Assembly: GCA_029932855.1 (NCBI GenBank)
Contig: JAOZPG010000007.1
Span: 60,494 to 124,493 of the forward strand
Reading direction: 5' to 3'
Length of the DNA: 64,000 nucleotides
Source: Bacteroidales bacterium
GTDB lineage: Bacteria > Bacteroidota > Bacteroidia > Bacteroidales > VadinHA17
The notes under the pieces are model-generated. The model saw only the letters and a program-made list of their open reading frames with translations. It was not told the DNA's origin and made no database searches. Shown here in pieces: positions 1 through 64,000 of this stretch (position 1 is the stretch's first letter; each line of letters starts with the position of its first letter). The translations under genes were made by a program, and so were the position numbers.

Positions 1-1331
1 CCCAGCACTTCCTGCTCTTTCAGAAGTATCCTTTCCTTAGTATTCATATTATAGTCAAAAGTCGAAGAGGGGGTGGTCATGGATGAATAGACATATCTCA
101 GCATATCCGTATCAAACTCCGGGTTAACAGATATATAAGCACTATAAGTCTCCTGCCCGAAATCAATATAATAATCTCCGCCATCCCATTTAATTACCCT
201 CAGATTTGTCAGTCCCTTTATCCTTTCATCCACCACCAGGAATTTGCTGAATATCTCAAAACCTTCCAGCAAAACATCATCCCTGTGAGCTATAACATCC
301 ACCCAGTTCTCCTTACCGGTTTTATCAACAGGAGTCTTCATAAGCTTGAAGTTCTTTGCCCCGTCAATATTTGTGCGTATATAAAAATCATTTCCAAAAT
401 GGGCAATGCTGTATTCCAGGTCTTTTTCCCTGGGCTGTATTATCCTGAACTCAGCTGTAGGATTATCTGCCTCAAGCACCCGGTATTCTGTTGAAAGGGT
501 TTGTGAAGATCCTATCACAAGATATTTCTTTGATTTTGTCTTATAAACATAAGTACTGAAAGTCTCATCCTCTTCATAAAACACTTCTTTTGGCTTTTCA
601 TCACCCAGCACATAACTCTTTATGCGGTCAGGCCTCAGTGTCACCTCGTCTTTGGTAGAAAAGAAAACTGTTTTATTATCATTGGCCCAGGTGACCCCAC
701 CCGTAGTATTGGGAATATTATCGGCCAGCAGCTCTCCTGTCTCCAGATTCTTGAAATAGACAGTATACCTGCGACGGCTCACAGTGTCAACACCATAGGC
801 AAGAATCTTATTATCTTCACTCACGCTCATGCCTCCTATCTGATAATAATCGTATCCTTCGGCCAGTTCATTCACATTCAGCATTATCTCCTCTTCCGCA
901 TCCAGGCTTCCCTTCTTCCTGCAATATACCGGGTACTCACCACCCTCAACATACCTGCTGTAATAATAATAATCATTATCCCTGTAAGGAACAGATTCAT
1001 CATCCTTCTTTATCCTTCCGACTATCTCATCAAAAAGATCCTTCTGAAGCTTCAAGGTATGCTTCATCATCCCATCTTTATATGCATTTTCAGCATTTAA
1101 ATAATCCAGTACTTTTTGAGCATGCTCCCACGGCTTTTCAGCATTTTTTTCTTCATCCGAGAGTCTCATCCAGTAATAATTATCAACCCTGGTATCTCCA
1201 TGGGCAATTAGTTCTTTTGCTATCTTCTCAGCAACTGGTGGTTTCATATTCTTATTTTCTGTCTGGCATGAAAAAACAAATAATGTAATTATTGCCAGCA
1301 ACATTACATTAATTTTCCTGCTTATGTTCAT
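1..1331 (-). CDS. Oligopeptidase B / prolyl oligopeptidase family (partial, C-terminal part outside window), lipoprotein-like signal
   Basis: Manual reverse-strand translation from ATG at 1331: MNISRKINVMLLAIITLFVFSCQTEN...DNYYWMRLSDEEKNAEKPWEHAQKVLDYLNAEN...; open to window edge. Absent from the ORF track because no stop lies in the window. Confidence 0.88.
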   Translation of the reverse strand, partial: MNISRKINVMLLAIITLFVFSCQTENKNMKPPVAEKIAKELIAHGDTRVDNYYWMRLSDEEKNAEKPWEHAQKVLDYLNAENAYKDGMMKHTLKLQKDLFDEIVGRIKKDDESVPYRDNDYYYYSRYVEGGEYPVYCRKKGSLDAEEEIMLNVNELAEGYDYYQIGGMSVSEDNKILAYGVDTVSRRRYTVYFKNLETGELLADNIPNTTGGVTWANDNKTVFFSTKDEVTLRPDRIKSYVLGDEKPKEVFYEEDETFSTYVYKTKSKKYLVIGSSQTLSTEYRVLEADNPTAEFRIIQPREKDLEYSIAHFGNDFYIRTNIDGAKNFKLMKTPVDKTGKENWVDVIAHRDDVLLEGFEIFSKFLVVDERIKGLTNLRVIKWDGGDYYIDFGQETYSAYISVNPEFDTDMLRYVYSSMTTPSSTFDYNMNTKERILLKEQEVL

Positions 1332-1351
1332 TATTATATTTATTAATTAAA

Positions 1352-2029
1352 CTAAAAATCAAGAGTTACAAAAATGCCTGACACAGGGTTCCAGCTTGAA
1401 TATAAACCGGATTCCTTTATTTCATTAGTTATCGGAACCGTATAAGGCAGGTGAAAAAAAGTTATTCCGTTCTTCCAGCTCATCAGGAACTGCAGGCTGG
1501 TCTCAAAAGAAAAGCTCAAAGCCGATCCTGTCTCGAACCTTAAACCCACAGCAGGTGAAATACCAATACCGAATTTATCCAGTACCTTCTTTTCGTAACT
1601 TTCATCTTTCACTCCATTGTTCTTCCTGACAGCTGAGTTCATTAAAATACTCAGGTCAGCTGCCACATAAGGCTTTATCCGGTAATCGGTAAAATTCCTC
1701 TGGTATCCAAAACCCATCTCTACCTCCTTTAATGTGCCCGACCTGGAAAAATCAATATCAAGAGTCTCCTCAAGCTTATGAAAATAACTAAAAGTAAACC
1801 TTAAGATGTTGTCATCTATCAGTCTCTTATATCTTAGTCCCGAGAAAAAATAAGGATAATACCTGGGACCCTCATCCACCACCTGATGTGCTTTAATACT
1901 CATAAGATTAAAGGCCAATCTGTTCTGCGGAAGCAGTATCTCTTCGTATTGTGCCTGTAAAGGAATACTTAAAACAACTAAAAAGACCGGTAAAAACAAA
2001 GCCCTCATATCCTGCATTATAATAATCAA
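1352..2029 (-). CDS. Hypothetical secreted / outer-membrane beta-barrel-like protein
   Basis: 225 aa ORF with N-terminal signal-like segment (ALFLPVFLVVLSIPLQAQ) and alternating strand-like pattern ending in FVTLDF. Confidence 0.6.
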   Translation of the reverse strand: MIIIMQDMRALFLPVFLVVLSIPLQAQYEEILLPQNRLAFNLMSIKAHQVVDEGPRYYPYFFSGLRYKRLIDDNILRFTFSYFHKLEETLDIDFSRSGTLKEVEMGFGYQRNFTDYRIKPYVAADLSILMNSAVRKNNGVKDESYEKKVLDKFGIGISPAVGLRFETGSALSFSFETSLQFLMSWKNGITFFHLPYTVPITNEIKESGLYSSWNPVSGIFVTLDF

Positions 2030-2075
2030 AAATCCAAAATTACTTAATTCCCCATCATTAACAAAGTCCTCCTTT

Positions 2076-3335
2076 CTATTCCCCTTTATGTTTTAGCCTG
2101 ATAAAAGGGAAAAGGACTATAAGAAAAACTGACAGTATCATCAGTCCCTCTCCTATCCCCTGCCTGTCAATTAAAAAACCCAGCAAAGGAGCCAAAACTG
2201 CCGCAAACAATCCCTTCAGTTGCGACTCAACAGAAAAGCTCGTTGCAAGCACCTTCTTTTCAACCCTATTGGATATACAGGCTACACCTGCCGGCTTTCT
2301 AAAATTCTCAAACATCACTATTACTACAAAAAGAATTATTGAGATTGACTCCCACACAAAAGAACCCTGTGAATTAAGGAAGCCTATTAGCAGGCTCACC
2401 AGCAGTCCCGCTATCAATGTGATATTCAGTAAGCTCGCGGGACCTTTCATTTTTTCTGAAATTCTCCCTGAAGAACCTGATGCCATAGCCCCGGCCAGGT
2501 AAACAAGGAAATATACAAGGCCTATAATAAGGGCTGTTGTTTTTTCATGAGAAAGATCTGTATGGAAAGGAATTATTAACACAAAGGCCAGGATAACAGG
2601 CTGCAGGTAATCTTTGATCACCTTATACCATGCACTGAAGATCGAAGTGTTTACAAGCAGCCTTATAGAGTTCTTTGTAAAACTGCTGCGCAGATCTCTT
2701 AGAAACTCAGAGTAACGCAGCCTGTATCCCTTGCTTCTCTCTTTCCTGTCTATCCCGTCAAGAACCTCAGGATAAGAGATCATCAGTAAGAGATCCAGGA
2801 AATAAGGAATTACGGAATACAGGAATATGTAGCTGTATTCGCCTGAGACGAACACCAGCATAGCTGCAATAAGGGAAGAGACAGCCGATCCTGTTTGCGA
2901 CCAGGACCTGGTACTGCCATAATAGCTCAGCTTATGACTTTCCCAGTTTTTAAGATTAAGGTATTCATTTATCATTGCTTTATGGGTGCCTGTCCTGGAA
3001 GCATCCCCAAAAGCATAAAAAAGCATGGCAAAAATAAAATACAGATAAGATGATGAAAAGAAAAAAATTATGAAGGATATTATATAAAAAGCAAAGGCCG
3101 TGATCATCATCTTTCTCCTTCCAAGAAAGTCTGCAAACAAACCTGTTGGGATCTCCAGTACCCCCCTGGCCATTTCCCTGATTCCTATAAGTACACCAAT
3201 CTGGAAAAAAGATAATCCTTTTTCCAGGAAAAACAGGTACAGGAAAGCCTCAAAGAACCTCAGATTCTTTAAAAAGCCATATAGGCAAAACTTTACATAC
3301 TGAATATCCTTCCTGTATTCTTCCTGCATATACAT
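2076..3335 (-). CDS. MFS transporter
   Basis: 419 aa, about 12 hydrophobic segments; MFS-like loop GLFADFLGRRKMM. Confidence 0.85.
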   Translation of the reverse strand: MYMQEEYRKDIQYVKFCLYGFLKNLRFFEAFLYLFFLEKGLSFFQIGVLIGIREMARGVLEIPTGLFADFLGRRKMMITAFAFYIISFIIFFFSSSYLYFIFAMLFYAFGDASRTGTHKAMINEYLNLKNWESHKLSYYGSTRSWSQTGSAVSSLIAAMLVFVSGEYSYIFLYSVIPYFLDLLLMISYPEVLDGIDRKERSKGYRLRYSEFLRDLRSSFTKNSIRLLVNTSIFSAWYKVIKDYLQPVILAFVLIIPFHTDLSHEKTTALIIGLVYFLVYLAGAMASGSSGRISEKMKGPASLLNITLIAGLLVSLLIGFLNSQGSFVWESISIILFVVIVMFENFRKPAGVACISNRVEKKVLATSFSVESQLKGLFAAVLAPLLGFLIDRQGIGEGLMILSVFLIVLFPFIRLKHKGE

Positions 3336-3429
3336 TCTAAATATAAGATCATTAAAATACTAAATATTATCAGCTGCATTATCAGGAAACATGTATTTAT
3401 TTTTTACATTTGAATAAAAACCAAATACC

Positions 3430-4431
3430 ATGAGATACAGAAAGTTCGGATCTACAGACCTGGAGCTGAGTGAAACAGGTTTTGGCGCATGGGCTATTGG
3501 CGGACCTTCCATGGCCGGAGATATTGCCATTGGCTGGGGTAAGGTGGATGATAAGCTGTCTGTCAAAGCATTGAAAAGATCTGCCGACCAGGGAATAAAC
3601 TTTTTTGATACAGCAGACTTCTATGGCCTGGGCCATTCAGAAGAACTTATAGGCAAAGTATTTGGGAAAAGCAGTGATATAATAATTGCTACGAAGGTTG
3701 GCCATAAATTGCTGAATGACAAAAGTATTGCCCTTGACTATTCATATGATCACATTATAAAAGCATGTGAAGACAGCCTGCGACGCCTTAGAAGGGAACA
3801 GATAGATTATTACCAGCTCCATTCGGCAAGGACAACAGATCTTGAGCAGGGAGATTGTATTAAGGCCATGGAGGATTTAACAAGACAGGGGAAAATCAGG
3901 TACTGGGGCTTATCCCTTAACACATTCCATCCTTCTCCCGAAGCAGAGTACATGATAAAGAATAAGCTGGGATACGGATTTCAGCTTGTATTCAACATTA
4001 TAAACCGCAGGGCACTGAACATTATCAGGGAGAGCGCAAAAGCAGGATACGGAATAATTGCCAGGATGCCTCTGCAATTCGGACTGCTTACCGGGAAGTT
4101 CAACAGGGATACCAGATTTCCCAAAAATGACCACCGGGCATTCCGCCTTAGCGGGGAGATGCTTGAAGCGGCCATACCTCTGCTTGACAGGATATGGACT
4201 TATGCTGATAAATACGATATCAGCAAGACCTCCCTGGCCATGAGCTTTATTATGAGCTATGATGAAATATCAACGGTAATACCGGGCATTAAAAATCCTG
4301 AACAGGCAAGAGAGAATGCCAGGTCTGTAAGATTAATGACTGATAAAGACAGGGAGATGTTCTTAAAGGAATATGGAGATGAGCTGGATATGCTTATGGA
4401 CCTGATTGAAAAAGAGGAAACAGGAAAATAA
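3430..4431 (+). CDS. Aldo/keto reductase
   Basis: MRYRKFGSTDLELSETGFGAWAIGG, FFDTADFYGLGHSEELIG, IDYYQLHSA: AKR signatures. Confidence 0.9.
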   Translation: MRYRKFGSTDLELSETGFGAWAIGGPSMAGDIAIGWGKVDDKLSVKALKRSADQGINFFDTADFYGLGHSEELIGKVFGKSSDIIIATKVGHKLLNDKSIALDYSYDHIIKACEDSLRRLRREQIDYYQLHSARTTDLEQGDCIKAMEDLTRQGKIRYWGLSLNTFHPSPEAEYMIKNKLGYGFQLVFNIINRRALNIIRESAKAGYGIIARMPLQFGLLTGKFNRDTRFPKNDHRAFRLSGEMLEAAIPLLDRIWTYADKYDISKTSLAMSFIMSYDEISTVIPGIKNPEQARENARSVRLMTDKDREMFLKEYGDELDMLMDLIEKEETGK

Positions 4432-4461
4432 GCAATAGCCGTCAGGTCGGGTTAATAAAGC

Positions 4462-5655
4462 CTACTCTACATATAATACAAGTCCCTTCAGGTACTCTCC
4501 TTCGGGATGATAAATATTTACCGGGTGATCGGCCGGCTGGCTCAGCTGGCGAATGATTCTTACTGTTCGCCCCGCATTGGCAGCAGCTACAAATACAGAT
4601 TTCCTGAAATTCTCCCTGCTTACCACCTGTGAACATGAAAAAGTAAACAGGATACCGCCTTTTTGTATTGATCTCAGTGCTTTTGCATTCAGCCTCTTAT
4701 AACCCTGCAAGGCCTGGTGAAGAGCATTCCTCCTTTTTGCAAATGCAGGAGGGTCAAGTATCACCATATCATAATTCCCTCCCTCCCTGTCAAGGTAGTC
4801 AAAAGCATCTGCAACAATGGCCTCATGCTTCACAGTATCCGGAAAGTTCAGTGCCATATTTTGCCCTGCCATCTCTATGGCCGATGCAGAACTATCCACA
4901 GTATGCACCAGGTCTGCCCCATGCCTCAGGGCATAAACCGAAAAGCCCCCGGAATAACCGAACATATTAAGAACTTTCCTGTCTTTGGCCATCGCCCCCA
5001 CAAGCTTCCTGTTCTCGCGCTGATCAATAAAGAACCCGGTTTTTTGTCCCCCCTCCACACTTATCATGAATTTATTATCATACTCCAGTCCGCTTATATC
5101 CCCTTTTTCTCCCATCAGCCACTTGTTCTCTGAAGGAGCTCCTTTAAAAGGAGGCAATGTGAATTTGCTCTTATCATAAACTGCCTTCAGGCTGTCCCCC
5201 AGCACCTCTGAAAAAGCATCTGTCAGCACATCCCTGATGAGGTACATCCCCACAGAATGAAACTGCAGCACCAGTGTCCCCCCATAAAAATCAGCAATGA
5301 GTCCCGGCATAGCATCTCCCTCGGCATATACCAGCCTGTAAATATTTGTTGAGGCAGATCCGGCAATTCCCAGTGCTTCCCTGTAATTATAAGCAGATCT
5401 TATCTTGCCTGTCCAGTACTCCCTGTCGGGGACAATATCACTAAATGAAAAAACACGTATAGCTATAGACCCTATCTGGTAATGTCCCAGAGCAAGGAAC
5501 TCTCCCTTATTATCAAATACCTGTACCAGATCGCCGTCCACAGGATTCCCCTCGGTCTTCTTAATGGCCCCCGAGAACACCCATGGGTGAAATCTTCTCA
5601 GCGACTGATCTTTTCCCGACTTAAGTATTACTTTCCTGATTTCCTGCTTGTTCAT
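4462..5655 (-). CDS. Class I SAM-dependent rRNA methyltransferase (RlmI-like, PUA domain)
   Basis: LKSGKDQSLRRFHPWVFSGAI N-terminal PUA-type; GGQKTGFFIDQRENR; VLNMFGYSGGFSVYA; DPPAFAK motif. Confidence 0.88.
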   Translation of the reverse strand: MNKQEIRKVILKSGKDQSLRRFHPWVFSGAIKKTEGNPVDGDLVQVFDNKGEFLALGHYQIGSIAIRVFSFSDIVPDREYWTGKIRSAYNYREALGIAGSASTNIYRLVYAEGDAMPGLIADFYGGTLVLQFHSVGMYLIRDVLTDAFSEVLGDSLKAVYDKSKFTLPPFKGAPSENKWLMGEKGDISGLEYDNKFMISVEGGQKTGFFIDQRENRKLVGAMAKDRKVLNMFGYSGGFSVYALRHGADLVHTVDSSASAIEMAGQNMALNFPDTVKHEAIVADAFDYLDREGGNYDMVILDPPAFAKRRNALHQALQGYKRLNAKALRSIQKGGILFTFSCSQVVSRENFRKSVFVAAANAGRTVRIIRQLSQPADHPVNIYHPEGEYLKGLVLYVE

Positions 5656-6223
5656 GATTCTTTAATTCCATATATATTTTATAACATGCCCATGCATCGG
5701 TGGCCGCATATTTTTCCTGGGCCGGCTTCAGTTCGGAAGCTTCCCAGTCTGACAGCTGCTGTGATTTCGAGATTTTAATGCTCAGAATATTCCCGGCAAG
5801 CTTACGCAGGCCATTATCCTGTATATTGAATTTCTTCACATAAGTCTGCAGGTCAATGAAACCCGCAGCTGTAAAATCATTAATATCCCTGAGGGTTTTT
5901 ATATCGTCATGTATGGCAACGCCAATTTTAAGTATTGCCGGGTCTGACAATATCCCCGTCAACCCTGCCGGCAGTCCCGTATGCTTAAGCCTGAACAACC
6001 ATGCTTTTTTTGCACAAGACAGTTGCAACAAAGATACCCCGTTCCTGATACCTTTCTTAAAGGAAGGACGTGTTTCCGTATCAAAACCAAGTACCGGCTG
6101 CCTTTTAATTTCTTCGACAGCCTGCCTAAGCTCCTCAAAACTATTAACAATCCGGATACTGCCGCTGAAAGAGCCTAAAGGCAGCATATTGATATCCTCT
6201 TTTGTGATTTTTGATTTAAACAT
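5621..6223 (-). CDS. 3'-5' exonuclease, RNase D / DnaQ-like fold
   Basis: VLGFDTETRPSF (exo I), DDIKTLRD region, KYAATDAWACYKIY (exo III). Confidence 0.85.
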   Translation of the reverse strand: MFKSKITKEDINMLPLGSFSGSIRIVNSFEELRQAVEEIKRQPVLGFDTETRPSFKKGIRNGVSLLQLSCAKKAWLFRLKHTGLPAGLTGILSDPAILKIGVAIHDDIKTLRDINDFTAAGFIDLQTYVKKFNIQDNGLRKLAGNILSIKISKSQQLSDWEASELKPAQEKYAATDAWACYKIYMELKNHEQAGNQESNT

Positions 6224-6276
6224 GAATTACTATATTAGTGGCACAAGATACAAATGCTTCTATAAATAATAAAAAA

Positions 6277-7024
6277 ATGATGTCATCTATGCCAGAACAT
6301 AAACTAATAGCCCGCACGACCATCAGTCTTGTTTTTATTATTGTCGCATTCACATTGCATCAACAAGCTGCAGCACAAGCACTTATTACTGACAGGCCCA
6401 CCCAAACCACAACATCATCGGTAGTTACAAAAGGCAGCCTGCAACTGGAAACAGGAATACTTAACACAAGCAGCACTGAACTGGATATTAAAACCAGTAT
6501 TCTTACCATTCCCTCTGTCCTGCTGAGGTATGGCTTAATGGATAAACTTGAATTGAGACTGGCAAGCGACATAAATTCAGTAAGGGTCGGCAATCTTGAG
6601 AGTGACTTCGGTATGGGAGATCTGAGCATGGGAACTAAAGTGAATATTTTGCAGGGCCATAAAATAGTTCCTGAACTGGGACTGGTCGGGGGCCGCAAGG
6701 CAAATAAGACCCGGGATAATTCTTGCATTATCCTGGGGCCTTTCAGAAAAAATGTCACTGGGCTATAATCTTGGATGGGAAGCAAGCTCTGCTTCCGAGG
6801 GCGGAAACACCATGACCAGTCTGGTACTGAGCTATACAGCAGGTGAACAGCTTGGATTGTTTGTTGAGGCTTACGAAAACTCGAACATGACAGGCTTTGC
6901 TCCATACCTTGACTACGGACTTAACTGGCTACTTAATGATGATATGCAAATGGACATCTCCTCGGGGATAAGTATCGAAACAGGCACATGATTTATAGGA
7001 GGCGGGTTCAGCATAAGATTATAG
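6277..7024 (+). pseudogene. Degraded transporter / MetA-pathway phenol-degradation-like outer-membrane protein gene
   Basis: Frame 1 encodes signal peptide + LITDRPTQTTTSSVVTKGSLQLETG...; coding continues in frame 2 (RPGIILALSWGLSEKMSLGYNLGWEASS...) after about 6690-6710, then TGA at 6989 followed in frame by FIGGGFSIRL-stop. Confidence 0.7.
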
Positions 7025-7051
7025 GACAACAATGATAGTTTTGTGCAATTT

Positions 7052-7687
7052 TTAATCTTCTGTTCTTTCCCTGGTCTCATCCTGGCGCCTGGAGATAAAC
7101 CATTCGCTGGTATCCGGTCCCGATTGCCGCTTGTCTTCTCCCCTGGTGCTTTCCTCATCATTCACCGGCTCATCTGAAACCAGCCGCCTGTGAATATACC
7201 TGAGGGCATTTACCAGCCTGGTGCCCCAATAAGTCTCAAAACTAAATTTCGTTTCCCATAAGGCATCATTCATCAGCTGGTCGCTCCCCAGCCTGTACAG
7301 CATTATAAAATTTTTCAGGTCCTGATATATATCACTCAGATCTTCAGATAAATAAGCCACTACCGGCATGCCTGATCCATCCAGATCATTATCGCCTGTT
7401 TCCGGGTAATCGTCAAGATATTCAAGTTTGGACGAGAGGCTGTCTTTCATGACCATATATTCCTCCTCTGTAACAAACTTTTGATTTCCCTCCTCATATA
7501 CTGCTTCCAGCTCAGGTAACTTCAGTGCATACAAATACAGGCGGGACAACAGTTCCCTGAGTGAGCCCAGTAACTCACTCCTCTTTAAGTTACCGGCATT
7601 GGCAAGCAAGTCGCAAAAGTCATTTGCCGCCCTTACATACTCTATTATATCTTCAGAATAATAATTAAAGCCTTCCTGCTTTTCCAT
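7052..7687 (-). CDS. DUF5063-family protein
   Basis: MEKQEGFNYYSEDIIEYVRAANDFCDLL...; position next to RNase D-like and rRNA methyltransferase genes as in other Bacteroidales. Confidence 0.65.
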   Translation of the reverse strand: MEKQEGFNYYSEDIIEYVRAANDFCDLLANAGNLKRSELLGSLRELLSRLYLYALKLPELEAVYEEGNQKFVTEEEYMVMKDSLSSKLEYLDDYPETGDNDLDGSGMPVVAYLSEDLSDIYQDLKNFIMLYRLGSDQLMNDALWETKFSFETYWGTRLVNALRYIHRRLVSDEPVNDEESTRGEDKRQSGPDTSEWFISRRQDETRERTED

Positions 7688-7725
7688 TTTTTAATAAATT
7701 TTCAGGTCATTCTTTATTCCCAGCT

Positions 7726-9633
7726 TTAATTGCCTGACCATGACAACTTATTATTCCCGGCATACTTAATCATTTCATTATCCAGGAGATAACGTATCAC
7801 TTCCAGCAACTTATCATCCTCATGATTCAGGGCATGCACCAGATCTTCAGCACTATAAGCCCTTTCAGCAAGCTTTTCTCTGATCTCATCCTTTATGATC
7901 CCAAACTCAGAATCACTCAGGCCGGACTCATTTCCGGCTTTGCAAATATCGCATTTTCCACATGCCACAGCATCTTTTTCTCCAAAATATTCAAGTAAGA
8001 ACAAACTGCGACAAATGCTCTTTGTCTCAACATAATCCCACATCTTTTTCTGCCTTAACACAAAGCCTTCCTTTCTCTTTACAAAACGTTCATACGAAAT
8101 TGTAAGATTTTTCCTGTCCAGCCTTTCCTCGTTATAAATAATAAACGAGGTACGTTTCCCTGGGATATAGGAAATAATCTTCATTGAGCTAAGCCTCTTA
8201 AGATATTCTTTTACCATTTCAGCAGAAATATTTCCTTTCCTGGCAAGAAAAGACTCACTTATGGAAATGTACTCGGTAAACAAACCCGTATATGATCTTA
8301 AAATAAGTTTAATAAAACCATCGAATGATCTGTTCTCTACCTGGAAGCGGTAAAGATCGTCCCTCCTGGCCAGGAAATGAACCCTGGAAGGATTTTTTAC
8401 GTCCTCGGTGAGCTCAATATAGCCCTCCCGCTCAATGGTCTTCAGGCTATTATATGCCATCAACATATTCATCTTAAAGCGACTGGAAAAACTGGCAATA
8501 TTAAAATCATAGACCTGGTTCTTTCCTCCACCAACAGCTATCTGCAGATAATTACCAAGCGCTTCATACACCTTCTTTACCTCCTCAATATCCGGAAAAC
8601 CTGTTTTCAGCCTGCGTTCAAGCTTAGATTTGTCGTTTTTATTATAAAGCAATAATGCCCATGCTTCTTCGCCATCCCTACCGGCTCTGCCGGCTTCCTG
8701 GAAATACGACTCCACTGAATCGGGGATATCATAATGCAGCACAAATCTCACATCCGCCTTATCAATCCCCATTCCAAAAGCATTTGTAGCAATCATCACC
8801 CTAACTGAGCCATTGGTCCAGTTCTTCTGCCTGATATCTCTCTCCGAATGAGCCAGCCCTGCATGATAATAAGTTGCAGATATCCTGTTCCTTTCCAGTT
8901 CCTCGGCCAGCATCCTTGCATTTTTCCTGCTTCTTACATATATAATCCCGGAACCATGTATTCCCTGCACTATCCTGCCAAGCATTTTAAGCTTATCAGC
9001 ACTCTCAATAACCCTGAAGACAATATTTTTCCTTTCAAAACTACTCCTCAATACATTCTTCTCTCTGAATCTTAATTTCTCCTGTATGTCGTCAAGTATA
9101 TCCAGTGTTGCCGTTGCTGTTAAAGCCAGTACAGGCACATCTGGCTGTATCTCCCTTAGTTCAGCGATATTCAGGTAAGATGGTCTGAAATCATAGCCCC
9201 ACTGCGAAATACAATGAGCCTCATCAACTGCCAGCAGGCTAAGTTTCATCTTAATGAACCTGCTCCTGAAAAGTTCCGTCCTTGTCCTCTCGGGTGAAAC
9301 ATATAAAAACTTAAAATCTCCGTAAAGACAGTTATCAAGATTTATCATTATTTCCGAACGGCTCATCCCTGAGTAGAGGGCACATGCTTTTATGCCCATC
9401 TTTTTTAGTCTGCCCACCTGTTCCTTCATCAGGGATATAAGAGGAGTAACAACCACACATATCCCTTCTTTTGCCAGTGCAGGTACCTGGAATGTAATGG
9501 ATTTACCGCCACCGGTAGGCATAAGTGCAAGTGTATCATTACCAGCCATAACAGAGAATATAACTTCCTCCTGCAAAGGCCGGAAGCCTGAAAACCCCCA
9601 GTAGCGGGTAAGTATTTGCTGATAGTAATCCAA
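7726..9633 (-). CDS. recQ: ATP-dependent DNA helicase, RecQ family
   Basis: FRPLQEEVIFSVMAGNDTLALMPTGGGKSITFQVPAL; DEAHCISQWGYDFRPSYL; ATNAFGMGIDKADVRFVLH; QEAGRAGRDG; Cys zinc region CGKCDIC. Confidence 0.95.
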   Translation of the reverse strand: MDYYQQILTRYWGFSGFRPLQEEVIFSVMAGNDTLALMPTGGGKSITFQVPALAKEGICVVVTPLISLMKEQVGRLKKMGIKACALYSGMSRSEIMINLDNCLYGDFKFLYVSPERTRTELFRSRFIKMKLSLLAVDEAHCISQWGYDFRPSYLNIAELREIQPDVPVLALTATATLDILDDIQEKLRFREKNVLRSSFERKNIVFRVIESADKLKMLGRIVQGIHGSGIIYVRSRKNARMLAEELERNRISATYYHAGLAHSERDIRQKNWTNGSVRVMIATNAFGMGIDKADVRFVLHYDIPDSVESYFQEAGRAGRDGEEAWALLLYNKNDKSKLERRLKTGFPDIEEVKKVYEALGNYLQIAVGGGKNQVYDFNIASFSSRFKMNMLMAYNSLKTIEREGYIELTEDVKNPSRVHFLARRDDLYRFQVENRSFDGFIKLILRSYTGLFTEYISISESFLARKGNISAEMVKEYLKRLSSMKIISYIPGKRTSFIIYNEERLDRKNLTISYERFVKRKEGFVLRQKKMWDYVETKSICRSLFLLEYFGEKDAVACGKCDICKAGNESGLSDSEFGIIKDEIREKLAERAYSAEDLVHALNHEDDKLLEVIRYLLDNEMIKYAGNNKLSWSGN

Positions 9634-9726
9634 TTATTAGCTAATTAAAAGATGCGCCCTTTTCATTCCCTTTCATAAAGGACTCAAAAAATGCTCAAAA
9701 GCCATGTCTCCAAAGCCTTTTTTTTG

Positions 9727-9734
9727 TAATTTTG
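9727..9734 (+). promoter_or_regulatory. Bacteroidota -7 box TAATTTTG upstream of guaB
   Basis: Exact match to TAnnTTTG, 31 nt before the ATG; no convincing -33 TTTG seen. Confidence 0.45.
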
Positions 9735-9764
9735 CGCCACTTAAATTTACTAAAATTTAGCACA

Positions 9765-11234
9765 ATGACATTCCAGTCTGAAAAAATAGTATCTGAAGGA
9801 ATCACTTTCGATGACGTACTTCTGATTCCTTCATACACGAAACTTATGCCTCGTGAAACCGATATTCACACTATGTTTACCAGAAACATAAGGATAAACT
9901 CACCCATTGTTTCAGCAGCCATGGATACCGTAACAGAAGCGAATCTTGCCATTGCAATAGCAAGGGAAGGTGGCATTGGCGTTATCCATAAGAACATGAG
10001 CATTGAAAACCAGACATGGCATGTTAAAAAGGTGAAAAGGGCAGAAAACGTAATGATACATGATCCTATCACCATCAAAAAAGATGCTACGGTCCAGGAT
10101 GCCATCGACCTGATGGATGAATTCAAGATAGGAGGAATACCCGTGCTTGATGACAAGGGAATACTTATAGGAATTGTCACAAACAGGGACCTCAGGTTTG
10201 ATCTGGATGTCAAACAGCCTGTAAGCCAGATAATGACCCACGAGAACCTGGTCACAACAACCGAGGAGACCGACCTGGCAATGGCCTCCCAAATACTCAA
10301 GAAGCATAAGATAGAGAAGCTTCCCATTGTGGATCACAGCGGACATTTAACGGGACTGATAACATATAAGGACATTTCCAAATCCAAGGATATGCCCAAT
10401 TCTTGTAAGGATAGCAAAGGACGCCTAAGGGTTGCTTCGGGAGTGGGCATAGCAGCCGACACAATGGAAAGGGCAGCTGCCCTGGTTAATGCCAATACCG
10501 ATGCTCTTGTAATAGACACTGCACATGGTCATTCCAAAGGAGTAATCGATATGGCAAAGAGAATAAAAAAGGAATTTCCGGATATTGACCTTGTAGTCGG
10601 GAATATAGGCACAGGAGATGCTGCAAAGGCACTGGTTGATGCCGGTGCGGATGCAGTAAAGGTCGGTATTGGTCCCGGATCAATATGCACTACCCGTATA
10701 ATTGCAGGAGTGGGTGTTCCCCAGCTTACTGCCATATATGAGGTTTCAAATGCCATTAAGGGAACAGGAATTCCTGTTATTGCAGACGGCGGAATAAGAT
10801 ATTCAGGTGATATAGTTAAGGCCTTTGCTGCAGGAGCCGATTCAATTATGGCCGGATCCATGTTTGCAGGCGTTGCAGAATCCCCGGGAGAAACAATAAT
10901 CTATAACGGCAGGAAATTCAATTCCTACCGGGGCATGGGTTCATTAGAAGCTATGCAACAAGGTTCAAAAGACAGGTATTTCCAGGATGTTGAAGATGAC
11001 CTGAACAAACTGGTTCCTGAAGGAATAGCAGCAAGGGTTCCCTTTAAAGGCAATCTGTCAGAGGTAATCTACCAGGTAATAGGGGGACTCAGGGCAGGTA
11101 TGGGTTATTGTGGCGCCAAAAACATAAAAGAACTCCAGAAGGCAAAATTCTATAAAATCACACAGGCAGGGATGACGGAAAGTCATCCACATGATATAAC
11201 CATCACCCGGGAAGCCCCAAATTATAGCAGATAA
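9765..11234 (+). CDS. guaB: IMP dehydrogenase
   Basis: [22 protein letters not shown], two CBS domains, [20 protein letters not shown] catalytic loop. Start chosen at ATG 9765 rather than upstream TTG 9732. Confidence 0.97.
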
Positions 11235-11294
11235 CAAACAACATTGCAAAAGTATTAGCGTTCTAAGACTTGTAAATAAATACAACTATTAATT

Positions 11295-13283
11295 ATGCGA
11301 ACAAGCTTTTTCTTATTAGTGATCTCACTATTTCAGTTTTATGCTCTTTCCGCCCAGCCGGCAGATGATGCCGTGCTCATGGAAATAGGCAGTCAAAAAG
11401 TAAGCATACGTGAGTTCGAAAGGATATACCTGAAAAACAGGAATGTAGGCGATGAAGTAAAGGAAATGCCAATTGATGAATACCTGGATCTTTTCATTAC
11501 TTTTAAACTTAAAGTAGTACAGGCAGAAGAACTTGGTTACGATACCCTGTCATCATTCATTAAGGAGCTGAAAGGTTACCGTGAGCAACTGGCAAAACCA
11601 TATCTTACCAACCAGAAAGCAATAGACAGGCTAATTGAAGAAGCCTGGGAAAGATCTCAAAAAGATATTCATGCAAGTCATATCCTTATCAAGGGAGGAA
11701 ACAATCTCAATACCAAAGAGCAGGAAGATCTGTACAATAAGGTAATCAATATCAGGGAAAGGATACTTGCAGGTGAATCTTTTACCACGGTAGCCAAAGG
11801 AACCTCAGATGATCCGAGTGCAAAATTCAACGGAGGAGACCTGGGTTACTTCACAGTTTTCCAGATGGTATATCCCTTTGAAACTGCAGCATATAATACC
11901 CCTCCCGGGGAAATAAGCATGCCTGTAAAAAGCAGGTTTGGATATCATCTCATCAAGGTGCTTGACACACGCCCCTCAAGAGGAGAGATTAAGGTTGCCC
12001 ATATTATGATAGCCACTCCCCGGGGCTCATCACAGGAAGAAACAGACAAGGCCGGGCAGGAAATAATAAAGATATATGAAATGCTTCAGCAGGGTGAGGA
12101 CTTTGCCAGCCTGGCTAAAGAACATTCCGACGATTACAGATCGGCAAAAAACGGTGGCGAACTGCCCTGGTTTGGGACTGGGAAAATGATTCCTGACTTC
12201 GATAAGGCTGCTTTTGCATTAACTAAAAACGGAGAAATATCCAAACCGGTTAAAACCCCCTATGGCTGGCATATAATAAAAAGGATAGATATAAGAAAGC
12301 CTGTTTCCCTGGAGAAAAGCAGGGAAGCTATAGAAAGAAAAGTGCTTTCAGGTGACAGGATAGAAGTGGCAAAAAAAGAATTTATCGACCAGCTTAAAGA
12401 AGAATATTCTTTTAAATCTGACTCATCCCTGCTTCAACCCTTCTACAAAGCTATTACTGATTCTTCTCTTGCCAGCAGGCAATGGATGAATGCTTCCGGA
12501 CTGGAAAATCAAGGAACATTGTTCAGTTTTGCCAGCAAGGAATATTCACCAATAGATCTTAAAACATATATTGCTGCACAAAAAGGCATTAAACTGGCCG
12601 GCACTCCAAGACAGATAGTTGATAAACTATATTATGATTTTGTCAGGAAGGAGATCATCGGCTTTGAGAAAGGCAGACTGGAAGATAAATATCCTGAGTT
12701 CAGGTACCTGCTTAAAGAATATCACGACGGTATGCTTCTCTTTGAGATATCAGATAATAAGGTATGGAGCAAAGCATCTGAAGACAGTACCGGTCTGCAA
12801 AAATTCTATAAAGCTCATGCAAAGGATTATATGTCGGAAGAAGCTGTACAATACCTTCAGTTCAGCTTCTCGACAGATAAACAGGAAAAAGAGCTCTATA
12901 AATTGTTACGGAAGGGGGCAAAGAAAAAGCATAAGCTGTCTTTCTACAGGACATACTACCCTGCAGACACAGTTCCCGGTTCAGTAAAGCTGGAACAAAA
13001 AGAAACATATCTTCCGGAATTTGAATATTTTGAAGCCACGGATATAAAAAAAGGTAAGTATAAAAAGATAAATGATAATGAAGGGAGTAAGCTCATTCTT
13101 ATAAACAAGCTCATTGATCCCAGGATCATGGATATAGATGAAATAAGGGGACTGGTAACATCGGATTACCAGGACTACCTGAAAGAAAAATGGGAAGAAT
13201 CGCTTAGAAAAGAATATGAAGTAAAAGTAAACAATGAGCTACTGGAAGAACTCAAATTGAAAATTGGCAATATCAAACAATAA
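11295..13283 (+). CDS. Periplasmic peptidylprolyl isomerase with two parvulin domains
   Basis: Signal peptide; HASHILIKGG...DDPSAKFNGGDLGYF; KVAHIMIATP...HSDDYRSAKNGGELPWFGTGKM. Confidence 0.9.
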   Translation: MRTSFFLLVISLFQFYALSAQPADDAVLMEIGSQKVSIREFERIYLKNRNVGDEVKEMPIDEYLDLFITFKLKVVQAEELGYDTLSSFIKELKGYREQLAKPYLTNQKAIDRLIEEAWERSQKDIHASHILIKGGNNLNTKEQEDLYNKVINIRERILAGESFTTVAKGTSDDPSAKFNGGDLGYFTVFQMVYPFETAAYNTPPGEISMPVKSRFGYHLIKVLDTRPSRGEIKVAHIMIATPRGSSQEETDKAGQEIIKIYEMLQQGEDFASLAKEHSDDYRSAKNGGELPWFGTGKMIPDFDKAAFALTKNGEISKPVKTPYGWHIIKRIDIRKPVSLEKSREAIERKVLSGDRIEVAKKEFIDQLKEEYSFKSDSSLLQPFYKAITDSSLASRQWMNASGLENQGTLFSFASKEYSPIDLKTYIAAQKGIKLAGTPRQIVDKLYYDFVRKEIIGFEKGRLEDKYPEFRYLLKEYHDGMLLFEISDNKVWSKASEDSTGLQKFYKAHAKDYMSEEAVQYLQFSFSTDKQEKELYKLLRKGAKKKHKLSFYRTYYPADTVPGSVKLEQKETYLPEFEYFEATDIKKGKYKKINDNEGSKLILINKLIDPRIMDIDEIRGLVTSDYQDYLKEKWEESLRKEYEVKVNNELLEELKLKIGNIKQ

Positions 13284-13286
13284 GAA

Positions 13287-14144
13287 ATGAAATTTTACAT
13301 TCACCTGGCCATACTTCTGGCCATTCTTATTACTTTTGCAGCCTGCGACAGCAAACTGGCAAAGAATGATTCGGATGCAGTTGCCAGGGTGGGTGATAAA
13401 ATAATCTTGAGGAGTGATATCCCCGACATATTCCCGGCAGGAATACAGAAATCAGACAGCGAACAGATAGTGCATACTTACCTGAAAGCCATGATAAAGA
13501 TGGAACTGCTAAGAAATATAGCCGAGAATAATCTTACAGAAGAACAGGTACAGCAGCTGGAAAAGAAGCTGAATATCACAAGAACTTCATTACTTATATA
13601 TGAGTATGAACAGAAAATGATGGACCAGAGGATAGATACTACAATAACAGAAGAAGAGCTGGAGTCGTATTATGCCAACAACCAGGAAAAGTTCACACTT
13701 GAGAATAATATAGTTAAAGTGCTCTATATTAAGCTTCCTGTATCGGCACCCAATATTGAGAAGCTGAAGATATGGTACAAATCAGATAAGGATGAAGACC
13801 TTACAAAGATTGAAAGTTATTGTTACCAGTATGCTACAAAGTTTGATGATTTCAACGAGGAATGGGTCTTCTTTAATGAGCTTCTGAAGAACATCCCTTA
13901 CGAACTTAACAACCAGGAACGTTTCTTAAAGTACAATAAAAATATTGAGGCCAGTGACACATCCTACCTGTATCTTGTGCATATAAGGGACTATAAAACA
14001 CGTTCTGAAATATCTCCCCTTGATTTTGTGTCACCGAAAATAAAAAGCATCATCTTCAATAAGAGAAAGATAGAATTCATTGAAGAGCTTGAGAACAATA
14101 TTTACAATGATGCGATAAGTAATAATGAATTTACGATTTACTAA
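13287..14144 (+). CDS. Lipoprotein, SurA-N-like / PPIase-associated, without an evident parvulin domain
   Basis: Lipobox-like ILITFAACD; VARVGDKIILRSDI helical N-domain typical of SurA-like chaperones; lies between two parvulin genes. Confidence 0.7.
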   Translation: MKFYIHLAILLAILITFAACDSKLAKNDSDAVARVGDKIILRSDIPDIFPAGIQKSDSEQIVHTYLKAMIKMELLRNIAENNLTEEQVQQLEKKLNITRTSLLIYEYEQKMMDQRIDTTITEEELESYYANNQEKFTLENNIVKVLYIKLPVSAPNIEKLKIWYKSDKDEDLTKIESYCYQYATKFDDFNEEWVFFNELLKNIPYELNNQERFLKYNKNIEASDTSYLYLVHIRDYKTRSEISPLDFVSPKIKSIIFNKRKIEFIEELENNIYNDAISNNEFTIY

Positions 14145-14158
14145 GTGATAATTTTTAT

Positions 14159-15505
14159 ATGAACAAGATACCAAACATAATATTAGGTCTGCTCCTCTTA
14201 TCCGGAACAAGTCACTTATATAGCCAGGAAAAAATAGTTGATCAGATAGTGGCTGTTGTGGGTGATAATATAATTATACAGTCGGATATTGAAAATCAAT
14301 ACCTGCAGATGAAAGCCCAGGGCTATGCCTCTACAGGAGACATGAAATGCGAGGTGCTGGAAGATCTGTTAATACAGAAGCTGATGCTTCACCAGGCTAA
14401 GATAGATAGTATAGAAATTACCGATGCACAGGTTGAACAAACACTGGACAACCAGATACAGGGTTTTATTCAGCGCATTGGTTCCGAGGAAAAACTGGAA
14501 GCCTATTACAATAAAACAATACTGCAAATAAAAGATGATTTTCGCGAACTGATACGTAACCAGATGTTAAGCCAGCAGATGCAATCAAACATTGCAAATG
14601 ACATCAGCGTTACTCCCTCAGAGATAAGAAGCTTTTACAGAAAGATTCCTAAAGACAGCCTTCCTCTTATACCTGCCCAGGTTGAGTACAGGCAATTATT
14701 AAGGAATCCTCCTTTCAATGAAGAATCGAAATTAGCTGTCAGGCAAAAACTTCTTGATTTAAGAAAAAGGATAATGGAAGGGGAAGATTTTTCTACTCTT
14801 GCAATCCTTTACTCCGAAGATCCCGGGTCGGCAGCCAGGGGTGGTGAGCTGGGCTTTCAGGGTAAGAACGAGCTTGTTAAGGAATTTGCCGACGTGGCCT
14901 TCTCAATAAGAAAGGGAGCGATCTCACCCATAGTTGAAACCAAGTTTGGTTTTCATATTATACAGCTTATTGAAAGAAAAGGTGAAAAGGTTAATGTACG
15001 TCATATCCTTATGAAACCAAAAGTAACTGCCGAAGAAACCAGGCAGGTTTATGATTTTCTCGATTCTATCCTGGTAAAGATCAGGCAGGATTCAATAAGC
15101 TTTGCAAATGCTGCTATCTTTTACTCACAAGACGATGATAGCAGGATGAGTGGTGGAGTAATGGTGAACCCTGTCTCAGGAGATACAAAGTTTCAGCTCG
15201 ACCAGCTTGAGCAGGCAAGTGCAAAAGCCATTCAGAATTTGAATCCCGGCGAAATATCAGATCCCTTTGAGACACAAGACATGTCGGGGAACCATGTATA
15301 TAAAATAATTCAGCTAAGCAACAGAATAGAGCCTCATAAAGCAAACCTTAAACTTGATTATCATATACTGCAGGAGATGACCAAAAGCGCCAGTCAGCAG
15401 GAGGTATTCATGGAATGGGTTGAGGAAAAACAGGAATCAACCTATATAAAAATAGATGAATCATACAGGGGATGTCAGTTTAAAAGTAAGAACTGGATAA
15501 AGTAA
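14159..15505 (+). CDS. SurA-like peptidylprolyl isomerase
   Basis: EKIVDQIVAVVGDNIIIQSDIENQYLQM; two parvulin domains (YSEDPGSAARGGELGFQGKNELV; VRHILMKPKV). Confidence 0.92.
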   Translation: MNKIPNIILGLLLLSGTSHLYSQEKIVDQIVAVVGDNIIIQSDIENQYLQMKAQGYASTGDMKCEVLEDLLIQKLMLHQAKIDSIEITDAQVEQTLDNQIQGFIQRIGSEEKLEAYYNKTILQIKDDFRELIRNQMLSQQMQSNIANDISVTPSEIRSFYRKIPKDSLPLIPAQVEYRQLLRNPPFNEESKLAVRQKLLDLRKRIMEGEDFSTLAILYSEDPGSAARGGELGFQGKNELVKEFADVAFSIRKGAISPIVETKFGFHIIQLIERKGEKVNVRHILMKPKVTAEETRQVYDFLDSILVKIRQDSISFANAAIFYSQDDDSRMSGGVMVNPVSGDTKFQLDQLEQASAKAIQNLNPGEISDPFETQDMSGNHVYKIIQLSNRIEPHKANLKLDYHILQEMTKSASQQEVFMEWVEEKQESTYIKIDESYRGCQFKSKNWIK

Positions 15506-15517
15506 AGCTTTGCTTTC

Positions 15518-17092
15518 ATGGTCAATAACAGGATGAGTTCGTATAAAAATATACTTCTTATACTCCTTTCCTGCCTTTCCTTTTCGGGCCTTCATGCCCA
15601 GGAAGGGACCAGGATCAATATTCTAAATGCTAACGACTTCATATATAACAAGTCACAGGGAGATGTCAGGAAAATGGTAGGAGATGTCAGGATGGAACAT
15701 AAAGGGACCCTGCTTGATTGTGACAGTGCATACCTCTACCAGGACAAAAATGAAGTAGAAGCATTCGGGAACATACTTATCAGGCAGGGAGACACACTGA
15801 AAATTTACGGCGACTACCTCTATTACTCAGGCAATACCAGGATAACACAATTAAGAAATAATGTCAGGCTTATAAATAATGAAACCCTGCTTAATACAAA
15901 TTATCTTGATTATGACCTTAATAAGGACATGGGCTATTATTACGAACATGGAGAAATAACATCAGGAGATAATTTTCTTTCCAGCACAAATGGAATATAC
16001 TATCTAAAAACCGAGATATTCCATTTCCAGGATAATGTTGAAGTTATAAATCCTCAATATCATATTTACTGTGACACCATGAATTATCATACTGTCAGTG
16101 GTATTACCAGCTTCTTCGGACCAACAGAGATAATATCCGACAGTAATTATATTTACTGCGAAAAAGGCTGGTATGATACTAAGAATGATGTCTCCAGGTT
16201 CTCAAAGAATGCTTTTCTGCGTACAAATAATGAGCTTATTAAGGGAGATTCTCTCTATTATGACCGTAAACTGGGACTGGGGGAAGCCTATGGAAATGTA
16301 CAGCTGGAAGACTCCTCCCAGAAGGCAGTGCTTAAAGGAAACTTTGGATACCTGATTGAAAAGACTGAAGAATCTATGCTTACCGGCCGGGCCCTGTTCA
16401 TACAGGAAATAGAAGAAGGAGACAGCCTCTTTCTGCATGCCGACACCCTCAGGTCGGGCTATTCAAACAGCCGGCCGGGGGAAGATGACAAAAGGATACT
16501 GGAAGCATATTATGGAGTAAGAATATTTCAGAAGAGCTTTCAGGGACTGTGTGATTCCCTGGCATATTCATTTAGCGATTCCACTATCAGGTTTTACACC
16601 TCCCCTCTGCTGTGGGCCGAAGGAAACCAGCTGAGTGCAGACTATATGGAACTGCATACAAAAAACAATAAACCTTATAAACTCGAGATGATAAAATCGG
16701 CCTTTATTATTTCCCGTGAAGACTCATTAAGATTTAACCAGATCAAAGGCAAAAACATGACATCATGGTTCAGGGATGAAACCCTGTATAAAATAAATGT
16801 ATCGGGTAACGCACAGGCAGTATATTTCCTTAAAGATGAGGAAACAGGTGCAATAGCAGGTGTAAACCAGTCAGAAAGCAGCTATATTGACCTTTACATT
16901 GAAGACAATGAGATAAAGAAAATAAACCTGATAAACCAGACAGACGGGATACTGAAACCCGACCTGGAAATAACTCCGGAAGAGCTCAGGCTGGAAGGCT
17001 TTATGTGGAAAGAGGATTTGAGGCCCAGGAATAATACAGATATTCTCAATAGTAAAAAAAATACCCGCTCCGGGGCGGGTAATTCTTTCTGA
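15518..17092 (+). CDS. OstA-like (LptA/OstA N-terminal-like) protein
   Basis: Signal peptide, then GDVRKMVGDVRMEHKGTLLDCDSAYLYQDKNEVEAFGNILIRQGDTLKIYGDYL repeats typical of OstA-like fold. Confidence 0.85.
   Translation: MVNNRMSSYKNILLILLSCLSFSGLHAQEGTRINILNANDFIYNKSQGDVRKMVGDVRMEHKGTLLDCDSAYLYQDKNEVEAFGNILIRQGDTLKIYGDYLYYSGNTRITQLRNNVRLINNETLLNTNYLDYDLNKDMGYYYEHGEITSGDNFLSSTNGIYYLKTEIFHFQDNVEVINPQYHIYCDTMNYHTVSGITSFFGPTEIISDSNYIYCEKGWYDTKNDVSRFSKNAFLRTNNELIKGDSLYYDRKLGLGEAYGNVQLEDSSQKAVLKGNFGYLIEKTEESMLTGRALFIQEIEEGDSLFLHADTLRSGYSNSRPGEDDKRILEAYYGVRIFQKSFQGLCDSLAYSFSDSTIRFYTSPLLWAEGNQLSADYMELHTKNNKPYKLEMIKSAFIISREDSLRFNQIKGKNMTSWFRDETLYKINVSGNAQAVYFLKDEETGAIAGVNQSESSYIDLYIEDNEIKKINLINQTDGILKPDLEITPEELRLEGFMWKEDLRPRNNTDILNSKKNTRSGAGNSF
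17054..17081 (-). terminator. Intrinsic terminator for the convergent DUF2795 gene, embedded in the 3' coding end of the OstA-like gene
   Basis: ACCCGC-TCCGGG-GCGGGT hairpin (17063-17080) next to A8 (17054-17061), i.e. a U8 tract on the minus strand. Confidence 0.7.
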
Positions 17093-17107
17093 GCTTATAT
17101 ACTTTTT

Positions 17108-17329
17108 TTAATATTCATCTTCATTAAAGAAGAAATCATCTTTGCTCGGATAATCAGGCCAGATATCTTCTATACTCTCATAAATGTCTCCCTCATCCTC
17201 AATAGCCTGAAGGTTCTCAGTAACCTCAAGTGGCGCACCCGACCTTATTGCGTAATCTATAAGCTCTTCCTTGGTTGCCGGCCAGGGAGCATCTTCAAGT
17301 TTCGAAGCTAATTCCAGTGTCCAATACAT
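17108..17329 (-). CDS. DUF2795 domain-containing protein
   Basis: 73 aa: MYWTLELASKLEDAPWPATKEELIDYAIRSGAPLEVTENLQAIEDEGDIYESIEDIWPDYP. Confidence 0.85.
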   Translation of the reverse strand: MYWTLELASKLEDAPWPATKEELIDYAIRSGAPLEVTENLQAIEDEGDIYESIEDIWPDYPSKDDFFFNEDEY

Positions 17330-17463
17330 AAATCAAGCAATTATTTAATTTCAGGCCTTTTACAGGCTCCTAATTTTTTGGCAAATATATAAAATATTAA
17401 TTCAAAACAAAACCAAAGTTTTAAGCTCAGGAAATAAAATTTTTAATAAAAATTAAATATGCT

Positions 17464-18012
17464 TTATATACCTGGTTTCCAGGGTGTTTCATCTGCACCT
17501 ACAATTACTGAAATATGTCGTGACAAAACAAAAAGCAGGTCTGAAAGCCTGTTGAGGTACTTATTAACAGCTTCAGCCTCGGGAAAAGGCAGTTTTATTC
17601 TTAAAACAGCACGCTCAGCTCTCCGGCAAACTGTCCTTGTAATATGACAATATGAAATAACAGGATGTCCCCCGGGAATTAAAAAGGAATTCAATGCATC
17701 CAGTCCTGATTCCATATCATCTATTTCATCTTCAAGAGCCAATATATCACTCTCCTTTATCTGTGGTAGTTTCTTATTATTGTTTTCAGGGTCGTTTGCT
17801 ACTATGGCAGAACAGGTCATAAGCCTGTCAAGGACAGATAGCAAAAAGTCCTTTTTCCCTACAAGCTCCTCCTGCTCACGCAACAGGCTAACCCAGCTCA
17901 ATAGCTCATCTATGGTCCCATAAGCTTCTATCTGCGGATCATCTTTCAACACCCTCTTACCTCCAATAAGAGAGGTGCTTCCCTTATCTCCCGTCCGGGT
18001 GTATATTTTCAT
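17464..18012 (-). CDS. Cob(I)yrinic acid a,c-diamide adenosyltransferase, PduO type
   Basis: [65 protein letters not shown]. Confidence 0.94.
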
Positions 18013-18692
18013 TTCTTAAGATCTGATTCTATCTCACCATCCAGCAGTTTAATTATCCTGTTGGTATAATAGGCAATACTTTCCTCATGAGTAACAACTA
18101 TCACCGTATTTCCCCTCTCATGTATCTCTCCCAGAAGCTTCATAATATCAACGGAGGTTTTTGAGTCAAGGTTTCCGGTAGGCTCATCGGCCAGTATTAT
18201 GGAAGGATCATTCACCAGGGCCCGGGCCACAGCTACCCTTTGCCTCTGCCCTCCCGACAGTTCATTGGGCTTATGACTCATCCTGTCCTCAAGGCCCACA
18301 CTCTTTAATACTTCTTTAGCCTTATCAATCCTCTCATGTTTGGAATAACCCGCATAAATAAGCGGAAGAATTACATTCTCCAGGGCAGTGTACCTGGGCA
18401 AGAGGTTAAAAGTCTGAAAAATAAAACCTATCTCCTTATTTCTTATTTCAGCCAGCCTGTTATCTTCCATCTTACTCACATCCTTGGAGTTAAGAGTATA
18501 CTTCCCGTCTGTAATGGTATCCAGGCATCCCAGAATATTCATCAGGGTTGATTTTCCAGACCCCGAAGGGCCCATTATAGCAGTATATTCATTATGTTCT
18601 ATGTTCAGGCTTACCGACCGTAAAGCTTTTACTATCACCGTACCGATATAGTAATTCTTAATTATGCTGTCTAATTCTATAATATTTCCCAT
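18009..18692 (-). CDS. ABC transporter ATP-binding protein, MacB/LolD-like
   Basis: Walker [25 protein letters not shown]; Walker [13 protein letters not shown]. Confidence 0.94.
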
Positions 18693-18766
18693 AATCTATA
18701 TTTAATAAATACGAAATTAAGCCATTCTGTATGAATACAAAATTATAAAGCCTTAATTATTCTTAA

Positions 18767-19558
18767 TTAATACTTTATCACAAAGTGCTGCTTTACTATC
18801 CCCTCCCTGAAAAAAACCAGGCCCATCTGGTACAAGTCAATGCTTATCTTTACCCTTGTGTCATCAACTATCCTTTTCCATAACTTTTCCATTCCCGGCG
18901 ACCAGTATATATCATCAAATATAAAAACCGACTCACTGCCGGCCTTTTCCAGACATTTCTCATAATAATCCCATGTTCTCTCCCCATCATGGTCACCATC
19001 AAAAAACACCATATCCATACTATCAAGACTGTCAGTCAGCTTGTCAAGTGCCCCTTTAAATGTATTATTTATGCAAGTTACATTACTTATTCCTGCCCTT
19101 TCAATGTTTGCCCCTGCAAGTTCAGAAAGGGGTTCTGCACCTTCAATGCTATATACTCTGGCATCAGGGTTCCCCCTGGCCAGGTACATACACCCTATAC
19201 CCAGCGAGCTACCCAGTTCAATAATATGTGCGGGACGGAACTCAGCAGCCAGCTTATAGAGCAACTCAGAGTATTTCTTCCTGCTTGCAGCATATCTTGC
19301 AATATCCTTCACCCTCCTCCTGCTGCTTTTCATCTTTCCTGAACCAGCTCCCGGGTCGCGATAAGTAAGCAGGCTGCTGTCACTCTTCATCTCCCTCCGT
19401 ATTTCTTCAATGTCTTTGGTATCTTCTTTATTAACAGGGGCTATGAACACCTCCCTGATAAGATCATATACAAAAGGTGAATGTATGCCATGACCCCTCT
19501 TGTGATCCGCAAAAATAAAATATTTGAGAAATTTTATAAGCCTTAAAATATTATTCAT
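18767..19558 (-). CDS. Class I SAM-dependent methyltransferase, O-methyltransferase-like
   Basis: IIELGSSLGIGCMYLA; MVFFDGDHDGERTWDYY; FIFDDIYWSPGM. Confidence 0.82.
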   Translation of the reverse strand: MNNILRLIKFLKYFIFADHKRGHGIHSPFVYDLIREVFIAPVNKEDTKDIEEIRREMKSDSSLLTYRDPGAGSGKMKSSRRRVKDIARYAASRKKYSELLYKLAAEFRPAHIIELGSSLGIGCMYLARGNPDARVYSIEGAEPLSELAGANIERAGISNVTCINNTFKGALDKLTDSLDSMDMVFFDGDHDGERTWDYYEKCLEKAGSESVFIFDDIYWSPGMEKLWKRIVDDTRVKISIDLYQMGLVFFREGIVKQHFVIKY

Positions 19559-19777
19559 ATATCATCAGCTTTAAGTCCGGAACAGTTAGTTGTCATGATA
19601 TTAGCTTTTACCGGATTCCTGTAGCAATTCTGCATTTTTTATTAGACAGCGTATTTTTTTAAACTATTCCCCGAAAGTAAATATTTATTATAATATCCTG
19701 ACATGAAAAACAATATTGGACTTTTAATAATTTTCTCATAAGCTTTTTTGCATTTCTGCATGCGACAGAAAGGAATT

Positions 19778-19880
19778 GATTAAATTTGTTAATGTAGATT
19801 TCATCCGGGAAATATGCCGGTTGAAAATGATTAAATTTGTTAATGCAGGTTTCAAACAGAAAACAGACCGGTTGAAAATG
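19778..19880. repeat. 51-bp imperfect tandem duplication (2 copies) upstream of recG
   Basis: GATTAAATTTGTTAATG[T/C]AG[A/G]TTTCA...CCGGTTGAAAAT at 19778 and 19829; period 51. Confidence 0.85.
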
Positions 19881-19932
19881 TATTATATAATTGCTATGGC
19901 CCTTTATTTTCAGCAGAAAAAGAATTCTTATA

Positions 19933-22038
19933 ATGTCTGAACATTTTCAGCAGGATATAAAATTTTTAAAAGGAGTTGGTCCCAAAAGAGCCGAATTACT
20001 GAACCAGGAGTTGCAGATATACAGCTTCGGTGACCTTATCGCTTACTTCCCGTATAAATATATCGACCGCAGCAGGTTTTATAAAACCACTGAGATCAAC
20101 AGCAAGCTGACTCATATTCAGTTAAAAGGTAATATCTCCAACTTCAGGCAAGAGGGAGGAAGGGGAAGAAAAAGACTGGTAGCCGACTTCCGTGATGAGG
20201 CCGGAATGATACAGCTTGTATGGTTCCATGCAGCCAAATGGATAAAGGGAAGTATTAAGGAGGACAAGACTTATGTGGTTTACGGCAAGCCGGCAATATT
20301 CCAGGGACGCTTTAACATCATACATCCCGAAATTGAGGATCATGAACTATTTGATGCAAAACTGTCCACCTCCCTGCAGGCCCTGTACAACACTACCGAG
20401 AAGCTCAAGAATAACTTTATTAACACCAGGGTAATACATAAACTGCAGAACAGCCTTTTAAAAAGCTCAAGGGGAAAGATAAGTGAGAGTCTCCCCTCCT
20501 ACCTGATAAAAAGAATAAACCTGATCTCCAGGGAGGAGGCCCTTATAAATATCCATTTCCCGGCGAGCCAGGATCTTCTTAACAGAGCCAGCTTCAGGCT
20601 TAAGTTCGAGGAGCTTTTCATGATACAGATGCATCTTCTCCGGCAGAAGCTAATACGTAAAGAAAAGTCACAGGGATTTGTTTTCTCAGAAGTGGGAGAA
20701 TACCTTAACGGCTTTTATCATCAACATCTGAAATTCGAACTTACCGGTGCCCAGAAACGTGTAATTAAAGAAATAAGGCATGACCTTGGTTCCGGCAAAC
20801 AAATGAACAGGCTTCTGCAGGGAGATGTAGGCAGCGGAAAAACACTGGTAGCACTTATGGGAATGCTTATTGCCCTTGACAATAAATACCAGGCCTGCCT
20901 GATGGCCCCAACAGAAATACTTGCAAACCAGCATTTCAATACTATCTCGAAAATGACATCGGGACTGGATATTTCCGTGTACTTGCTAACAGGATCCACA
21001 AAGAAGGCTGAAAGGAACATTATAGATGAGAAATTGCAACAGGGAGAACTGCATATCCTTATTGGCACCCATGCACTTATAGAGGACAGGGTAAGCTTCA
21101 GGAACCTGGGATTTGTGGTTATAGATGAGCAACATCGCTTCGGAGTGGCACAAAGGGCCAAGCTATGGAAAAAGAATGTTCGGCCTCCCCATGTACTGGT
21201 AATGACTGCCACCCCCATACCCCGTACATTGGCAATGACCCTTTACGGCGACCTGGATGTATCTGTGATAGATGAGTTGCCCCCGGGACGCAAAGCGGTA
21301 AAGACACTGCATTTCACCGACAGCCAGAGGAACAGAGTGTTTGGCTTTATGAAGAAGGAGATAAAGAAGGGTCAGCAAATCTTCGTGGTATTTCCCCTGA
21401 TCCAGGAATCTGAGAAGATGGATTATAAGGACCTTGAAGATGGTTATAACGGCATCTCCAGGGCTTTTCCCCCTCCTGAATATGCAGTCAGCGTAATTCA
21501 TGGTAAAATGAAAGCTAAAGAAAAGGAAATTTCTATGTCTTATTTCGTGAATGGAAAAACTCACATTATGGTGGCCACAACTGTTATAGAGGTTGGTGTG
21601 GATGTACCAAATGCTACGGTTATGGTAATTGAAAGTGCAGAGCGCTTCGGCCTGTCGCAACTGCACCAGCTCAGGGGACGTGTGGGAAGGGGCGGTGACC
21701 AGTCGTATTGTATTCTTATGAGCAAGGAGAAGCTTTCGGATGAAGCCCGAAAAAGACTTGAGACCATGGTAAATACAAATGACGGCTTTGAAATATCGGA
21801 GGTGGACCTCAGGCTCAGGGGCCCCGGAGATATGGAGGGGACACAACAGAGTGGTATGGCCCTAAACCTGAAAATTGCCAACCTCAGCAGGGATGGCCAG
21901 ATATTGCAGCTTGCCAGGAATGAGGCTGAGAAAATTCTTGAGGCTGATCCCGGACTCACAGATGACTCAAATGAGGTACTGAAGAAGCAGCTCAGTCTGA
22001 ACTTTCAAAAGAAAGTAAACTGGGGAGTGATATCCTAG
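19933..22038 (+). CDS. recG: ATP-dependent DNA helicase RecG
   Basis: IKFLKGVGPKRAELL; LLQGDVGSGKTLVALM; IDEQHRFGVAQRAKL; TATPIPRTLAMTLYGDLDVSVIDELPPGR; VIEVGVDVPNATVM. Confidence 0.97.
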   Translation: MSEHFQQDIKFLKGVGPKRAELLNQELQIYSFGDLIAYFPYKYIDRSRFYKTTEINSKLTHIQLKGNISNFRQEGGRGRKRLVADFRDEAGMIQLVWFHAAKWIKGSIKEDKTYVVYGKPAIFQGRFNIIHPEIEDHELFDAKLSTSLQALYNTTEKLKNNFINTRVIHKLQNSLLKSSRGKISESLPSYLIKRINLISREEALINIHFPASQDLLNRASFRLKFEELFMIQMHLLRQKLIRKEKSQGFVFSEVGEYLNGFYHQHLKFELTGAQKRVIKEIRHDLGSGKQMNRLLQGDVGSGKTLVALMGMLIALDNKYQACLMAPTEILANQHFNTISKMTSGLDISVYLLTGSTKKAERNIIDEKLQQGELHILIGTHALIEDRVSFRNLGFVVIDEQHRFGVAQRAKLWKKNVRPPHVLVMTATPIPRTLAMTLYGDLDVSVIDELPPGRKAVKTLHFTDSQRNRVFGFMKKEIKKGQQIFVVFPLIQESEKMDYKDLEDGYNGISRAFPPPEYAVSVIHGKMKAKEKEISMSYFVNGKTHIMVATTVIEVGVDVPNATVMVIESAERFGLSQLHQLRGRVGRGGDQSYCILMSKEKLSDEARKRLETMVNTNDGFEISEVDLRLRGPGDMEGTQQSGMALNLKIANLSRDGQILQLARNEAEKILEADPGLTDDSNEVLKKQLSLNFQKKVNWGVIS

Positions 22039-22086
22039 GTTATTTAAACTCATATTAAATTAGTTGCAGACAATATTATTACTGGT

Positions 22087-22125
22087 TAATTTTGGTTTAA
22101 CTATGCTTAAACAATTATAAATTTG
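22087..22125 (+). promoter_or_regulatory. Promoter region of rseC-rnf with two TAnnTTTG boxes (TAATTTTG 22087-22094, TAAATTTG 22118-22125)
   Basis: Exact -7 consensus matches; the proximal one lies 18 nt before the ATG. Confidence 0.5.
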
Positions 22126-22142
22126 CAACAAATTTTTTCTAA

Positions 22143-22553
22143 ATGGATATAGAACATACAGGCAGGGTTGAAGGTCTTATAGGCGACAGGGTAAGGGTAA
22201 ATTTTATTTCTCATTCATCATGTGCCTCATGCCAGCTGAAAGGGGTTTGTTCAGTCTCGGATGTAAAAGAGAAATATGTAGACACTATGATTCCTGCTTT
22301 TGATGTTAAACCGGGTGATAAAGTAAATATCACACTACAGCAGTCACTGGGACTTAAAGCAGTATTCCTGGCCTATGTACTTCCCTTGCTAATGTTACTC
22401 AGCAGCTTATTCATCCTGAATGCTATTCTGAAAAATGAAGGACTGGCAGGCCTTATCAGCCTGGCCGGTACAGCTGTTTATTACATAGTGCTCTACCAGT
22501 TAAGGCAAAAGATTGAGAAGCAGTTTAATTTTGTATTAAAGAAAATCGATTAA
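22143..22553 (+). CDS. rseC: SoxR-reducing system / RseC family protein
   Basis: NFISHSSCASCQLKGVCS Cys cluster, two TM segments, immediately upstream of rnfB. Confidence 0.88.
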   Translation: MDIEHTGRVEGLIGDRVRVNFISHSSCASCQLKGVCSVSDVKEKYVDTMIPAFDVKPGDKVNITLQQSLGLKAVFLAYVLPLLMLLSSLFILNAILKNEGLAGLISLAGTAVYYIVLYQLRQKIEKQFNFVLKKID

Positions 22554-22562
22554 TAATAAGTT

Positions 22563-23552
22563 ATGAATTCAGTTCTCCTGTTAACCATCCTGTCATTAAG
22601 TATTCTTGGACTTGTTGCGGCACTGATATTATATGTCTTTGCACAAAAGTTCAAGGTATATGAAGACCCAAGGATAGATGATATTGAAGAGGCTTTGCCA
22701 AGTGCCAACTGCGGGGGTTGTGGCTTTCCGGGCTGCAGAAATTTTGCCGAGGCCTGCGTTAAGGCTGACAGTCTTGATGATCTGTTCTGTCCTGTCGGAG
22801 GCAATGAGGTGATGGCCAATGTAGCAAACATATTGGGTAAAGAAGCTGTTGAGGGGAAACCCCAGGTGGCAGTGATAAGGTGTAGCGGCTCTTTCGAGCA
22901 CCGCCCCAGGACAAATAATTACGACGGTGCACAAAACTGTACTGTCATACACAATCTTTATACAGGCGATACCGACTGTCCCTACGGATGTCTTGGCCAG
23001 GGTGAATGCGTGGATGCATGTGAGTTCGATGCCATGTATATGGATGAAAAAACAGGCCTGCCGGTTATCATTGATGAGAATTGTGTTGCCTGTGGAGCCT
23101 GCGTTGAAGCATGTCCCCGCGACATTATTGAACTCAGGAAAAGGAATAAAAAGGACAGGAAAATATTTGTTTCCTGTATTAACGAGGACAAGGGAGGCGT
23201 TGCCAAAAAATACTGCTCGGTGGCTTGTATAGGTTGTTCATTATGCTACAAGGCATGTGCCTACGACGCAATTACCATGCAAAACAATCTTGCCTTTATA
23301 GATTCAGATAAATGCGTGTTATGCAGAAAATGCGTGGAAGTTTGTCCCACAGATGCAATACATGAACTTAACTTCCCCCCGAGAAGAGTAAAAACAGGGG
23401 AAGCCTCAAAGAAGGATGCTTCATCAGCGAAACCGCTAAAGAAAGAATCCACTGTAAAGGATCAGCAAACAGATAGCCCGGAAGCACCAAAGGAAGAGGA
23501 TGCTAAGAAAAATATTGAGGAGGTCTCCACGAAAAAGACAGATAAGAATTAG
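22563..23552 (+). CDS. rnfB: Rnf electron transport complex subunit B
   Basis: N-terminal TM, LPSANCGGCGFPGC, multiple CxxCxxCxxxC clusters. Confidence 0.96.
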   Translation: MNSVLLLTILSLSILGLVAALILYVFAQKFKVYEDPRIDDIEEALPSANCGGCGFPGCRNFAEACVKADSLDDLFCPVGGNEVMANVANILGKEAVEGKPQVAVIRCSGSFEHRPRTNNYDGAQNCTVIHNLYTGDTDCPYGCLGQGECVDACEFDAMYMDEKTGLPVIIDENCVACGACVEACPRDIIELRKRNKKDRKIFVSCINEDKGGVAKKYCSVACIGCSLCYKACAYDAITMQNNLAFIDSDKCVLCRKCVEVCPTDAIHELNFPPRRVKTGEASKKDASSAKPLKKESTVKDQQTDSPEAPKEEDAKKNIEEVSTKKTDKN

Positions 23553-23576
23553 TATTAACAAGAAAACAATAAAGCA

Positions 23577-24905
23577 GTGTTAAAAACATTTCCCATGGGC
23601 GGCGTTCATCCCCCCGAAAATAAGTTTTCGGCAGGGAATAAAATTATAAAAGCCGATCTGCCCGAAACTGTTAACATTCCCCTGTCACAGCACCTGGGAG
23701 TCCCGGCCGAAGCCATTGTAAACAGGGGCGACGAAGTTAAAACAGGACAACTGATAGGAAGCAGCAAAGGTTTTGTATCAAGCAATATACATTCATCTGT
23801 AACAGGTAAGGTGATCAAGATTGACAAGTCTCTCGACAGTTCCGGATACAAAAAAGCATCTGTAAGCATACAGGTATCAGGCGATGAATGGCTACCCGAA
23901 ATTGACAGGAGCAGTGACCTGAAAAAGGAAATCGGGATTAGCGGTGAGGAAATAATAAAAAAGATACTAGAAGCAGGAATAGTGGGTATGGGAGGAGCAA
24001 CATTCCCTTCACATGTAAAGATGTCTCTACCAAAAGGAAAGACTGCCGAAATAGTAATACTCAACGGTGTGGAGTGTGAACCCTATCTAACATCTGATCA
24101 CAGGCTGATGCTCGAAAAAGGAGAAGAGATACTTATTGGCCTGAGGATAATAATGAAAGCCCTGGGAGTAAACAGGGGAATGGTTGGTATTGAGAATAAT
24201 AAAAAAGATGCAATTCAGCATTTTACCAACCTTGCAAAACAATACCCGGAAATAGAAGTGTTCCCGCTTAAAGTAAAATACCCACAGGGAGGTGAGAAGC
24301 AGCTCATCAAAGCCCTCACCGGCAGAGAGGTTCCTTCCGGGGGACTACCCATTGATGTGGGAGTTGTGGTGCACAATGTAGGTACTTCCTTTGCAGTTTA
24401 CGAAGCTATACAGAAGAACAAGCCCCTTATAGAAAGAGTTGTTACCGTAACAGGCAAGGGTGTAAGCTCCCCATCCAACCTTCTGGCAAGGATAGGAACA
24501 CCTGTCAGCCAGCTCATTGAAGCAGCCGGCGGGATACCTGAAAATACCGGGAAGATAGTAAATGGCGGACCCATGATGGGAAAAGCACTTAACTCAACCG
24601 ATGTGCCCGTGATGAAGGGAACATCAGGAATATTACTGATTCCCGGGGAAGAAAGCAAAAGGGAACAATCCAGTACCTGCATACGCTGTACGAAGTGTGT
24701 TAATGTATGTCCCATGGGACTGGAACCATACCTGCTGATGACACTTAGCGAAAAAGAAAAATTTGAAAGGCTGGAGAATGAAAAAGTAATGGACTGTATA
24801 GAATGTGGTTCATGCAGCTTTGTATGTCCCTCCAACCGTCCACTGCTCGACTATATCAGGCTGGCTAAGTTCAGGGTTGGTAATATCATAAGAAACAGGA
24901 AATAA
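23577..24905 (+). CDS. rnfC: Rnf electron transport complex subunit C
   Basis: GGVHPPENK, GGATFPSHVKM, CIRCTKCVNVCPMGL, CIECGSCSFVCPSNRPLLDYIR. Confidence 0.97.
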   Translation: MLKTFPMGGVHPPENKFSAGNKIIKADLPETVNIPLSQHLGVPAEAIVNRGDEVKTGQLIGSSKGFVSSNIHSSVTGKVIKIDKSLDSSGYKKASVSIQVSGDEWLPEIDRSSDLKKEIGISGEEIIKKILEAGIVGMGGATFPSHVKMSLPKGKTAEIVILNGVECEPYLTSDHRLMLEKGEEILIGLRIIMKALGVNRGMVGIENNKKDAIQHFTNLAKQYPEIEVFPLKVKYPQGGEKQLIKALTGREVPSGGLPIDVGVVVHNVGTSFAVYEAIQKNKPLIERVVTVTGKGVSSPSNLLARIGTPVSQLIEAAGGIPENTGKIVNGGPMMGKALNSTDVPVMKGTSGILLIPGEESKREQSSTCIRCTKCVNVCPMGLEPYLLMTLSEKEKFERLENEKVMDCIECGSCSFVCPSNRPLLDYIRLAKFRVGNIIRNRK

Positions 24906-24917
24906 AAGATCTATATA

Positions 24918-25943
24918 ATGAATAAGACGATAACAATATCTCCATCCCCTCATTTGCACAGCGGGCAATCCACCTCCGGGCTGATGTACAATGTATTGAT
25001 AGCACTAATACCTGCCTTTGCGGTATCAGTCTGGATGTTCGGATGGGGAGTAATAATAATTACAGGAGTTGCAGTAGTCTCAAGTATGCTTTTTGAATTC
25101 CTTATCCAGAAGTTCCTGCTTAAAAAGGAGCTGAGCATCACCGACGGTTCAGCGGCACTGACAGGAGTACTTATAGCTTTCTGTCTCCCGGTAAACATAC
25201 CCCTCTGGCTCGTAATACTTGGAAGCCTTATCGCTATTGGTGTAGGAAAAATGACATTCGGGGGACTGGGAAACAACCCTTTTAATCCCGCCCTAGTAGG
25301 AAGGGTGTTCCTCTTTATTTCATTTCCTGTACAAATGACCAGCTGGCCCGTTCCAAAAGGCTTTGATACACTTATACCAAAATTCATGTCACCATTCAGC
25401 CAGGATATCCTCGATGCCACTACAGGGGCAACTCCACTTGGCATTGTAAAAGAAGGAATGAGGGTATCGGAAGGCATGGATAATATCCTGGCAAATCTGC
25501 CATCGGGCATGGAGATGCTTTATGGTAAGATGGGAGGATCTATGGGAGAAATAGCTGCCCTGGCCCTGCTTATAGGTCTGGCTTACCTGCTTATTACCAA
25601 GGTTATAACATGGCATATACCTGTAACAATAATGCTTACTGTTACTGTATTCACCGGTATATTGTGGCTCGCCAATCCTATTGCAAACGCAAACCCTGTA
25701 TTCCACCTGCTAACCGGTGGATTAATGCTGGGGGCAATATTTATGGCTACCGACTATGTAACCTCTCCCATGACATCCATGGGAATGATTATCTATGCTG
25801 TTGGCATAGGCATGCTCACGGTGATCATCAGGAGGTTTGGCGCATACCCCGAGGGTGTACAGTTTGCCATACTTATCATGAACGCTTTCGTCCCGCTTAT
25901 TAACTCTTACTTCAAACCGAAACGTTTTGGCCATAAAAAATAA
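24918..25943 (+). CDS. rnfD: Rnf electron transport complex subunit D
   Basis: MNKTITISPSPHLHSGQSTSGLMYNVLIALIPA; DATTGATPLG flavinylation-type motif. Confidence 0.97.
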   Translation: MNKTITISPSPHLHSGQSTSGLMYNVLIALIPAFAVSVWMFGWGVIIITGVAVVSSMLFEFLIQKFLLKKELSITDGSAALTGVLIAFCLPVNIPLWLVILGSLIAIGVGKMTFGGLGNNPFNPALVGRVFLFISFPVQMTSWPVPKGFDTLIPKFMSPFSQDILDATTGATPLGIVKEGMRVSEGMDNILANLPSGMEMLYGKMGGSMGEIAALALLIGLAYLLITKVITWHIPVTIMLTVTVFTGILWLANPIANANPVFHLLTGGLMLGAIFMATDYVTSPMTSMGMIIYAVGIGMLTVIIRRFGAYPEGVQFAILIMNAFVPLINSYFKPKRFGHKK

Positions 25944-25987
25944 CTATCAGGAAAGAATTATTTGCTTCCGACAAATGAATATTAAAT

Positions 25988-26569
25988 ATGTCTAAGAAAG
26001 AATCAACACTTCCGAACATGATCATAGCAATGCTTGCTGTGACACTGGCTGCATCTGCTTCACTTGGCTTTATATACCAGCTTACCAAGGAACCAATTGC
26101 AGCAGCCAAACTGGCAAAAAAGATGGATGCCATACGTCAGGTGCTTCCTGCCTTTGATAATGACCCAAACAGCGATGAATATAAACTGGGTATTGATGGT
26201 GACACTCTTCACTTCTTCCCTGCAAAGAAAAACGGGCAGCTGGTTGGCACTGCTGTTGAAACATTTACCAGGCAGGGATTTTCGGGAGAGATAAAAGTAA
26301 TGGTTGGACTCTTACCCGATGGCAGCATAAAAGATGTTGCCGTACTGGAACATCATGAAACACCGGGACTGGGAGATAAGATGGATAGAAAAAAATCTGA
26401 CTGGAGTAAGCAATTTATAGGGAAAAACCCGCTAAACTTTAAGCTTACAGTAACAAAAGACGGGGGCGATGTAGATGCTATTACTGCTTCAACTATCAGC
26501 TCCAGGGCATTCTGCGATGCCTTAAACCGCGCTTATAACGCATATATGGAAGGAGGACAAAATGACTAA
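25988..26569 (+). CDS. rnfG: Rnf electron transport complex subunit G
   Basis: N-terminal TM; ETPGLGDKM; DAITASTISSRAF flavinylation-type motif. Confidence 0.95.
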   Translation: MSKKESTLPNMIIAMLAVTLAASASLGFIYQLTKEPIAAAKLAKKMDAIRQVLPAFDNDPNSDEYKLGIDGDTLHFFPAKKNGQLVGTAVETFTRQGFSGEIKVMVGLLPDGSIKDVAVLEHHETPGLGDKMDRKKSDWSKQFIGKNPLNFKLTVTKDGGDVDAITASTISSRAFCDALNRAYNAYMEGGQND

Positions 26570-27218
26570 TCTGAAAAACTTTACAAAAGGCTTTGTACAG
26601 GAAAATCCTGTATTCGTACTCTTCCTGGGTTTATGCCCGACACTGGGAACCACCACCAGCGCAATAAACGGAATGGGGATGGGACTGGCCACCACTTTCG
26701 TTCTTCTTGGCAGCAATGTGGTAGTGTCGCTTATCAAGGACTTTATCCCCGATAAGGTAAGGATACCTTCTTTTATTGTCATCATTGCTTCCTTTGTAAC
26801 CGTTGTTGAGCTAAGCATGCAGGCTTATGTCCCTGCCCTCTTTGATACACTTGGATTGTTCATTCCCCTTATCGTGGTAAACTGTATAGTGCTTGGCCGT
26901 GCCGAAGCATTCGCCTCAAAGAACAGCGTGGGCAAATCAGCCATCGACGGACTGGGAATGGGATTTGGCTTCACCATGGCCCTGATGATTCTTGGTGGTG
27001 TCAGGGAAATACTGGGATCGGGATCCATATTCGGCTTTAAATTCATTGAAGGAGACGGGATGCTCTTGTTTGTACTTGCTCCCGGTGCATTTATAGCTCT
27101 TGGATACCTGATTATGCTTATGCAGAAGCTCAAGGCAAAGTCAACTAAATTAACAGAATCACAAGAACTATATCTTAAAGAAACAAGTCTTCATAATTCT
27201 GATAAGCTTAATAATTAA
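26562..27218 (+). CDS. rnfE: Rnf electron transport complex subunit E
   Basis: NPVFVLFLGLCPTLGTTTSAINGMGMGLATTFVLLGSN; NCIVLGRAEAFAS. Confidence 0.96.
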   Translation: MTNLKNFTKGFVQENPVFVLFLGLCPTLGTTTSAINGMGMGLATTFVLLGSNVVVSLIKDFIPDKVRIPSFIVIIASFVTVVELSMQAYVPALFDTLGLFIPLIVVNCIVLGRAEAFASKNSVGKSAIDGLGMGFGFTMALMILGGVREILGSGSIFGFKFIEGDGMLLFVLAPGAFIALGYLIMLMQKLKAKSTKLTESQELYLKETSLHNSDKLNN

Positions 27219-27255
27219 CAGATCATAAAGTAGAAAAAAGCATAAAATACAGATC

Positions 27256-27828
27256 ATGGAATTTATTATAATAGTAATCTCCGCAATTTTTGTCAACAAT
27301 ATTGTACTGACAAAGTTTCTTGGTATCTGTCCCTTTATCGGGGTATCTAACAAAGTAGAAACAGCCATAGGTATGTCGGGAGCAGTAATGTTCGTTATGG
27401 TTCTTGCCACCATGGTAACATATCTTATCCAGGTATATGTGCTTGTGCCTTTAGGCATAGGCTTTTTGCAGACTATCACTTTTATCCTGATCATTGCCTC
27501 ACTGGTACAGATGGTAGAGATAATGCTTAAAAAAGTAAGCCCTTCCCTCTTCCAGGCACTTGGTATATTCCTGCCCCTTATTACTACCAACTGTGCCGTT
27601 CTAGGTGTGGCAATACTCAGCGTACAGAATGATTATAACCTTCTTGAAGGAGTTGTATTTGCAGCAGCCACTGCTGTTGGTTTCGGCCTGTCCCTGATAA
27701 TCTTCTCAAGCATCAGGGAGCATCTCGACCTTATGAATATTCCAAAAGCAATGAAAGGTGTTCCCATAGCTTTTATTGTGGCGGGACTGCTTGCCATGGC
27801 CTTTATGGGCTTTGCAGGAATTGTGTAA
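27256..27828 (+). CDS. rnfA: Rnf electron transport complex subunit A
   Basis: NNIVLTKFLGICPFIGVSNKVETAIGM; TTNCAVLGV. Confidence 0.97.
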   Translation: MEFIIIVISAIFVNNIVLTKFLGICPFIGVSNKVETAIGMSGAVMFVMVLATMVTYLIQVYVLVPLGIGFLQTITFILIIASLVQMVEIMLKKVSPSLFQALGIFLPLITTNCAVLGVAILSVQNDYNLLEGVVFAAATAVGFGLSLIIFSSIREHLDLMNIPKAMKGVPIAFIVAGLLAMAFMGFAGIV

Positions 27829-27898
27829 GGTTTTCTTCCGGGCGTTTTCATATATGGCTGCAATTTATGTTTTACATTTTGCATAAGCCGCTTTTATT

Positions 27899-28450
27899 AT
27901 GTCACAGATGTACTATAAAATACTTGGCATCTCTTCTTCTGCCGGCATGCAGGAAATAAAGACAGCCTACAGGAGACTTGCCAAGAAGTTCCATCCCGAT
28001 ATAAGTAAGGACCCCCAGGCAAAAGATAAGTTCATACTTATAAACGAGGCTTATGAATTTCTTATCGACCTGAAAAAGAGGGATGCTGAAAAAGGCCACA
28101 AGAACATAAGCAGGCAGCAGGCAGATGAACTTTACAGGCAATGGCTGAGAAAGGAAAGGATAAAAGCACGCGCCAGGGCTGCAGAAGAAGCCAGGCGCAA
28201 ATTCGATGAATTCAGGAAATCGCCCATCTACAAGACCACCAGGATAATATTTACTTTCTACGATGTGCTAAGCATGCTGATAGGTCTTCTTATAATAATT
28301 GCATCAGCGGCAGGACTGCTAATATCCTTTCACTCACCCAAAGGCATAAGTCCCAATAATATAGTGGCATTTATATTCCTGGTCTTCCTGGGAACATTGT
28401 TTATCTTTTTTTCTGTAGCCAGTATCAGGCAACGTTACCGGAGAGTATAA
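27899..28450 (+). CDS. J-domain (DnaJ) protein with C-terminal transmembrane helices
   Basis: [41 protein letters not shown] (HPD motif), two hydrophobic C-terminal segments. Confidence 0.9.
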
Positions 28451-28532
28451 GTAAAGCAAAAAATATCTCAGTTTTCCAGGCTTATTAAAAAAATACGCTT
28501 TAATTTTTCGGACTTGATCCGGGAAACAGGAC

Positions 28533-29267
28533 CTATAGTTTATCCTTATAAACGGGACTCTTATGCAGACCGCATTCCTTGCTTTCGGGCTGTTCCCACC
28601 ACCATCTCCCTGCCCTGATATCCTCGCCTTCCTTAACAGCACGTGTACAGGGCTGGCAACCTATACTTAAGAATCCTTTATCATGCAGGGGATTATAAGG
28701 CACATCATGTTTCTTAATATAATCCCATACCTGTTCGTGTGTCCAGCCATAAAGAGGATTAAGCTTAAGCAGGCCATTCTGTTCATCCCACTCCAGCAGT
28801 TTTGTATTTATACGTGTCACCGACTGGTCAGCCCTAAGTCCGCATATCCAGATATCGAGGCCTTTAAAGGCCCTCTTAAGTGGCTCCAGCTTCCTTATCT
28901 TACAGCATAGCTCCCTGTTCTCTATGCTTTCATAAAAAAGATTATGTCCCTTTGTCCTTACCATATCCTCCACCTGCGCAGCATCCGGAAAATAACTTTC
29001 TATCTCTATCTTGTATTTTTTAGAAGTCCTGTCTATCAGGTCGTAATTTTCGGGGAACATCCTGCCTGTATCCAGCGTAAAGACCCGCAAGCTTTTGTCT
29101 ATGGCAGCAGTCATATCGGTAAGCACCTGATCTTCAGCCCCTAGACTTGAGGATAGCGCTATTCGTCCCTTATACTCTTTAATGAAAAATTTCAACACCT
29201 CCTCTGCCGGGGATTTGTAAAAGCGCTTATTCAGCTCTTTTATTTTTTCCTTGTCTGCCATTTCCAT
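28533..29267 (-). CDS. cysH: CysH-type phosphoadenylyl/adenylyl-sulfate reductase
   Basis: IALSSSLGAEDQVLTDM; ELCCKIRKLEPL; IGCQPCTRAV; KECGLH. Confidence 0.92.
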   Translation of the reverse strand: MEMADKEKIKELNKRFYKSPAEEVLKFFIKEYKGRIALSSSLGAEDQVLTDMTAAIDKSLRVFTLDTGRMFPENYDLIDRTSKKYKIEIESYFPDAAQVEDMVRTKGHNLFYESIENRELCCKIRKLEPLKRAFKGLDIWICGLRADQSVTRINTKLLEWDEQNGLLKLNPLYGWTHEQVWDYIKKHDVPYNPLHDKGFLSIGCQPCTRAVKEGEDIRAGRWWWEQPESKECGLHKSPVYKDKL

Positions 29268-29350
29268 CCTGTTATCAAACTATAATTTTAAAATTCCGGC
29301 CTACAAGATATGCCTGCCATAAACCAAGTCACAGTACTTATTCTTCACCC

Positions 29351-29725
29351 TCAGTCAGCAACAAACCTGAATTTCTTGTCCAGCAGGGATGAATAATATT
29401 CTCCTCTTTCAAGAATGTCGTAATCGCCATCCTCGTAATGCCAGTTAATGGTGAGGTTCTCCCTGGGACTGATCCGGCTGGTGAGTGTTTGAAGTATGCT
29501 TAAAATAAATTTTGCCGACCCGCTGTTAAAATATTCCAGCTCCACATCAACAGTAGTGGGCCTGTCTTTCCGGGTTTCGCAATATTCATTTATCCATTTT
29601 ACAACAGGCTTGTAAAATTTTTCAGGATCCTCATGAATTGATCTTCCTCCAATCTTAAACAGGCCGCTCTCATCAAGTTCAATGGAAGGCGTTTTCTGTG
29701 AACCCTTGATAGTAAATTTCTCCAT
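29351..29725 (-). CDS. DUF1987 / SiaC family regulatory phosphoprotein
   Basis: FTIKGSQKTPSIELDESGLFKIGGRSIHEDPEKFYKPVVKWINEY...ELEYFNSGSAKFIL. Start MEKF at 29725 preferred over 29755. Confidence 0.85.
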   Translation of the reverse strand: MEKFTIKGSQKTPSIELDESGLFKIGGRSIHEDPEKFYKPVVKWINEYCETRKDRPTTVDVELEYFNSGSAKFILSILQTLTSRISPRENLTINWHYEDGDYDILERGEYYSSLLDKKFRFVAD

Positions 29726-29811
29726 ATTGTAAATTAGTTGAATTAAAATAAACAACTGAAACGTAAATATATAAAATAGTTTACGAAACTACTGCCCATA
29801 CTTAATAGAAT

Positions 29812-30849
29812 CTACTGAATCTTCCACCGGGCGTCTGGTGCTACCGACTGATCGGCAAATTCCCCCTTCAGGTACTTATAATAGCCGCTAATAGCAATCA
29901 TTGCTGCATTATCGGTACTAAGCCTGAACTCAGGAATATATACTTTCCAGCCATGGCTGCCGGCATGTTCCAGCATTGCATTTCGAAGTCCGCTGTTTGC
30001 CGACACTCCCCCGGCAATACCAATCTCCTTTATACCTGTCTCCCTGGCTGCCAGCTCAAGCTTCTTCATCAATATATCAATGATAGTCTTCTGAAGCGAA
30101 GCACAAAGGTCCTTCTTGTTATCTTCTATAAAAGCAGTGTCCTTCCTCATCTCATCCCTGAGAAAATACAAAAAAGAAGTTTTTAGTCCGCTAAAACTAT
30201 AATCAAAATCTTTTATTCTAGGCTTTGCAAACTTAAAAGCTTCGGGATCACCTTCTTTAGCCAGCTTATCCACCTCTGGGCCGCCAGGGTAGGGAAGATT
30301 CATAAGCTTGGCACATTTGTCAAAAGCCTCTCCCGCAGCATCATCAATGGTCTGCCCAATTACTTTTATATTCATATCTTCCTTCATCACCACCAGCTGT
30401 GTATGCCCTCCCGATACCAGCAGGCACAAAAAAGGAAAACCCGGTATCTCCTGCTCCTTCCCCTTCTCATAAATAAAATGAGCCAGTATATGCGCCTGCA
30501 GGTGATTAATATCTATCAGGGCCATATCACGGGCAAGTGCCATCCCCTTGGCAAAGGATGTCCCCACAAGCAAAGACCCCAGCAGTCCCGGGCCCCTTGT
30601 AAAAGCCACCCCGCTAATATCTTCCAGGGATATTCCTGCAAGCTTAACAGCATTATCCACAACAGGTATAATATTATTCTGATGTGCCCTTGAGGCAAGC
30701 TCAGGAACTACCCCGCCATATTTCCTGTGTACATCCTGGTTAGCCATTACATTTGATAAAAGGTATCCATTCCTTACAATAGCAGCAGATGTATCATCAC
30801 ATGATGACTCTATACCCAGTATTATTATATCTTTTGAATCGCTATACAC
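29812..30849 (-). CDS. tsaD: tRNA threonylcarbamoyladenosine biosynthesis protein TsaD
   Basis: ILGIESSCDDTSAAIV; GVVPELASRAHQNNI; HLQAHILAHF; GGVSANSGLR. Confidence 0.97.
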   Translation of the reverse strand: MYSDSKDIIILGIESSCDDTSAAIVRNGYLLSNVMANQDVHRKYGGVVPELASRAHQNNIIPVVDNAVKLAGISLEDISGVAFTRGPGLLGSLLVGTSFAKGMALARDMALIDINHLQAHILAHFIYEKGKEQEIPGFPFLCLLVSGGHTQLVVMKEDMNIKVIGQTIDDAAGEAFDKCAKLMNLPYPGGPEVDKLAKEGDPEAFKFAKPRIKDFDYSFSGLKTSFLYFLRDEMRKDTAFIEDNKKDLCASLQKTIIDILMKKLELAARETGIKEIGIAGGVSANSGLRNAMLEHAGSHGWKVYIPEFRLSTDNAAMIAISGYYKYLKGEFADQSVAPDARWKIQ

Positions 30850-30994
30850 CTGTTTATCAAATGTTTTATTTATTTTAGTTTATTTTTATGAAAAAGGCAG
30901 GATATTTAATAATTGGAATAAATTTTGCCTCCCTTAACATAAGAAAATAATACGATAAGAAGAGATCAAAAATATTAAAAAAATATTCAATATC

Positions 30995-33900
30995 GTGAAG
31001 ATAGTGCTGCTGACGGTGATAATACTGTCTGCAACAATAATTCTTCTGTTAAGAAACCCCGGCGTTCAGTCGTGGATGGTAAAGAGCTTAATGGAAAAAG
31101 CCACCAATACCATCCCCGGCAGATTTTATGTAGATCATGTTGAAATTAAATTCTTTAACAGATTGCAGCTGTCAAAGTTGTACATTGAAGATATACATGG
31201 CGACACCCTTCTTTATGTACCTGAACTCACTGCCAATATAAAACATATTAACAGGCGAAAGAATATTATTGATATTGGCAAACTGGTGCTAAAAGAGCCC
31301 CGGTTTAAGCTTAGTACGGACTCGAGCCTTACGATAAACCTCAGTTATTTCATAAATGAGCTAAAAAAAGAAAACAAAGATTCAACCGGCAGGTCGCTGG
31401 AACTAAGCATACATAAGATAGAATATATCAATGCATATTTCTCACTGAAAAACAATTTCAGGAAAAATCGTCATGCAAGCATTGATTTTACAGATATGGA
31501 GCTTTACAACATAAATATGCAGGCATCTGAACTCCACACTATTGCCGGAGGTATCAGTCTTAATATAAAGCAACTGAGTTTCAGGGAAAAGTCGGGATTC
31601 GTTATCAATGAATTCAAATCAAAATTACTGGTTCAAAAAAAGAGTCTGCAATTCCTCAATAACAGGATCAAAAGCTCAAACTCAGATATCACATCAGAAA
31701 AAGTGGCCTTTGAGTTCAATAATTATAAAGACTTTAAAAACCTATATGAAAAGGTAAAACTATACATAATAATAAAAGATTCTGAGCTCGATTCCAGGGA
31801 CCTGGCATACTTTGTGCCAGGATTCTCATCCATTGAAGAAAAGGCACACATCTCAGGCTCTGCATATGGCAGATTATCTGGTTTCCATGGAAGGAATATA
31901 CGCCTGGATTTCGATTCAAATACATCTATGGCCGGGAAATTTGATATTTCCGGACTTCCGGATATAGAGAATGCCTTCTTTTATATAAACATGCAGGAGC
32001 TGAATATAGGGGAATATGTTTTCGATGCAATGGAAAGAAACAATATTGTTGAAGACCCTGAAATATTAAGACTGGCTGAGCAACTGGGATATATCAGGTT
32101 CAAAGGAGTTTTCACAGGCTTTATTGATGATTTTGTTAGTTACGGCAGCTTTAAATCCCACCTTGGTATTGCACATACCGATATCTCAATTGTGCCAGAC
32201 AGCTCAAAGGCATTCAGCTTCAAGGGAAAACTGGACATTGCCGACTTTAATATTGGCAGTTATACTAAACTTGAAGATTATCTGGGAAGTATAGCAATGT
32301 CGGTGGGAGTAAAGGGATCATGGTCACCGGAAGCCGGTCTTAATTCCGAGATTGAAGGCATGATCAGGCAGCTGGAGTTTAATGATTATTATTACCGTAA
32401 TATCGAACTGTCAGGCATTTATGCCCACAATTCATTTGACGGTAATATTGGAATTGATGAAGCAAACCTAAAACTTGATTTCCTGGGTCTTCTTGATTTC
32501 TCCTCCGATACACCTGAATTCGACTTCAGCCTGAATATCCCCCATGCCAATCTTTATAAACTGCAGTTTATCCCTTCAGACTCCACAGCCGACCTGTCAC
32601 TTTTGCTAACTGCCAACTTCATAGGAAACACATTAGATGATTTTAATGGCTCTATCAGGCTACTTAATTCAAGGATCAGTTCCAAAAACGAAGTACTGGA
32701 AGCATATAACTTCACCCTGGAAGCACATAATAAGCCCGACTCAAGCCGGGTATATCTGGAAACAGATTACCTTGATGCTGAATTGATAGGAAATTATAAA
32801 TTCAGCCTGCTAAAACCCTCTTTAAGCTACCTGCAAACACTGTTCATACCCGGAAGCATTAAGTCATTTCCCGACACCACGGGCATTTACCAAAATAATT
32901 TCACATTCAACATACATTTCAGAAATACCGAGAAGATAAGCGATTTCTTTTTTCCCCATATAAGAATTGCCCCTGGCAGTACTATACATGGCATATTTAA
33001 TCCTTCCGGCAAACAGATTACTATGAAAGGAAACTCTGAGAGCCTGTTATTTAATGACAATGAGCTGGTCAATCCCGGCTTTATGCTGTCTTCAGAGAAA
33101 GTAAGCGAGATTGATCTGGGTTTCAAAACAGATGAGCTAATACTGCCACACCGCAAGCTTGTGCTTACTGAGCTCAGGGCAAACTCAAAACTAAAAAACG
33201 ACTCTCTTAATCTTAATATGTTTTGGTCAAATGACGACAGCCTTCAATATCATGGAAATATAGATGTTCTGGCATTGTTTTCGGCCAACAAAGAATCCGG
33301 TGCCCTGCAAACAGACATACATATTTCCCCGGGCACCATAATACATAAGGGAGACAACTGGCAACTAAATGAAGCTACAATAACCACAGACAGCAATTCA
33401 GTAAGGTTCAGGCATCTGGCTCTCACAAGCCACAACAAGATGCTGGCATTAAACGGAATAGTAAGTGAAAATCCCGAAGGCAGCCTTCTGATAACTGCCA
33501 GGGGATTAGACCTTTCCGGTGTCAACCTGCTAAACCATAAGCTTAAGCTTAAGGGGATATTTCAGGGTAATGCCACTGTTTCAGATCTGTACAAAGAGCC
33601 CAGGTTTATCTCGGATTTTTATTTCCGGGAGCTAAAGGTAAATAATGTAGGACTGGGAAATGTCAGTTTCAGCAGCGAATGGAATCATAATAACAATTCT
33701 ATTATGCTGGAAGAGAATACAGATATTGAAGGATTTTCCCCACTATCGGTTCAGGGCGAATATTTCCCAGGCAATAAAACTACTGAACTAAATATTAAGC
33801 TTGACAGCCTTGATCTCAATATCTTCAAACCTTTTGTTAAGGCCTTCTCATCCAGGCTACAGGGTGATATTTCTGGTAGTTTAAAACTAAAGGGTAAGAT

Positions 33901-35440
33901 TAAGCAGCCTGTAATGTCGGGCAAGCTCAGTTTCAGGGATGCAGCACTGCTGATAGACATGATAAATACCAGCTACAATTTTAATGATGATGTGGATATA
34001 TACAATAGTGATTTCCTGGTCAGCGATGTCACAGTTTACGACAGTCTGGGCAATACTGCTCATGCAAATGGTCATATATCGGCGCGAAATCTGAAAAAAT
34101 TATTTATTGACCTTGATTTCCAGACAGATGAAATGCTTATGCTTAATCTGGAGAAATGGCAGAACAAGTTCTTCTATGGTAATGTTGTAGGTTCGGGCAG
34201 CGTAAGTCTGAAAGGAACGACAGACAATATTAAACTGGACATTGCAGGAAAGACAATGGGAAATTCAAGATTTTTTCTTCCTCTTGACAAGGAATATTCA
34301 CGTCGCGAATCACATTATTTAAGCTTTATTAATACAAACGAATCGGAGAAAGAGGAGAAAGAACTAAAAAAGAATATACGCAATCCTAAAGAAATAGCCA
34401 AAACATCAAATGTTGACCTCAATATAAATCTTGAGACCACCCCCGAACTGGAAGCAACATTGTTTTTTGATCCTATGGCAGGAGGATCGCTTACAAGCAG
34501 AGGGATAGGCGAGCTGAAGGTGAGTTCAGGCAGTTCGGGAGATTTTAATATATTCGGTGAATATACTATTGACCAGGGAATTTATAATTTCAAGCTAAGC
34601 CACCTTATAAATAAGAAATTTGAAGTAAAAAACGGCAGCAGGATAACATTCACAGGTAATCCCCAAAATGCCAGACTGGATGTTGTTGCAATATATAAAG
34701 TAAGGACCTCTCTTTATAATCTTTATTATGATGAAGCCTACCGCAGAAGAATACCTGTAAACTGTGAAATATATCTTTCGGGAAAACTTGAATCGCCGGT
34801 CATCAGGTTTAACATAGACCTTCCCACTGCCGATGAAGACACAAAGTCAAGGCTTAAGAACACTATTAATACCGAAGAAGACCTTAGTAAACAGTTCCTT
34901 TCACTACTGATAATAAATAGTTTTCTCCCCGATCCGAATTATGCCCCCCCCGGCACATCACCCATAAAAACCGGTGCAGTGGAAGCCACCACGGCCGAAC
35001 TACTATCATCCCAGCTTAGCAGCTGGATATCCCAGATAAGTAATGATTTTGATATTGGATTCCGTTACAGGCCGGGCGACCAGGTCTCCAGCCAGGAGAT
35101 AGAGCTTGCCATAGCAACCCAGATACTTAATGACAGGGTTTTGATAAATTCAAATATAGATGTGGGGGGAAACCAGTACACAAGCACCCAGGACCCGAAT
35201 GAAATAGTAGGTTATGTATCTGTGGAAGTAAAGGTTGACAAAAGTGGAAAACTCAGGCTGAAAGCCTTTACCAGGCCAAATGATAAAATGATTTATGAAG
35301 AATCTACCAACTATGAAACAGGGATTGGAATATTCTTCCGGGAGGAATTCGATTCCTTCGGTGAACTGCTTAAATCTTATTGGGACAAGCTTTTTAAGAA
35401 AAAAAATAATAAGGAAATCCCGGATAAAAATACATCTTAA
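30995..35440 (+). CDS. Translocation/assembly module TamB-like (AsmA/DUF490) protein
   Basis: 1481 aa, N-terminal TM anchor, beta-rich repeats, TamB C-terminal region (ATTAELLSSQLSSWISQISNDFDIGFRYRPGDQVSSQEIELAIATQILNDRVLINSN); divergent from tsaD. Confidence 0.88.
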   Translation: MKIVLLTVIILSATIILLLRNPGVQSWMVKSLMEKATNTIPGRFYVDHVEIKFFNRLQLSKLYIEDIHGDTLLYVPELTANIKHINRRKNIIDIGKLVLKEPRFKLSTDSSLTINLSYFINELKKENKDSTGRSLELSIHKIEYINAYFSLKNNFRKNRHASIDFTDMELYNINMQASELHTIAGGISLNIKQLSFREKSGFVINEFKSKLLVQKKSLQFLNNRIKSSNSDITSEKVAFEFNNYKDFKNLYEKVKLYIIIKDSELDSRDLAYFVPGFSSIEEKAHISGSAYGRLSGFHGRNIRLDFDSNTSMAGKFDISGLPDIENAFFYINMQELNIGEYVFDAMERNNIVEDPEILRLAEQLGYIRFKGVFTGFIDDFVSYGSFKSHLGIAHTDISIVPDSSKAFSFKGKLDIADFNIGSYTKLEDYLGSIAMSVGVKGSWSPEAGLNSEIEGMIRQLEFNDYYYRNIELSGIYAHNSFDGNIGIDEANLKLDFLGLLDFSSDTPEFDFSLNIPHANLYKLQFIPSDSTADLSLLLTANFIGNTLDDFNGSIRLLNSRISSKNEVLEAYNFTLEAHNKPDSSRVYLETDYLDAELIGNYKFSLLKPSLSYLQTLFIPGSIKSFPDTTGIYQNNFTFNIHFRNTEKISDFFFPHIRIAPGSTIHGIFNPSGKQITMKGNSESLLFNDNELVNPGFMLSSEKVSEIDLGFKTDELILPHRKLVLTELRANSKLKNDSLNLNMFWSNDDSLQYHGNIDVLALFSANKESGALQTDIHISPGTIIHKGDNWQLNEATITTDSNSVRFRHLALTSHNKMLALNGIVSENPEGSLLITARGLDLSGVNLLNHKLKLKGIFQGNATVSDLYKEPRFISDFYFRELKVNNVGLGNVSFSSEWNHNNNSIMLEENTDIEGFSPLSVQGEYFPGNKTTELNIKLDSLDLNIFKPFVKAFSSRLQGDISGSLKLKGKIKQPVMSGKLSFRDAALLIDMINTSYNFNDDVDIYNSDFLVSDVTVYDSLGNTAHANGHISARNLKKLFIDLDFQTDEMLMLNLEKWQNKFFYGNVVGSGSVSLKGTTDNIKLDIAGKTMGNSRFFLPLDKEYSRRESHYLSFINTNESEKEEKELKKNIRNPKEIAKTSNVDLNINLETTPELEATLFFDPMAGGSLTSRGIGELKVSSGSSGDFNIFGEYTIDQGIYNFKLSHLINKKFEVKNGSRITFTGNPQNARLDVVAIYKVRTSLYNLYYDEAYRRRIPVNCEIYLSGKLESPVIRFNIDLPTADEDTKSRLKNTINTEEDLSKQFLSLLIINSFLPDPNYAPPGTSPIKTGAVEATTAELLSSQLSSWISQISNDFDIGFRYRPGDQVSSQEIELAIATQILNDRVLINSNIDVGGNQYTSTQDPNEIVGYVSVEVKVDKSGKLRLKAFTRPNDKMIYEESTNYETGIGIFFREEFDSFGELLKSYWDKLFKKKNNKEIPDKNTS

Positions 35441-35653
35441 TATCATTACAAATGTTTTACATATCCGGCTTCTTATAGTTTTTTATTCCCCTGTTCATAA
35501 ATATTGGCAGATGTTTTAAAACAGAGCTGATTATTCCGGTATTTTTATTTTCTTTGCAAAATTCATTTAAACCAGATTATTAAGCTTAGGATTAAGAATC
35601 ATGGATAAAGAAAATTAGAACTTTTTTAATACTCATAACTAAAAAATAAAATT

Positions 35654-37141
35654 ATGTTTATAGCAATGGTCGTTGTCTTTGTCCTGGGTTATACAGCAAT
35701 AGCCCTCGAGCACCCTCTCAAAATAGATAAAGCAGCATCTGCCCTTCTTATTGGGACCCTTACCTGGGTATTATATATTTTTGGCGTAGAGTCTATTCTA
35801 CCCGGGAATGAGTCATTCTGGGAGTTCATGCATGAGCAGGGCTTTATGGCTGCACTTACAGCCAAAGAATACCTTGCTTATATTGAGCACGAAGGCTTTC
35901 TCGGTGTTCTTGGAAGTTCTGAACTCAAAGACTTCCTCGATTCCAGCTTTATCTACAGTGGAAACATATTAAAAGCATACCAGGATTTTGTTGCCCACCA
36001 CGAGCTTCTTCATCATCTCGCAGAGATATCAGAGATACTTTTCTTCCTCCTGGGAGCCATGACCATTGTGGAGATGATAGACCAGAACCAGGGATTCAAG
36101 GTAATTACCGACAGGATACAAACAACCAATAAAGTGAAGCTGCTTTGGATAATAAGCTTTCTTACATTCTTCATGTCGGCTGCCCTTGATAACCTTACCA
36201 CTACTATTGTTATGGTTGCCCTCCTGCGAAAGATCATTGCCGATCAGAAAACAAGATGGTTCTATGCTGCAATGGTAGTGCTTGCAGCCAATGCAGGAGG
36301 TGCATGGTCTCCTATTGGCGACGTAACAACCATAATGTTGTGGGTAAAGGGACAGGTAACAACTATTCCTATAATAAAGGATGTTTTCCTTCCCAGTCTT
36401 GTCACCATGATAGTTCCGTTGGCAATACTATCATTCTCGATGAAAGGAAATGTTGAAAGGCCTGCTGTAAAAGCTGAGAATGAAGAATTCACAACTCCCG
36501 GCCACAGGCTGTTTATACTTATCTGGGGTGTTTCAACCCTGCTCTTTGTTCCTGTATTCAAAACCTTCACCCACCTCCCCCCTTATATGGGAATGCTGCT
36601 GGGACTGGGGGTTTTATGGACAATAACCGAGATCATTCACAGGGATAAGATAATAGGCATTAAAAAGAGACTTACTGTTTCAGGAGTACTCTCAAGGGTT
36701 GATGTACCCACTGTGCTGTTTTTTCTTGGTATTCTTTCTGCTGTAGCATCCCTTCAGTCGGCCGGACACCTTACTCTTATGGCTACATGGCTGGATGAAG
36801 TAACCCACCAGAACATTTACCTAATTAACATTGGCATAGGTTTCTTATCTTCAGTAGTCGATAATGTACCTCTTGTGGCTGGAGCCATGGGCATGTACGA
36901 TATTTCTGACCCAGGCTCAGTCGGAAAGGCAGCCTTTTTCATGGTTGACGGACAGTTCTGGCAGTTCCTTGCATTCTGTGCCGGAACAGGTGGAAGTTTA
37001 CTTATTATTGGCAGCGCAGCGGGTGTAGCAGCAATGGGAATGGAAAAGATAGACTTTATCTGGTACCTAAAAAAAATAAGCCTACTGGCCCTTACAGGAT
37101 ACCTTGCAGGTGCAGCCACATATTTTCTGATGTTTTCATAG
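35654..37141 (+). CDS. nhaD: Na+/H+ antiporter NhaD family
   Basis: AALDNLTTTIVMVALLRK; ANAGGAWSPIGDVTTIMLW; SSVVDNVPLVAGAMGMY. Confidence 0.93.
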   Translation: MFIAMVVVFVLGYTAIALEHPLKIDKAASALLIGTLTWVLYIFGVESILPGNESFWEFMHEQGFMAALTAKEYLAYIEHEGFLGVLGSSELKDFLDSSFIYSGNILKAYQDFVAHHELLHHLAEISEILFFLLGAMTIVEMIDQNQGFKVITDRIQTTNKVKLLWIISFLTFFMSAALDNLTTTIVMVALLRKIIADQKTRWFYAAMVVLAANAGGAWSPIGDVTTIMLWVKGQVTTIPIIKDVFLPSLVTMIVPLAILSFSMKGNVERPAVKAENEEFTTPGHRLFILIWGVSTLLFVPVFKTFTHLPPYMGMLLGLGVLWTITEIIHRDKIIGIKKRLTVSGVLSRVDVPTVLFFLGILSAVASLQSAGHLTLMATWLDEVTHQNIYLINIGIGFLSSVVDNVPLVAGAMGMYDISDPGSVGKAAFFMVDGQFWQFLAFCAGTGGSLLIIGSAAGVAAMGMEKIDFIWYLKKISLLALTGYLAGAATYFLMFS

Positions 37142-37180
37142 AAAACTGAGTAATAATAAGCCTTTTCTGCCCTGCAGAAT

Positions 37181-37246
37181 GGCCCCTGCCTAAAATTAAT
37201 CACTGTTGAATTTATTAAGGGCAGGGAGCCTGTTTCGTTTTTTTTT
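37181..37246 (+). terminator. Rho-independent-like terminator between nhaD and exbB
   Basis: GGCCCCTGCC (37181) ... GGGCAGGGAGCC (37219-37230) imperfect stem, long loop, then TGTTTCGTTTTTTTTT. Confidence 0.55.
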
Positions 37247-37277
37247 AATAGTTTTACATAAATAAAATTCAGATTTC

Positions 37278-37976
37278 ATGAGCGCATTATTCACACTTGC
37301 CCAGATACAATTAGCCGACACGGTACAGGCTGCAGATCAGGCAACAGAAATAACCCTTTCATACTGGAAACTTGCTTTCAAGGGTGGCTGGGTAATGATT
37401 CCCATACTTATTTTATCGGTAATAGCTGTATTTATATTTGTTGAAAGATATTTTGTATTAAGATCCATTCAGCAGTCAGACACACAACTGATGAATAAGA
37501 TAAAGGACAATATTCATGATGGAAAAATAGAATCGGCACTAGCCCTCTGCCAGGCACAGAACAGTCCCGATGCCAGGATGCTTGAGAAAGGAATAAGAAT
37601 GATAGGCAGACCTATACGCGATGTTAATGCAGCCCTGGAGAATGTAGGTAAACTTGAAGTCTATAAGCTTGAGAAAGGATTGCCCACCCTGGCAACAGTA
37701 GCCGGCGGTGCCCCAATGATAGGTTTCCTTGGAACAGTAATGGGCATGATTATTGCTTTCTATGATATGGCCAACGCAGGGAATAATATTAATGTAGCGG
37801 TTCTTTCAAACGGGATATATACAGCTATGATAACAACGGTGGCCGGACTTATAGTTGGCATTATCGCATATTTTGGATATAATATACTGGTTGCAAAGGT
37901 AGAGAAAGTTGTTTTTACCCTTGAAGCCACAACATCGGGATTTATTGACCTTTTAAATGAACCCGTAAACGAATAG
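37278..37976 (+). CDS. MotA/TolQ/ExbB proton channel family protein
   Basis: TLATVAGGAPMIGFLGTVMGMIIAF; AMITTVAGLIVGIIAYFGYN. Confidence 0.94.
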   Translation: MSALFTLAQIQLADTVQAADQATEITLSYWKLAFKGGWVMIPILILSVIAVFIFVERYFVLRSIQQSDTQLMNKIKDNIHDGKIESALALCQAQNSPDARMLEKGIRMIGRPIRDVNAALENVGKLEVYKLEKGLPTLATVAGGAPMIGFLGTVMGMIIAFYDMANAGNNINVAVLSNGIYTAMITTVAGLIVGIIAYFGYNILVAKVEKVVFTLEATTSGFIDLLNEPVNE

Positions 37977-38004
37977 AAAAGACCGCGACCAAATAGTAAT
38001 TAAA

Positions 38005-38397
38005 ATGGCTATACAAAGCAGAAATAAGGTTAGTGTATCTTTCAGTATGTCGGGGATGACAGACATAGTGTTCCTGCTGCTTATCTTTTTTATGATAACC
38101 TCAACACTTATACATCCTACAGCTTTAAAGCTTTTACTACCACAGAGTAAACACCAGACATCTGCAAAACCCTTTACTTCAATATCAATTACTGAAAACC
38201 TGGAATACTTTGTAGAAGATCAGCCTGTAAGGCTTGAAGACCTGGAAGGGATTTTAAAACAAAGGATAGGCGAAAACCCCGAGACTTATGTTGCCCTGCA
38301 TATGGACAGGAGGATAGCTGTGGAGCATCTGGTTGAGGTAATGAATATTTGCAAGAACAATAATTATAAAATGATTCTTGCCACAAACCCAAAATAG
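38005..38397 (+). CDS. ExbD/TolR family biopolymer transport protein
   Basis: SFSMSGMTDIVFLLLIFFMITSTLIHP. Confidence 0.94.
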   Translation: MAIQSRNKVSVSFSMSGMTDIVFLLLIFFMITSTLIHPTALKLLLPQSKHQTSAKPFTSISITENLEYFVEDQPVRLEDLEGILKQRIGENPETYVALHMDRRIAVEHLVEVMNICKNNNYKMILATNPK

Positions 38398-38398
38398 G

Positions 38399-39295
38399 GT
38401 GAACTCTTTTTATAAACATAGCAGGGGATATCTTGGCACAGGTATATTTCACCTGGTGATAGCTGTTCTTTTGATCCTGCTCAGTTTCAAAACACCACTT
38501 CCCCTGCCCCAGGAAGAAGGCATACTTATTAATTTCGGAACTGATGAAGCAGGCATGGGACTGATCGAGCCATCCGGGAGCAATGTCCCCCGCGAAGAAA
38601 GCCAGACTCCTGCTTCCGTTCCTGATGTTCCCGAGCCGGAGCCATCACCAGGAGATGAAGAAATACTTACCCAGGATATTGAAGAAACGGTAGCTCTTCC
38701 ATCCACTCCCGACCCCAAAAAGGTGGAAGTAGAAAGGCTGAAACAGAAAGAACTGCAAAAACAAAAAGACGCAGAAGCAGAACTGGAAAAACAAAGGCTG
38801 GAAAAACAAAGGCTGGAAGAACTGGAAAGGCAGCGTATAGCAGAAGAACAACGAAAGATACAGGAGATTGAGGACCGTACAAAAAATGCCTTTACGGGGG
38901 GCAAGAACCTGACAGACAATAGCAGCACAGGACAGGGAAGCGGTAGCACGGAAGGCAACCAGGGACAGATCGGCGGATCAACATCTTCCGACAGCCAGAC
39001 AGGCACAGGCCTGGGTGATGAGGGTGTTTCATATAACCTGTCGGGAAGAACACCACAGAGCCTTCCACTGCCCGATGTTAATTACCAGGTTGGAGGAAAA
39101 GTTGTTGTTGAAGTGACAGTTGACCGCAACGGAAATGTTACCAAAGCAACTCCAGGAGTTAAAGGCTCTACAACCCTTATAGAAAACCTGTTAAAAGCTG
39201 CTAAAGAGGCAGCACTTTTAGCCAAATTTGACAGAAAAGCCAATGCACCGGCTTTTCAGAAGGGAACCATCACTTATCGTTTCATGCTTGATTAA
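38399..39295 (+). CDS. TonB-family energy transducer / TolA-like protein
   Basis: N-terminal TM, Q/E/K-rich coiled segment, C-terminal VVVEVTVDRNGNVTKATPGVKGST. Start GTG 38399 preferred over TTG 38378. Confidence 0.85.
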   Translation: MNSFYKHSRGYLGTGIFHLVIAVLLILLSFKTPLPLPQEEGILINFGTDEAGMGLIEPSGSNVPREESQTPASVPDVPEPEPSPGDEEILTQDIEETVALPSTPDPKKVEVERLKQKELQKQKDAEAELEKQRLEKQRLEELERQRIAEEQRKIQEIEDRTKNAFTGGKNLTDNSSTGQGSGSTEGNQGQIGGSTSSDSQTGTGLGDEGVSYNLSGRTPQSLPLPDVNYQVGGKVVVEVTVDRNGNVTKATPGVKGSTTLIENLLKAAKEAALLAKFDRKANAPAFQKGTITYRFMLD

Positions 39296-40074
39296 GCTCC
39301 CCCAAACAAGCCGGCAATAAGTCCGAATACTCCCAGTAGTTTCAGTGATGAAACAAATATGGCCAGCAACAGGATTATCCTTACAAAGCGGGGCCCCCAG
39401 CTTACCGCCACCCTTGCCCCTACAAAAGCACCAAGCATATTACCAATAGCCAGTACAAATCCTATTAAATAATTTACCTGCCCGTGAGCCATAAAGACCA
39501 CCAGGGCAAGGGGAGTATAAAGAAGTATTATAAATACTTTTATCGCATTTGATTTTACCAGATCGAAACCCGACCCCAGCACCAGTCCCGCCAGCAGAAA
39601 GAATCCAACCCCAGCCTGTATGAAACCCCCATACATCCCGATAAGGAAAAATATAATAACCTGCAACCAGCTTTTCATGCCCCCGGTATTCTCCTCACCC
39701 GGGTTCATCCACCTTTCCGGCTTGATAATTATAAGAAAGAACATTATCACCAGCAGTGTTCCTATTACCAGCTCCATTCCCCTCTCATTCAGGTTCACTG
39801 CCAGCAGTGAACCCAGTAGTGAACCAGCCACAGCAGGCAATCCAAGCCTGAATCCTTCATCCAGCTTAAGTACTTTCTGCTTCTTAAAACTGGCCGCACC
39901 AACCATATTCTGAAGGAGTATTGCTATCCTGTTCGTACCATTGGCAACATTTGCAGGCAGGCCTAAAAACATAAGCAAAGGAAGTGTAAGCAGTGATCCG
40001 CTCCCGGCAAGAGTGTTTATAAAACCGGCTATAAAGCCGACCATGATAATTGCCGGGTATATGTACCAGTCCAT
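39292..40074 (-). CDS. Sulfite exporter TauE/SafE family (DUF81) permease
   Basis: GFIAGFINTLAGSGSLLTLPLLMFLGLP, multi-TM, GMYGGFIQAGVGFFLL. Confidence 0.92.
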   Translation of the reverse strand: MDWYIYPAIIMVGFIAGFINTLAGSGSLLTLPLLMFLGLPANVANGTNRIAILLQNMVGAASFKKQKVLKLDEGFRLGLPAVAGSLLGSLLAVNLNERGMELVIGTLLVIMFFLIIIKPERWMNPGEENTGGMKSWLQVIIFFLIGMYGGFIQAGVGFFLLAGLVLGSGFDLVKSNAIKVFIILLYTPLALVVFMAHGQVNYLIGFVLAIGNMLGAFVGARVAVSWGPRFVRIILLLAIFVSSLKLLGVFGLIAGLFGGA

Positions 40075-40078
40075 CCGC

Positions 40079-40459
40079 TTAGAATATCTCCTTTATAACT
40101 TCCAGGAGATTATCTACCAGCGATTCATCCTTGATAACATAATCTTCAATTCCCATACGCGCCATCTCCAGCACCACATCACCATCATCCTGTCCAGACA
40201 ATATGATTACGGGTATTGACTCATTGAATTTCCTGATAATGGAAAATATCTCTTTTCCATTCATTACTTTATCCTTTCCCTTGTGCTGAAATAAATAATC
40301 GAGAATTATAAGATCGGGATTCATCTCAATTGAGTTGATGCAATCCTCACCATATGAAAAAGATTTCACATCATGATCATCATCACTGAGTCTTTTCGAT
40401 AAAAGCTTCAGGATAAAAGGATCATCATCAACAATAAATATGAGTTTTTTATCTGACAA
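40079..40459 (-). CDS. Single-domain response regulator (REC only)
   Basis: FIVDDDPFIL, LIILDYLF, VIILSGQDD, DYVIKDE. Confidence 0.93.
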   Translation of the reverse strand: MSDKKLIFIVDDDPFILKLLSKRLSDDDHDVKSFSYGEDCINSIEMNPDLIILDYLFQHKGKDKVMNGKEIFSIIRKFNESIPVIILSGQDDGDVVLEMARMGIEDYVIKDESLVDNLLEVIKEIF

Positions 40460-40521
40460 GCTTTGACTATTAAAGTTTTAAAATTAAACAATCCTTACAA
40501 AGAAGCAAAACCGGCTGAGCC

Positions 40522-41802
40522 TCAATATGCAAATAATGGATGCCCTTGCATCATCTCATTAACTTCCTTCCTCACAGCCGCAACATTCTCCTCATTATCT
40601 ATATCGCTAATTACCCGGTCTATAAACCCAACCACAGTCTCCATGGTATCTTCTTTAAAACCGCGGGTTGTTATGGCAGGTGTCCCCACCCTTATCCCTG
40701 AAGTTGTAAAAGGAGTACGGCTGTCAAAGGGTACCATGTTCTTATTAACTGTAATATCAGCTTTCACCAGTGTGTTCTCCACCATCTTACCCGTTACCTC
40801 GGATACTTTGGTTCTCAGGTCTATCAGCATAGAATGGTTGTCTGTACCTCCTGAAACCACCTTGTATCCCTTGTCTATAAATGCCTTTGCCATGGCCTGT
40901 GCATTTTTGAGAACCTGTGCCTGGTATGTTTTAAACTCAGGCTGAAGTGCTTCACCAAAGGCCACTGCCTTGGCCACAATAATATGTTCCAGCGGGCCGC
41001 CCTGTGTTCCCGGGAACACCCCTGAGTTAAGTATTGATGACATCTTCCTTATAACACCTTTTTTGGTTGCCTTGCCCCATGGATTATCAAAGTCCCTGCC
41101 CATAAGTATTAGTCCTCCCCTCGGCCCCCTCAGTGTTTTATGTGTGGTAGATGTAACTATATGAGCATGCTCAAGTGGATTCTGCAGTAGTCCCGCAGCA
41201 ATCAGTCCGGCCGGGTGGGCCATATCTATCATCATCAGTGCCCCAACCTTGTCGGCTATCTCCCTCATCCTCTTATAGTCCCACTCCCTGGAATAAGCTG
41301 AAGCACCACCTACAATAAGCTTTGGTTTTACCTTAAGGGCTATTTCTTCCATACGGTCATAATTAATCCTGCCCGTCTCTTCATCAAGGCCGTAAGCAAC
41401 GGGATTATATAATATACCTGAAAGGTTTACGGGAGACCCGTGTGAGAGGTGCCCCCCATGCGAGAGATCAAGACCCATAAAAGTATCCCCGGGCTTCATC
41501 ACACTTAGAAAAACTGCTGCATTTGCCTGTGCCCCCGAGTGAGGCTGTACATTGGCATATTCGGCATTAAACAATTCCTTCAACCTGTCTATTGCAAGCT
41601 GCTCGGTCTGGTCAACCACCTCGCATCCGCCATAATACCTGTGGCCGGGATAACCTTCGGCATACTTATTATTAAGTACAGAACCCATGGCTTCAAGTAC
41701 CTGGGGACTTACAAAGTTTTCCGATGCTATAAGTTCAATACCATCCAGCTGGCGCCGGTTTTCCTTTTCAATAAGATCAAATGCTGTAGTATCTCTTTTC
41801 AT
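40522..41802 (-). CDS. glyA: Serine hydroxymethyltransferase
   Basis: [51 protein letters not shown]. Start MKRDTTAF at 41802 preferred. Confidence 0.97.
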
Positions 41803-41900
41803 ACTTAAATACTTAAATAATTTTTTATAATCAGCCTGCAATCCACACAAACAAACTTGCCGGCTATTAATATGTTTATGCCAGTGGCAAATTTAATGTT

Positions 41901-43670
41901 TTAAGTCACATCTACCAAGACCTTCCTGTAGGCAGCAAATATCCGGGACTTTGAAATAAAGCCTACATATTTTCCCTCATCAACCACGGGCAGGTTCCAG
42001 GCAACACTATCCCTGAACTTATCAAGGATAAGTTCCAGGTTATCATCAGTACGTATCAGTGCCCGTGGAATTATCATCAGATCTCTGACCAGGGTGCTAT
42101 CATACAGGTCATGCTGAAACATTATTTCCCTTATATTATCAAGGCTAACTATGCCTATCAGTATTTTTTCATTATCCAGAACCGGAAAAATGTTTCTTTT
42201 TGATTTGGAGACTTTCATTACCAGCTTCCCGAGTGACTCATCCGGAGATAGAACAGAAAAATCTTTTTCAATATGCTTTTTCCAGTCCATAAGTGTAAGC
42301 ACAGCCTTATCCTTATCATGAGTTATCAGCTCTCCCCTCCTGGCAAGCCTTTTCGTATATATAGAGTGAGGCTCAAAATACATTATTGTAAGGAAGGAAA
42401 CTGTAGAAGTTATTATCAGTGGTATCAACAAACCGTATCCACCTGTTATCTCGGCAATAAGGAATATTCCTGTCAGTGGAGCATGCATCACCCCGGCCAT
42501 TAGTCCCGCCATACCTGCAAGGGTATAGTTGCTCGATGACAGATTCACAGAGGGTATCCCGTTCAGCAATCCGCTAAAAAAATAACCGGCCACTCCCCCT
42601 GTAAACAATGAAGGGGCAAATATCCCTCCCACACCACCTGCACCGGTTGTAACTGCCATGGCAATGACCTTGAATAATATCAACAATCCCAGGTAAATAA
42701 GTATCAGCCCATACTGATCGATAAGTGAAGCCAGGAAACTATTTCCCAGCACCATAGCACTTTCATCCTTCAGTAAAAAAGAGATGGTCTCATATCCCTC
42801 ACCATAGAGAGCCGGAAAAACAAATATAAATATCCCCAGTGCCAGTCCCCCTGCAAATATCCTTATGCTCCTTCTCCTAATCGATGCCAGTTTAGACTCT
42901 ATAAATCCTGTTGTACGCGTAAAATAAAATGATATCAATCCTGTGAATACACCTAGTAGTGCATAAAAAGGAATATCAGACAGGCTGTATGTCTCGCGCA
43001 GGACAAAAGAAAAAAGAAAGCTCTTCCCCATAAGCAGAAAGGCCATAATAGTAGCCATAACAGAAGAAATAAGCAAAGGCACTATAGATGAAAGTGTAAG
43101 GTCAAGCATGAGCACCTCGAGAGTAAATACCACTCCGGCTATTGGGGCCTGAAAAATCCCGGCAATAGCACCTGCAGCACCACAGCCCAACATAAGGGTC
43201 CTGTCCCTGTAGTTCATGTGAAGCCATTTGCCAAGTGATGATCCCAGTGAAGCACCTGTAAGCACTATGGGTGCCTCAGCTCCCACCGATCCGCCAAAAC
43301 CAATAGTAAGCGAACTGGCTGCCATGGAGGAATAATTATTATGAAATTTCAGTATGCTGTTCTTCCTGGATATGGCAAACAGTATCTTGCTGACACCATG
43401 ACTTATATCGTCCTTAACAATAAAACCCACGAACAGGGCGGTGAGGATTATCCCCAGAAGAGGTAGTCCGAAATACAAAAGATTGCTCGAATTTATTGAA
43501 AGCGAAGTATTAAGGAGCAGCAAGAGGTAATGAATTGCCGATTTCAACAATACTGCGGCAAGACCACTTATGATACCTACAAAAAAACTCGTGATCAGCA
43601 AAAATTGCCTTGGAGGAATATGCTTTGTTCTCCAGATAAATATTTTCCTTAGTAAACCCCTTGATCTCAT
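41901..43670 (-). CDS. ClC-family chloride channel/transporter with C-terminal CBS pair (paralog 1)
   Basis: GFGGSVGAEAPIVLTG; FQAPIAGVVFTLEVLM; GAGGVGGIFAPSLFTGG; CBS domains. Confidence 0.94.
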   Translation of the reverse strand: MRSRGLLRKIFIWRTKHIPPRQFLLITSFFVGIISGLAAVLLKSAIHYLLLLLNTSLSINSSNLLYFGLPLLGIILTALFVGFIVKDDISHGVSKILFAISRKNSILKFHNNYSSMAASSLTIGFGGSVGAEAPIVLTGASLGSSLGKWLHMNYRDRTLMLGCGAAGAIAGIFQAPIAGVVFTLEVLMLDLTLSSIVPLLISSVMATIMAFLLMGKSFLFSFVLRETYSLSDIPFYALLGVFTGLISFYFTRTTGFIESKLASIRRRSIRIFAGGLALGIFIFVFPALYGEGYETISFLLKDESAMVLGNSFLASLIDQYGLILIYLGLLILFKVIAMAVTTGAGGVGGIFAPSLFTGGVAGYFFSGLLNGIPSVNLSSSNYTLAGMAGLMAGVMHAPLTGIFLIAEITGGYGLLIPLIITSTVSFLTIMYFEPHSIYTKRLARRGELITHDKDKAVLTLMDWKKHIEKDFSVLSPDESLGKLVMKVSKSKRNIFPVLDNEKILIGIVSLDNIREIMFQHDLYDSTLVRDLMIIPRALIRTDDNLELILDKFRDSVAWNLPVVDEGKYVGFISKSRIFAAYRKVLVDVT

Positions 43671-43695
43671 GGGGATAAAAGTATAAATATAAATA

Positions 43696-45468
43696 TTAAT
43701 CCTCAGACATATCCTTTATTAATTCACGGTACTTGGAAAAAACATTTGCCCTGGAAACAAAACCCAGATATTTTCCCTCATCAAGCACAGCAAGGTTATA
43801 GTGTGAAGATCCATGAAACTTGGAAGCCACTTCTTCCATCGAGTCTGTGGGAGAAACTACGGGCGTTGGCATAAACATGAGATCTCTTACATATGTAGTA
43901 TCATACATGCCCGGTTTAAATACTATATCACGAATATCATTCAGCCATACCATCCCGAGAAATATTCCTTCTGCATCAAGAACAGGAAAAATATTTCTTT
44001 CAGACTTAGAGATAAGCTTTACAAGCTCACCGAGTGTTTCATCAGGACCGATAGGATTGAACTTTGTTTCAATAAGATCTCTCACCTCCATCAGCGACAA
44101 GGCCGTTCTATCCTGATGATGGGTAAATAATTCTCCCCTTTTAGCCAACTGGTATGTATATACCGAGCTTGGCTGAAACAATCTTATCGTGGCATAAGAC
44201 AGGGTTGCAGTTATCATAAGTGGCAATAAGAGTTCATAGCCACCGGTGATCTCTGCAATAAGGAAGATGCCTGTAAGAGGGGCATGAATAACACCTGACA
44301 GCAGTCCCCCCATGGCAACCAGTGAGAAGTTCTGCTCATTAAGCTCAATTCCAAGGTAATCCAGTAGCTTCCCAAAAAACAGGCCTGCATTGGCACCGAC
44401 AAAAAGAGCAGGGGCAAAAACTCCCCCAACTCCTCCTGCCCCGAAGGTAAGAGATGTTGCAATAACCTTCAACCCGACAATCATTAACAGTAGTGTCAAC
44501 ACCTGGAAAATATTCTTATCCATACCGGAGAAGAAGTTATTGGAAAATAAGTGATCAACGCTGCCATGCAGGGCAGTGTTGGTTGACTCATATCCTTCTC
44601 CGTATAGAGAAGGAAAGACCAGAATCAATCCGCCCAGTAAAACAGCCCCTATAAGCAGCCTCCACTGCCATTTCTTTATTTTTTCAAATAAACCTGCCAC
44701 CCATATATAGGTTCTTATGAAGTATAAGGACACCAGTCCCGTAAACACCCCCAGCAAAGCAAAGTAAGGTAACTCTGAAAGATTATATGATTCAATATCA
44801 GAAATAACATAAAGGGTGTCCTGCCCTAAAAATAAATAAGATGTTATTGCACCCGTCACCGATGCGATAAGCAAAGGAATAATAGTAGCCATGGTAAGGT
44901 TTATCATTATAACCTCCAGTGCAAAAACCACAGCAGCAATGGGAGCCTTAAAAATTGCAGCCATTGCCCCGGCTGAAGCACATCCAAGCATTAATACCAC
45001 CTGCCGGTAATTGAGGCCAAACAACCTGCCAAGATTAGAGCCTATTGCCGCACCTGTCGCCAGTGTTGGCCCCTCCAGTCCCACTGAACCGCCAAAACCA
45101 ACAGTCAGTGAGCTGGCAATTACTGAAGAAAATATATTATGAGGAGGTATCTTTCCATTCCTTTTTGATATGGAATACAGGACTGTGGGAATACCATGAT
45201 CAACTTTTTTGCGCAGCAGGTATTTTATGAAAACCATAACCAGCACAAGTCCCGCCAGTGGAAGGAGCAGGCTTATATAAAAGCTCCCCGAATAATTATG
45301 CAGGCTTTCGAGACTGTGTTTTATCAGGTGCACAAGGTTCTTAATAATAACCGCACCCAGTCCCGCAAGCAATCCCGTGAAGAAACTCAGGAACATAATA
45401 AACTGGCGCTCCTTTACATAACGGATACGCCATTTATATGCTTTCAATAATAACCTTCTGAGATGCAT
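43696..45468 (-). CDS. ClC-family chloride channel/transporter with C-terminal CBS pair (paralog 2)
   Basis: DHGIPTVLYS; GFGGSVGLEGPTLATG; FKAPIAAVVFALEVIM; GAGGVGGVFAPALFVG; CBS domains. Confidence 0.95.
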   Translation of the reverse strand: MHLRRLLLKAYKWRIRYVKERQFIMFLSFFTGLLAGLGAVIIKNLVHLIKHSLESLHNYSGSFYISLLLPLAGLVLVMVFIKYLLRKKVDHGIPTVLYSISKRNGKIPPHNIFSSVIASSLTVGFGGSVGLEGPTLATGAAIGSNLGRLFGLNYRQVVLMLGCASAGAMAAIFKAPIAAVVFALEVIMINLTMATIIPLLIASVTGAITSYLFLGQDTLYVISDIESYNLSELPYFALLGVFTGLVSLYFIRTYIWVAGLFEKIKKWQWRLLIGAVLLGGLILVFPSLYGEGYESTNTALHGSVDHLFSNNFFSGMDKNIFQVLTLLLMIVGLKVIATSLTFGAGGVGGVFAPALFVGANAGLFFGKLLDYLGIELNEQNFSLVAMGGLLSGVIHAPLTGIFLIAEITGGYELLLPLMITATLSYATIRLFQPSSVYTYQLAKRGELFTHHQDRTALSLMEVRDLIETKFNPIGPDETLGELVKLISKSERNIFPVLDAEGIFLGMVWLNDIRDIVFKPGMYDTTYVRDLMFMPTPVVSPTDSMEEVASKFHGSSHYNLAVLDEGKYLGFVSRANVFSKYRELIKDMSED

Positions 45469-45566
45469 GTCTAATTATACCTGAACAAAATTTAATGTAA
45501 TAAGTTTACTCAATTTATTATGAATATTTTATATATCCTATTAATAAAAAGTTACAAACTTATTAT

Positions 45567-45652
45567 AAATATCCTTCACAAATTTTAATATAAAAAACTT
45601 ATACAAGATAAATATCCTGCACAGCTTTCAATATAATAGTTTTGAAACATGA
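45567..45652. repeat. Degenerate 43-bp direct repeat in AT-rich intergenic region
   Basis: AAATATCCTTCACAAATTTTAATATAA... and AAATATCCTGCACAGCTTTCAATATAA... spaced 43 bp. Confidence 0.5.
45637..45644 (+). promoter_or_regulatory. -7 box TAGTTTTG upstream of the nitronate monooxygenase-like gene
   Basis: Exact TAnnTTTG, 85 nt before the ATG. Confidence 0.4.
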
Positions 45653-45728
45653 AAGATAATATCTTTATTAATGTCCTTCTTCTAATATCACTATAAAATT
45701 TTAATTTTAAGGCAGCTAATAAGAAATA

Positions 45729-46679
45729 ATGCCTATGGATCTGTCTGAATCAAGAGTGAGCAAGCTTTTTGGAATAAGTTATCCCATTATACAGGGAGGT
45801 ATGGTGTGGTGCTCGGGCTGGAAGCTTGCATCTGCGGTAAGCAATGCCGGGGGACTGGGAATAATCGGTTCGGGTTCAATGAGTCCCGGACTACTGAAAG
45901 AACATATAAGGAAAACCCGTGAAGCAACAAAAAAAGCCTTTGCGGTAAACGTGCCACTTCTTACATCGCATACCGAAGAAATATTAAAGATTATTGTAGC
46001 CGAAAAGGTAAGTATTGTTTTTACAGCAGCCGGGAACCCTAAAATATGGACACCTTTCCTGAAGGAAAACGGCATTACAGTGGCCCATGTTGTGGGAGGA
46101 AGCAAATATGCGGTAAAGTGTGAAGAAGCCGGTGTTGATGCAGTGGTGGCAGAAGGTTTTGAGGCAGGCGGACATAACAGCCGGGAAGAAACCACAACGT
46201 TTACTCTTATCCCGGAAGCCAGGAAAGCTATTTCCCTCCCGCTGATCGCTGCAGGAGGCATTGCATCGGGCAGGGCAATGCTTGCAGCAATGGCCCTGGG
46301 TGCCGAAGGCGTTCAGATGGGTTCTGTATTTGCAGCATCTGAGGAATCGTCTGCACACATATCCTTTAAGAAAAAGATAATCAAAGCAGCTGAGGGAGAC
46401 ACCAGGCTTACAATGAAAAAACTTATCCCTGTACGAATGCTGAAAAACGAATTATACAGGCGCATAGAAGAAGCCTCGGTATCGGGAAAAAGCAGGGCGG
46501 AAATTATGGATATCATGGGCAGGGACAAAGCCCGCCTGGGAATGTTTGAAGGAGATATTGATGAAGGTGCACTTGAAATAGGACAGGTATCCTCTATGAT
46601 TAAGGAGATCAGGCCCGCAGAAGAAATAATTAAGTCTCTTATTAAAGAATATATACAAGTGCGGAAAGCTTTATTATAA
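45729..46679 (+). CDS. Nitronate monooxygenase / FabK-like 2-nitropropane dioxygenase family
   Basis: SYPIIQGGMVWCSGWKLASAVSNAGGLGIIGSG; AEGFEAGGHNS; AAGGIASGRAMLAAMALGAEGVQMGSVF. Confidence 0.9.
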   Translation: MPMDLSESRVSKLFGISYPIIQGGMVWCSGWKLASAVSNAGGLGIIGSGSMSPGLLKEHIRKTREATKKAFAVNVPLLTSHTEEILKIIVAEKVSIVFTAAGNPKIWTPFLKENGITVAHVVGGSKYAVKCEEAGVDAVVAEGFEAGGHNSREETTTFTLIPEARKAISLPLIAAGGIASGRAMLAAMALGAEGVQMGSVFAASEESSAHISFKKKIIKAAEGDTRLTMKKLIPVRMLKNELYRRIEEASVSGKSRAEIMDIMGRDKARLGMFEGDIDEGALEIGQVSSMIKEIRPAEEIIKSLIKEYIQVRKALL

Positions 46680-46753
46680 AGCAAAGAAAAAATATAATAA
46701 ATACTTTTGTTAATGAGTTTTACAAAAAAGAAGGTTTGGATTAAAAAAGCCCT

Positions 46754-48208
46754 ATGAGATCCCTGATCATAATAATTTCTTTTGTTTTCACTTTTATTGG
46801 CATACTGGGAGCACAAATACCAGATCCTCCGCTAATCCAGGTTGTAAGAATTGAGCCCTTTACAGGCCTGAAAACAGTTGACTGGCTTCCCGGCGGATCG
46901 GCAGGTGTTAATGCATATATAATACATAAAAAAAAGGGAAACATTAATATAGCTATCGATACGGTTTATGGGATAGACAAAACTTCTTACTCCTGGAATG
47001 AAAATGATAATTTTATTACAACAGGGCCCCTGACTGTTACTGTATCTGCATGGGATACAACAAATGATGAGGAAAGTAAGTTGCCCGGACACCACAGTAC
47101 AGTTTATCTGGAAGCCAGGCTTGATGAATGCAGCTACAATCTAAGACTTGAATGGAGCAATTATACAGGCTGGGGCGACAGCCTTGATTATTACGTAGTG
47201 TTCAGGAACAATGTTCCACTTGATACATTGAATAATCAGGCCAGACTGTATTCCGATCCCGGGATTTCGGCAAAACAGTTTTATCATTACTACATACTGG
47301 CACATCATAAAGCCGGCAGGATCTCAACATCCAATGGAGACACCCTGAGTGCAACTTTCAAAACCCCACCTGAATATATCTATGCATTAGGTAACGAAAT
47401 AAGCGGGCAAAGATCCATCGAGCTGTTCTTTGATATAGGTTCCGGATCGGAGCTGGAAAGCTATTACCTGCTGCGTGCCACCAGGGCAGACGGGACTTAC
47501 GATACTGTTCAAAGTTTCACATACCAGGGTGAAGGACAGATAAGCCTCATTGATGAACTGCCTGAAGAAAAACCTTACTACTATAAACTGGCATCCATAA
47601 ACCTGTGCGGAAAGCCTGCAAGGATGTCCAACCTCAGCTCTGCCATATTCCTGTCGTCTGAAAACAAAAATATGACAAACCGGCTGAGATGGAATAAATA
47701 CCTGGAATGGGACGGGGGAGTATATAAGTATAAGATATACAGGAGCATTGACGACGGAGCACCCCTGTTCCTCGATGAACTGGCCCCTGCCGACACGTTT
47801 TATGTTGATGATATTTCAGATGCAGCCATGCAGGGCAATAAAGGGAAATACTGCTATTACATAGAGGCTTACGGCAATAACACCCTGCCGGAAAAAGCCA
47901 TATCAGGCACCAGCTGTGTCTATGCAGGTCCAATGATATATATGCCCAATGCTTTTACTCCCGATGATGACGGTATAAATGAAGAATTTTGGCCGGTATT
48001 AAACTTCCTGCCCTCTGAATACATTTTTGTAATAAGAAACCGCTGGGGAAATACACTTTTTCAGACAAATGATCCAAACGGACGCTGGGATGGCAGCTAT
48101 GCAGGAGATAAAGTTCCGGGAGGGGTTTATATTTATTTTGTAAGAGCAGTTTCACAAGACGGAAAAGCTATTGAAAAAGAAGGGCGCTTAAATGTACTTT
48201 ACCATTAA
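46754..48208 (+). CDS. Secreted protein with fibronectin-like repeats and gliding-motility-associated (T9SS type B) C-terminal domain
   Basis: Signal peptide; C-terminus MPNAFTPDDDGINEEFWPV...FVIRNRWGNTLFQTNDPNGRWDGSYAGDKVPGGVYIYFVRA. Confidence 0.9.
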   Translation: MRSLIIIISFVFTFIGILGAQIPDPPLIQVVRIEPFTGLKTVDWLPGGSAGVNAYIIHKKKGNINIAIDTVYGIDKTSYSWNENDNFITTGPLTVTVSAWDTTNDEESKLPGHHSTVYLEARLDECSYNLRLEWSNYTGWGDSLDYYVVFRNNVPLDTLNNQARLYSDPGISAKQFYHYYILAHHKAGRISTSNGDTLSATFKTPPEYIYALGNEISGQRSIELFFDIGSGSELESYYLLRATRADGTYDTVQSFTYQGEGQISLIDELPEEKPYYYKLASINLCGKPARMSNLSSAIFLSSENKNMTNRLRWNKYLEWDGGVYKYKIYRSIDDGAPLFLDELAPADTFYVDDISDAAMQGNKGKYCYYIEAYGNNTLPEKAISGTSCVYAGPMIYMPNAFTPDDDGINEEFWPVLNFLPSEYIFVIRNRWGNTLFQTNDPNGRWDGSYAGDKVPGGVYIYFVRAVSQDGKAIEKEGRLNVLYH

Positions 48209-48226
48209 TTTTTAGTGAAGAAAATC

Positions 48227-48234
48227 TATCTTTG
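48227..48234 (+). promoter_or_regulatory. -7 box TATCTTTG adjacent to the relA/spoT start
   Basis: TATCTTTG ends 5 nt before ATG 48240. Confidence 0.45.
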
Positions 48235-48239
48235 CTATT

Positions 48240-50468
48240 ATGTCTATTATTTCACAACACGACCAGCAGCTTATTAAGAAGGAATTCGATGCTCTTCTTG
48301 ATAATCTGCAAAGGGTAACCACCAGAAATAATAAGGACAAGATCAGAAAAGCTTTCAATCTGGCCTACGAGGCACACAAGGGACAGAAAAGACGATCAGG
48401 TGAGCCTTATATCCTTCACCCTATAGCTGTGGCCAGGATAGTCAGTGAAGAAATGGGACTGGGAACAGTATCAATATGCGCATCTCTTCTGCATGATGTT
48501 GTAGAGGACACAGAGTATGACCTTGAAATTATTGAAAGTAATTTCGGGAAGAGTATAGCCTCAATAATCAACGGGCTCACAAAAATACCCGAACTCTTCG
48601 ACCATAAATCATCACTGCAGGCTGAGAATTTCAGAAAAATGCTGCTAACCCTTTCGGATGATATAAGGGTTATACTGATAAAACTTGCTGACCGCCTGCA
48701 TAACATGCGCACCCTGGGCTCCATGCCGCCACATAAAATATTAAAAATATCGGGAGAAACGATTTACCTTTATGCTCCCCTGGCACACCGCCTTGGATTC
48801 TATGCCATTAAGACAGAACTGGAGGACCTTAGTCTGAAATACAGGCACAACAAGGTTTACAAACAAATAGAAAAACAGATCCAGCTGAATAAGGCGAAAA
48901 GAATTAATGAAATAAGCAAATTCTCCCTCCCCATAATCGGCAAGCTCAATTCATCGGGACTGAAATACGATATAAGCGGAAGACCCAAATCTATTTATTC
49001 CATCTGGAACAAGATGCAATCGAAAAAGATATCATTTGAAGAGGTTTACGACCTGCTTGCAATAAGGATAGTTTTCGAGTCTGAAGAAGGAATACCTGAA
49101 AAGACACAGTGCTGGAATATATATTCCATGATAACCGATATCTACCTTCCCAAGCCCGACAGGCTGCGGGATTGGGTATCCAAGCCAAAGGCCAACGGTT
49201 ACGAGGCACTGCATTGCACCGTGATGGGTCCCCAGGGGAAATGGGCAGAGATTCAGATACGCTCAGAACGTATGGATGAGATAGCTGAGAAAGGTCTTGC
49301 TGCACACTGGAAATATAAAAAGAATGGTACCGGCGAAGATAGTGAACTCGAGAAATGGATAAAAAAAATAAAAGAGCTTCTTGAAGATTCATCATCCGAC
49401 GCCATAGAGTTCCTGGATGACTTCAAGCTTAACCTTTTCTCATCTGAGATACTTGTGTTCACACCAAAAGGGCATATAAAATCCATCCCTAAGAATGCCA
49501 CAGTACTCGATTTTGCATACGAAATACATAGCGAAATAGGCAATAAGGCCATAGGTGCCAAGGTAAACCGTAAGCTGGTGCCTTTCAGTTATAAGCTCAG
49601 ATCCAGTGACCAGGTAGAGATAATCACTTCCGATAAAAGCAAGCCCAAACAGGAATGGCTTAATTATGTAACAACTGCCAAGGCAAAGTCCAACATTACA
49701 AAATCCCTGAAATCTGAAATATCTAACAGGATAGAACGGGGAAAAGAAATACTTGAAAAAGAACTTAATAAACACAATGTAAAACCCTCATCAAGGGTTT
49801 TTAAAAAACTGCTGCCTGCATATGAAGTAAGTAGTAAGGATCAGCTATATAGCATGATAGGCAGTGGGATAATAAAGCTTAACGACCTTAAAAAAGTACT
49901 TGGAAAGAAATCGAAAAGCAAGTTGGTAAGATACTGGGAACTTTCTTTCGGAAAACAAAAGTCACAAGTCCAGGAAAAAACTAATAATAAATTCGATTTT
50001 AAACATCCCTTCCTTTTGCATGAGAATCCTGACAATCCAGGGGCAGAATACAGTCTTGCCAACTGTTGCAATCCAATACCCGGAGATAATGTTATTGGAT
50101 ACCGTGACAAAAGCGGAAGCATTATTATTCACAAATCAGACTGCAATGAAGCAGTTAAACTCATGTCTCAACATGGCGATCGTATTGTAAGTGCCAGGTG
50201 GACTACACACAAAGTTCTTTCATACCTGGCGAGAATCACATTGGTGGGAATAGATAAGATAGGAATGATAAGGGATATTACCGAAGTTATATCCAAACAA
50301 CTCAGTGTTAACATAAGGACACTCAACTTAGAGGTTCATGATGAAATATTCGAAGCACAGGTAGATATTTATGTTCACAATACAGCAGACCTGAATAATT
50401 TAATTCTTAACCTTAGCAAGATAAAAGGCATTGATAATGTGAACCGGGCAGAGATAACAACCCCTTAG
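48240..50468 (+). CDS. RelA/SpoT family bifunctional (p)ppGpp synthetase/hydrolase
   Basis: HD: SLLHDVVEDTEYD; synthetase: DLLAIRIVF, PKANGYEALHCTVMGPQGKWAEIQIRSERMDEIAEKGLAAHWKYK; TGS and ACT C-terminal. Confidence 0.96.
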   Translation: MSIISQHDQQLIKKEFDALLDNLQRVTTRNNKDKIRKAFNLAYEAHKGQKRRSGEPYILHPIAVARIVSEEMGLGTVSICASLLHDVVEDTEYDLEIIESNFGKSIASIINGLTKIPELFDHKSSLQAENFRKMLLTLSDDIRVILIKLADRLHNMRTLGSMPPHKILKISGETIYLYAPLAHRLGFYAIKTELEDLSLKYRHNKVYKQIEKQIQLNKAKRINEISKFSLPIIGKLNSSGLKYDISGRPKSIYSIWNKMQSKKISFEEVYDLLAIRIVFESEEGIPEKTQCWNIYSMITDIYLPKPDRLRDWVSKPKANGYEALHCTVMGPQGKWAEIQIRSERMDEIAEKGLAAHWKYKKNGTGEDSELEKWIKKIKELLEDSSSDAIEFLDDFKLNLFSSEILVFTPKGHIKSIPKNATVLDFAYEIHSEIGNKAIGAKVNRKLVPFSYKLRSSDQVEIITSDKSKPKQEWLNYVTTAKAKSNITKSLKSEISNRIERGKEILEKELNKHNVKPSSRVFKKLLPAYEVSSKDQLYSMIGSGIIKLNDLKKVLGKKSKSKLVRYWELSFGKQKSQVQEKTNNKFDFKHPFLLHENPDNPGAEYSLANCCNPIPGDNVIGYRDKSGSIIIHKSDCNEAVKLMSQHGDRIVSARWTTHKVLSYLARITLVGIDKIGMIRDITEVISKQLSVNIRTLNLEVHDEIFEAQVDIYVHNTADLNNLILNLSKIKGIDNVNRAEITTP

Positions 50469-50575
50469 CTTTTTAAATTAATTCTAAATAGTGTCTTATT
50501 TTTAAATTAATTGATTAAATTTAAGCGCTGTAAAACCAAGCTACAGCTTATTAGTAATGAGTGAAAACACCAATA

Positions 50576-51037
50576 ATGAGTGAAGACACCAAACAAACCG
50601 TAAAGCAGATTTTCACAAAGTACCTTGAGAAAAAGGGACATAGGAAGACCCCTGAGAGATACGCCATTCTTGATGAGATATATTCAAGAGACGGGCATTT
50701 CGATATTGAGTCTCTGTATATCTTTATGAAAAATAAGAACTACAGGGTGAGTCGGGCAACGCTTTACAACACCATAGAACTCCTTCTCGACTGCAACCTG
50801 GTCATCAAACACCAATTCGGAAAAAATATTGCTCAATTTGAAAAAGCATATAACTGCAGTCAGCACGATCATCTTATAGATAGTGCTACAGGGCAGGTAA
50901 TTGAATTTTGTGATCCCAGGATACAGGAAATAATAAAAACCGCCAGCGAACTGAACAACTTCAAGCCACTTTATCATTCCTTATATATTTACGGTGTAAT
51001 AGAAGAGGATGACAGTGAGAAAAAGGGGAAAAAATAA
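50576..51037 (+). CDS. Fur family transcriptional regulator
   Basis: [56 protein letters not shown]...VIEF. Alternative start GTG 50561. Confidence 0.92.
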
Positions 51038-51078
51038 AATATTTTATACCTTGCGGCTCTGTTTAAATAAGTGAAAAA

Positions 51079-52350
51079 ATGCAAATGGATGTTCTTTTAG
51101 GCCTTCAGTGGGGAGATGAAGGTAAAGGTAAAATTGTGGATTTTCTAAGCCCCCGCTACGATATGATAGCCCGATTTCAGGGAGGCCCCAACGCCGGGCA
51201 CACACTTGAATTTGATGGAAAAAAGTTCATACTTCATACTATCCCTTCAGGGATACATCATCCCGAAAAAGTAAATCTTATAGGTAATGGAGTGGTTATA
51301 GATCCTGTAATATTTATGGAAGAGGTGAAAGAGCTTGAAAAAAGCGGTCTCAACCTCAGCTCAAACCTTTATATATCCCGTAAGGCACACCTGATACTAC
51401 CAACTCACAGGGTGCTTGATGCAGCATCAGAGGCAGCTAAAGGGAAAAGCAGGATAGGCTCCACACTCAAAGGCATAGGTCCCACTTACATGGATAAAAC
51501 CGGCAGGAATGGACTCAGGGTAGGAGACCTTGTTTCCAGCGGGCTGGACAATAAATATGAAAAGCTAAAAGAAAAACACCTTGCCCTGCTTCGCCAGTAT
51601 GACTATGATTACATGGATGAGCTTGACAAATATGAGAAACAATGGCATGAATCGATTGAGACAATAAGAAGATTCAGCCTGGTTGACAGTGAATACATGG
51701 TAAACTCCTTCCTGGATAATAATAAGAAGGTCCTTGCTGAAGGAGCCCAGGGAACACTCCTGGATATTGACTTTGGCTCATACCCTTATGTTACATCTTC
51801 AAACACAGTTTGTGCCGGAGCCTGCACGGGACTTGGTGTAGCTCCTAACAAGATAGCCAAGGTATATGGCATCTTCAAGGCATATACCACACGCGTGGGA
51901 AGCGGACCCTTTCCCAGCGAGCAGGAAAATGTAACAGGCGAAATGCTCAGAAAAAAAGGTCACGAGTTCGGAGCAACAACAGGAAGACCCCGCAGGTGCG
52001 GATGGCTCGACCTGGTGGCACTGAAATATGCCTGCATGCTTAATGGCGTCACCAGCCTTTTAATGACCAAGGCAGATGTACTTACAGGTTTCAACAAAAT
52101 AAAAGTATGTACTGCATATAAGAACAGCGGTTCACCTGCATCACAATTCCCTTATGAAATAAACGAGGATATAAAACCGTCCTATGCTGAGCTCCCGGGC
52201 TGGCAGAAAGACCCCGGCCAGCTTAGAGAATTTAATGATCTCCCAGCTAACCTTAAAGACTATACATCCTATATAGAAAAAGAGCTCAATATCCCCATAG
52301 ATATTATTTCTGTTGGTCCCGACCGCTCAGAAACTATTCTGAGATTCTAG
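51079..52350 (+). CDS. purA: Adenylosuccinate synthase
   Basis: VLLGLQWGDEGKGKIVDFLS; GGPNAGHTLEFDGKKFILH; EGAQGTLLDIDFGSYPYVTSSNT. Confidence 0.97.
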   Translation: MQMDVLLGLQWGDEGKGKIVDFLSPRYDMIARFQGGPNAGHTLEFDGKKFILHTIPSGIHHPEKVNLIGNGVVIDPVIFMEEVKELEKSGLNLSSNLYISRKAHLILPTHRVLDAASEAAKGKSRIGSTLKGIGPTYMDKTGRNGLRVGDLVSSGLDNKYEKLKEKHLALLRQYDYDYMDELDKYEKQWHESIETIRRFSLVDSEYMVNSFLDNNKKVLAEGAQGTLLDIDFGSYPYVTSSNTVCAGACTGLGVAPNKIAKVYGIFKAYTTRVGSGPFPSEQENVTGEMLRKKGHEFGATTGRPRRCGWLDLVALKYACMLNGVTSLLMTKADVLTGFNKIKVCTAYKNSGSPASQFPYEINEDIKPSYAELPGWQKDPGQLREFNDLPANLKDYTSYIEKELNIPIDIISVGPDRSETILRF

Positions 52351-52466
52351 GCCTGTAATAATTATGCCTGTAATAATATAATAATAACTGTCAAAAGAAT
52401 TATTCTTATTGACATTGATCTATAATTGTTGTAACTTATCATTGAAGCACAGTTATACATAAAATC

Positions 52467-53144
52467 ATGTCTATCAATGTAAGTAAATACGCAAAAAATG
52501 TAGTTAAGGAAAGAGAAAGTATAAAAAGTGGCCTGGCCCCGGTAATTACTATTTCGAGACAACTTGGATGTCCTGCAAAACCAATAGCTAAAGAGCTGGT
52601 AAGCCTCATCAATAAGCAAGCAAAAGATAAATGGGCCAGTGTCAGTAAGGAGATACTTCAGGAATCGGCCTCAAAGCTGGGGGTACCTGCATCCGATCTG
52701 AAATATTTCTTCAAATACAACGAGCAGGGACTGCTTGGTGGCATACTGTCAACCATATCGAAATTCTACCTAAGTGATATAAGTGCAAGCAAAGCGGTAA
52801 AACGTGCCATAGTCTCTATTGCTGAAAAGGGTAATGTTGTGATCATTGGCCGCGGAGGGGCAGCCATATGCAGGGATATGAAAAACAGCCTGCACATAAG
52901 ACTTAGCGCACCTATAGAATGGAGACTGCAAAAAGTGATGAAGTTTTACCAAATGAAAGAAAAGGAAGCCCTGAAATTTCTTAAAGATTACGATCGTAAA
53001 AGAATTCACTTTATTATGCAATTCTTAAAAGAAAAAGAAGAACCCTCAATACTATTCGACATTTACTATAACTGCTCCCGCTTAAGTATAGAAGAAATAG
53101 CACGGTCCATATACTCCCTAATGAATATCCGGGAAATGATCTGA
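52467..53144 (+). CDS. Cytidylate kinase-like family protein
   Basis: APVITISRQLGCPAKPIAKELVSLIN; VIIGRGGAAICRDM; IRLSAPIEWRLQKVM. Confidence 0.85.
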   Translation: MSINVSKYAKNVVKERESIKSGLAPVITISRQLGCPAKPIAKELVSLINKQAKDKWASVSKEILQESASKLGVPASDLKYFFKYNEQGLLGGILSTISKFYLSDISASKAVKRAIVSIAEKGNVVIIGRGGAAICRDMKNSLHIRLSAPIEWRLQKVMKFYQMKEKEALKFLKDYDRKRIHFIMQFLKEKEEPSILFDIYYNCSRLSIEEIARSIYSLMNIREMI

Positions 53145-53151
53145 AGCTCCC

Positions 53152-53631
53152 CTATTCAGGCCATGTATATATCCAGGCATCTATAACCACTGTATCCCTG
53201 TAATTCTCCATCATATATACAGCTTCACCAAAATCTTCCAGGTCGAGGGCTGATACAAGGTCAAAGCCATCCACATCCTCAAATATCTGTGTCTGGAAAC
53301 CCATGGAGTTGAAATAATCCGACCATTCCATGGCAAACTCAGGTGTATGAAAGCTACCAACAATTATATGGTACCTGAAACGGTTCTCCCAGGCAAACTG
53401 CTCCTCTTCTATTAGCCTCAGAGAATCCTGTATTGCCTGTTCCCTGGCAAAAGCCAGCTCTTCAGCCTTCACCTGTTTCAGTGAATCAGCTACACGTAAA
53501 CTATCCTGCCTGTGTTGCGACTCCAGTGCAGCAGCTTTTTTACCGCTCCCGAACCAGGCTTTATCCTTAATAAAATTACATGACGGAAGTAAGAATAATG
53601 TTGTAAGTGCTAAAACAAGTAAAGATCTCAT
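53152..53631 (-). CDS. Small lipoprotein with SPOR-like C-terminal region
   Basis: Lipobox LFLLPSC; charged helix; YHIIVGSFHTPEFAMEWSDYFNSMGFQTQIF resembles SPOR. Confidence 0.65.
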   Translation of the reverse strand: MRSLLVLALTTLFLLPSCNFIKDKAWFGSGKKAAALESQHRQDSLRVADSLKQVKAEELAFAREQAIQDSLRLIEEEQFAWENRFRYHIIVGSFHTPEFAMEWSDYFNSMGFQTQIFEDVDGFDLVSALDLEDFGEAVYMMENYRDTVVIDAWIYTWPE

Positions 53632-53760
53632 GCCCTTAAGTTTTAAAAAGATAAAAAAATATACAATACTATTTTCAGTTTATGTAAAAGTAACATTTAA
53701 TTAGGCCCACTCCAAATTCATAAAATTTCATATCTTAGATGCTGAACCAAAACCACGACT

Positions 53761-55668
53761 ATGAAAACAATAATAAATCTCTTCGAAGACAGTGTAAAAA
53801 AGTTTGGTGACAGGCCCTATTTATGGGAAAAGAAAACTGATAAGTTCGAAGCGGAAAGCTATAAAGAGATTAAAGAAAGAGTACATCACTTTGCTGCAGG
53901 ACTTATAGATTACGGCATAAAAAAAGGTGACCGTATAGCCCTGCTCTCTGAAGGAAGAAACGACTGGATGGTAAGTGAGCTTGGGATATTATATACAGGA
54001 GCAGTGAATGTTCCCCTGTCCATACTCTTAACCGAACCGGAACTGGCTTTCAGGATAAAACACAGCGGGGCCAGGATGCTTATAGTATCTGAAAAACAAT
54101 ATAAGAAAGCAATAGCCGTATTAAAAGATCTCCCCGATCTTGAAAAAGTGCTTGTCCTCGACAGCATGGCCGGGGCAGGAGAAAATGAACTATTGTTTTC
54201 AGAGGTTTGCGAAAAGGGTAAAACATATCTGGAAAATAACTCAGCCGGATTTGTGGAGACATACAGCTCTGTTAAAGAAAACGATTATTCAAATATCAGC
54301 TATACTTCAGGTACCACTGCAGAACCCAAGGGGATAGTGCTGTCACACCTTAACTATTACGCAAACGTATATCAGGCTTACACCCTGCTGGATATCCTGC
54401 CCCACTGGAGAATATTCCTCTTCCTGCCATGGGATCATTCTTTTGCACATACTGCAGGCCTGTATGCCTTTATGGGTAAGGGAGCAAGTGTGGCCGCCCT
54501 GCAGATAGGAAGTAGCCCTATTGAAACAACTAAGAACATATCGCTTAATATCAAGGAAGTAAAACCACAGCTAATGTTCAGTGTGCCTGCTTTCGCCAAA
54601 AGCATAAGAAAGAATATTGAAAGCGGCATCAGGGCCAAAGGTAGCTTTATAGAGAAACTGTTTAAACATGCCCTTAAACTGAATTATGCCTACAATAAGG
54701 AAGGATTTAACAAAGGAGGAGGACTGAGTTTTCTGAAGCTTCCTCTGATAAAGCTTTATGATGCAATTATTTTTAAGAAAGTAAGGGATCAGCTTGGCGG
54801 GAATATGAAATATTTCTATGGTGGAGGAGCCCTGCTTGACATTGAACTGCAGAGGTTCTTCTATGCTATAGGCATACCCATTTACCAGGGTTACGGATTG
54901 TCGGAAGCCTCTCCTGTTATTTCTGCAAACGGACCGGATGTACATAAGCTGGGCTCTTCGGGCCCGCCTGTGAAGGATATGGAGATAAAGATATGTGATA
55001 ATGATGGCAACCCGCTTGAAACAGGCCAAAAGGGAGAGATACTTGTGAAAGGAGATAACGTGATGGTGAAATACTGGCAAAACGAAGCGGCTACAGCCGA
55101 AACCATTATTGATGGATGGCTTCACACAGGCGACATGGGTTATATAGACCGGGATGGATTCCTCTACGTACTTGGAAGGTTTAAGAGTCTTCTGATATCA
55201 GGCGACGGCGAGAAATACAGTCCCGAAGGAATAGAAGAAGCCATGTGCGATCATAGTGAATATATCATGCAGTGCATGGTTCATAATAACCAGGACCCTT
55301 ACACCTCCATACTGGTGGTTCCCGAGATAGAAGCTATTAACAGGTTCCTTAAAAACAAGGGCCTTAGCGCAAAGACAGAGGAAGGGAAAAAGGCTGTTCT
55401 GGAGCTTATCCGGAAAGAAGTGTATGAGTACCGCAATGGAGGGAAATATGAAGATATGTTCCCCCAGAGATGGATGCCTTCAACAATAGCGGTTCTTGAC
55501 CAGGAGTTCACGCAAGACAACGAGTTTCTTAACTCTCTGAAAAAGATGGTTCGCGCTAAGATCACAGAATACTACAGTGAAACACTGAACTTCCTGTACA
55601 CACCTGAATCAAAGGATATTGTTAACACTTTAAACCTCAAAGCACTCGATAAACTGGATCTGCAATAA
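53761..55668 (+). CDS. AMP-dependent synthetase / long-chain acyl-CoA synthetase
   Basis: YTSGTTAEPKGIVLSH; YQGYGLSEASPVIS; GWLHTGDMGYIDRDGFLYVLGRFKSLLISGDGEKYSPE. Confidence 0.95.
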   Translation: MKTIINLFEDSVKKFGDRPYLWEKKTDKFEAESYKEIKERVHHFAAGLIDYGIKKGDRIALLSEGRNDWMVSELGILYTGAVNVPLSILLTEPELAFRIKHSGARMLIVSEKQYKKAIAVLKDLPDLEKVLVLDSMAGAGENELLFSEVCEKGKTYLENNSAGFVETYSSVKENDYSNISYTSGTTAEPKGIVLSHLNYYANVYQAYTLLDILPHWRIFLFLPWDHSFAHTAGLYAFMGKGASVAALQIGSSPIETTKNISLNIKEVKPQLMFSVPAFAKSIRKNIESGIRAKGSFIEKLFKHALKLNYAYNKEGFNKGGGLSFLKLPLIKLYDAIIFKKVRDQLGGNMKYFYGGGALLDIELQRFFYAIGIPIYQGYGLSEASPVISANGPDVHKLGSSGPPVKDMEIKICDNDGNPLETGQKGEILVKGDNVMVKYWQNEAATAETIIDGWLHTGDMGYIDRDGFLYVLGRFKSLLISGDGEKYSPEGIEEAMCDHSEYIMQCMVHNNQDPYTSILVVPEIEAINRFLKNKGLSAKTEEGKKAVLELIRKEVYEYRNGGKYEDMFPQRWMPSTIAVLDQEFTQDNEFLNSLKKMVRAKITEYYSETLNFLYTPESKDIVNTLNLKALDKLDLQ

Positions 55669-55673
55669 GATTT

Positions 55674-58600
55674 ATGCATAAAGCCTCAGCCTATAAAGTC
55701 CGCCGCCTCTTTTTCACGGCATTTTACCTGTGGGCGACCTTAATCCTGTATTCGCAGGAAGGAGTTTCTTATATCTCTAACTTCACACCTCCGCCTGGCA
55801 CAAACACAAAGAATACTGCCATCACACAGGATAACAGGGGACTGATGCTCTTTGCAAATCAGCAAGGTATATTAAGTTTCGACGGCTACAAATGGGAATA
55901 TGCCTGTTCCGGAATAAGGCCTTACTCAATTGGCAGGGATACTGTTACATCAAGTATATTCGTGGGACTGGAAAAAAGCTTTGGATACCTGCTTAGAGAT
56001 GAGACAGGCTCATACAAATATATTCCCATCTCAGATCCGGCTTACAACTATGGCCGTATTGAGAAGATAGCCTTCAGGAAAGATGCTATATATTTTTACT
56101 CTCCTCAAAGCATCACAGTGGTAAACAGGGATGATATAAGAAACCTGCAAACAATATGGGCCGGGCAGGCTAATCCCTTTACAGGGTTCTTTTTCTATAA
56201 TGACAGGCTCTTTATTAATATTTTCAACCAGGGTCTGCACCTGCTTGTAAATAATAAGCTCTCTCCCATTGCCGGAGGCGAAGCCTTCGACAATGTATCC
56301 ATAGTATTCTATACAAAATACGATGATAACAGCTTGCTGTTTGCTACCGACAACAGCTTTCTCTACCTCTATGACGGAAACGAATTCTCAGACCTGATCA
56401 TTAAGGATGAGAGCTACCTGTTCAATGCCGTGATCACCCACGGTATTAGTATTGATAACAACAGGGTGGCACTTGCCACGCTCACCGGAGGATGTATCAT
56501 CTTTAATAAAAAGACCGGAAAAACAGAAAATATTTTCAATTACCAGTCAGGACTGCCGGATGATGAGATATATGCCATAGGCACCGACCGTGAGGGCGGT
56601 ATATGGTTAAGCCATGAATTTGGCGCCAGCAGGATAGATCTCTCACTACCGGTACTTAAGTTCGACTCATACAAGGGCCTTGAAGGCAATATATCGCAGC
56701 TGCTTATCTTTAATGACACTCTGTTCATATCCACCAGTGAAGGGGTATTCTATCTCTCAGAGGTAAAATATTACAGGAAAAGAGAAGTTTTTGTTAAAAC
56801 ACTGGTTCCTGTTTACAGCAATATCTCTTCTGCTGACAACATAAATACCAGGCAGCCTGAAAATCACCAGGTAAACCTGCCTGCAGAAAAGCAAAGCTTT
56901 CAGGAAGAAAGTAAGGAAGCCATAGCTGCAGGAAAGAAAGAAAAGATCAAGGCTAAAAGAAGATTATTCTTCAGGCTGTTTGACAAAAAACAAAAACAGG
57001 AAAAAGCTTCCCTGGCAGACAGTGAAGCAACTAACACAGATAAAGCTAAAACAACTTCAGTATCAAAGCACACGGAAAAAACAGTAAGTCCCAGAACCAG
57101 TGTCAGCTATAAAACACAGTATATTAAGAAAACCAACCTGCTGCTTGAATCTGTTGGTTATGAGTTCAGGAAAGTAAAGGGGCTTGATGCAAAATGCAGG
57201 CAGTTACTGGTTTATGATAATATGCTTTTTGTTGCTTCCAGTACCGGCCTGTACAGGATAAGCGGGAACAAAAGCAGGTATATCATTGCCGGTTCATATA
57301 TACACTCTGTCATAGCCTCACAAAAAATACCGGGCAGGCTTTATGTAGGTACAGAATCGGGAATAAGGACAGTTGACTTTGCAGCGAGGAATGTAAAAAT
57401 AAATAATCCCAATAGCGGGCTTAGCACAGCCATACATTCTGTCTGTGAAGACAATAACAAGCTATGGCTGGCTTCAGACAGAGATATTCTCTGCATGCAG
57501 ATCCCTGCAGACACTGGCAATACAAGCTTCAAAAGTTACAGGAGTCCCGGAAAGGGAGAAACAGTAATATTCAGACTGGGCAATAAAGCTGTATTCTTTA
57601 CTGAATCAGGCATTTATGACTTCAATGAGAGTAGCGGCTCTTTTGTTGAGCTCGACACCATAGTTCCAAAGCATCTCAAATCGCTAAGATGTATCTACTG
57701 CCGTGAAGACCAGTTATGGCTGAACCCGGAAGAAACATGGATTAAACTTCCTGAAATGGACTCACTGAGTTCACTGCAATCCGGTTTCCTGAAAATATTT
57801 GATGGGATACGTTATCTCTATACCGATGAAGAAAATAATTTATGGGTGGTTGACGGAAATAACAATATCAGAAAGATACTGCCAAATGAAACACTTCACA
57901 GGCCGGGGATCTTTGATATTCACATAAACGAACCTGCTACAGACCTCGTAAGTCTTGGTAGCAAGGACTTCCCCAAAGAATTCAATGTATGGGCTCCCTG
58001 CTATATCAGACCGGACCGTACCGAGTTCAAGTATTTACTTGAGGGGCTCGACCATGAATGGTCAGACTGGACCACCAACCGCAGTATCACTATCCCCTAC
58101 CTTCCTGAAGGCAGTTATACATTAAAAGTAAGTGCAAGAAACGTGCTTAATGATATTAGCGAAACAATTGAGCAGAAGATAGAAGTTACTCCTCCCTTCA
58201 CCAGATCTCTTTTCTTTTATATAATCATTGTGGTGGCGATTGGGGTTTTTCTTTACCTCTTAATTATTATCAGGGAGAGAAAGCTTAAGCATGATAAAAA
58301 AGTGCTCGAAAGGAAAGTCACAATAAGAACAAAAGAGATACAGGCACAAAAAAACGAAATAGAGAAACAAAAAAACGAGATAGCATTCCAGAAGCAGGAG
58401 ATTACCGACAGCATAGAATACGGCAAAAGAATACAAAAGGCACTTATGCGGCCAAGGTCTGCCCTTAACAAGTTACTTCCTGAATATTTTATCTTTTTCA
58501 GGCCCCGGGACCTTGTAAGTGGTGATTTTTACTGGGTTAGCCGCAAGGACGATAAGACAGTGGTAGCAGTGGCAGATTGTACGGGACATGGTGTTCCCGG

Positions 58601-59150
58601 GGCATTCCTCAGCTTCCTGGGCCATTCATTCCTCGAAGAGATATTCAATAATTTCAAGATCACCACGGCCAGCATTTTTCTCGACAGGCTAAGAGTAAAG
58701 TTCAAGGTAGCATTACACCAGTCGGAAGATCATGATGATGCCGGTGACGGTATTGATATGGGACTTTGCATTTTAGACAACAATACCATGGAGATGCAAT
58801 ATGCAGGAGCTTTAAACTCACTATATATAATAAGAAAAGGAAAGCTTATTGAGACAAAAGGTGATAAGATGCCTATTGGCTCACACCTTCTCGATAACAA
58901 ATCATTCACCAATCATAAGATAAGCCTCAATAAAGGAGATATGGTATATATGTTCACAGATGGCTTCCCCGACCAGTTCGGAGGAGAAAGAACAAAGAAG
59001 TTCAAGATCATCCCTTTCCAGCAGCTCCTTTTAAAAATACACAGGGAAACACTGAAAAAGCAGGAGGAAATACTTACCACCGAGCTGCAACTGTGGATGG
59101 GCAATGAAGCCCAGGTGGACGACATACTCGTGCTGGGAATGAAAATATAA
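55674..59150 (+). CDS. SpoIIE-family serine phosphatase with two-component-regulator-like beta-propeller and Y_Y_Y sensor region
   Basis: Propeller motifs (GGIWLSHEFGASRID), Y_Y_Y YLLEGLDHEWSDWTTNRSITIPYLPEGSYTLKVSARN, TM, coiled coil, PP2C/SpoIIE VSGDFYWVSRKDDKTVVAVADCTGHGVPGAFLSFLG. Confidence 0.94.
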   Translation: MHKASAYKVRRLFFTAFYLWATLILYSQEGVSYISNFTPPPGTNTKNTAITQDNRGLMLFANQQGILSFDGYKWEYACSGIRPYSIGRDTVTSSIFVGLEKSFGYLLRDETGSYKYIPISDPAYNYGRIEKIAFRKDAIYFYSPQSITVVNRDDIRNLQTIWAGQANPFTGFFFYNDRLFINIFNQGLHLLVNNKLSPIAGGEAFDNVSIVFYTKYDDNSLLFATDNSFLYLYDGNEFSDLIIKDESYLFNAVITHGISIDNNRVALATLTGGCIIFNKKTGKTENIFNYQSGLPDDEIYAIGTDREGGIWLSHEFGASRIDLSLPVLKFDSYKGLEGNISQLLIFNDTLFISTSEGVFYLSEVKYYRKREVFVKTLVPVYSNISSADNINTRQPENHQVNLPAEKQSFQEESKEAIAAGKKEKIKAKRRLFFRLFDKKQKQEKASLADSEATNTDKAKTTSVSKHTEKTVSPRTSVSYKTQYIKKTNLLLESVGYEFRKVKGLDAKCRQLLVYDNMLFVASSTGLYRISGNKSRYIIAGSYIHSVIASQKIPGRLYVGTESGIRTVDFAARNVKINNPNSGLSTAIHSVCEDNNKLWLASDRDILCMQIPADTGNTSFKSYRSPGKGETVIFRLGNKAVFFTESGIYDFNESSGSFVELDTIVPKHLKSLRCIYCREDQLWLNPEETWIKLPEMDSLSSLQSGFLKIFDGIRYLYTDEENNLWVVDGNNNIRKILPNETLHRPGIFDIHINEPATDLVSLGSKDFPKEFNVWAPCYIRPDRTEFKYLLEGLDHEWSDWTTNRSITIPYLPEGSYTLKVSARNVLNDISETIEQKIEVTPPFTRSLFFYIIIVVAIGVFLYLLIIIRERKLKHDKKVLERKVTIRTKEIQAQKNEIEKQKNEIAFQKQEITDSIEYGKRIQKALMRPRSALNKLLPEYFIFFRPRDLVSGDFYWVSRKDDKTVVAVADCTGHGVPGAFLSFLGHSFLEEIFNNFKITTASIFLDRLRVKFKVALHQSEDHDDAGDGIDMGLCILDNNTMEMQYAGALNSLYIIRKGKLIETKGDKMPIGSHLLDNKSFTNHKISLNKGDMVYMFTDGFPDQFGGERTKKFKIIPFQQLLLKIHRETLKKQEEILTTELQLWMGNEAQVDDILVLGMKI

Positions 59151-59164
59151 TGAAACCGGTATTT

Positions 59165-61327
59165 TTATTTCTCAGTAAGCATATTCATCATAGCTTTTAA
59201 CTCTTCAACTTCTTCTCTCAGCAGAGCAAGTTCAGATTTTTCAGCTTTTAGCTTCTCTATTTCTTTACCCTGCTTTTCAATCATCTGCTGCTGTGTCTCT
59301 ATCATTTTCTGCTGATCTTTTATTGCCTCAACCAGTATTGGTGAGACTTTTTCATATGAAACAGCCTTGTATCCTTTATCATCCGTACTAACCAGTTCGG
59401 GTACAAACTTTTCGAGCTCCTGTGCCACAAAACCAATTTGCTTAGAGTCTGAAAATTTCATCTCTGGATATTCGTCCGACCTCCAGTTATAACTTACTCC
59501 CCTCATGTTCTTAACAAGGGAAAGGGCATTATTAATTTCCTCAACATTTTTTTTCAACCTGATATCTGAAGCATCCCATGTCCCTCCCGAAGCATAAGCA
59601 TTACCCACGATATATAATGCATAACTCGAAGATCCATAATGGTTTATTCCCACATGCGCATTGATCCTCAGATACTGTGAATTAGGAATCGAACTAAAAT
59701 TGCCATACATCAAGGCATCATTCTTCTGATCAGTAAGACTTGTCCTCGTCTGATTATCCAGGAAAAAATAATTCGAACTTATAGTTGTAAACATTCCGGC
59801 ATTATGACCAATAAAAACATTATTATCACCTGAAGTAAGGTTTTTACCTGAATTTTTGCCAATACAAACGTTATAATCACCTGTTACACTCTCCTCATAA
59901 GCTCCTCCTAATCCTGCCGAATCACCTACAAACACATTCCCCGTTCCGTGGTCAAAATTTCCTCCTGCCTTGGATCCCACAAAGACATTCCCAGCCCCCT
60001 CCTCATAATAATCTCCCGCATGGTTCCCGATAATAACATCATCCGAACCATCAGACCTTGCACCTGCCCAGTTACCAATACACACATTCCTTTGGCCAAT
60101 TAGGTTCCTGAATGCAGCAGCAGCACCAATGAAAGTATTAGATGCTCCTGTATTGCTCTGACCTGTCTGGTTTCCAATCATTACATTGTCAGACCCGTTA
60201 TTATCTTCACCACAGTCACTGCCTATAAAAACATTCCTTGCTTTATTATTACTATAACCTGCATGCATTCCCACTGAAACATTGTATATTCCTGTTGCAT
60301 TATTAAAACCGGCCTCATAACCCATAAATGTATTCCACCATCCCCTTGTATTACTATAACCTGATTTATAACCTAAAAATGTATTATAACTCCCCTGAAT
60401 ATAATAGTTTAACTCTCCCAGGTTGGAATATCCTGCCTGGTAACCAATAAAGGAGTTATAGCTACCATTTTCATTTGAGGTTCCTGCCTGATAACCCAGG
60501 AAGAGGTTACCTTCACCTATTGTATTACTGGCTCCCGCTTCATGGCCAATAAAATAATTATCAGGAGTTAAATCCAGAAAATTACTAACCGGTCCTTTTC
60601 CTTTGCCGGGAGTAAACCCTCCTACGGCAAAGCCTCCACGTGATCCTTTTCCACTATCAGTATTGTCAACATATATCCTGGTACTATCCTTGGTTACCCT
60701 GAAATATTCATTTGTCTCATCCTTTCCGGGGGTAAATCCCCCTACTGCAAATCCTCCCCTGCTTCCCTTTCCTGCTCCATCCTCAACAAACATGCGTATC
60801 CCTGAATTATATACAGCCAGAATTGTCTGCCCATCAACATTCTTCACTTCAAATAAAGCAGAATCCGGATCCATTCCTATCTGGCCCTGGATACCCAGTT
60901 TATCGAATGAAGTAATTACAGGTGCACTCAGGGCATATGGAACAGAAAGAAGTTCAGAAGTTCCAAAATCCCTTAAACCGGAACCATCAATCAAATCAAT
61001 TTTGACATTTAAATAATAAGGCCCGGTGACCCAGTTTACCAACAGGGGTGTTACATCTCCCACCTTAAGGTTAAGCATACCCTCCGGGTTAGTGCTTACC
61101 CCTGACTGTATCTCTGTCCATACAGGGATACCTGTGGAACTTCCCTGCAGGATAGTGAATTGAACATTAACAACATGGTCCTTAAGCAGAGAGTTGCCAT
61201 CCTTCACAACTGCCTGATAATTAAACTTATTGGGTGCCTCCTGGGCCAGCAGATTATTTAAGCTTGATTGTTGGCTGAAAAATAATACTAATAGTAAACT
61301 AACTAAAGTTTTTGTAATAGCTTTCAT
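59165..61327 (-). CDS. Tail-fibre-domain / Peptidase_S74 (endosialidase chaperone) secreted repeat protein, paralog 1
   Basis: Signal peptide from ATG 61327 (MKAITKTLVSLLLVLFF); NxFxGYxAGxSN repeats; C-terminal ASDIRLKKNVEEI...IGFVAQELEKFVPELV then coiled coil. Confidence 0.9.
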   Translation of the reverse strand: MKAITKTLVSLLLVLFFSQQSSLNNLLAQEAPNKFNYQAVVKDGNSLLKDHVVNVQFTILQGSSTGIPVWTEIQSGVSTNPEGMLNLKVGDVTPLLVNWVTGPYYLNVKIDLIDGSGLRDFGTSELLSVPYALSAPVITSFDKLGIQGQIGMDPDSALFEVKNVDGQTILAVYNSGIRMFVEDGAGKGSRGGFAVGGFTPGKDETNEYFRVTKDSTRIYVDNTDSGKGSRGGFAVGGFTPGKGKGPVSNFLDLTPDNYFIGHEAGASNTIGEGNLFLGYQAGTSNENGSYNSFIGYQAGYSNLGELNYYIQGSYNTFLGYKSGYSNTRGWWNTFMGYEAGFNNATGIYNVSVGMHAGYSNNKARNVFIGSDCGEDNNGSDNVMIGNQTGQSNTGASNTFIGAAAAFRNLIGQRNVCIGNWAGARSDGSDDVIIGNHAGDYYEEGAGNVFVGSKAGGNFDHGTGNVFVGDSAGLGGAYEESVTGDYNVCIGKNSGKNLTSGDNNVFIGHNAGMFTTISSNYFFLDNQTRTSLTDQKNDALMYGNFSSIPNSQYLRINAHVGINHYGSSSYALYIVGNAYASGGTWDASDIRLKKNVEEINNALSLVKNMRGVSYNWRSDEYPEMKFSDSKQIGFVAQELEKFVPELVSTDDKGYKAVSYEKVSPILVEAIKDQQKMIETQQQMIEKQGKEIEKLKAEKSELALLREEVEELKAMMNMLTEK
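59800..60545 (-). repeat. Repeat region of paralog 1 encoding about 15-24 aa NxFxGYxAGxSN units
   Basis: Translated repeats: NLFLGYQAGTSNENGSYNSFIGYQAGYSN...NTFLGYKSGYSNTRGWWNTFMGYEAG... Confidence 0.85.
60602..60771 (-). repeat. Two copies, 120 bp apart, encoding GKGSRGGFAVGGFTPGK
   Basis: Motif present twice in ORF 59165..61378; DNA copies start at about 60602 and 60722. Confidence 0.85.
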
Positions 61328-61519
61328 GAATTTTTTGTTATAAGTTAGTAGTAATAGGATTCCGCTTTCCATTGTCATTATTAATGTTAAAAAATGCTTA
61401 ATAAATTCTATGCATTATCATAAAATAACATTACAATGAATACGTAAAAATAAATAAAAAGTTGTCTCCAGCTAAGGAAAAATAAGCATTGAAAGGAAAC
61501 TCTTCTCAATCCTGCATTC

Positions 61520-64000
61520 CTATTTCATATCAAGCTGTTCTAAGAAAGTCTCCACCTTTTTCAGACGTGCTTTCAGCAAATCAATCTCCCTGTCCTTTTC
61601 TGTTATTGTTTCCTCCAATTCTGCTATTTTTAAGTGATTGGTTCTAATATTCTCATTTGAATAAAGTATTATCTTATCATAATTGATCCCTTCCGGTAAA
61701 CCGTCCTCGTCGTACCAGACCAGTTTATTTAAGCCAGCTTTATCAAATTCCTCGGCTATATAACCAATCTCCCAAACATCGGGATTATCGGGACGGGTAT
61801 AGGTCTTAGGAAAAACTTTCAATAATTTAGAGAAATCATCCTTCAGGTCTGTTATATTTTCCTTAAACCGCATGGATGAATTATCATAATATAATAATCC
61901 ATTAGAACTATCCCATTGCAGATTTTTCCTATCACCATATGGAACTGATGAAACTCTAAGTTGCCCGTTTATTTTTACCCAATTATCTGCAAAACTACCA
62001 TATATCAGGTTCCCCTCGCCAATACACAACCTCTCTGATCCTGTTTCAGAATAACCGGCACCATAGCCGATGAACACGTTTCCGTGACCTGAAGCGTTAG
62101 TATATCCAGCAACCCTGCCAATAATTACATTCTCATATCCTGACACCATATTTGCCCCGGCCTGGTCGCCAATATATACATTACTATAACCTGTTGTATT
62201 TTTTATTCCTGCAGCCATTGATATAAAAACATTGCTATAACCCGTAGTATTTACCTCACCGGCCCTGTAGCCTATGCTTATATTTCCAGCTCCTTCCGCA
62301 TACCTTCCGGCATAGGGACCAAGGAATATATTATTCGCACCATTGTCATGATTCAAACCAGCATTGTAACCAATCATAATATTGTCATTGCCAGTATCAT
62401 GATCCCTCCCGGCTAAATAACCCATAAAAACATTATGTGAAGACAATGAGTTATTCCTTCCGGCCTGGTAGCCAATATTAACATTACTGCTTCCAGTTGT
62501 ATTGGAAAAGCCCGCCTGGTAGCCAATAAACGCATTATAACCTCCACTTGTATTATACCTTCCACTTTCCCTTCCTATAAATACATTATTGCTTGTTGTA
62601 TTTGCATAGCCTGCGAGGTAACCTAAGACAACATTACTGGACCCTTTATTACTATATCCGGCCTGGTAACCCAACAATACATTATATCCTCCCGTAGTAT
62701 TTAAATACCCTGTCCGGTAGCCGATAAATGCATTGTAACCTCCACTTGTATTATAGCCACCACTTTCTCTCCCAATAAATACATTATTACTTGTTGTATT
62801 ATTATATCCTGCATGGTAACCCATAAAAACATTGCTGGATCCCGTAACATTTAAATATCCTGCCTGAAGGCCAATAAATGCATTATAAGTACCTGTTGTA
62901 TTATACCTGCCACTTTCCCTTCCTATAAATACATTATTGCTTGCTGTATTTGCATAGCCTGACCGATATCCGATAAAGACATTACTTGCTCCAACAGTAT
63001 TTGAACGACCTGCCTGATATCCCATAAAAGCATTCGTGGATCCTGATGTGTTGTACCTTCCGCTTTCAAAACCCAGGAATACATTATTGCTTGCTGTATT
63101 TGCATGGCCTGCAAGAGTCCCAAGGAATACATTATTTCCTCCGGTAGTGTTTGTGTAACCTGCCTGGTTACCAATAAATATATTATTAGGACCGGTTGTA
63201 TTGGAGTATCCGGCATCATTACCCATAATAACATTTCCTGAACCGGTAGTGTTTGATCGTCCTGCTCTATAACCCATAAAAGCATTATTGCTTCCCGACC
63301 TGGTACTATAACCGGACTGATAGCCTATATAAGTATTATAATTGGGATCTGTTGAACCGTTTCCGGAATAGTATCCACTTTGATATCCCAGATAAGTATT
63401 GTAATCCCCATCAGCATTATAGTAACCTGATCTGTATCCCATAAACAGATTGTTGGCGCCTATTGTATTGTAATAACCTGCATCATTCCCTATAAACACA
63501 TTACTTGAACCCGATGTATTTGAATGACCGGAGCGATACCCCAGAAACACATTGTAAGAGCCATTGCTGTTTAAGTATCCTGATTGATATCCAAAAAATG
63601 AATTGTAGTTACCTGAAATATTTGTTAATCCTGCCTGCTTACCGATAAAAGAATTCCCACCACCTATAGTGTTGGAAGTCCCGGAATAACTGCCAATAAA
63701 TGAATTATCTGTTCCTGCTGTATTAGATTTACCACTTTCTATGCCTACAAAAGTATTGTTGTTTCCCGTTGCATTAGAATATCCACTCTGAACACCCAGG
63801 AAAAGGTTATTATCTCCTGTAGTATTGCTGTAACCACTCTGGTAACCAAAAAATGAATTACTACCCCCTTCCGTTGTTGCAATACCAGTCTGATATCCAA
63901 GGAAGGAATTATATACCCCGGATGTAATGGAAGAGCCACTCTCATGACCAATAAAATAATTATCAGGTGACATATTCATAAAGTCTGTTGCAGGTCCTTT
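61520..64000 (-). CDS. Tail-fibre-domain / Peptidase_S74 repeat protein, paralog 2 (partial; N-terminus beyond window)
   Basis: More than 30 NxFxGYxAGYxNTTG repeats; C-terminal SSMRFKENITDLKDDF...IGYIAEEFDKAGL and coiled coil; frame open through 64000 (KGPATDFMNMSPDNYF). Confidence 0.9.
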   Translation of the reverse strand, partial: KGPATDFMNMSPDNYFIGHESGSSITSGVYNSFLGYQTGIATTEGGSNSFFGYQSGYSNTTGDNNLFLGVQSGYSNATGNNNTFVGIESGKSNTAGTDNSFIGSYSGTSNTIGGGNSFIGKQAGLTNISGNYNSFFGYQSGYLNSNGSYNVFLGYRSGHSNTSGSSNVFIGNDAGYYNTIGANNLFMGYRSGYYNADGDYNTYLGYQSGYYSGNGSTDPNYNTYIGYQSGYSTRSGSNNAFMGYRAGRSNTTGSGNVIMGNDAGYSNTTGPNNIFIGNQAGYTNTTGGNNVFLGTLAGHANTASNNVFLGFESGRYNTSGSTNAFMGYQAGRSNTVGASNVFIGYRSGYANTASNNVFIGRESGRYNTTGTYNAFIGLQAGYLNVTGSSNVFMGYHAGYNNTTSNNVFIGRESGGYNTSGGYNAFIGYRTGYLNTTGGYNVLLGYQAGYSNKGSSNVVLGYLAGYANTTSNNVFIGRESGRYNTSGGYNAFIGYQAGFSNTTGSSNVNIGYQAGRNNSLSSHNVFMGYLAGRDHDTGNDNIMIGYNAGLNHDNGANNIFLGPYAGRYAEGAGNISIGYRAGEVNTTGYSNVFISMAAGIKNTTGYSNVYIGDQAGANMVSGYENVIIGRVAGYTNASGHGNVFIGYGAGYSETGSERLCIGEGNLIYGSFADNWVKINGQLRVSSVPYGDRKNLQWDSSNGLLYYDNSSMRFKENITDLKDDFSKLLKVFPKTYTRPDNPDVWEIGYIAEEFDKAGLNKLVWYDEDGLPEGINYDKIILYSNENIRTNHLKIAELEETITEKDREIDLLKARLKKVETFLEQLDMK
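62562..63210 (-). repeat. Higher-order repeat, 150-bp unit (three 15-18 aa sub-repeats)
   Basis: CCACTTT/CCGCTTT anchor (encoding ESGRYN) at 62562, 62760, 62910, 63060: spacings 198, 150, 150. Confidence 0.85.

Follow-up and report, generated by a model that had tools for sequence, protein, structure and literature searches.

The window analysed here, a stretch of 64,000 nucleotides (G000:C19:60494-124493), belongs to a genome of 2.62 Mb in 44 contigs, and its base 64000 coincides with the end of contig C19 (C19:124493). At this end lie two genes on the minus strand. As stated in the initial annotation, both carry the signature KGP-x3-F-x3-PDNYFIGHE, which occurs as KGPVSNFLDLTPDNYFIGHE and KGPATDFMNMSPDNYFIGHE; ORFs and sequence bore this out.

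Gene 1 (59165-61327, minus strand) encodes an S74 fibre protein of 720 amino acids, which we call MAT-like for the reasons given below, as counted from Met18 of the complete ORF 59165-61378. This residue (at 61327), aligned with the starts of the paralogues, is the likely initiation site; from it the protein best shows the Sec signal peptide ascribed to this copy (61244-61327), with the cleavage site LLA|Q, an ending such as the Bacteroidetes Q-rule predicts (PMC5837995). The signal peptide is followed by an N-domain of about 105 residues (60929-61243; FNYQAV...LLSVPYAL), recognized by its homology to Bdello_MAT_N and modelled as beta-rich (pLDDT ~80-90), and by a linker (60602-60859) comprising LFEVK..AVYNSGIRM and two KGSRGGFAVGGFTPGK repeats. 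The shaft (59570-60601) consists of 17-residue NxFxGYxAGxxN repeats and is predicted from repeat statistics and the model to form a beta-solenoid. At the C-terminal end are an S74 chaperone/protease domain (59390-59569; PF13884, E = 8e-16) bearing the Ser-Lys motif SDIRLK (ORF residues 604-609) and a coiled coil recognized in model and sequence (59168-59356).

Gene 2 (61520-64000, minus strand) was called as an ORF of 826 codons for a paralogous fibre protein, open at its 5' end; it lacks a start because contig C19 stops at window base 64000. It comprises a shaft of about 39 turns of 17 residues (62021-63961), a divergent S74 domain (61727-61879; PF13884, E = 4.5e-6) with the motif SSMRFK, and a C-terminal coiled coil likewise recognized in model and sequence (61526-61657). 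The tandem repeats proved real when compared with shuffled sequences, the lag-17 identity being 67 versus 22.3 ± 4.5 in gene 1 (z = 10; 13 strict turns) and 263 versus 63.8 ± 7.5 in gene 2 (z = 27; 39 strict turns). A promoter and terminator scan yielded nothing informative.

The pair is surrounded by housekeeping genes (RelA/SpoT, Fur, adenylosuccinate synthetase and acyl-CoA ligase) and by no prophage, in accordance with the bacterial chromosomal setting originally proposed. The other fibre loci of the genome, described below, lie among mnmE, sucD, typA and rnhA-like genes. A gene for a Reg_prop/Y_Y_Y/SpoIIE phosphatase sensor (55674-59150), a possible candidate regulator of gene 1, is convergent to it and leaves a distance of only 14 nt to the gene 1 stop. 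Elsewhere the window carries a tandem pair of genes for CLC-type chloride channels that have CBS domains (41901-45468), and a gene whose product bears a CHU_C tail for type IX secretion (46754-48208).

S74 domains and predicted structures

The S74-like C-termini were confirmed by an HMM search, in which Pfam Peptidase_S74 (PF13884) matched gene 1 with 58.5 bits and gene 2 with 27.3 bits, both above the curated cut-off of 22. Together with the signal peptide of gene 1, these matches agree with the earlier description of secreted fibre-like proteins with S74 ends. The catalytic motif SDxxxK is intact in gene 1, its Ser, Asp and Lys being invariant in the compared sequences (A4); gene 2 keeps Ser and Lys and has lost the conserved Asp. 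Ser and Lys are kept in all six S74 copies of the genome (6/6), with SSxRxK replacing SDxRxK in gene 2 and in the copy C29a.

The AlphaFold model of gene 1, made with 17 homologues (mean pLDDT 66.6), displayed a confident beta-rich N-domain, short strands spaced about 17 residues apart, and an S74 end matching the MyRF ICA domain 7dc3 (Foldseek E = 1.4e-4); the match of this end to the phage chaperone 3gw6 was weaker. The model of gene 2 (mean pLDDT 71; ~80 through most of the shaft) was a regular solenoid with a strand almost every 17 residues, and a search of this fold against solved structures in the PDB gave no significant match. The monomer models of both genes thus predict a beta-solenoid, in line with the beta-roll-like repeats noted at the outset, and the terminal coiled coils appeared as long helices at residues 675-736 and 782-825. 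For the N-domain, no solved structure was found by sequence search, and the fold search returned only weak beta-sandwich matches (E about 0.1).

Fibre repertoire of the genome

The genome contains six S74 matches and eight copies of the N-domain, and from a reading of the carrier contigs the eight N-domains pair up with eight C-termini. Five genes are complete, namely gene 1, C25a (1293 aa), C25b (903 aa), C24a (879 aa) and C24b (800 aa). The remaining three are split by contig ends, their N-terminal halves lying at the start of C5, the start of C44 and the end of C29, and their C-terminal halves being gene 2, C25c and C29a, with compatible orientations. Each of the three N-terminal halves is a candidate compatible with gene 2; the suggested extension past base 64000 thus furnished further copies genome-wide but not the remainder of gene 2, since the contig ends there. 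The assembly breaks of C5, C19, C25, C29 and C44 all fall inside shared modules, as expected for near-identical repeats.

The fibre genes follow a common plan of signal peptide, conserved N-domain, GGFAVGG linker, a predicted beta-solenoid shaft that varies in length and type, and an interchangeable tip. The shafts are either of the 17-residue type or, in C24b and C29a, of the YadA_head type (14-residue), and collagen-like segments occur in C25a and C25b. Six tips are S74 and two are of other kinds, so that diverse tips are carried on a common base, as in MAT fibres; for the tip of C25b, the PDB gave no match and PHROGs a weak one only. Gene 1 and gene 2 are merely 40% identical in their shafts and 26% in their S74 domains. 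These values rule out a simple or recent tandem duplication, and the supposed origin of the pair by local duplication had to be abandoned: the two are members of a set of eight dispersed modular genes.

Comparison of the copies revealed very uneven divergence. C25a and C25b are 95-100% identical at the DNA level in the N-module (dS 0.05) versus 70% in the linker (dS 1.5). C24a and C24b share patches of ~100% identity (nt 355-475 and 625-715); the figure is 60-75% for a large part of the N-domain and 40-50% along the shaft. When C24a was compared with what appears to be its orthologue in a different species of the same genus, the shaft was 74% and the tip 69% identical, and the N-domain only 57%; within its own genome, the N-domain of C24a is 71-80% identical to six of the seven other copies. 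Near-identical N-domains were also found within each of two further genomes of the genus (93% and 90%). Homogenization of the N-modules is incomplete, because the N-domain of gene 1 is an outlier with 49-60% identity to the other copies of the genome; the N-domain tree was weakly supported. Gene conversion keeping the base uniform while the tips differ would best explain this pattern of sequence identity.

Distribution of the N-domain and its relation to Bdello_MAT_N

Homologues outside phage, a search for which had been recommended, were found across Bacteroidota: 67 loci were retrieved from named genomes with the N-domain, and the labels of almost all of them read Bacteroidota or uncultured. 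Among 40 relatives, 33 had the domain, in as many as 15 copies, and it was present in 35 of 148 sampled Bacteroidota genomes; none was found in viral contigs, and no relative in PHROGs. The Pfam content of 66 full-length homologues comprised S74 (23), collagen-like (21), Fib_succ (3-5), YadA_head (3), Lcl_C (2) and C1q (1).

The homology to MAT fibres rests on the NCBIfam model Bdello_MAT_N (NF053851), which matched 60 of the 66 homologues with a best E of 9.3e-16, none of them above the curated 60-bit cut-off; the match of gene 1 (E = 3.6e-6) is likewise below it. Of the 162 model positions, the matched part takes in mainly 3-80 and reaches ~109 at most. Bdello_MAT_N was detected in 28/28 tested genomes with the N-domain versus 0/8 without it, again with no match passing the curated cut-off. 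Because the base is homologous and the fibres are built alike, with nothing over the curated threshold, we use the name MAT-like and do not claim membership at that threshold.

Meanwhile, Pfam scans of the window genes, their paralogues and the 66 homologues revealed neither a YadA C-terminal anchor barrel nor a T9SS sorting tail (Por_Secre_tail, CHU_C). As the fibres have no YadA anchor and an S74 end instead, this is not type V secretion, and a YadA-type (type Vc) autotransporter was ruled out.

A small T9SS cargo protein linked to the fibre genes

Directly upstream of C25b, a gene for a 167-aa protein was found (L008:16009-16512, minus strand). It occurs once in the window's genome, by the C25 genes, and is not visibly present beside the window genes; the T9SS component SprA is encoded in the same genome (E = 1e-185). 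Its homologues of about 170 residues combine a signal peptide, a 49-residue domain of the form ...AGG...SLxxTxGE...LTQGFxQP (hereafter the TQGF domain), for which there was no Pfam match, and a Por_Secre_tail in all ten proteins tested (10/10). In about half of the named loci (also L023-L078), the gene directly upstream of a fibre gene codes for such a homologue. One locus, L061, carries a pair made up of the T9SS cargo gene and a fibre gene on a contig labelled as a Bacillus sp. MAG, which is probably a misbinned Bacteroidota contig.

The linkage was quantified in other genomes with a profile of the 49-residue TQGF part only, built from fibre-adjacent copies. Among 49 TQGF matches in the 40 relatives, 33 were within 0.83 kb upstream of the N-domain on the same strand, the median distance between the two domains being 345 nt for directly upstream pairs; three more were near on the same strand, one was far, and 12 were on contigs with no N-domain match. 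Of the 22 matches in the phylum sample, 13 were directly upstream; another 8 shared the strand of the N-domain at a distance of up to 2.6 kb. No TQGF gene near a fibre gene on the opposite strand was found among the relatives' 49 and the phylum's 22 matches. Furthermore, the domain was present in 17 of 28 genomes with the N-domain versus 0 of 20 without it (Fisher p = 6e-6, in two genome collections that may overlap and whose related genomes are not independent). Conversely, the small gene directly precedes only 33 of the 138 N-domain matches in the relatives, and most fibre genes have no copy in this position. The cargo gene accompanies fibres with several tip types, which points to the constant base.

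Discussion

According to the account of Caulton et al. (2024; PMC10769870), 21 surface fibres of Bdellovibrio, the prey-recognition fibres of a predator, have the MAT N-domain behind their signal peptide; S74, beta-sandwich, TNF-like and C-type-lectin tips are carried on this constant domain, S74 self-cleavage was demonstrated, and, as far as that account goes, the surface element holding the N-domain was left open. The role of the window genes, initially given as unknown, is narrowed by the homology of their N-domain to these adhesins and by the T9SS cargo gene linked to the family. On balance, we consider it probable that the window genes are two of an eight-gene set of secreted, surface-displayed and probably trimeric adhesive fibres, constituting a Bacteroidota branch of the MAT architecture.

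What is known of S74 proteins suggests that this domain, with the coiled coil, would trimerize the C-terminus and nucleate folding of the three-chain shaft, whereupon the Ser-Lys pair may cut off the chaperone before the Ser, the motif being full in gene 1 and changed in gene 2. The constant N-domain would form the base next to the cell, and the binding of targets, be they glycans or other cells, would fall to the variable C-terminal part. The fibres are most likely displayed on the surface of the bacterium itself. Because they are themselves devoid of a sorting tail, the most economical interpretation is that the adjacent small T9SS-sorted protein plausibly binds their common N-domain, and thereby anchors them outside or escorts them across the outer membrane. 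We tentatively extend this to a dedicated two-part display, in which the TQGF-domain cargo would serve the whole mosaic fibre repertoire and gene conversion would keep the N-modules matched to the cargo.

Secretion with no dedicated anchor, or residence of the fibres in the periplasm or matrix, with the T9SS cargo being merely another co-expressed surface protein, is somewhat doubtful. The lack of T9SS tails among the Pfam families of the 66 homologues and the many N-domain matches with no small gene directly upstream are in its favour, but it sits poorly with the constant orientation of the small gene, directly upstream at 33/49 matches in relatives and 13/22 in the phylum, with its absence from all 20 genomes devoid of the N-domain, and with its occurrence beside several tip types. 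Antigenic or specificity variation by recombination, in which the eight genes would be a cassette reservoir whose tips are swapped onto expressed N-modules, is in our estimation unlikely. The patchy 95-100% DNA identity within genes otherwise 50-75% identical would suit it, as would the assembly breaks in shared parts of the fibre genes; however, gene conversion of the base alone could account for this pattern, and no silent promoterless cassette was seen, a signal peptide and an N-domain being present in each of the five complete genes.

Least probable by far is that the genes are phage tail fibres, whether left over from a prophage, belonging to a domesticated tail or forming the receptor-binding part of an eCIS-type particle. 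The shafts and S74 domains do resemble phage tail fibres (PHROGs; 97 phage records, with 25-38% identity among the matches listed), but the Sec signal peptides obeying the Q-rule argue against it, and a prophage or tail-particle origin was rejected on account of the housekeeping genes around the pair, the neighbours of the other loci and the absence of the N-domain from viral contigs and PHROGs.

Under the preferred reading as MAT-like surface fibres, a large group of Bacteroidota proteins, routinely and anonymously annotated as tail fiber domain-containing proteins, is now tied to the prey-recognition fibres of predators. An S74 pair by itself would be nothing unusual; what makes this one of interest is the MAT link, the concerted base, by which a constant base with changing tips evolves inside single genomes, and the T9SS partner, a testable candidate for how fibres with no anchor of their own stay on the surface.

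Compared with known systems, the S74 fold and Ser-Lys motif are held in common with phage S74 tail fibres and endosialidases and with MyRF ICA, whereas the present proteins, unlike the phage fibres, are Sec-exported cellular proteins with a non-phage N-domain. The YadA_head repeats of C24b and C29a, probably a trimeric solenoid head, recall YadA, Ata and EmaA, from which the fibres differ in ending with S74 in place of a C-terminal membrane anchor. The linked small proteins belong to T9SS type A cargo (Por_Secre_tail, PF18962), and are distinguished from other such cargo by the TQGF domain and by the clustering of their genes with fibre genes; nothing on such a cargo-fibre pair was found in the literature searched. 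Like the Bdellovibrio MAT fibres, those described here have a signal peptide, a conserved beta-rich N-domain homologous over its first half, a long fibre, S74 and non-S74 tips, and numerous paralogues in one genome, 21 in the case of Bdellovibrio and 8 in the present one. Unlike them, they have an N-domain below the curated cut-off, 17-residue or YadA-type repeats not among the MAT shafts described, and a linked T9SS cargo gene, and they belong to a member of Bacteroidota with no sign of predatory life.
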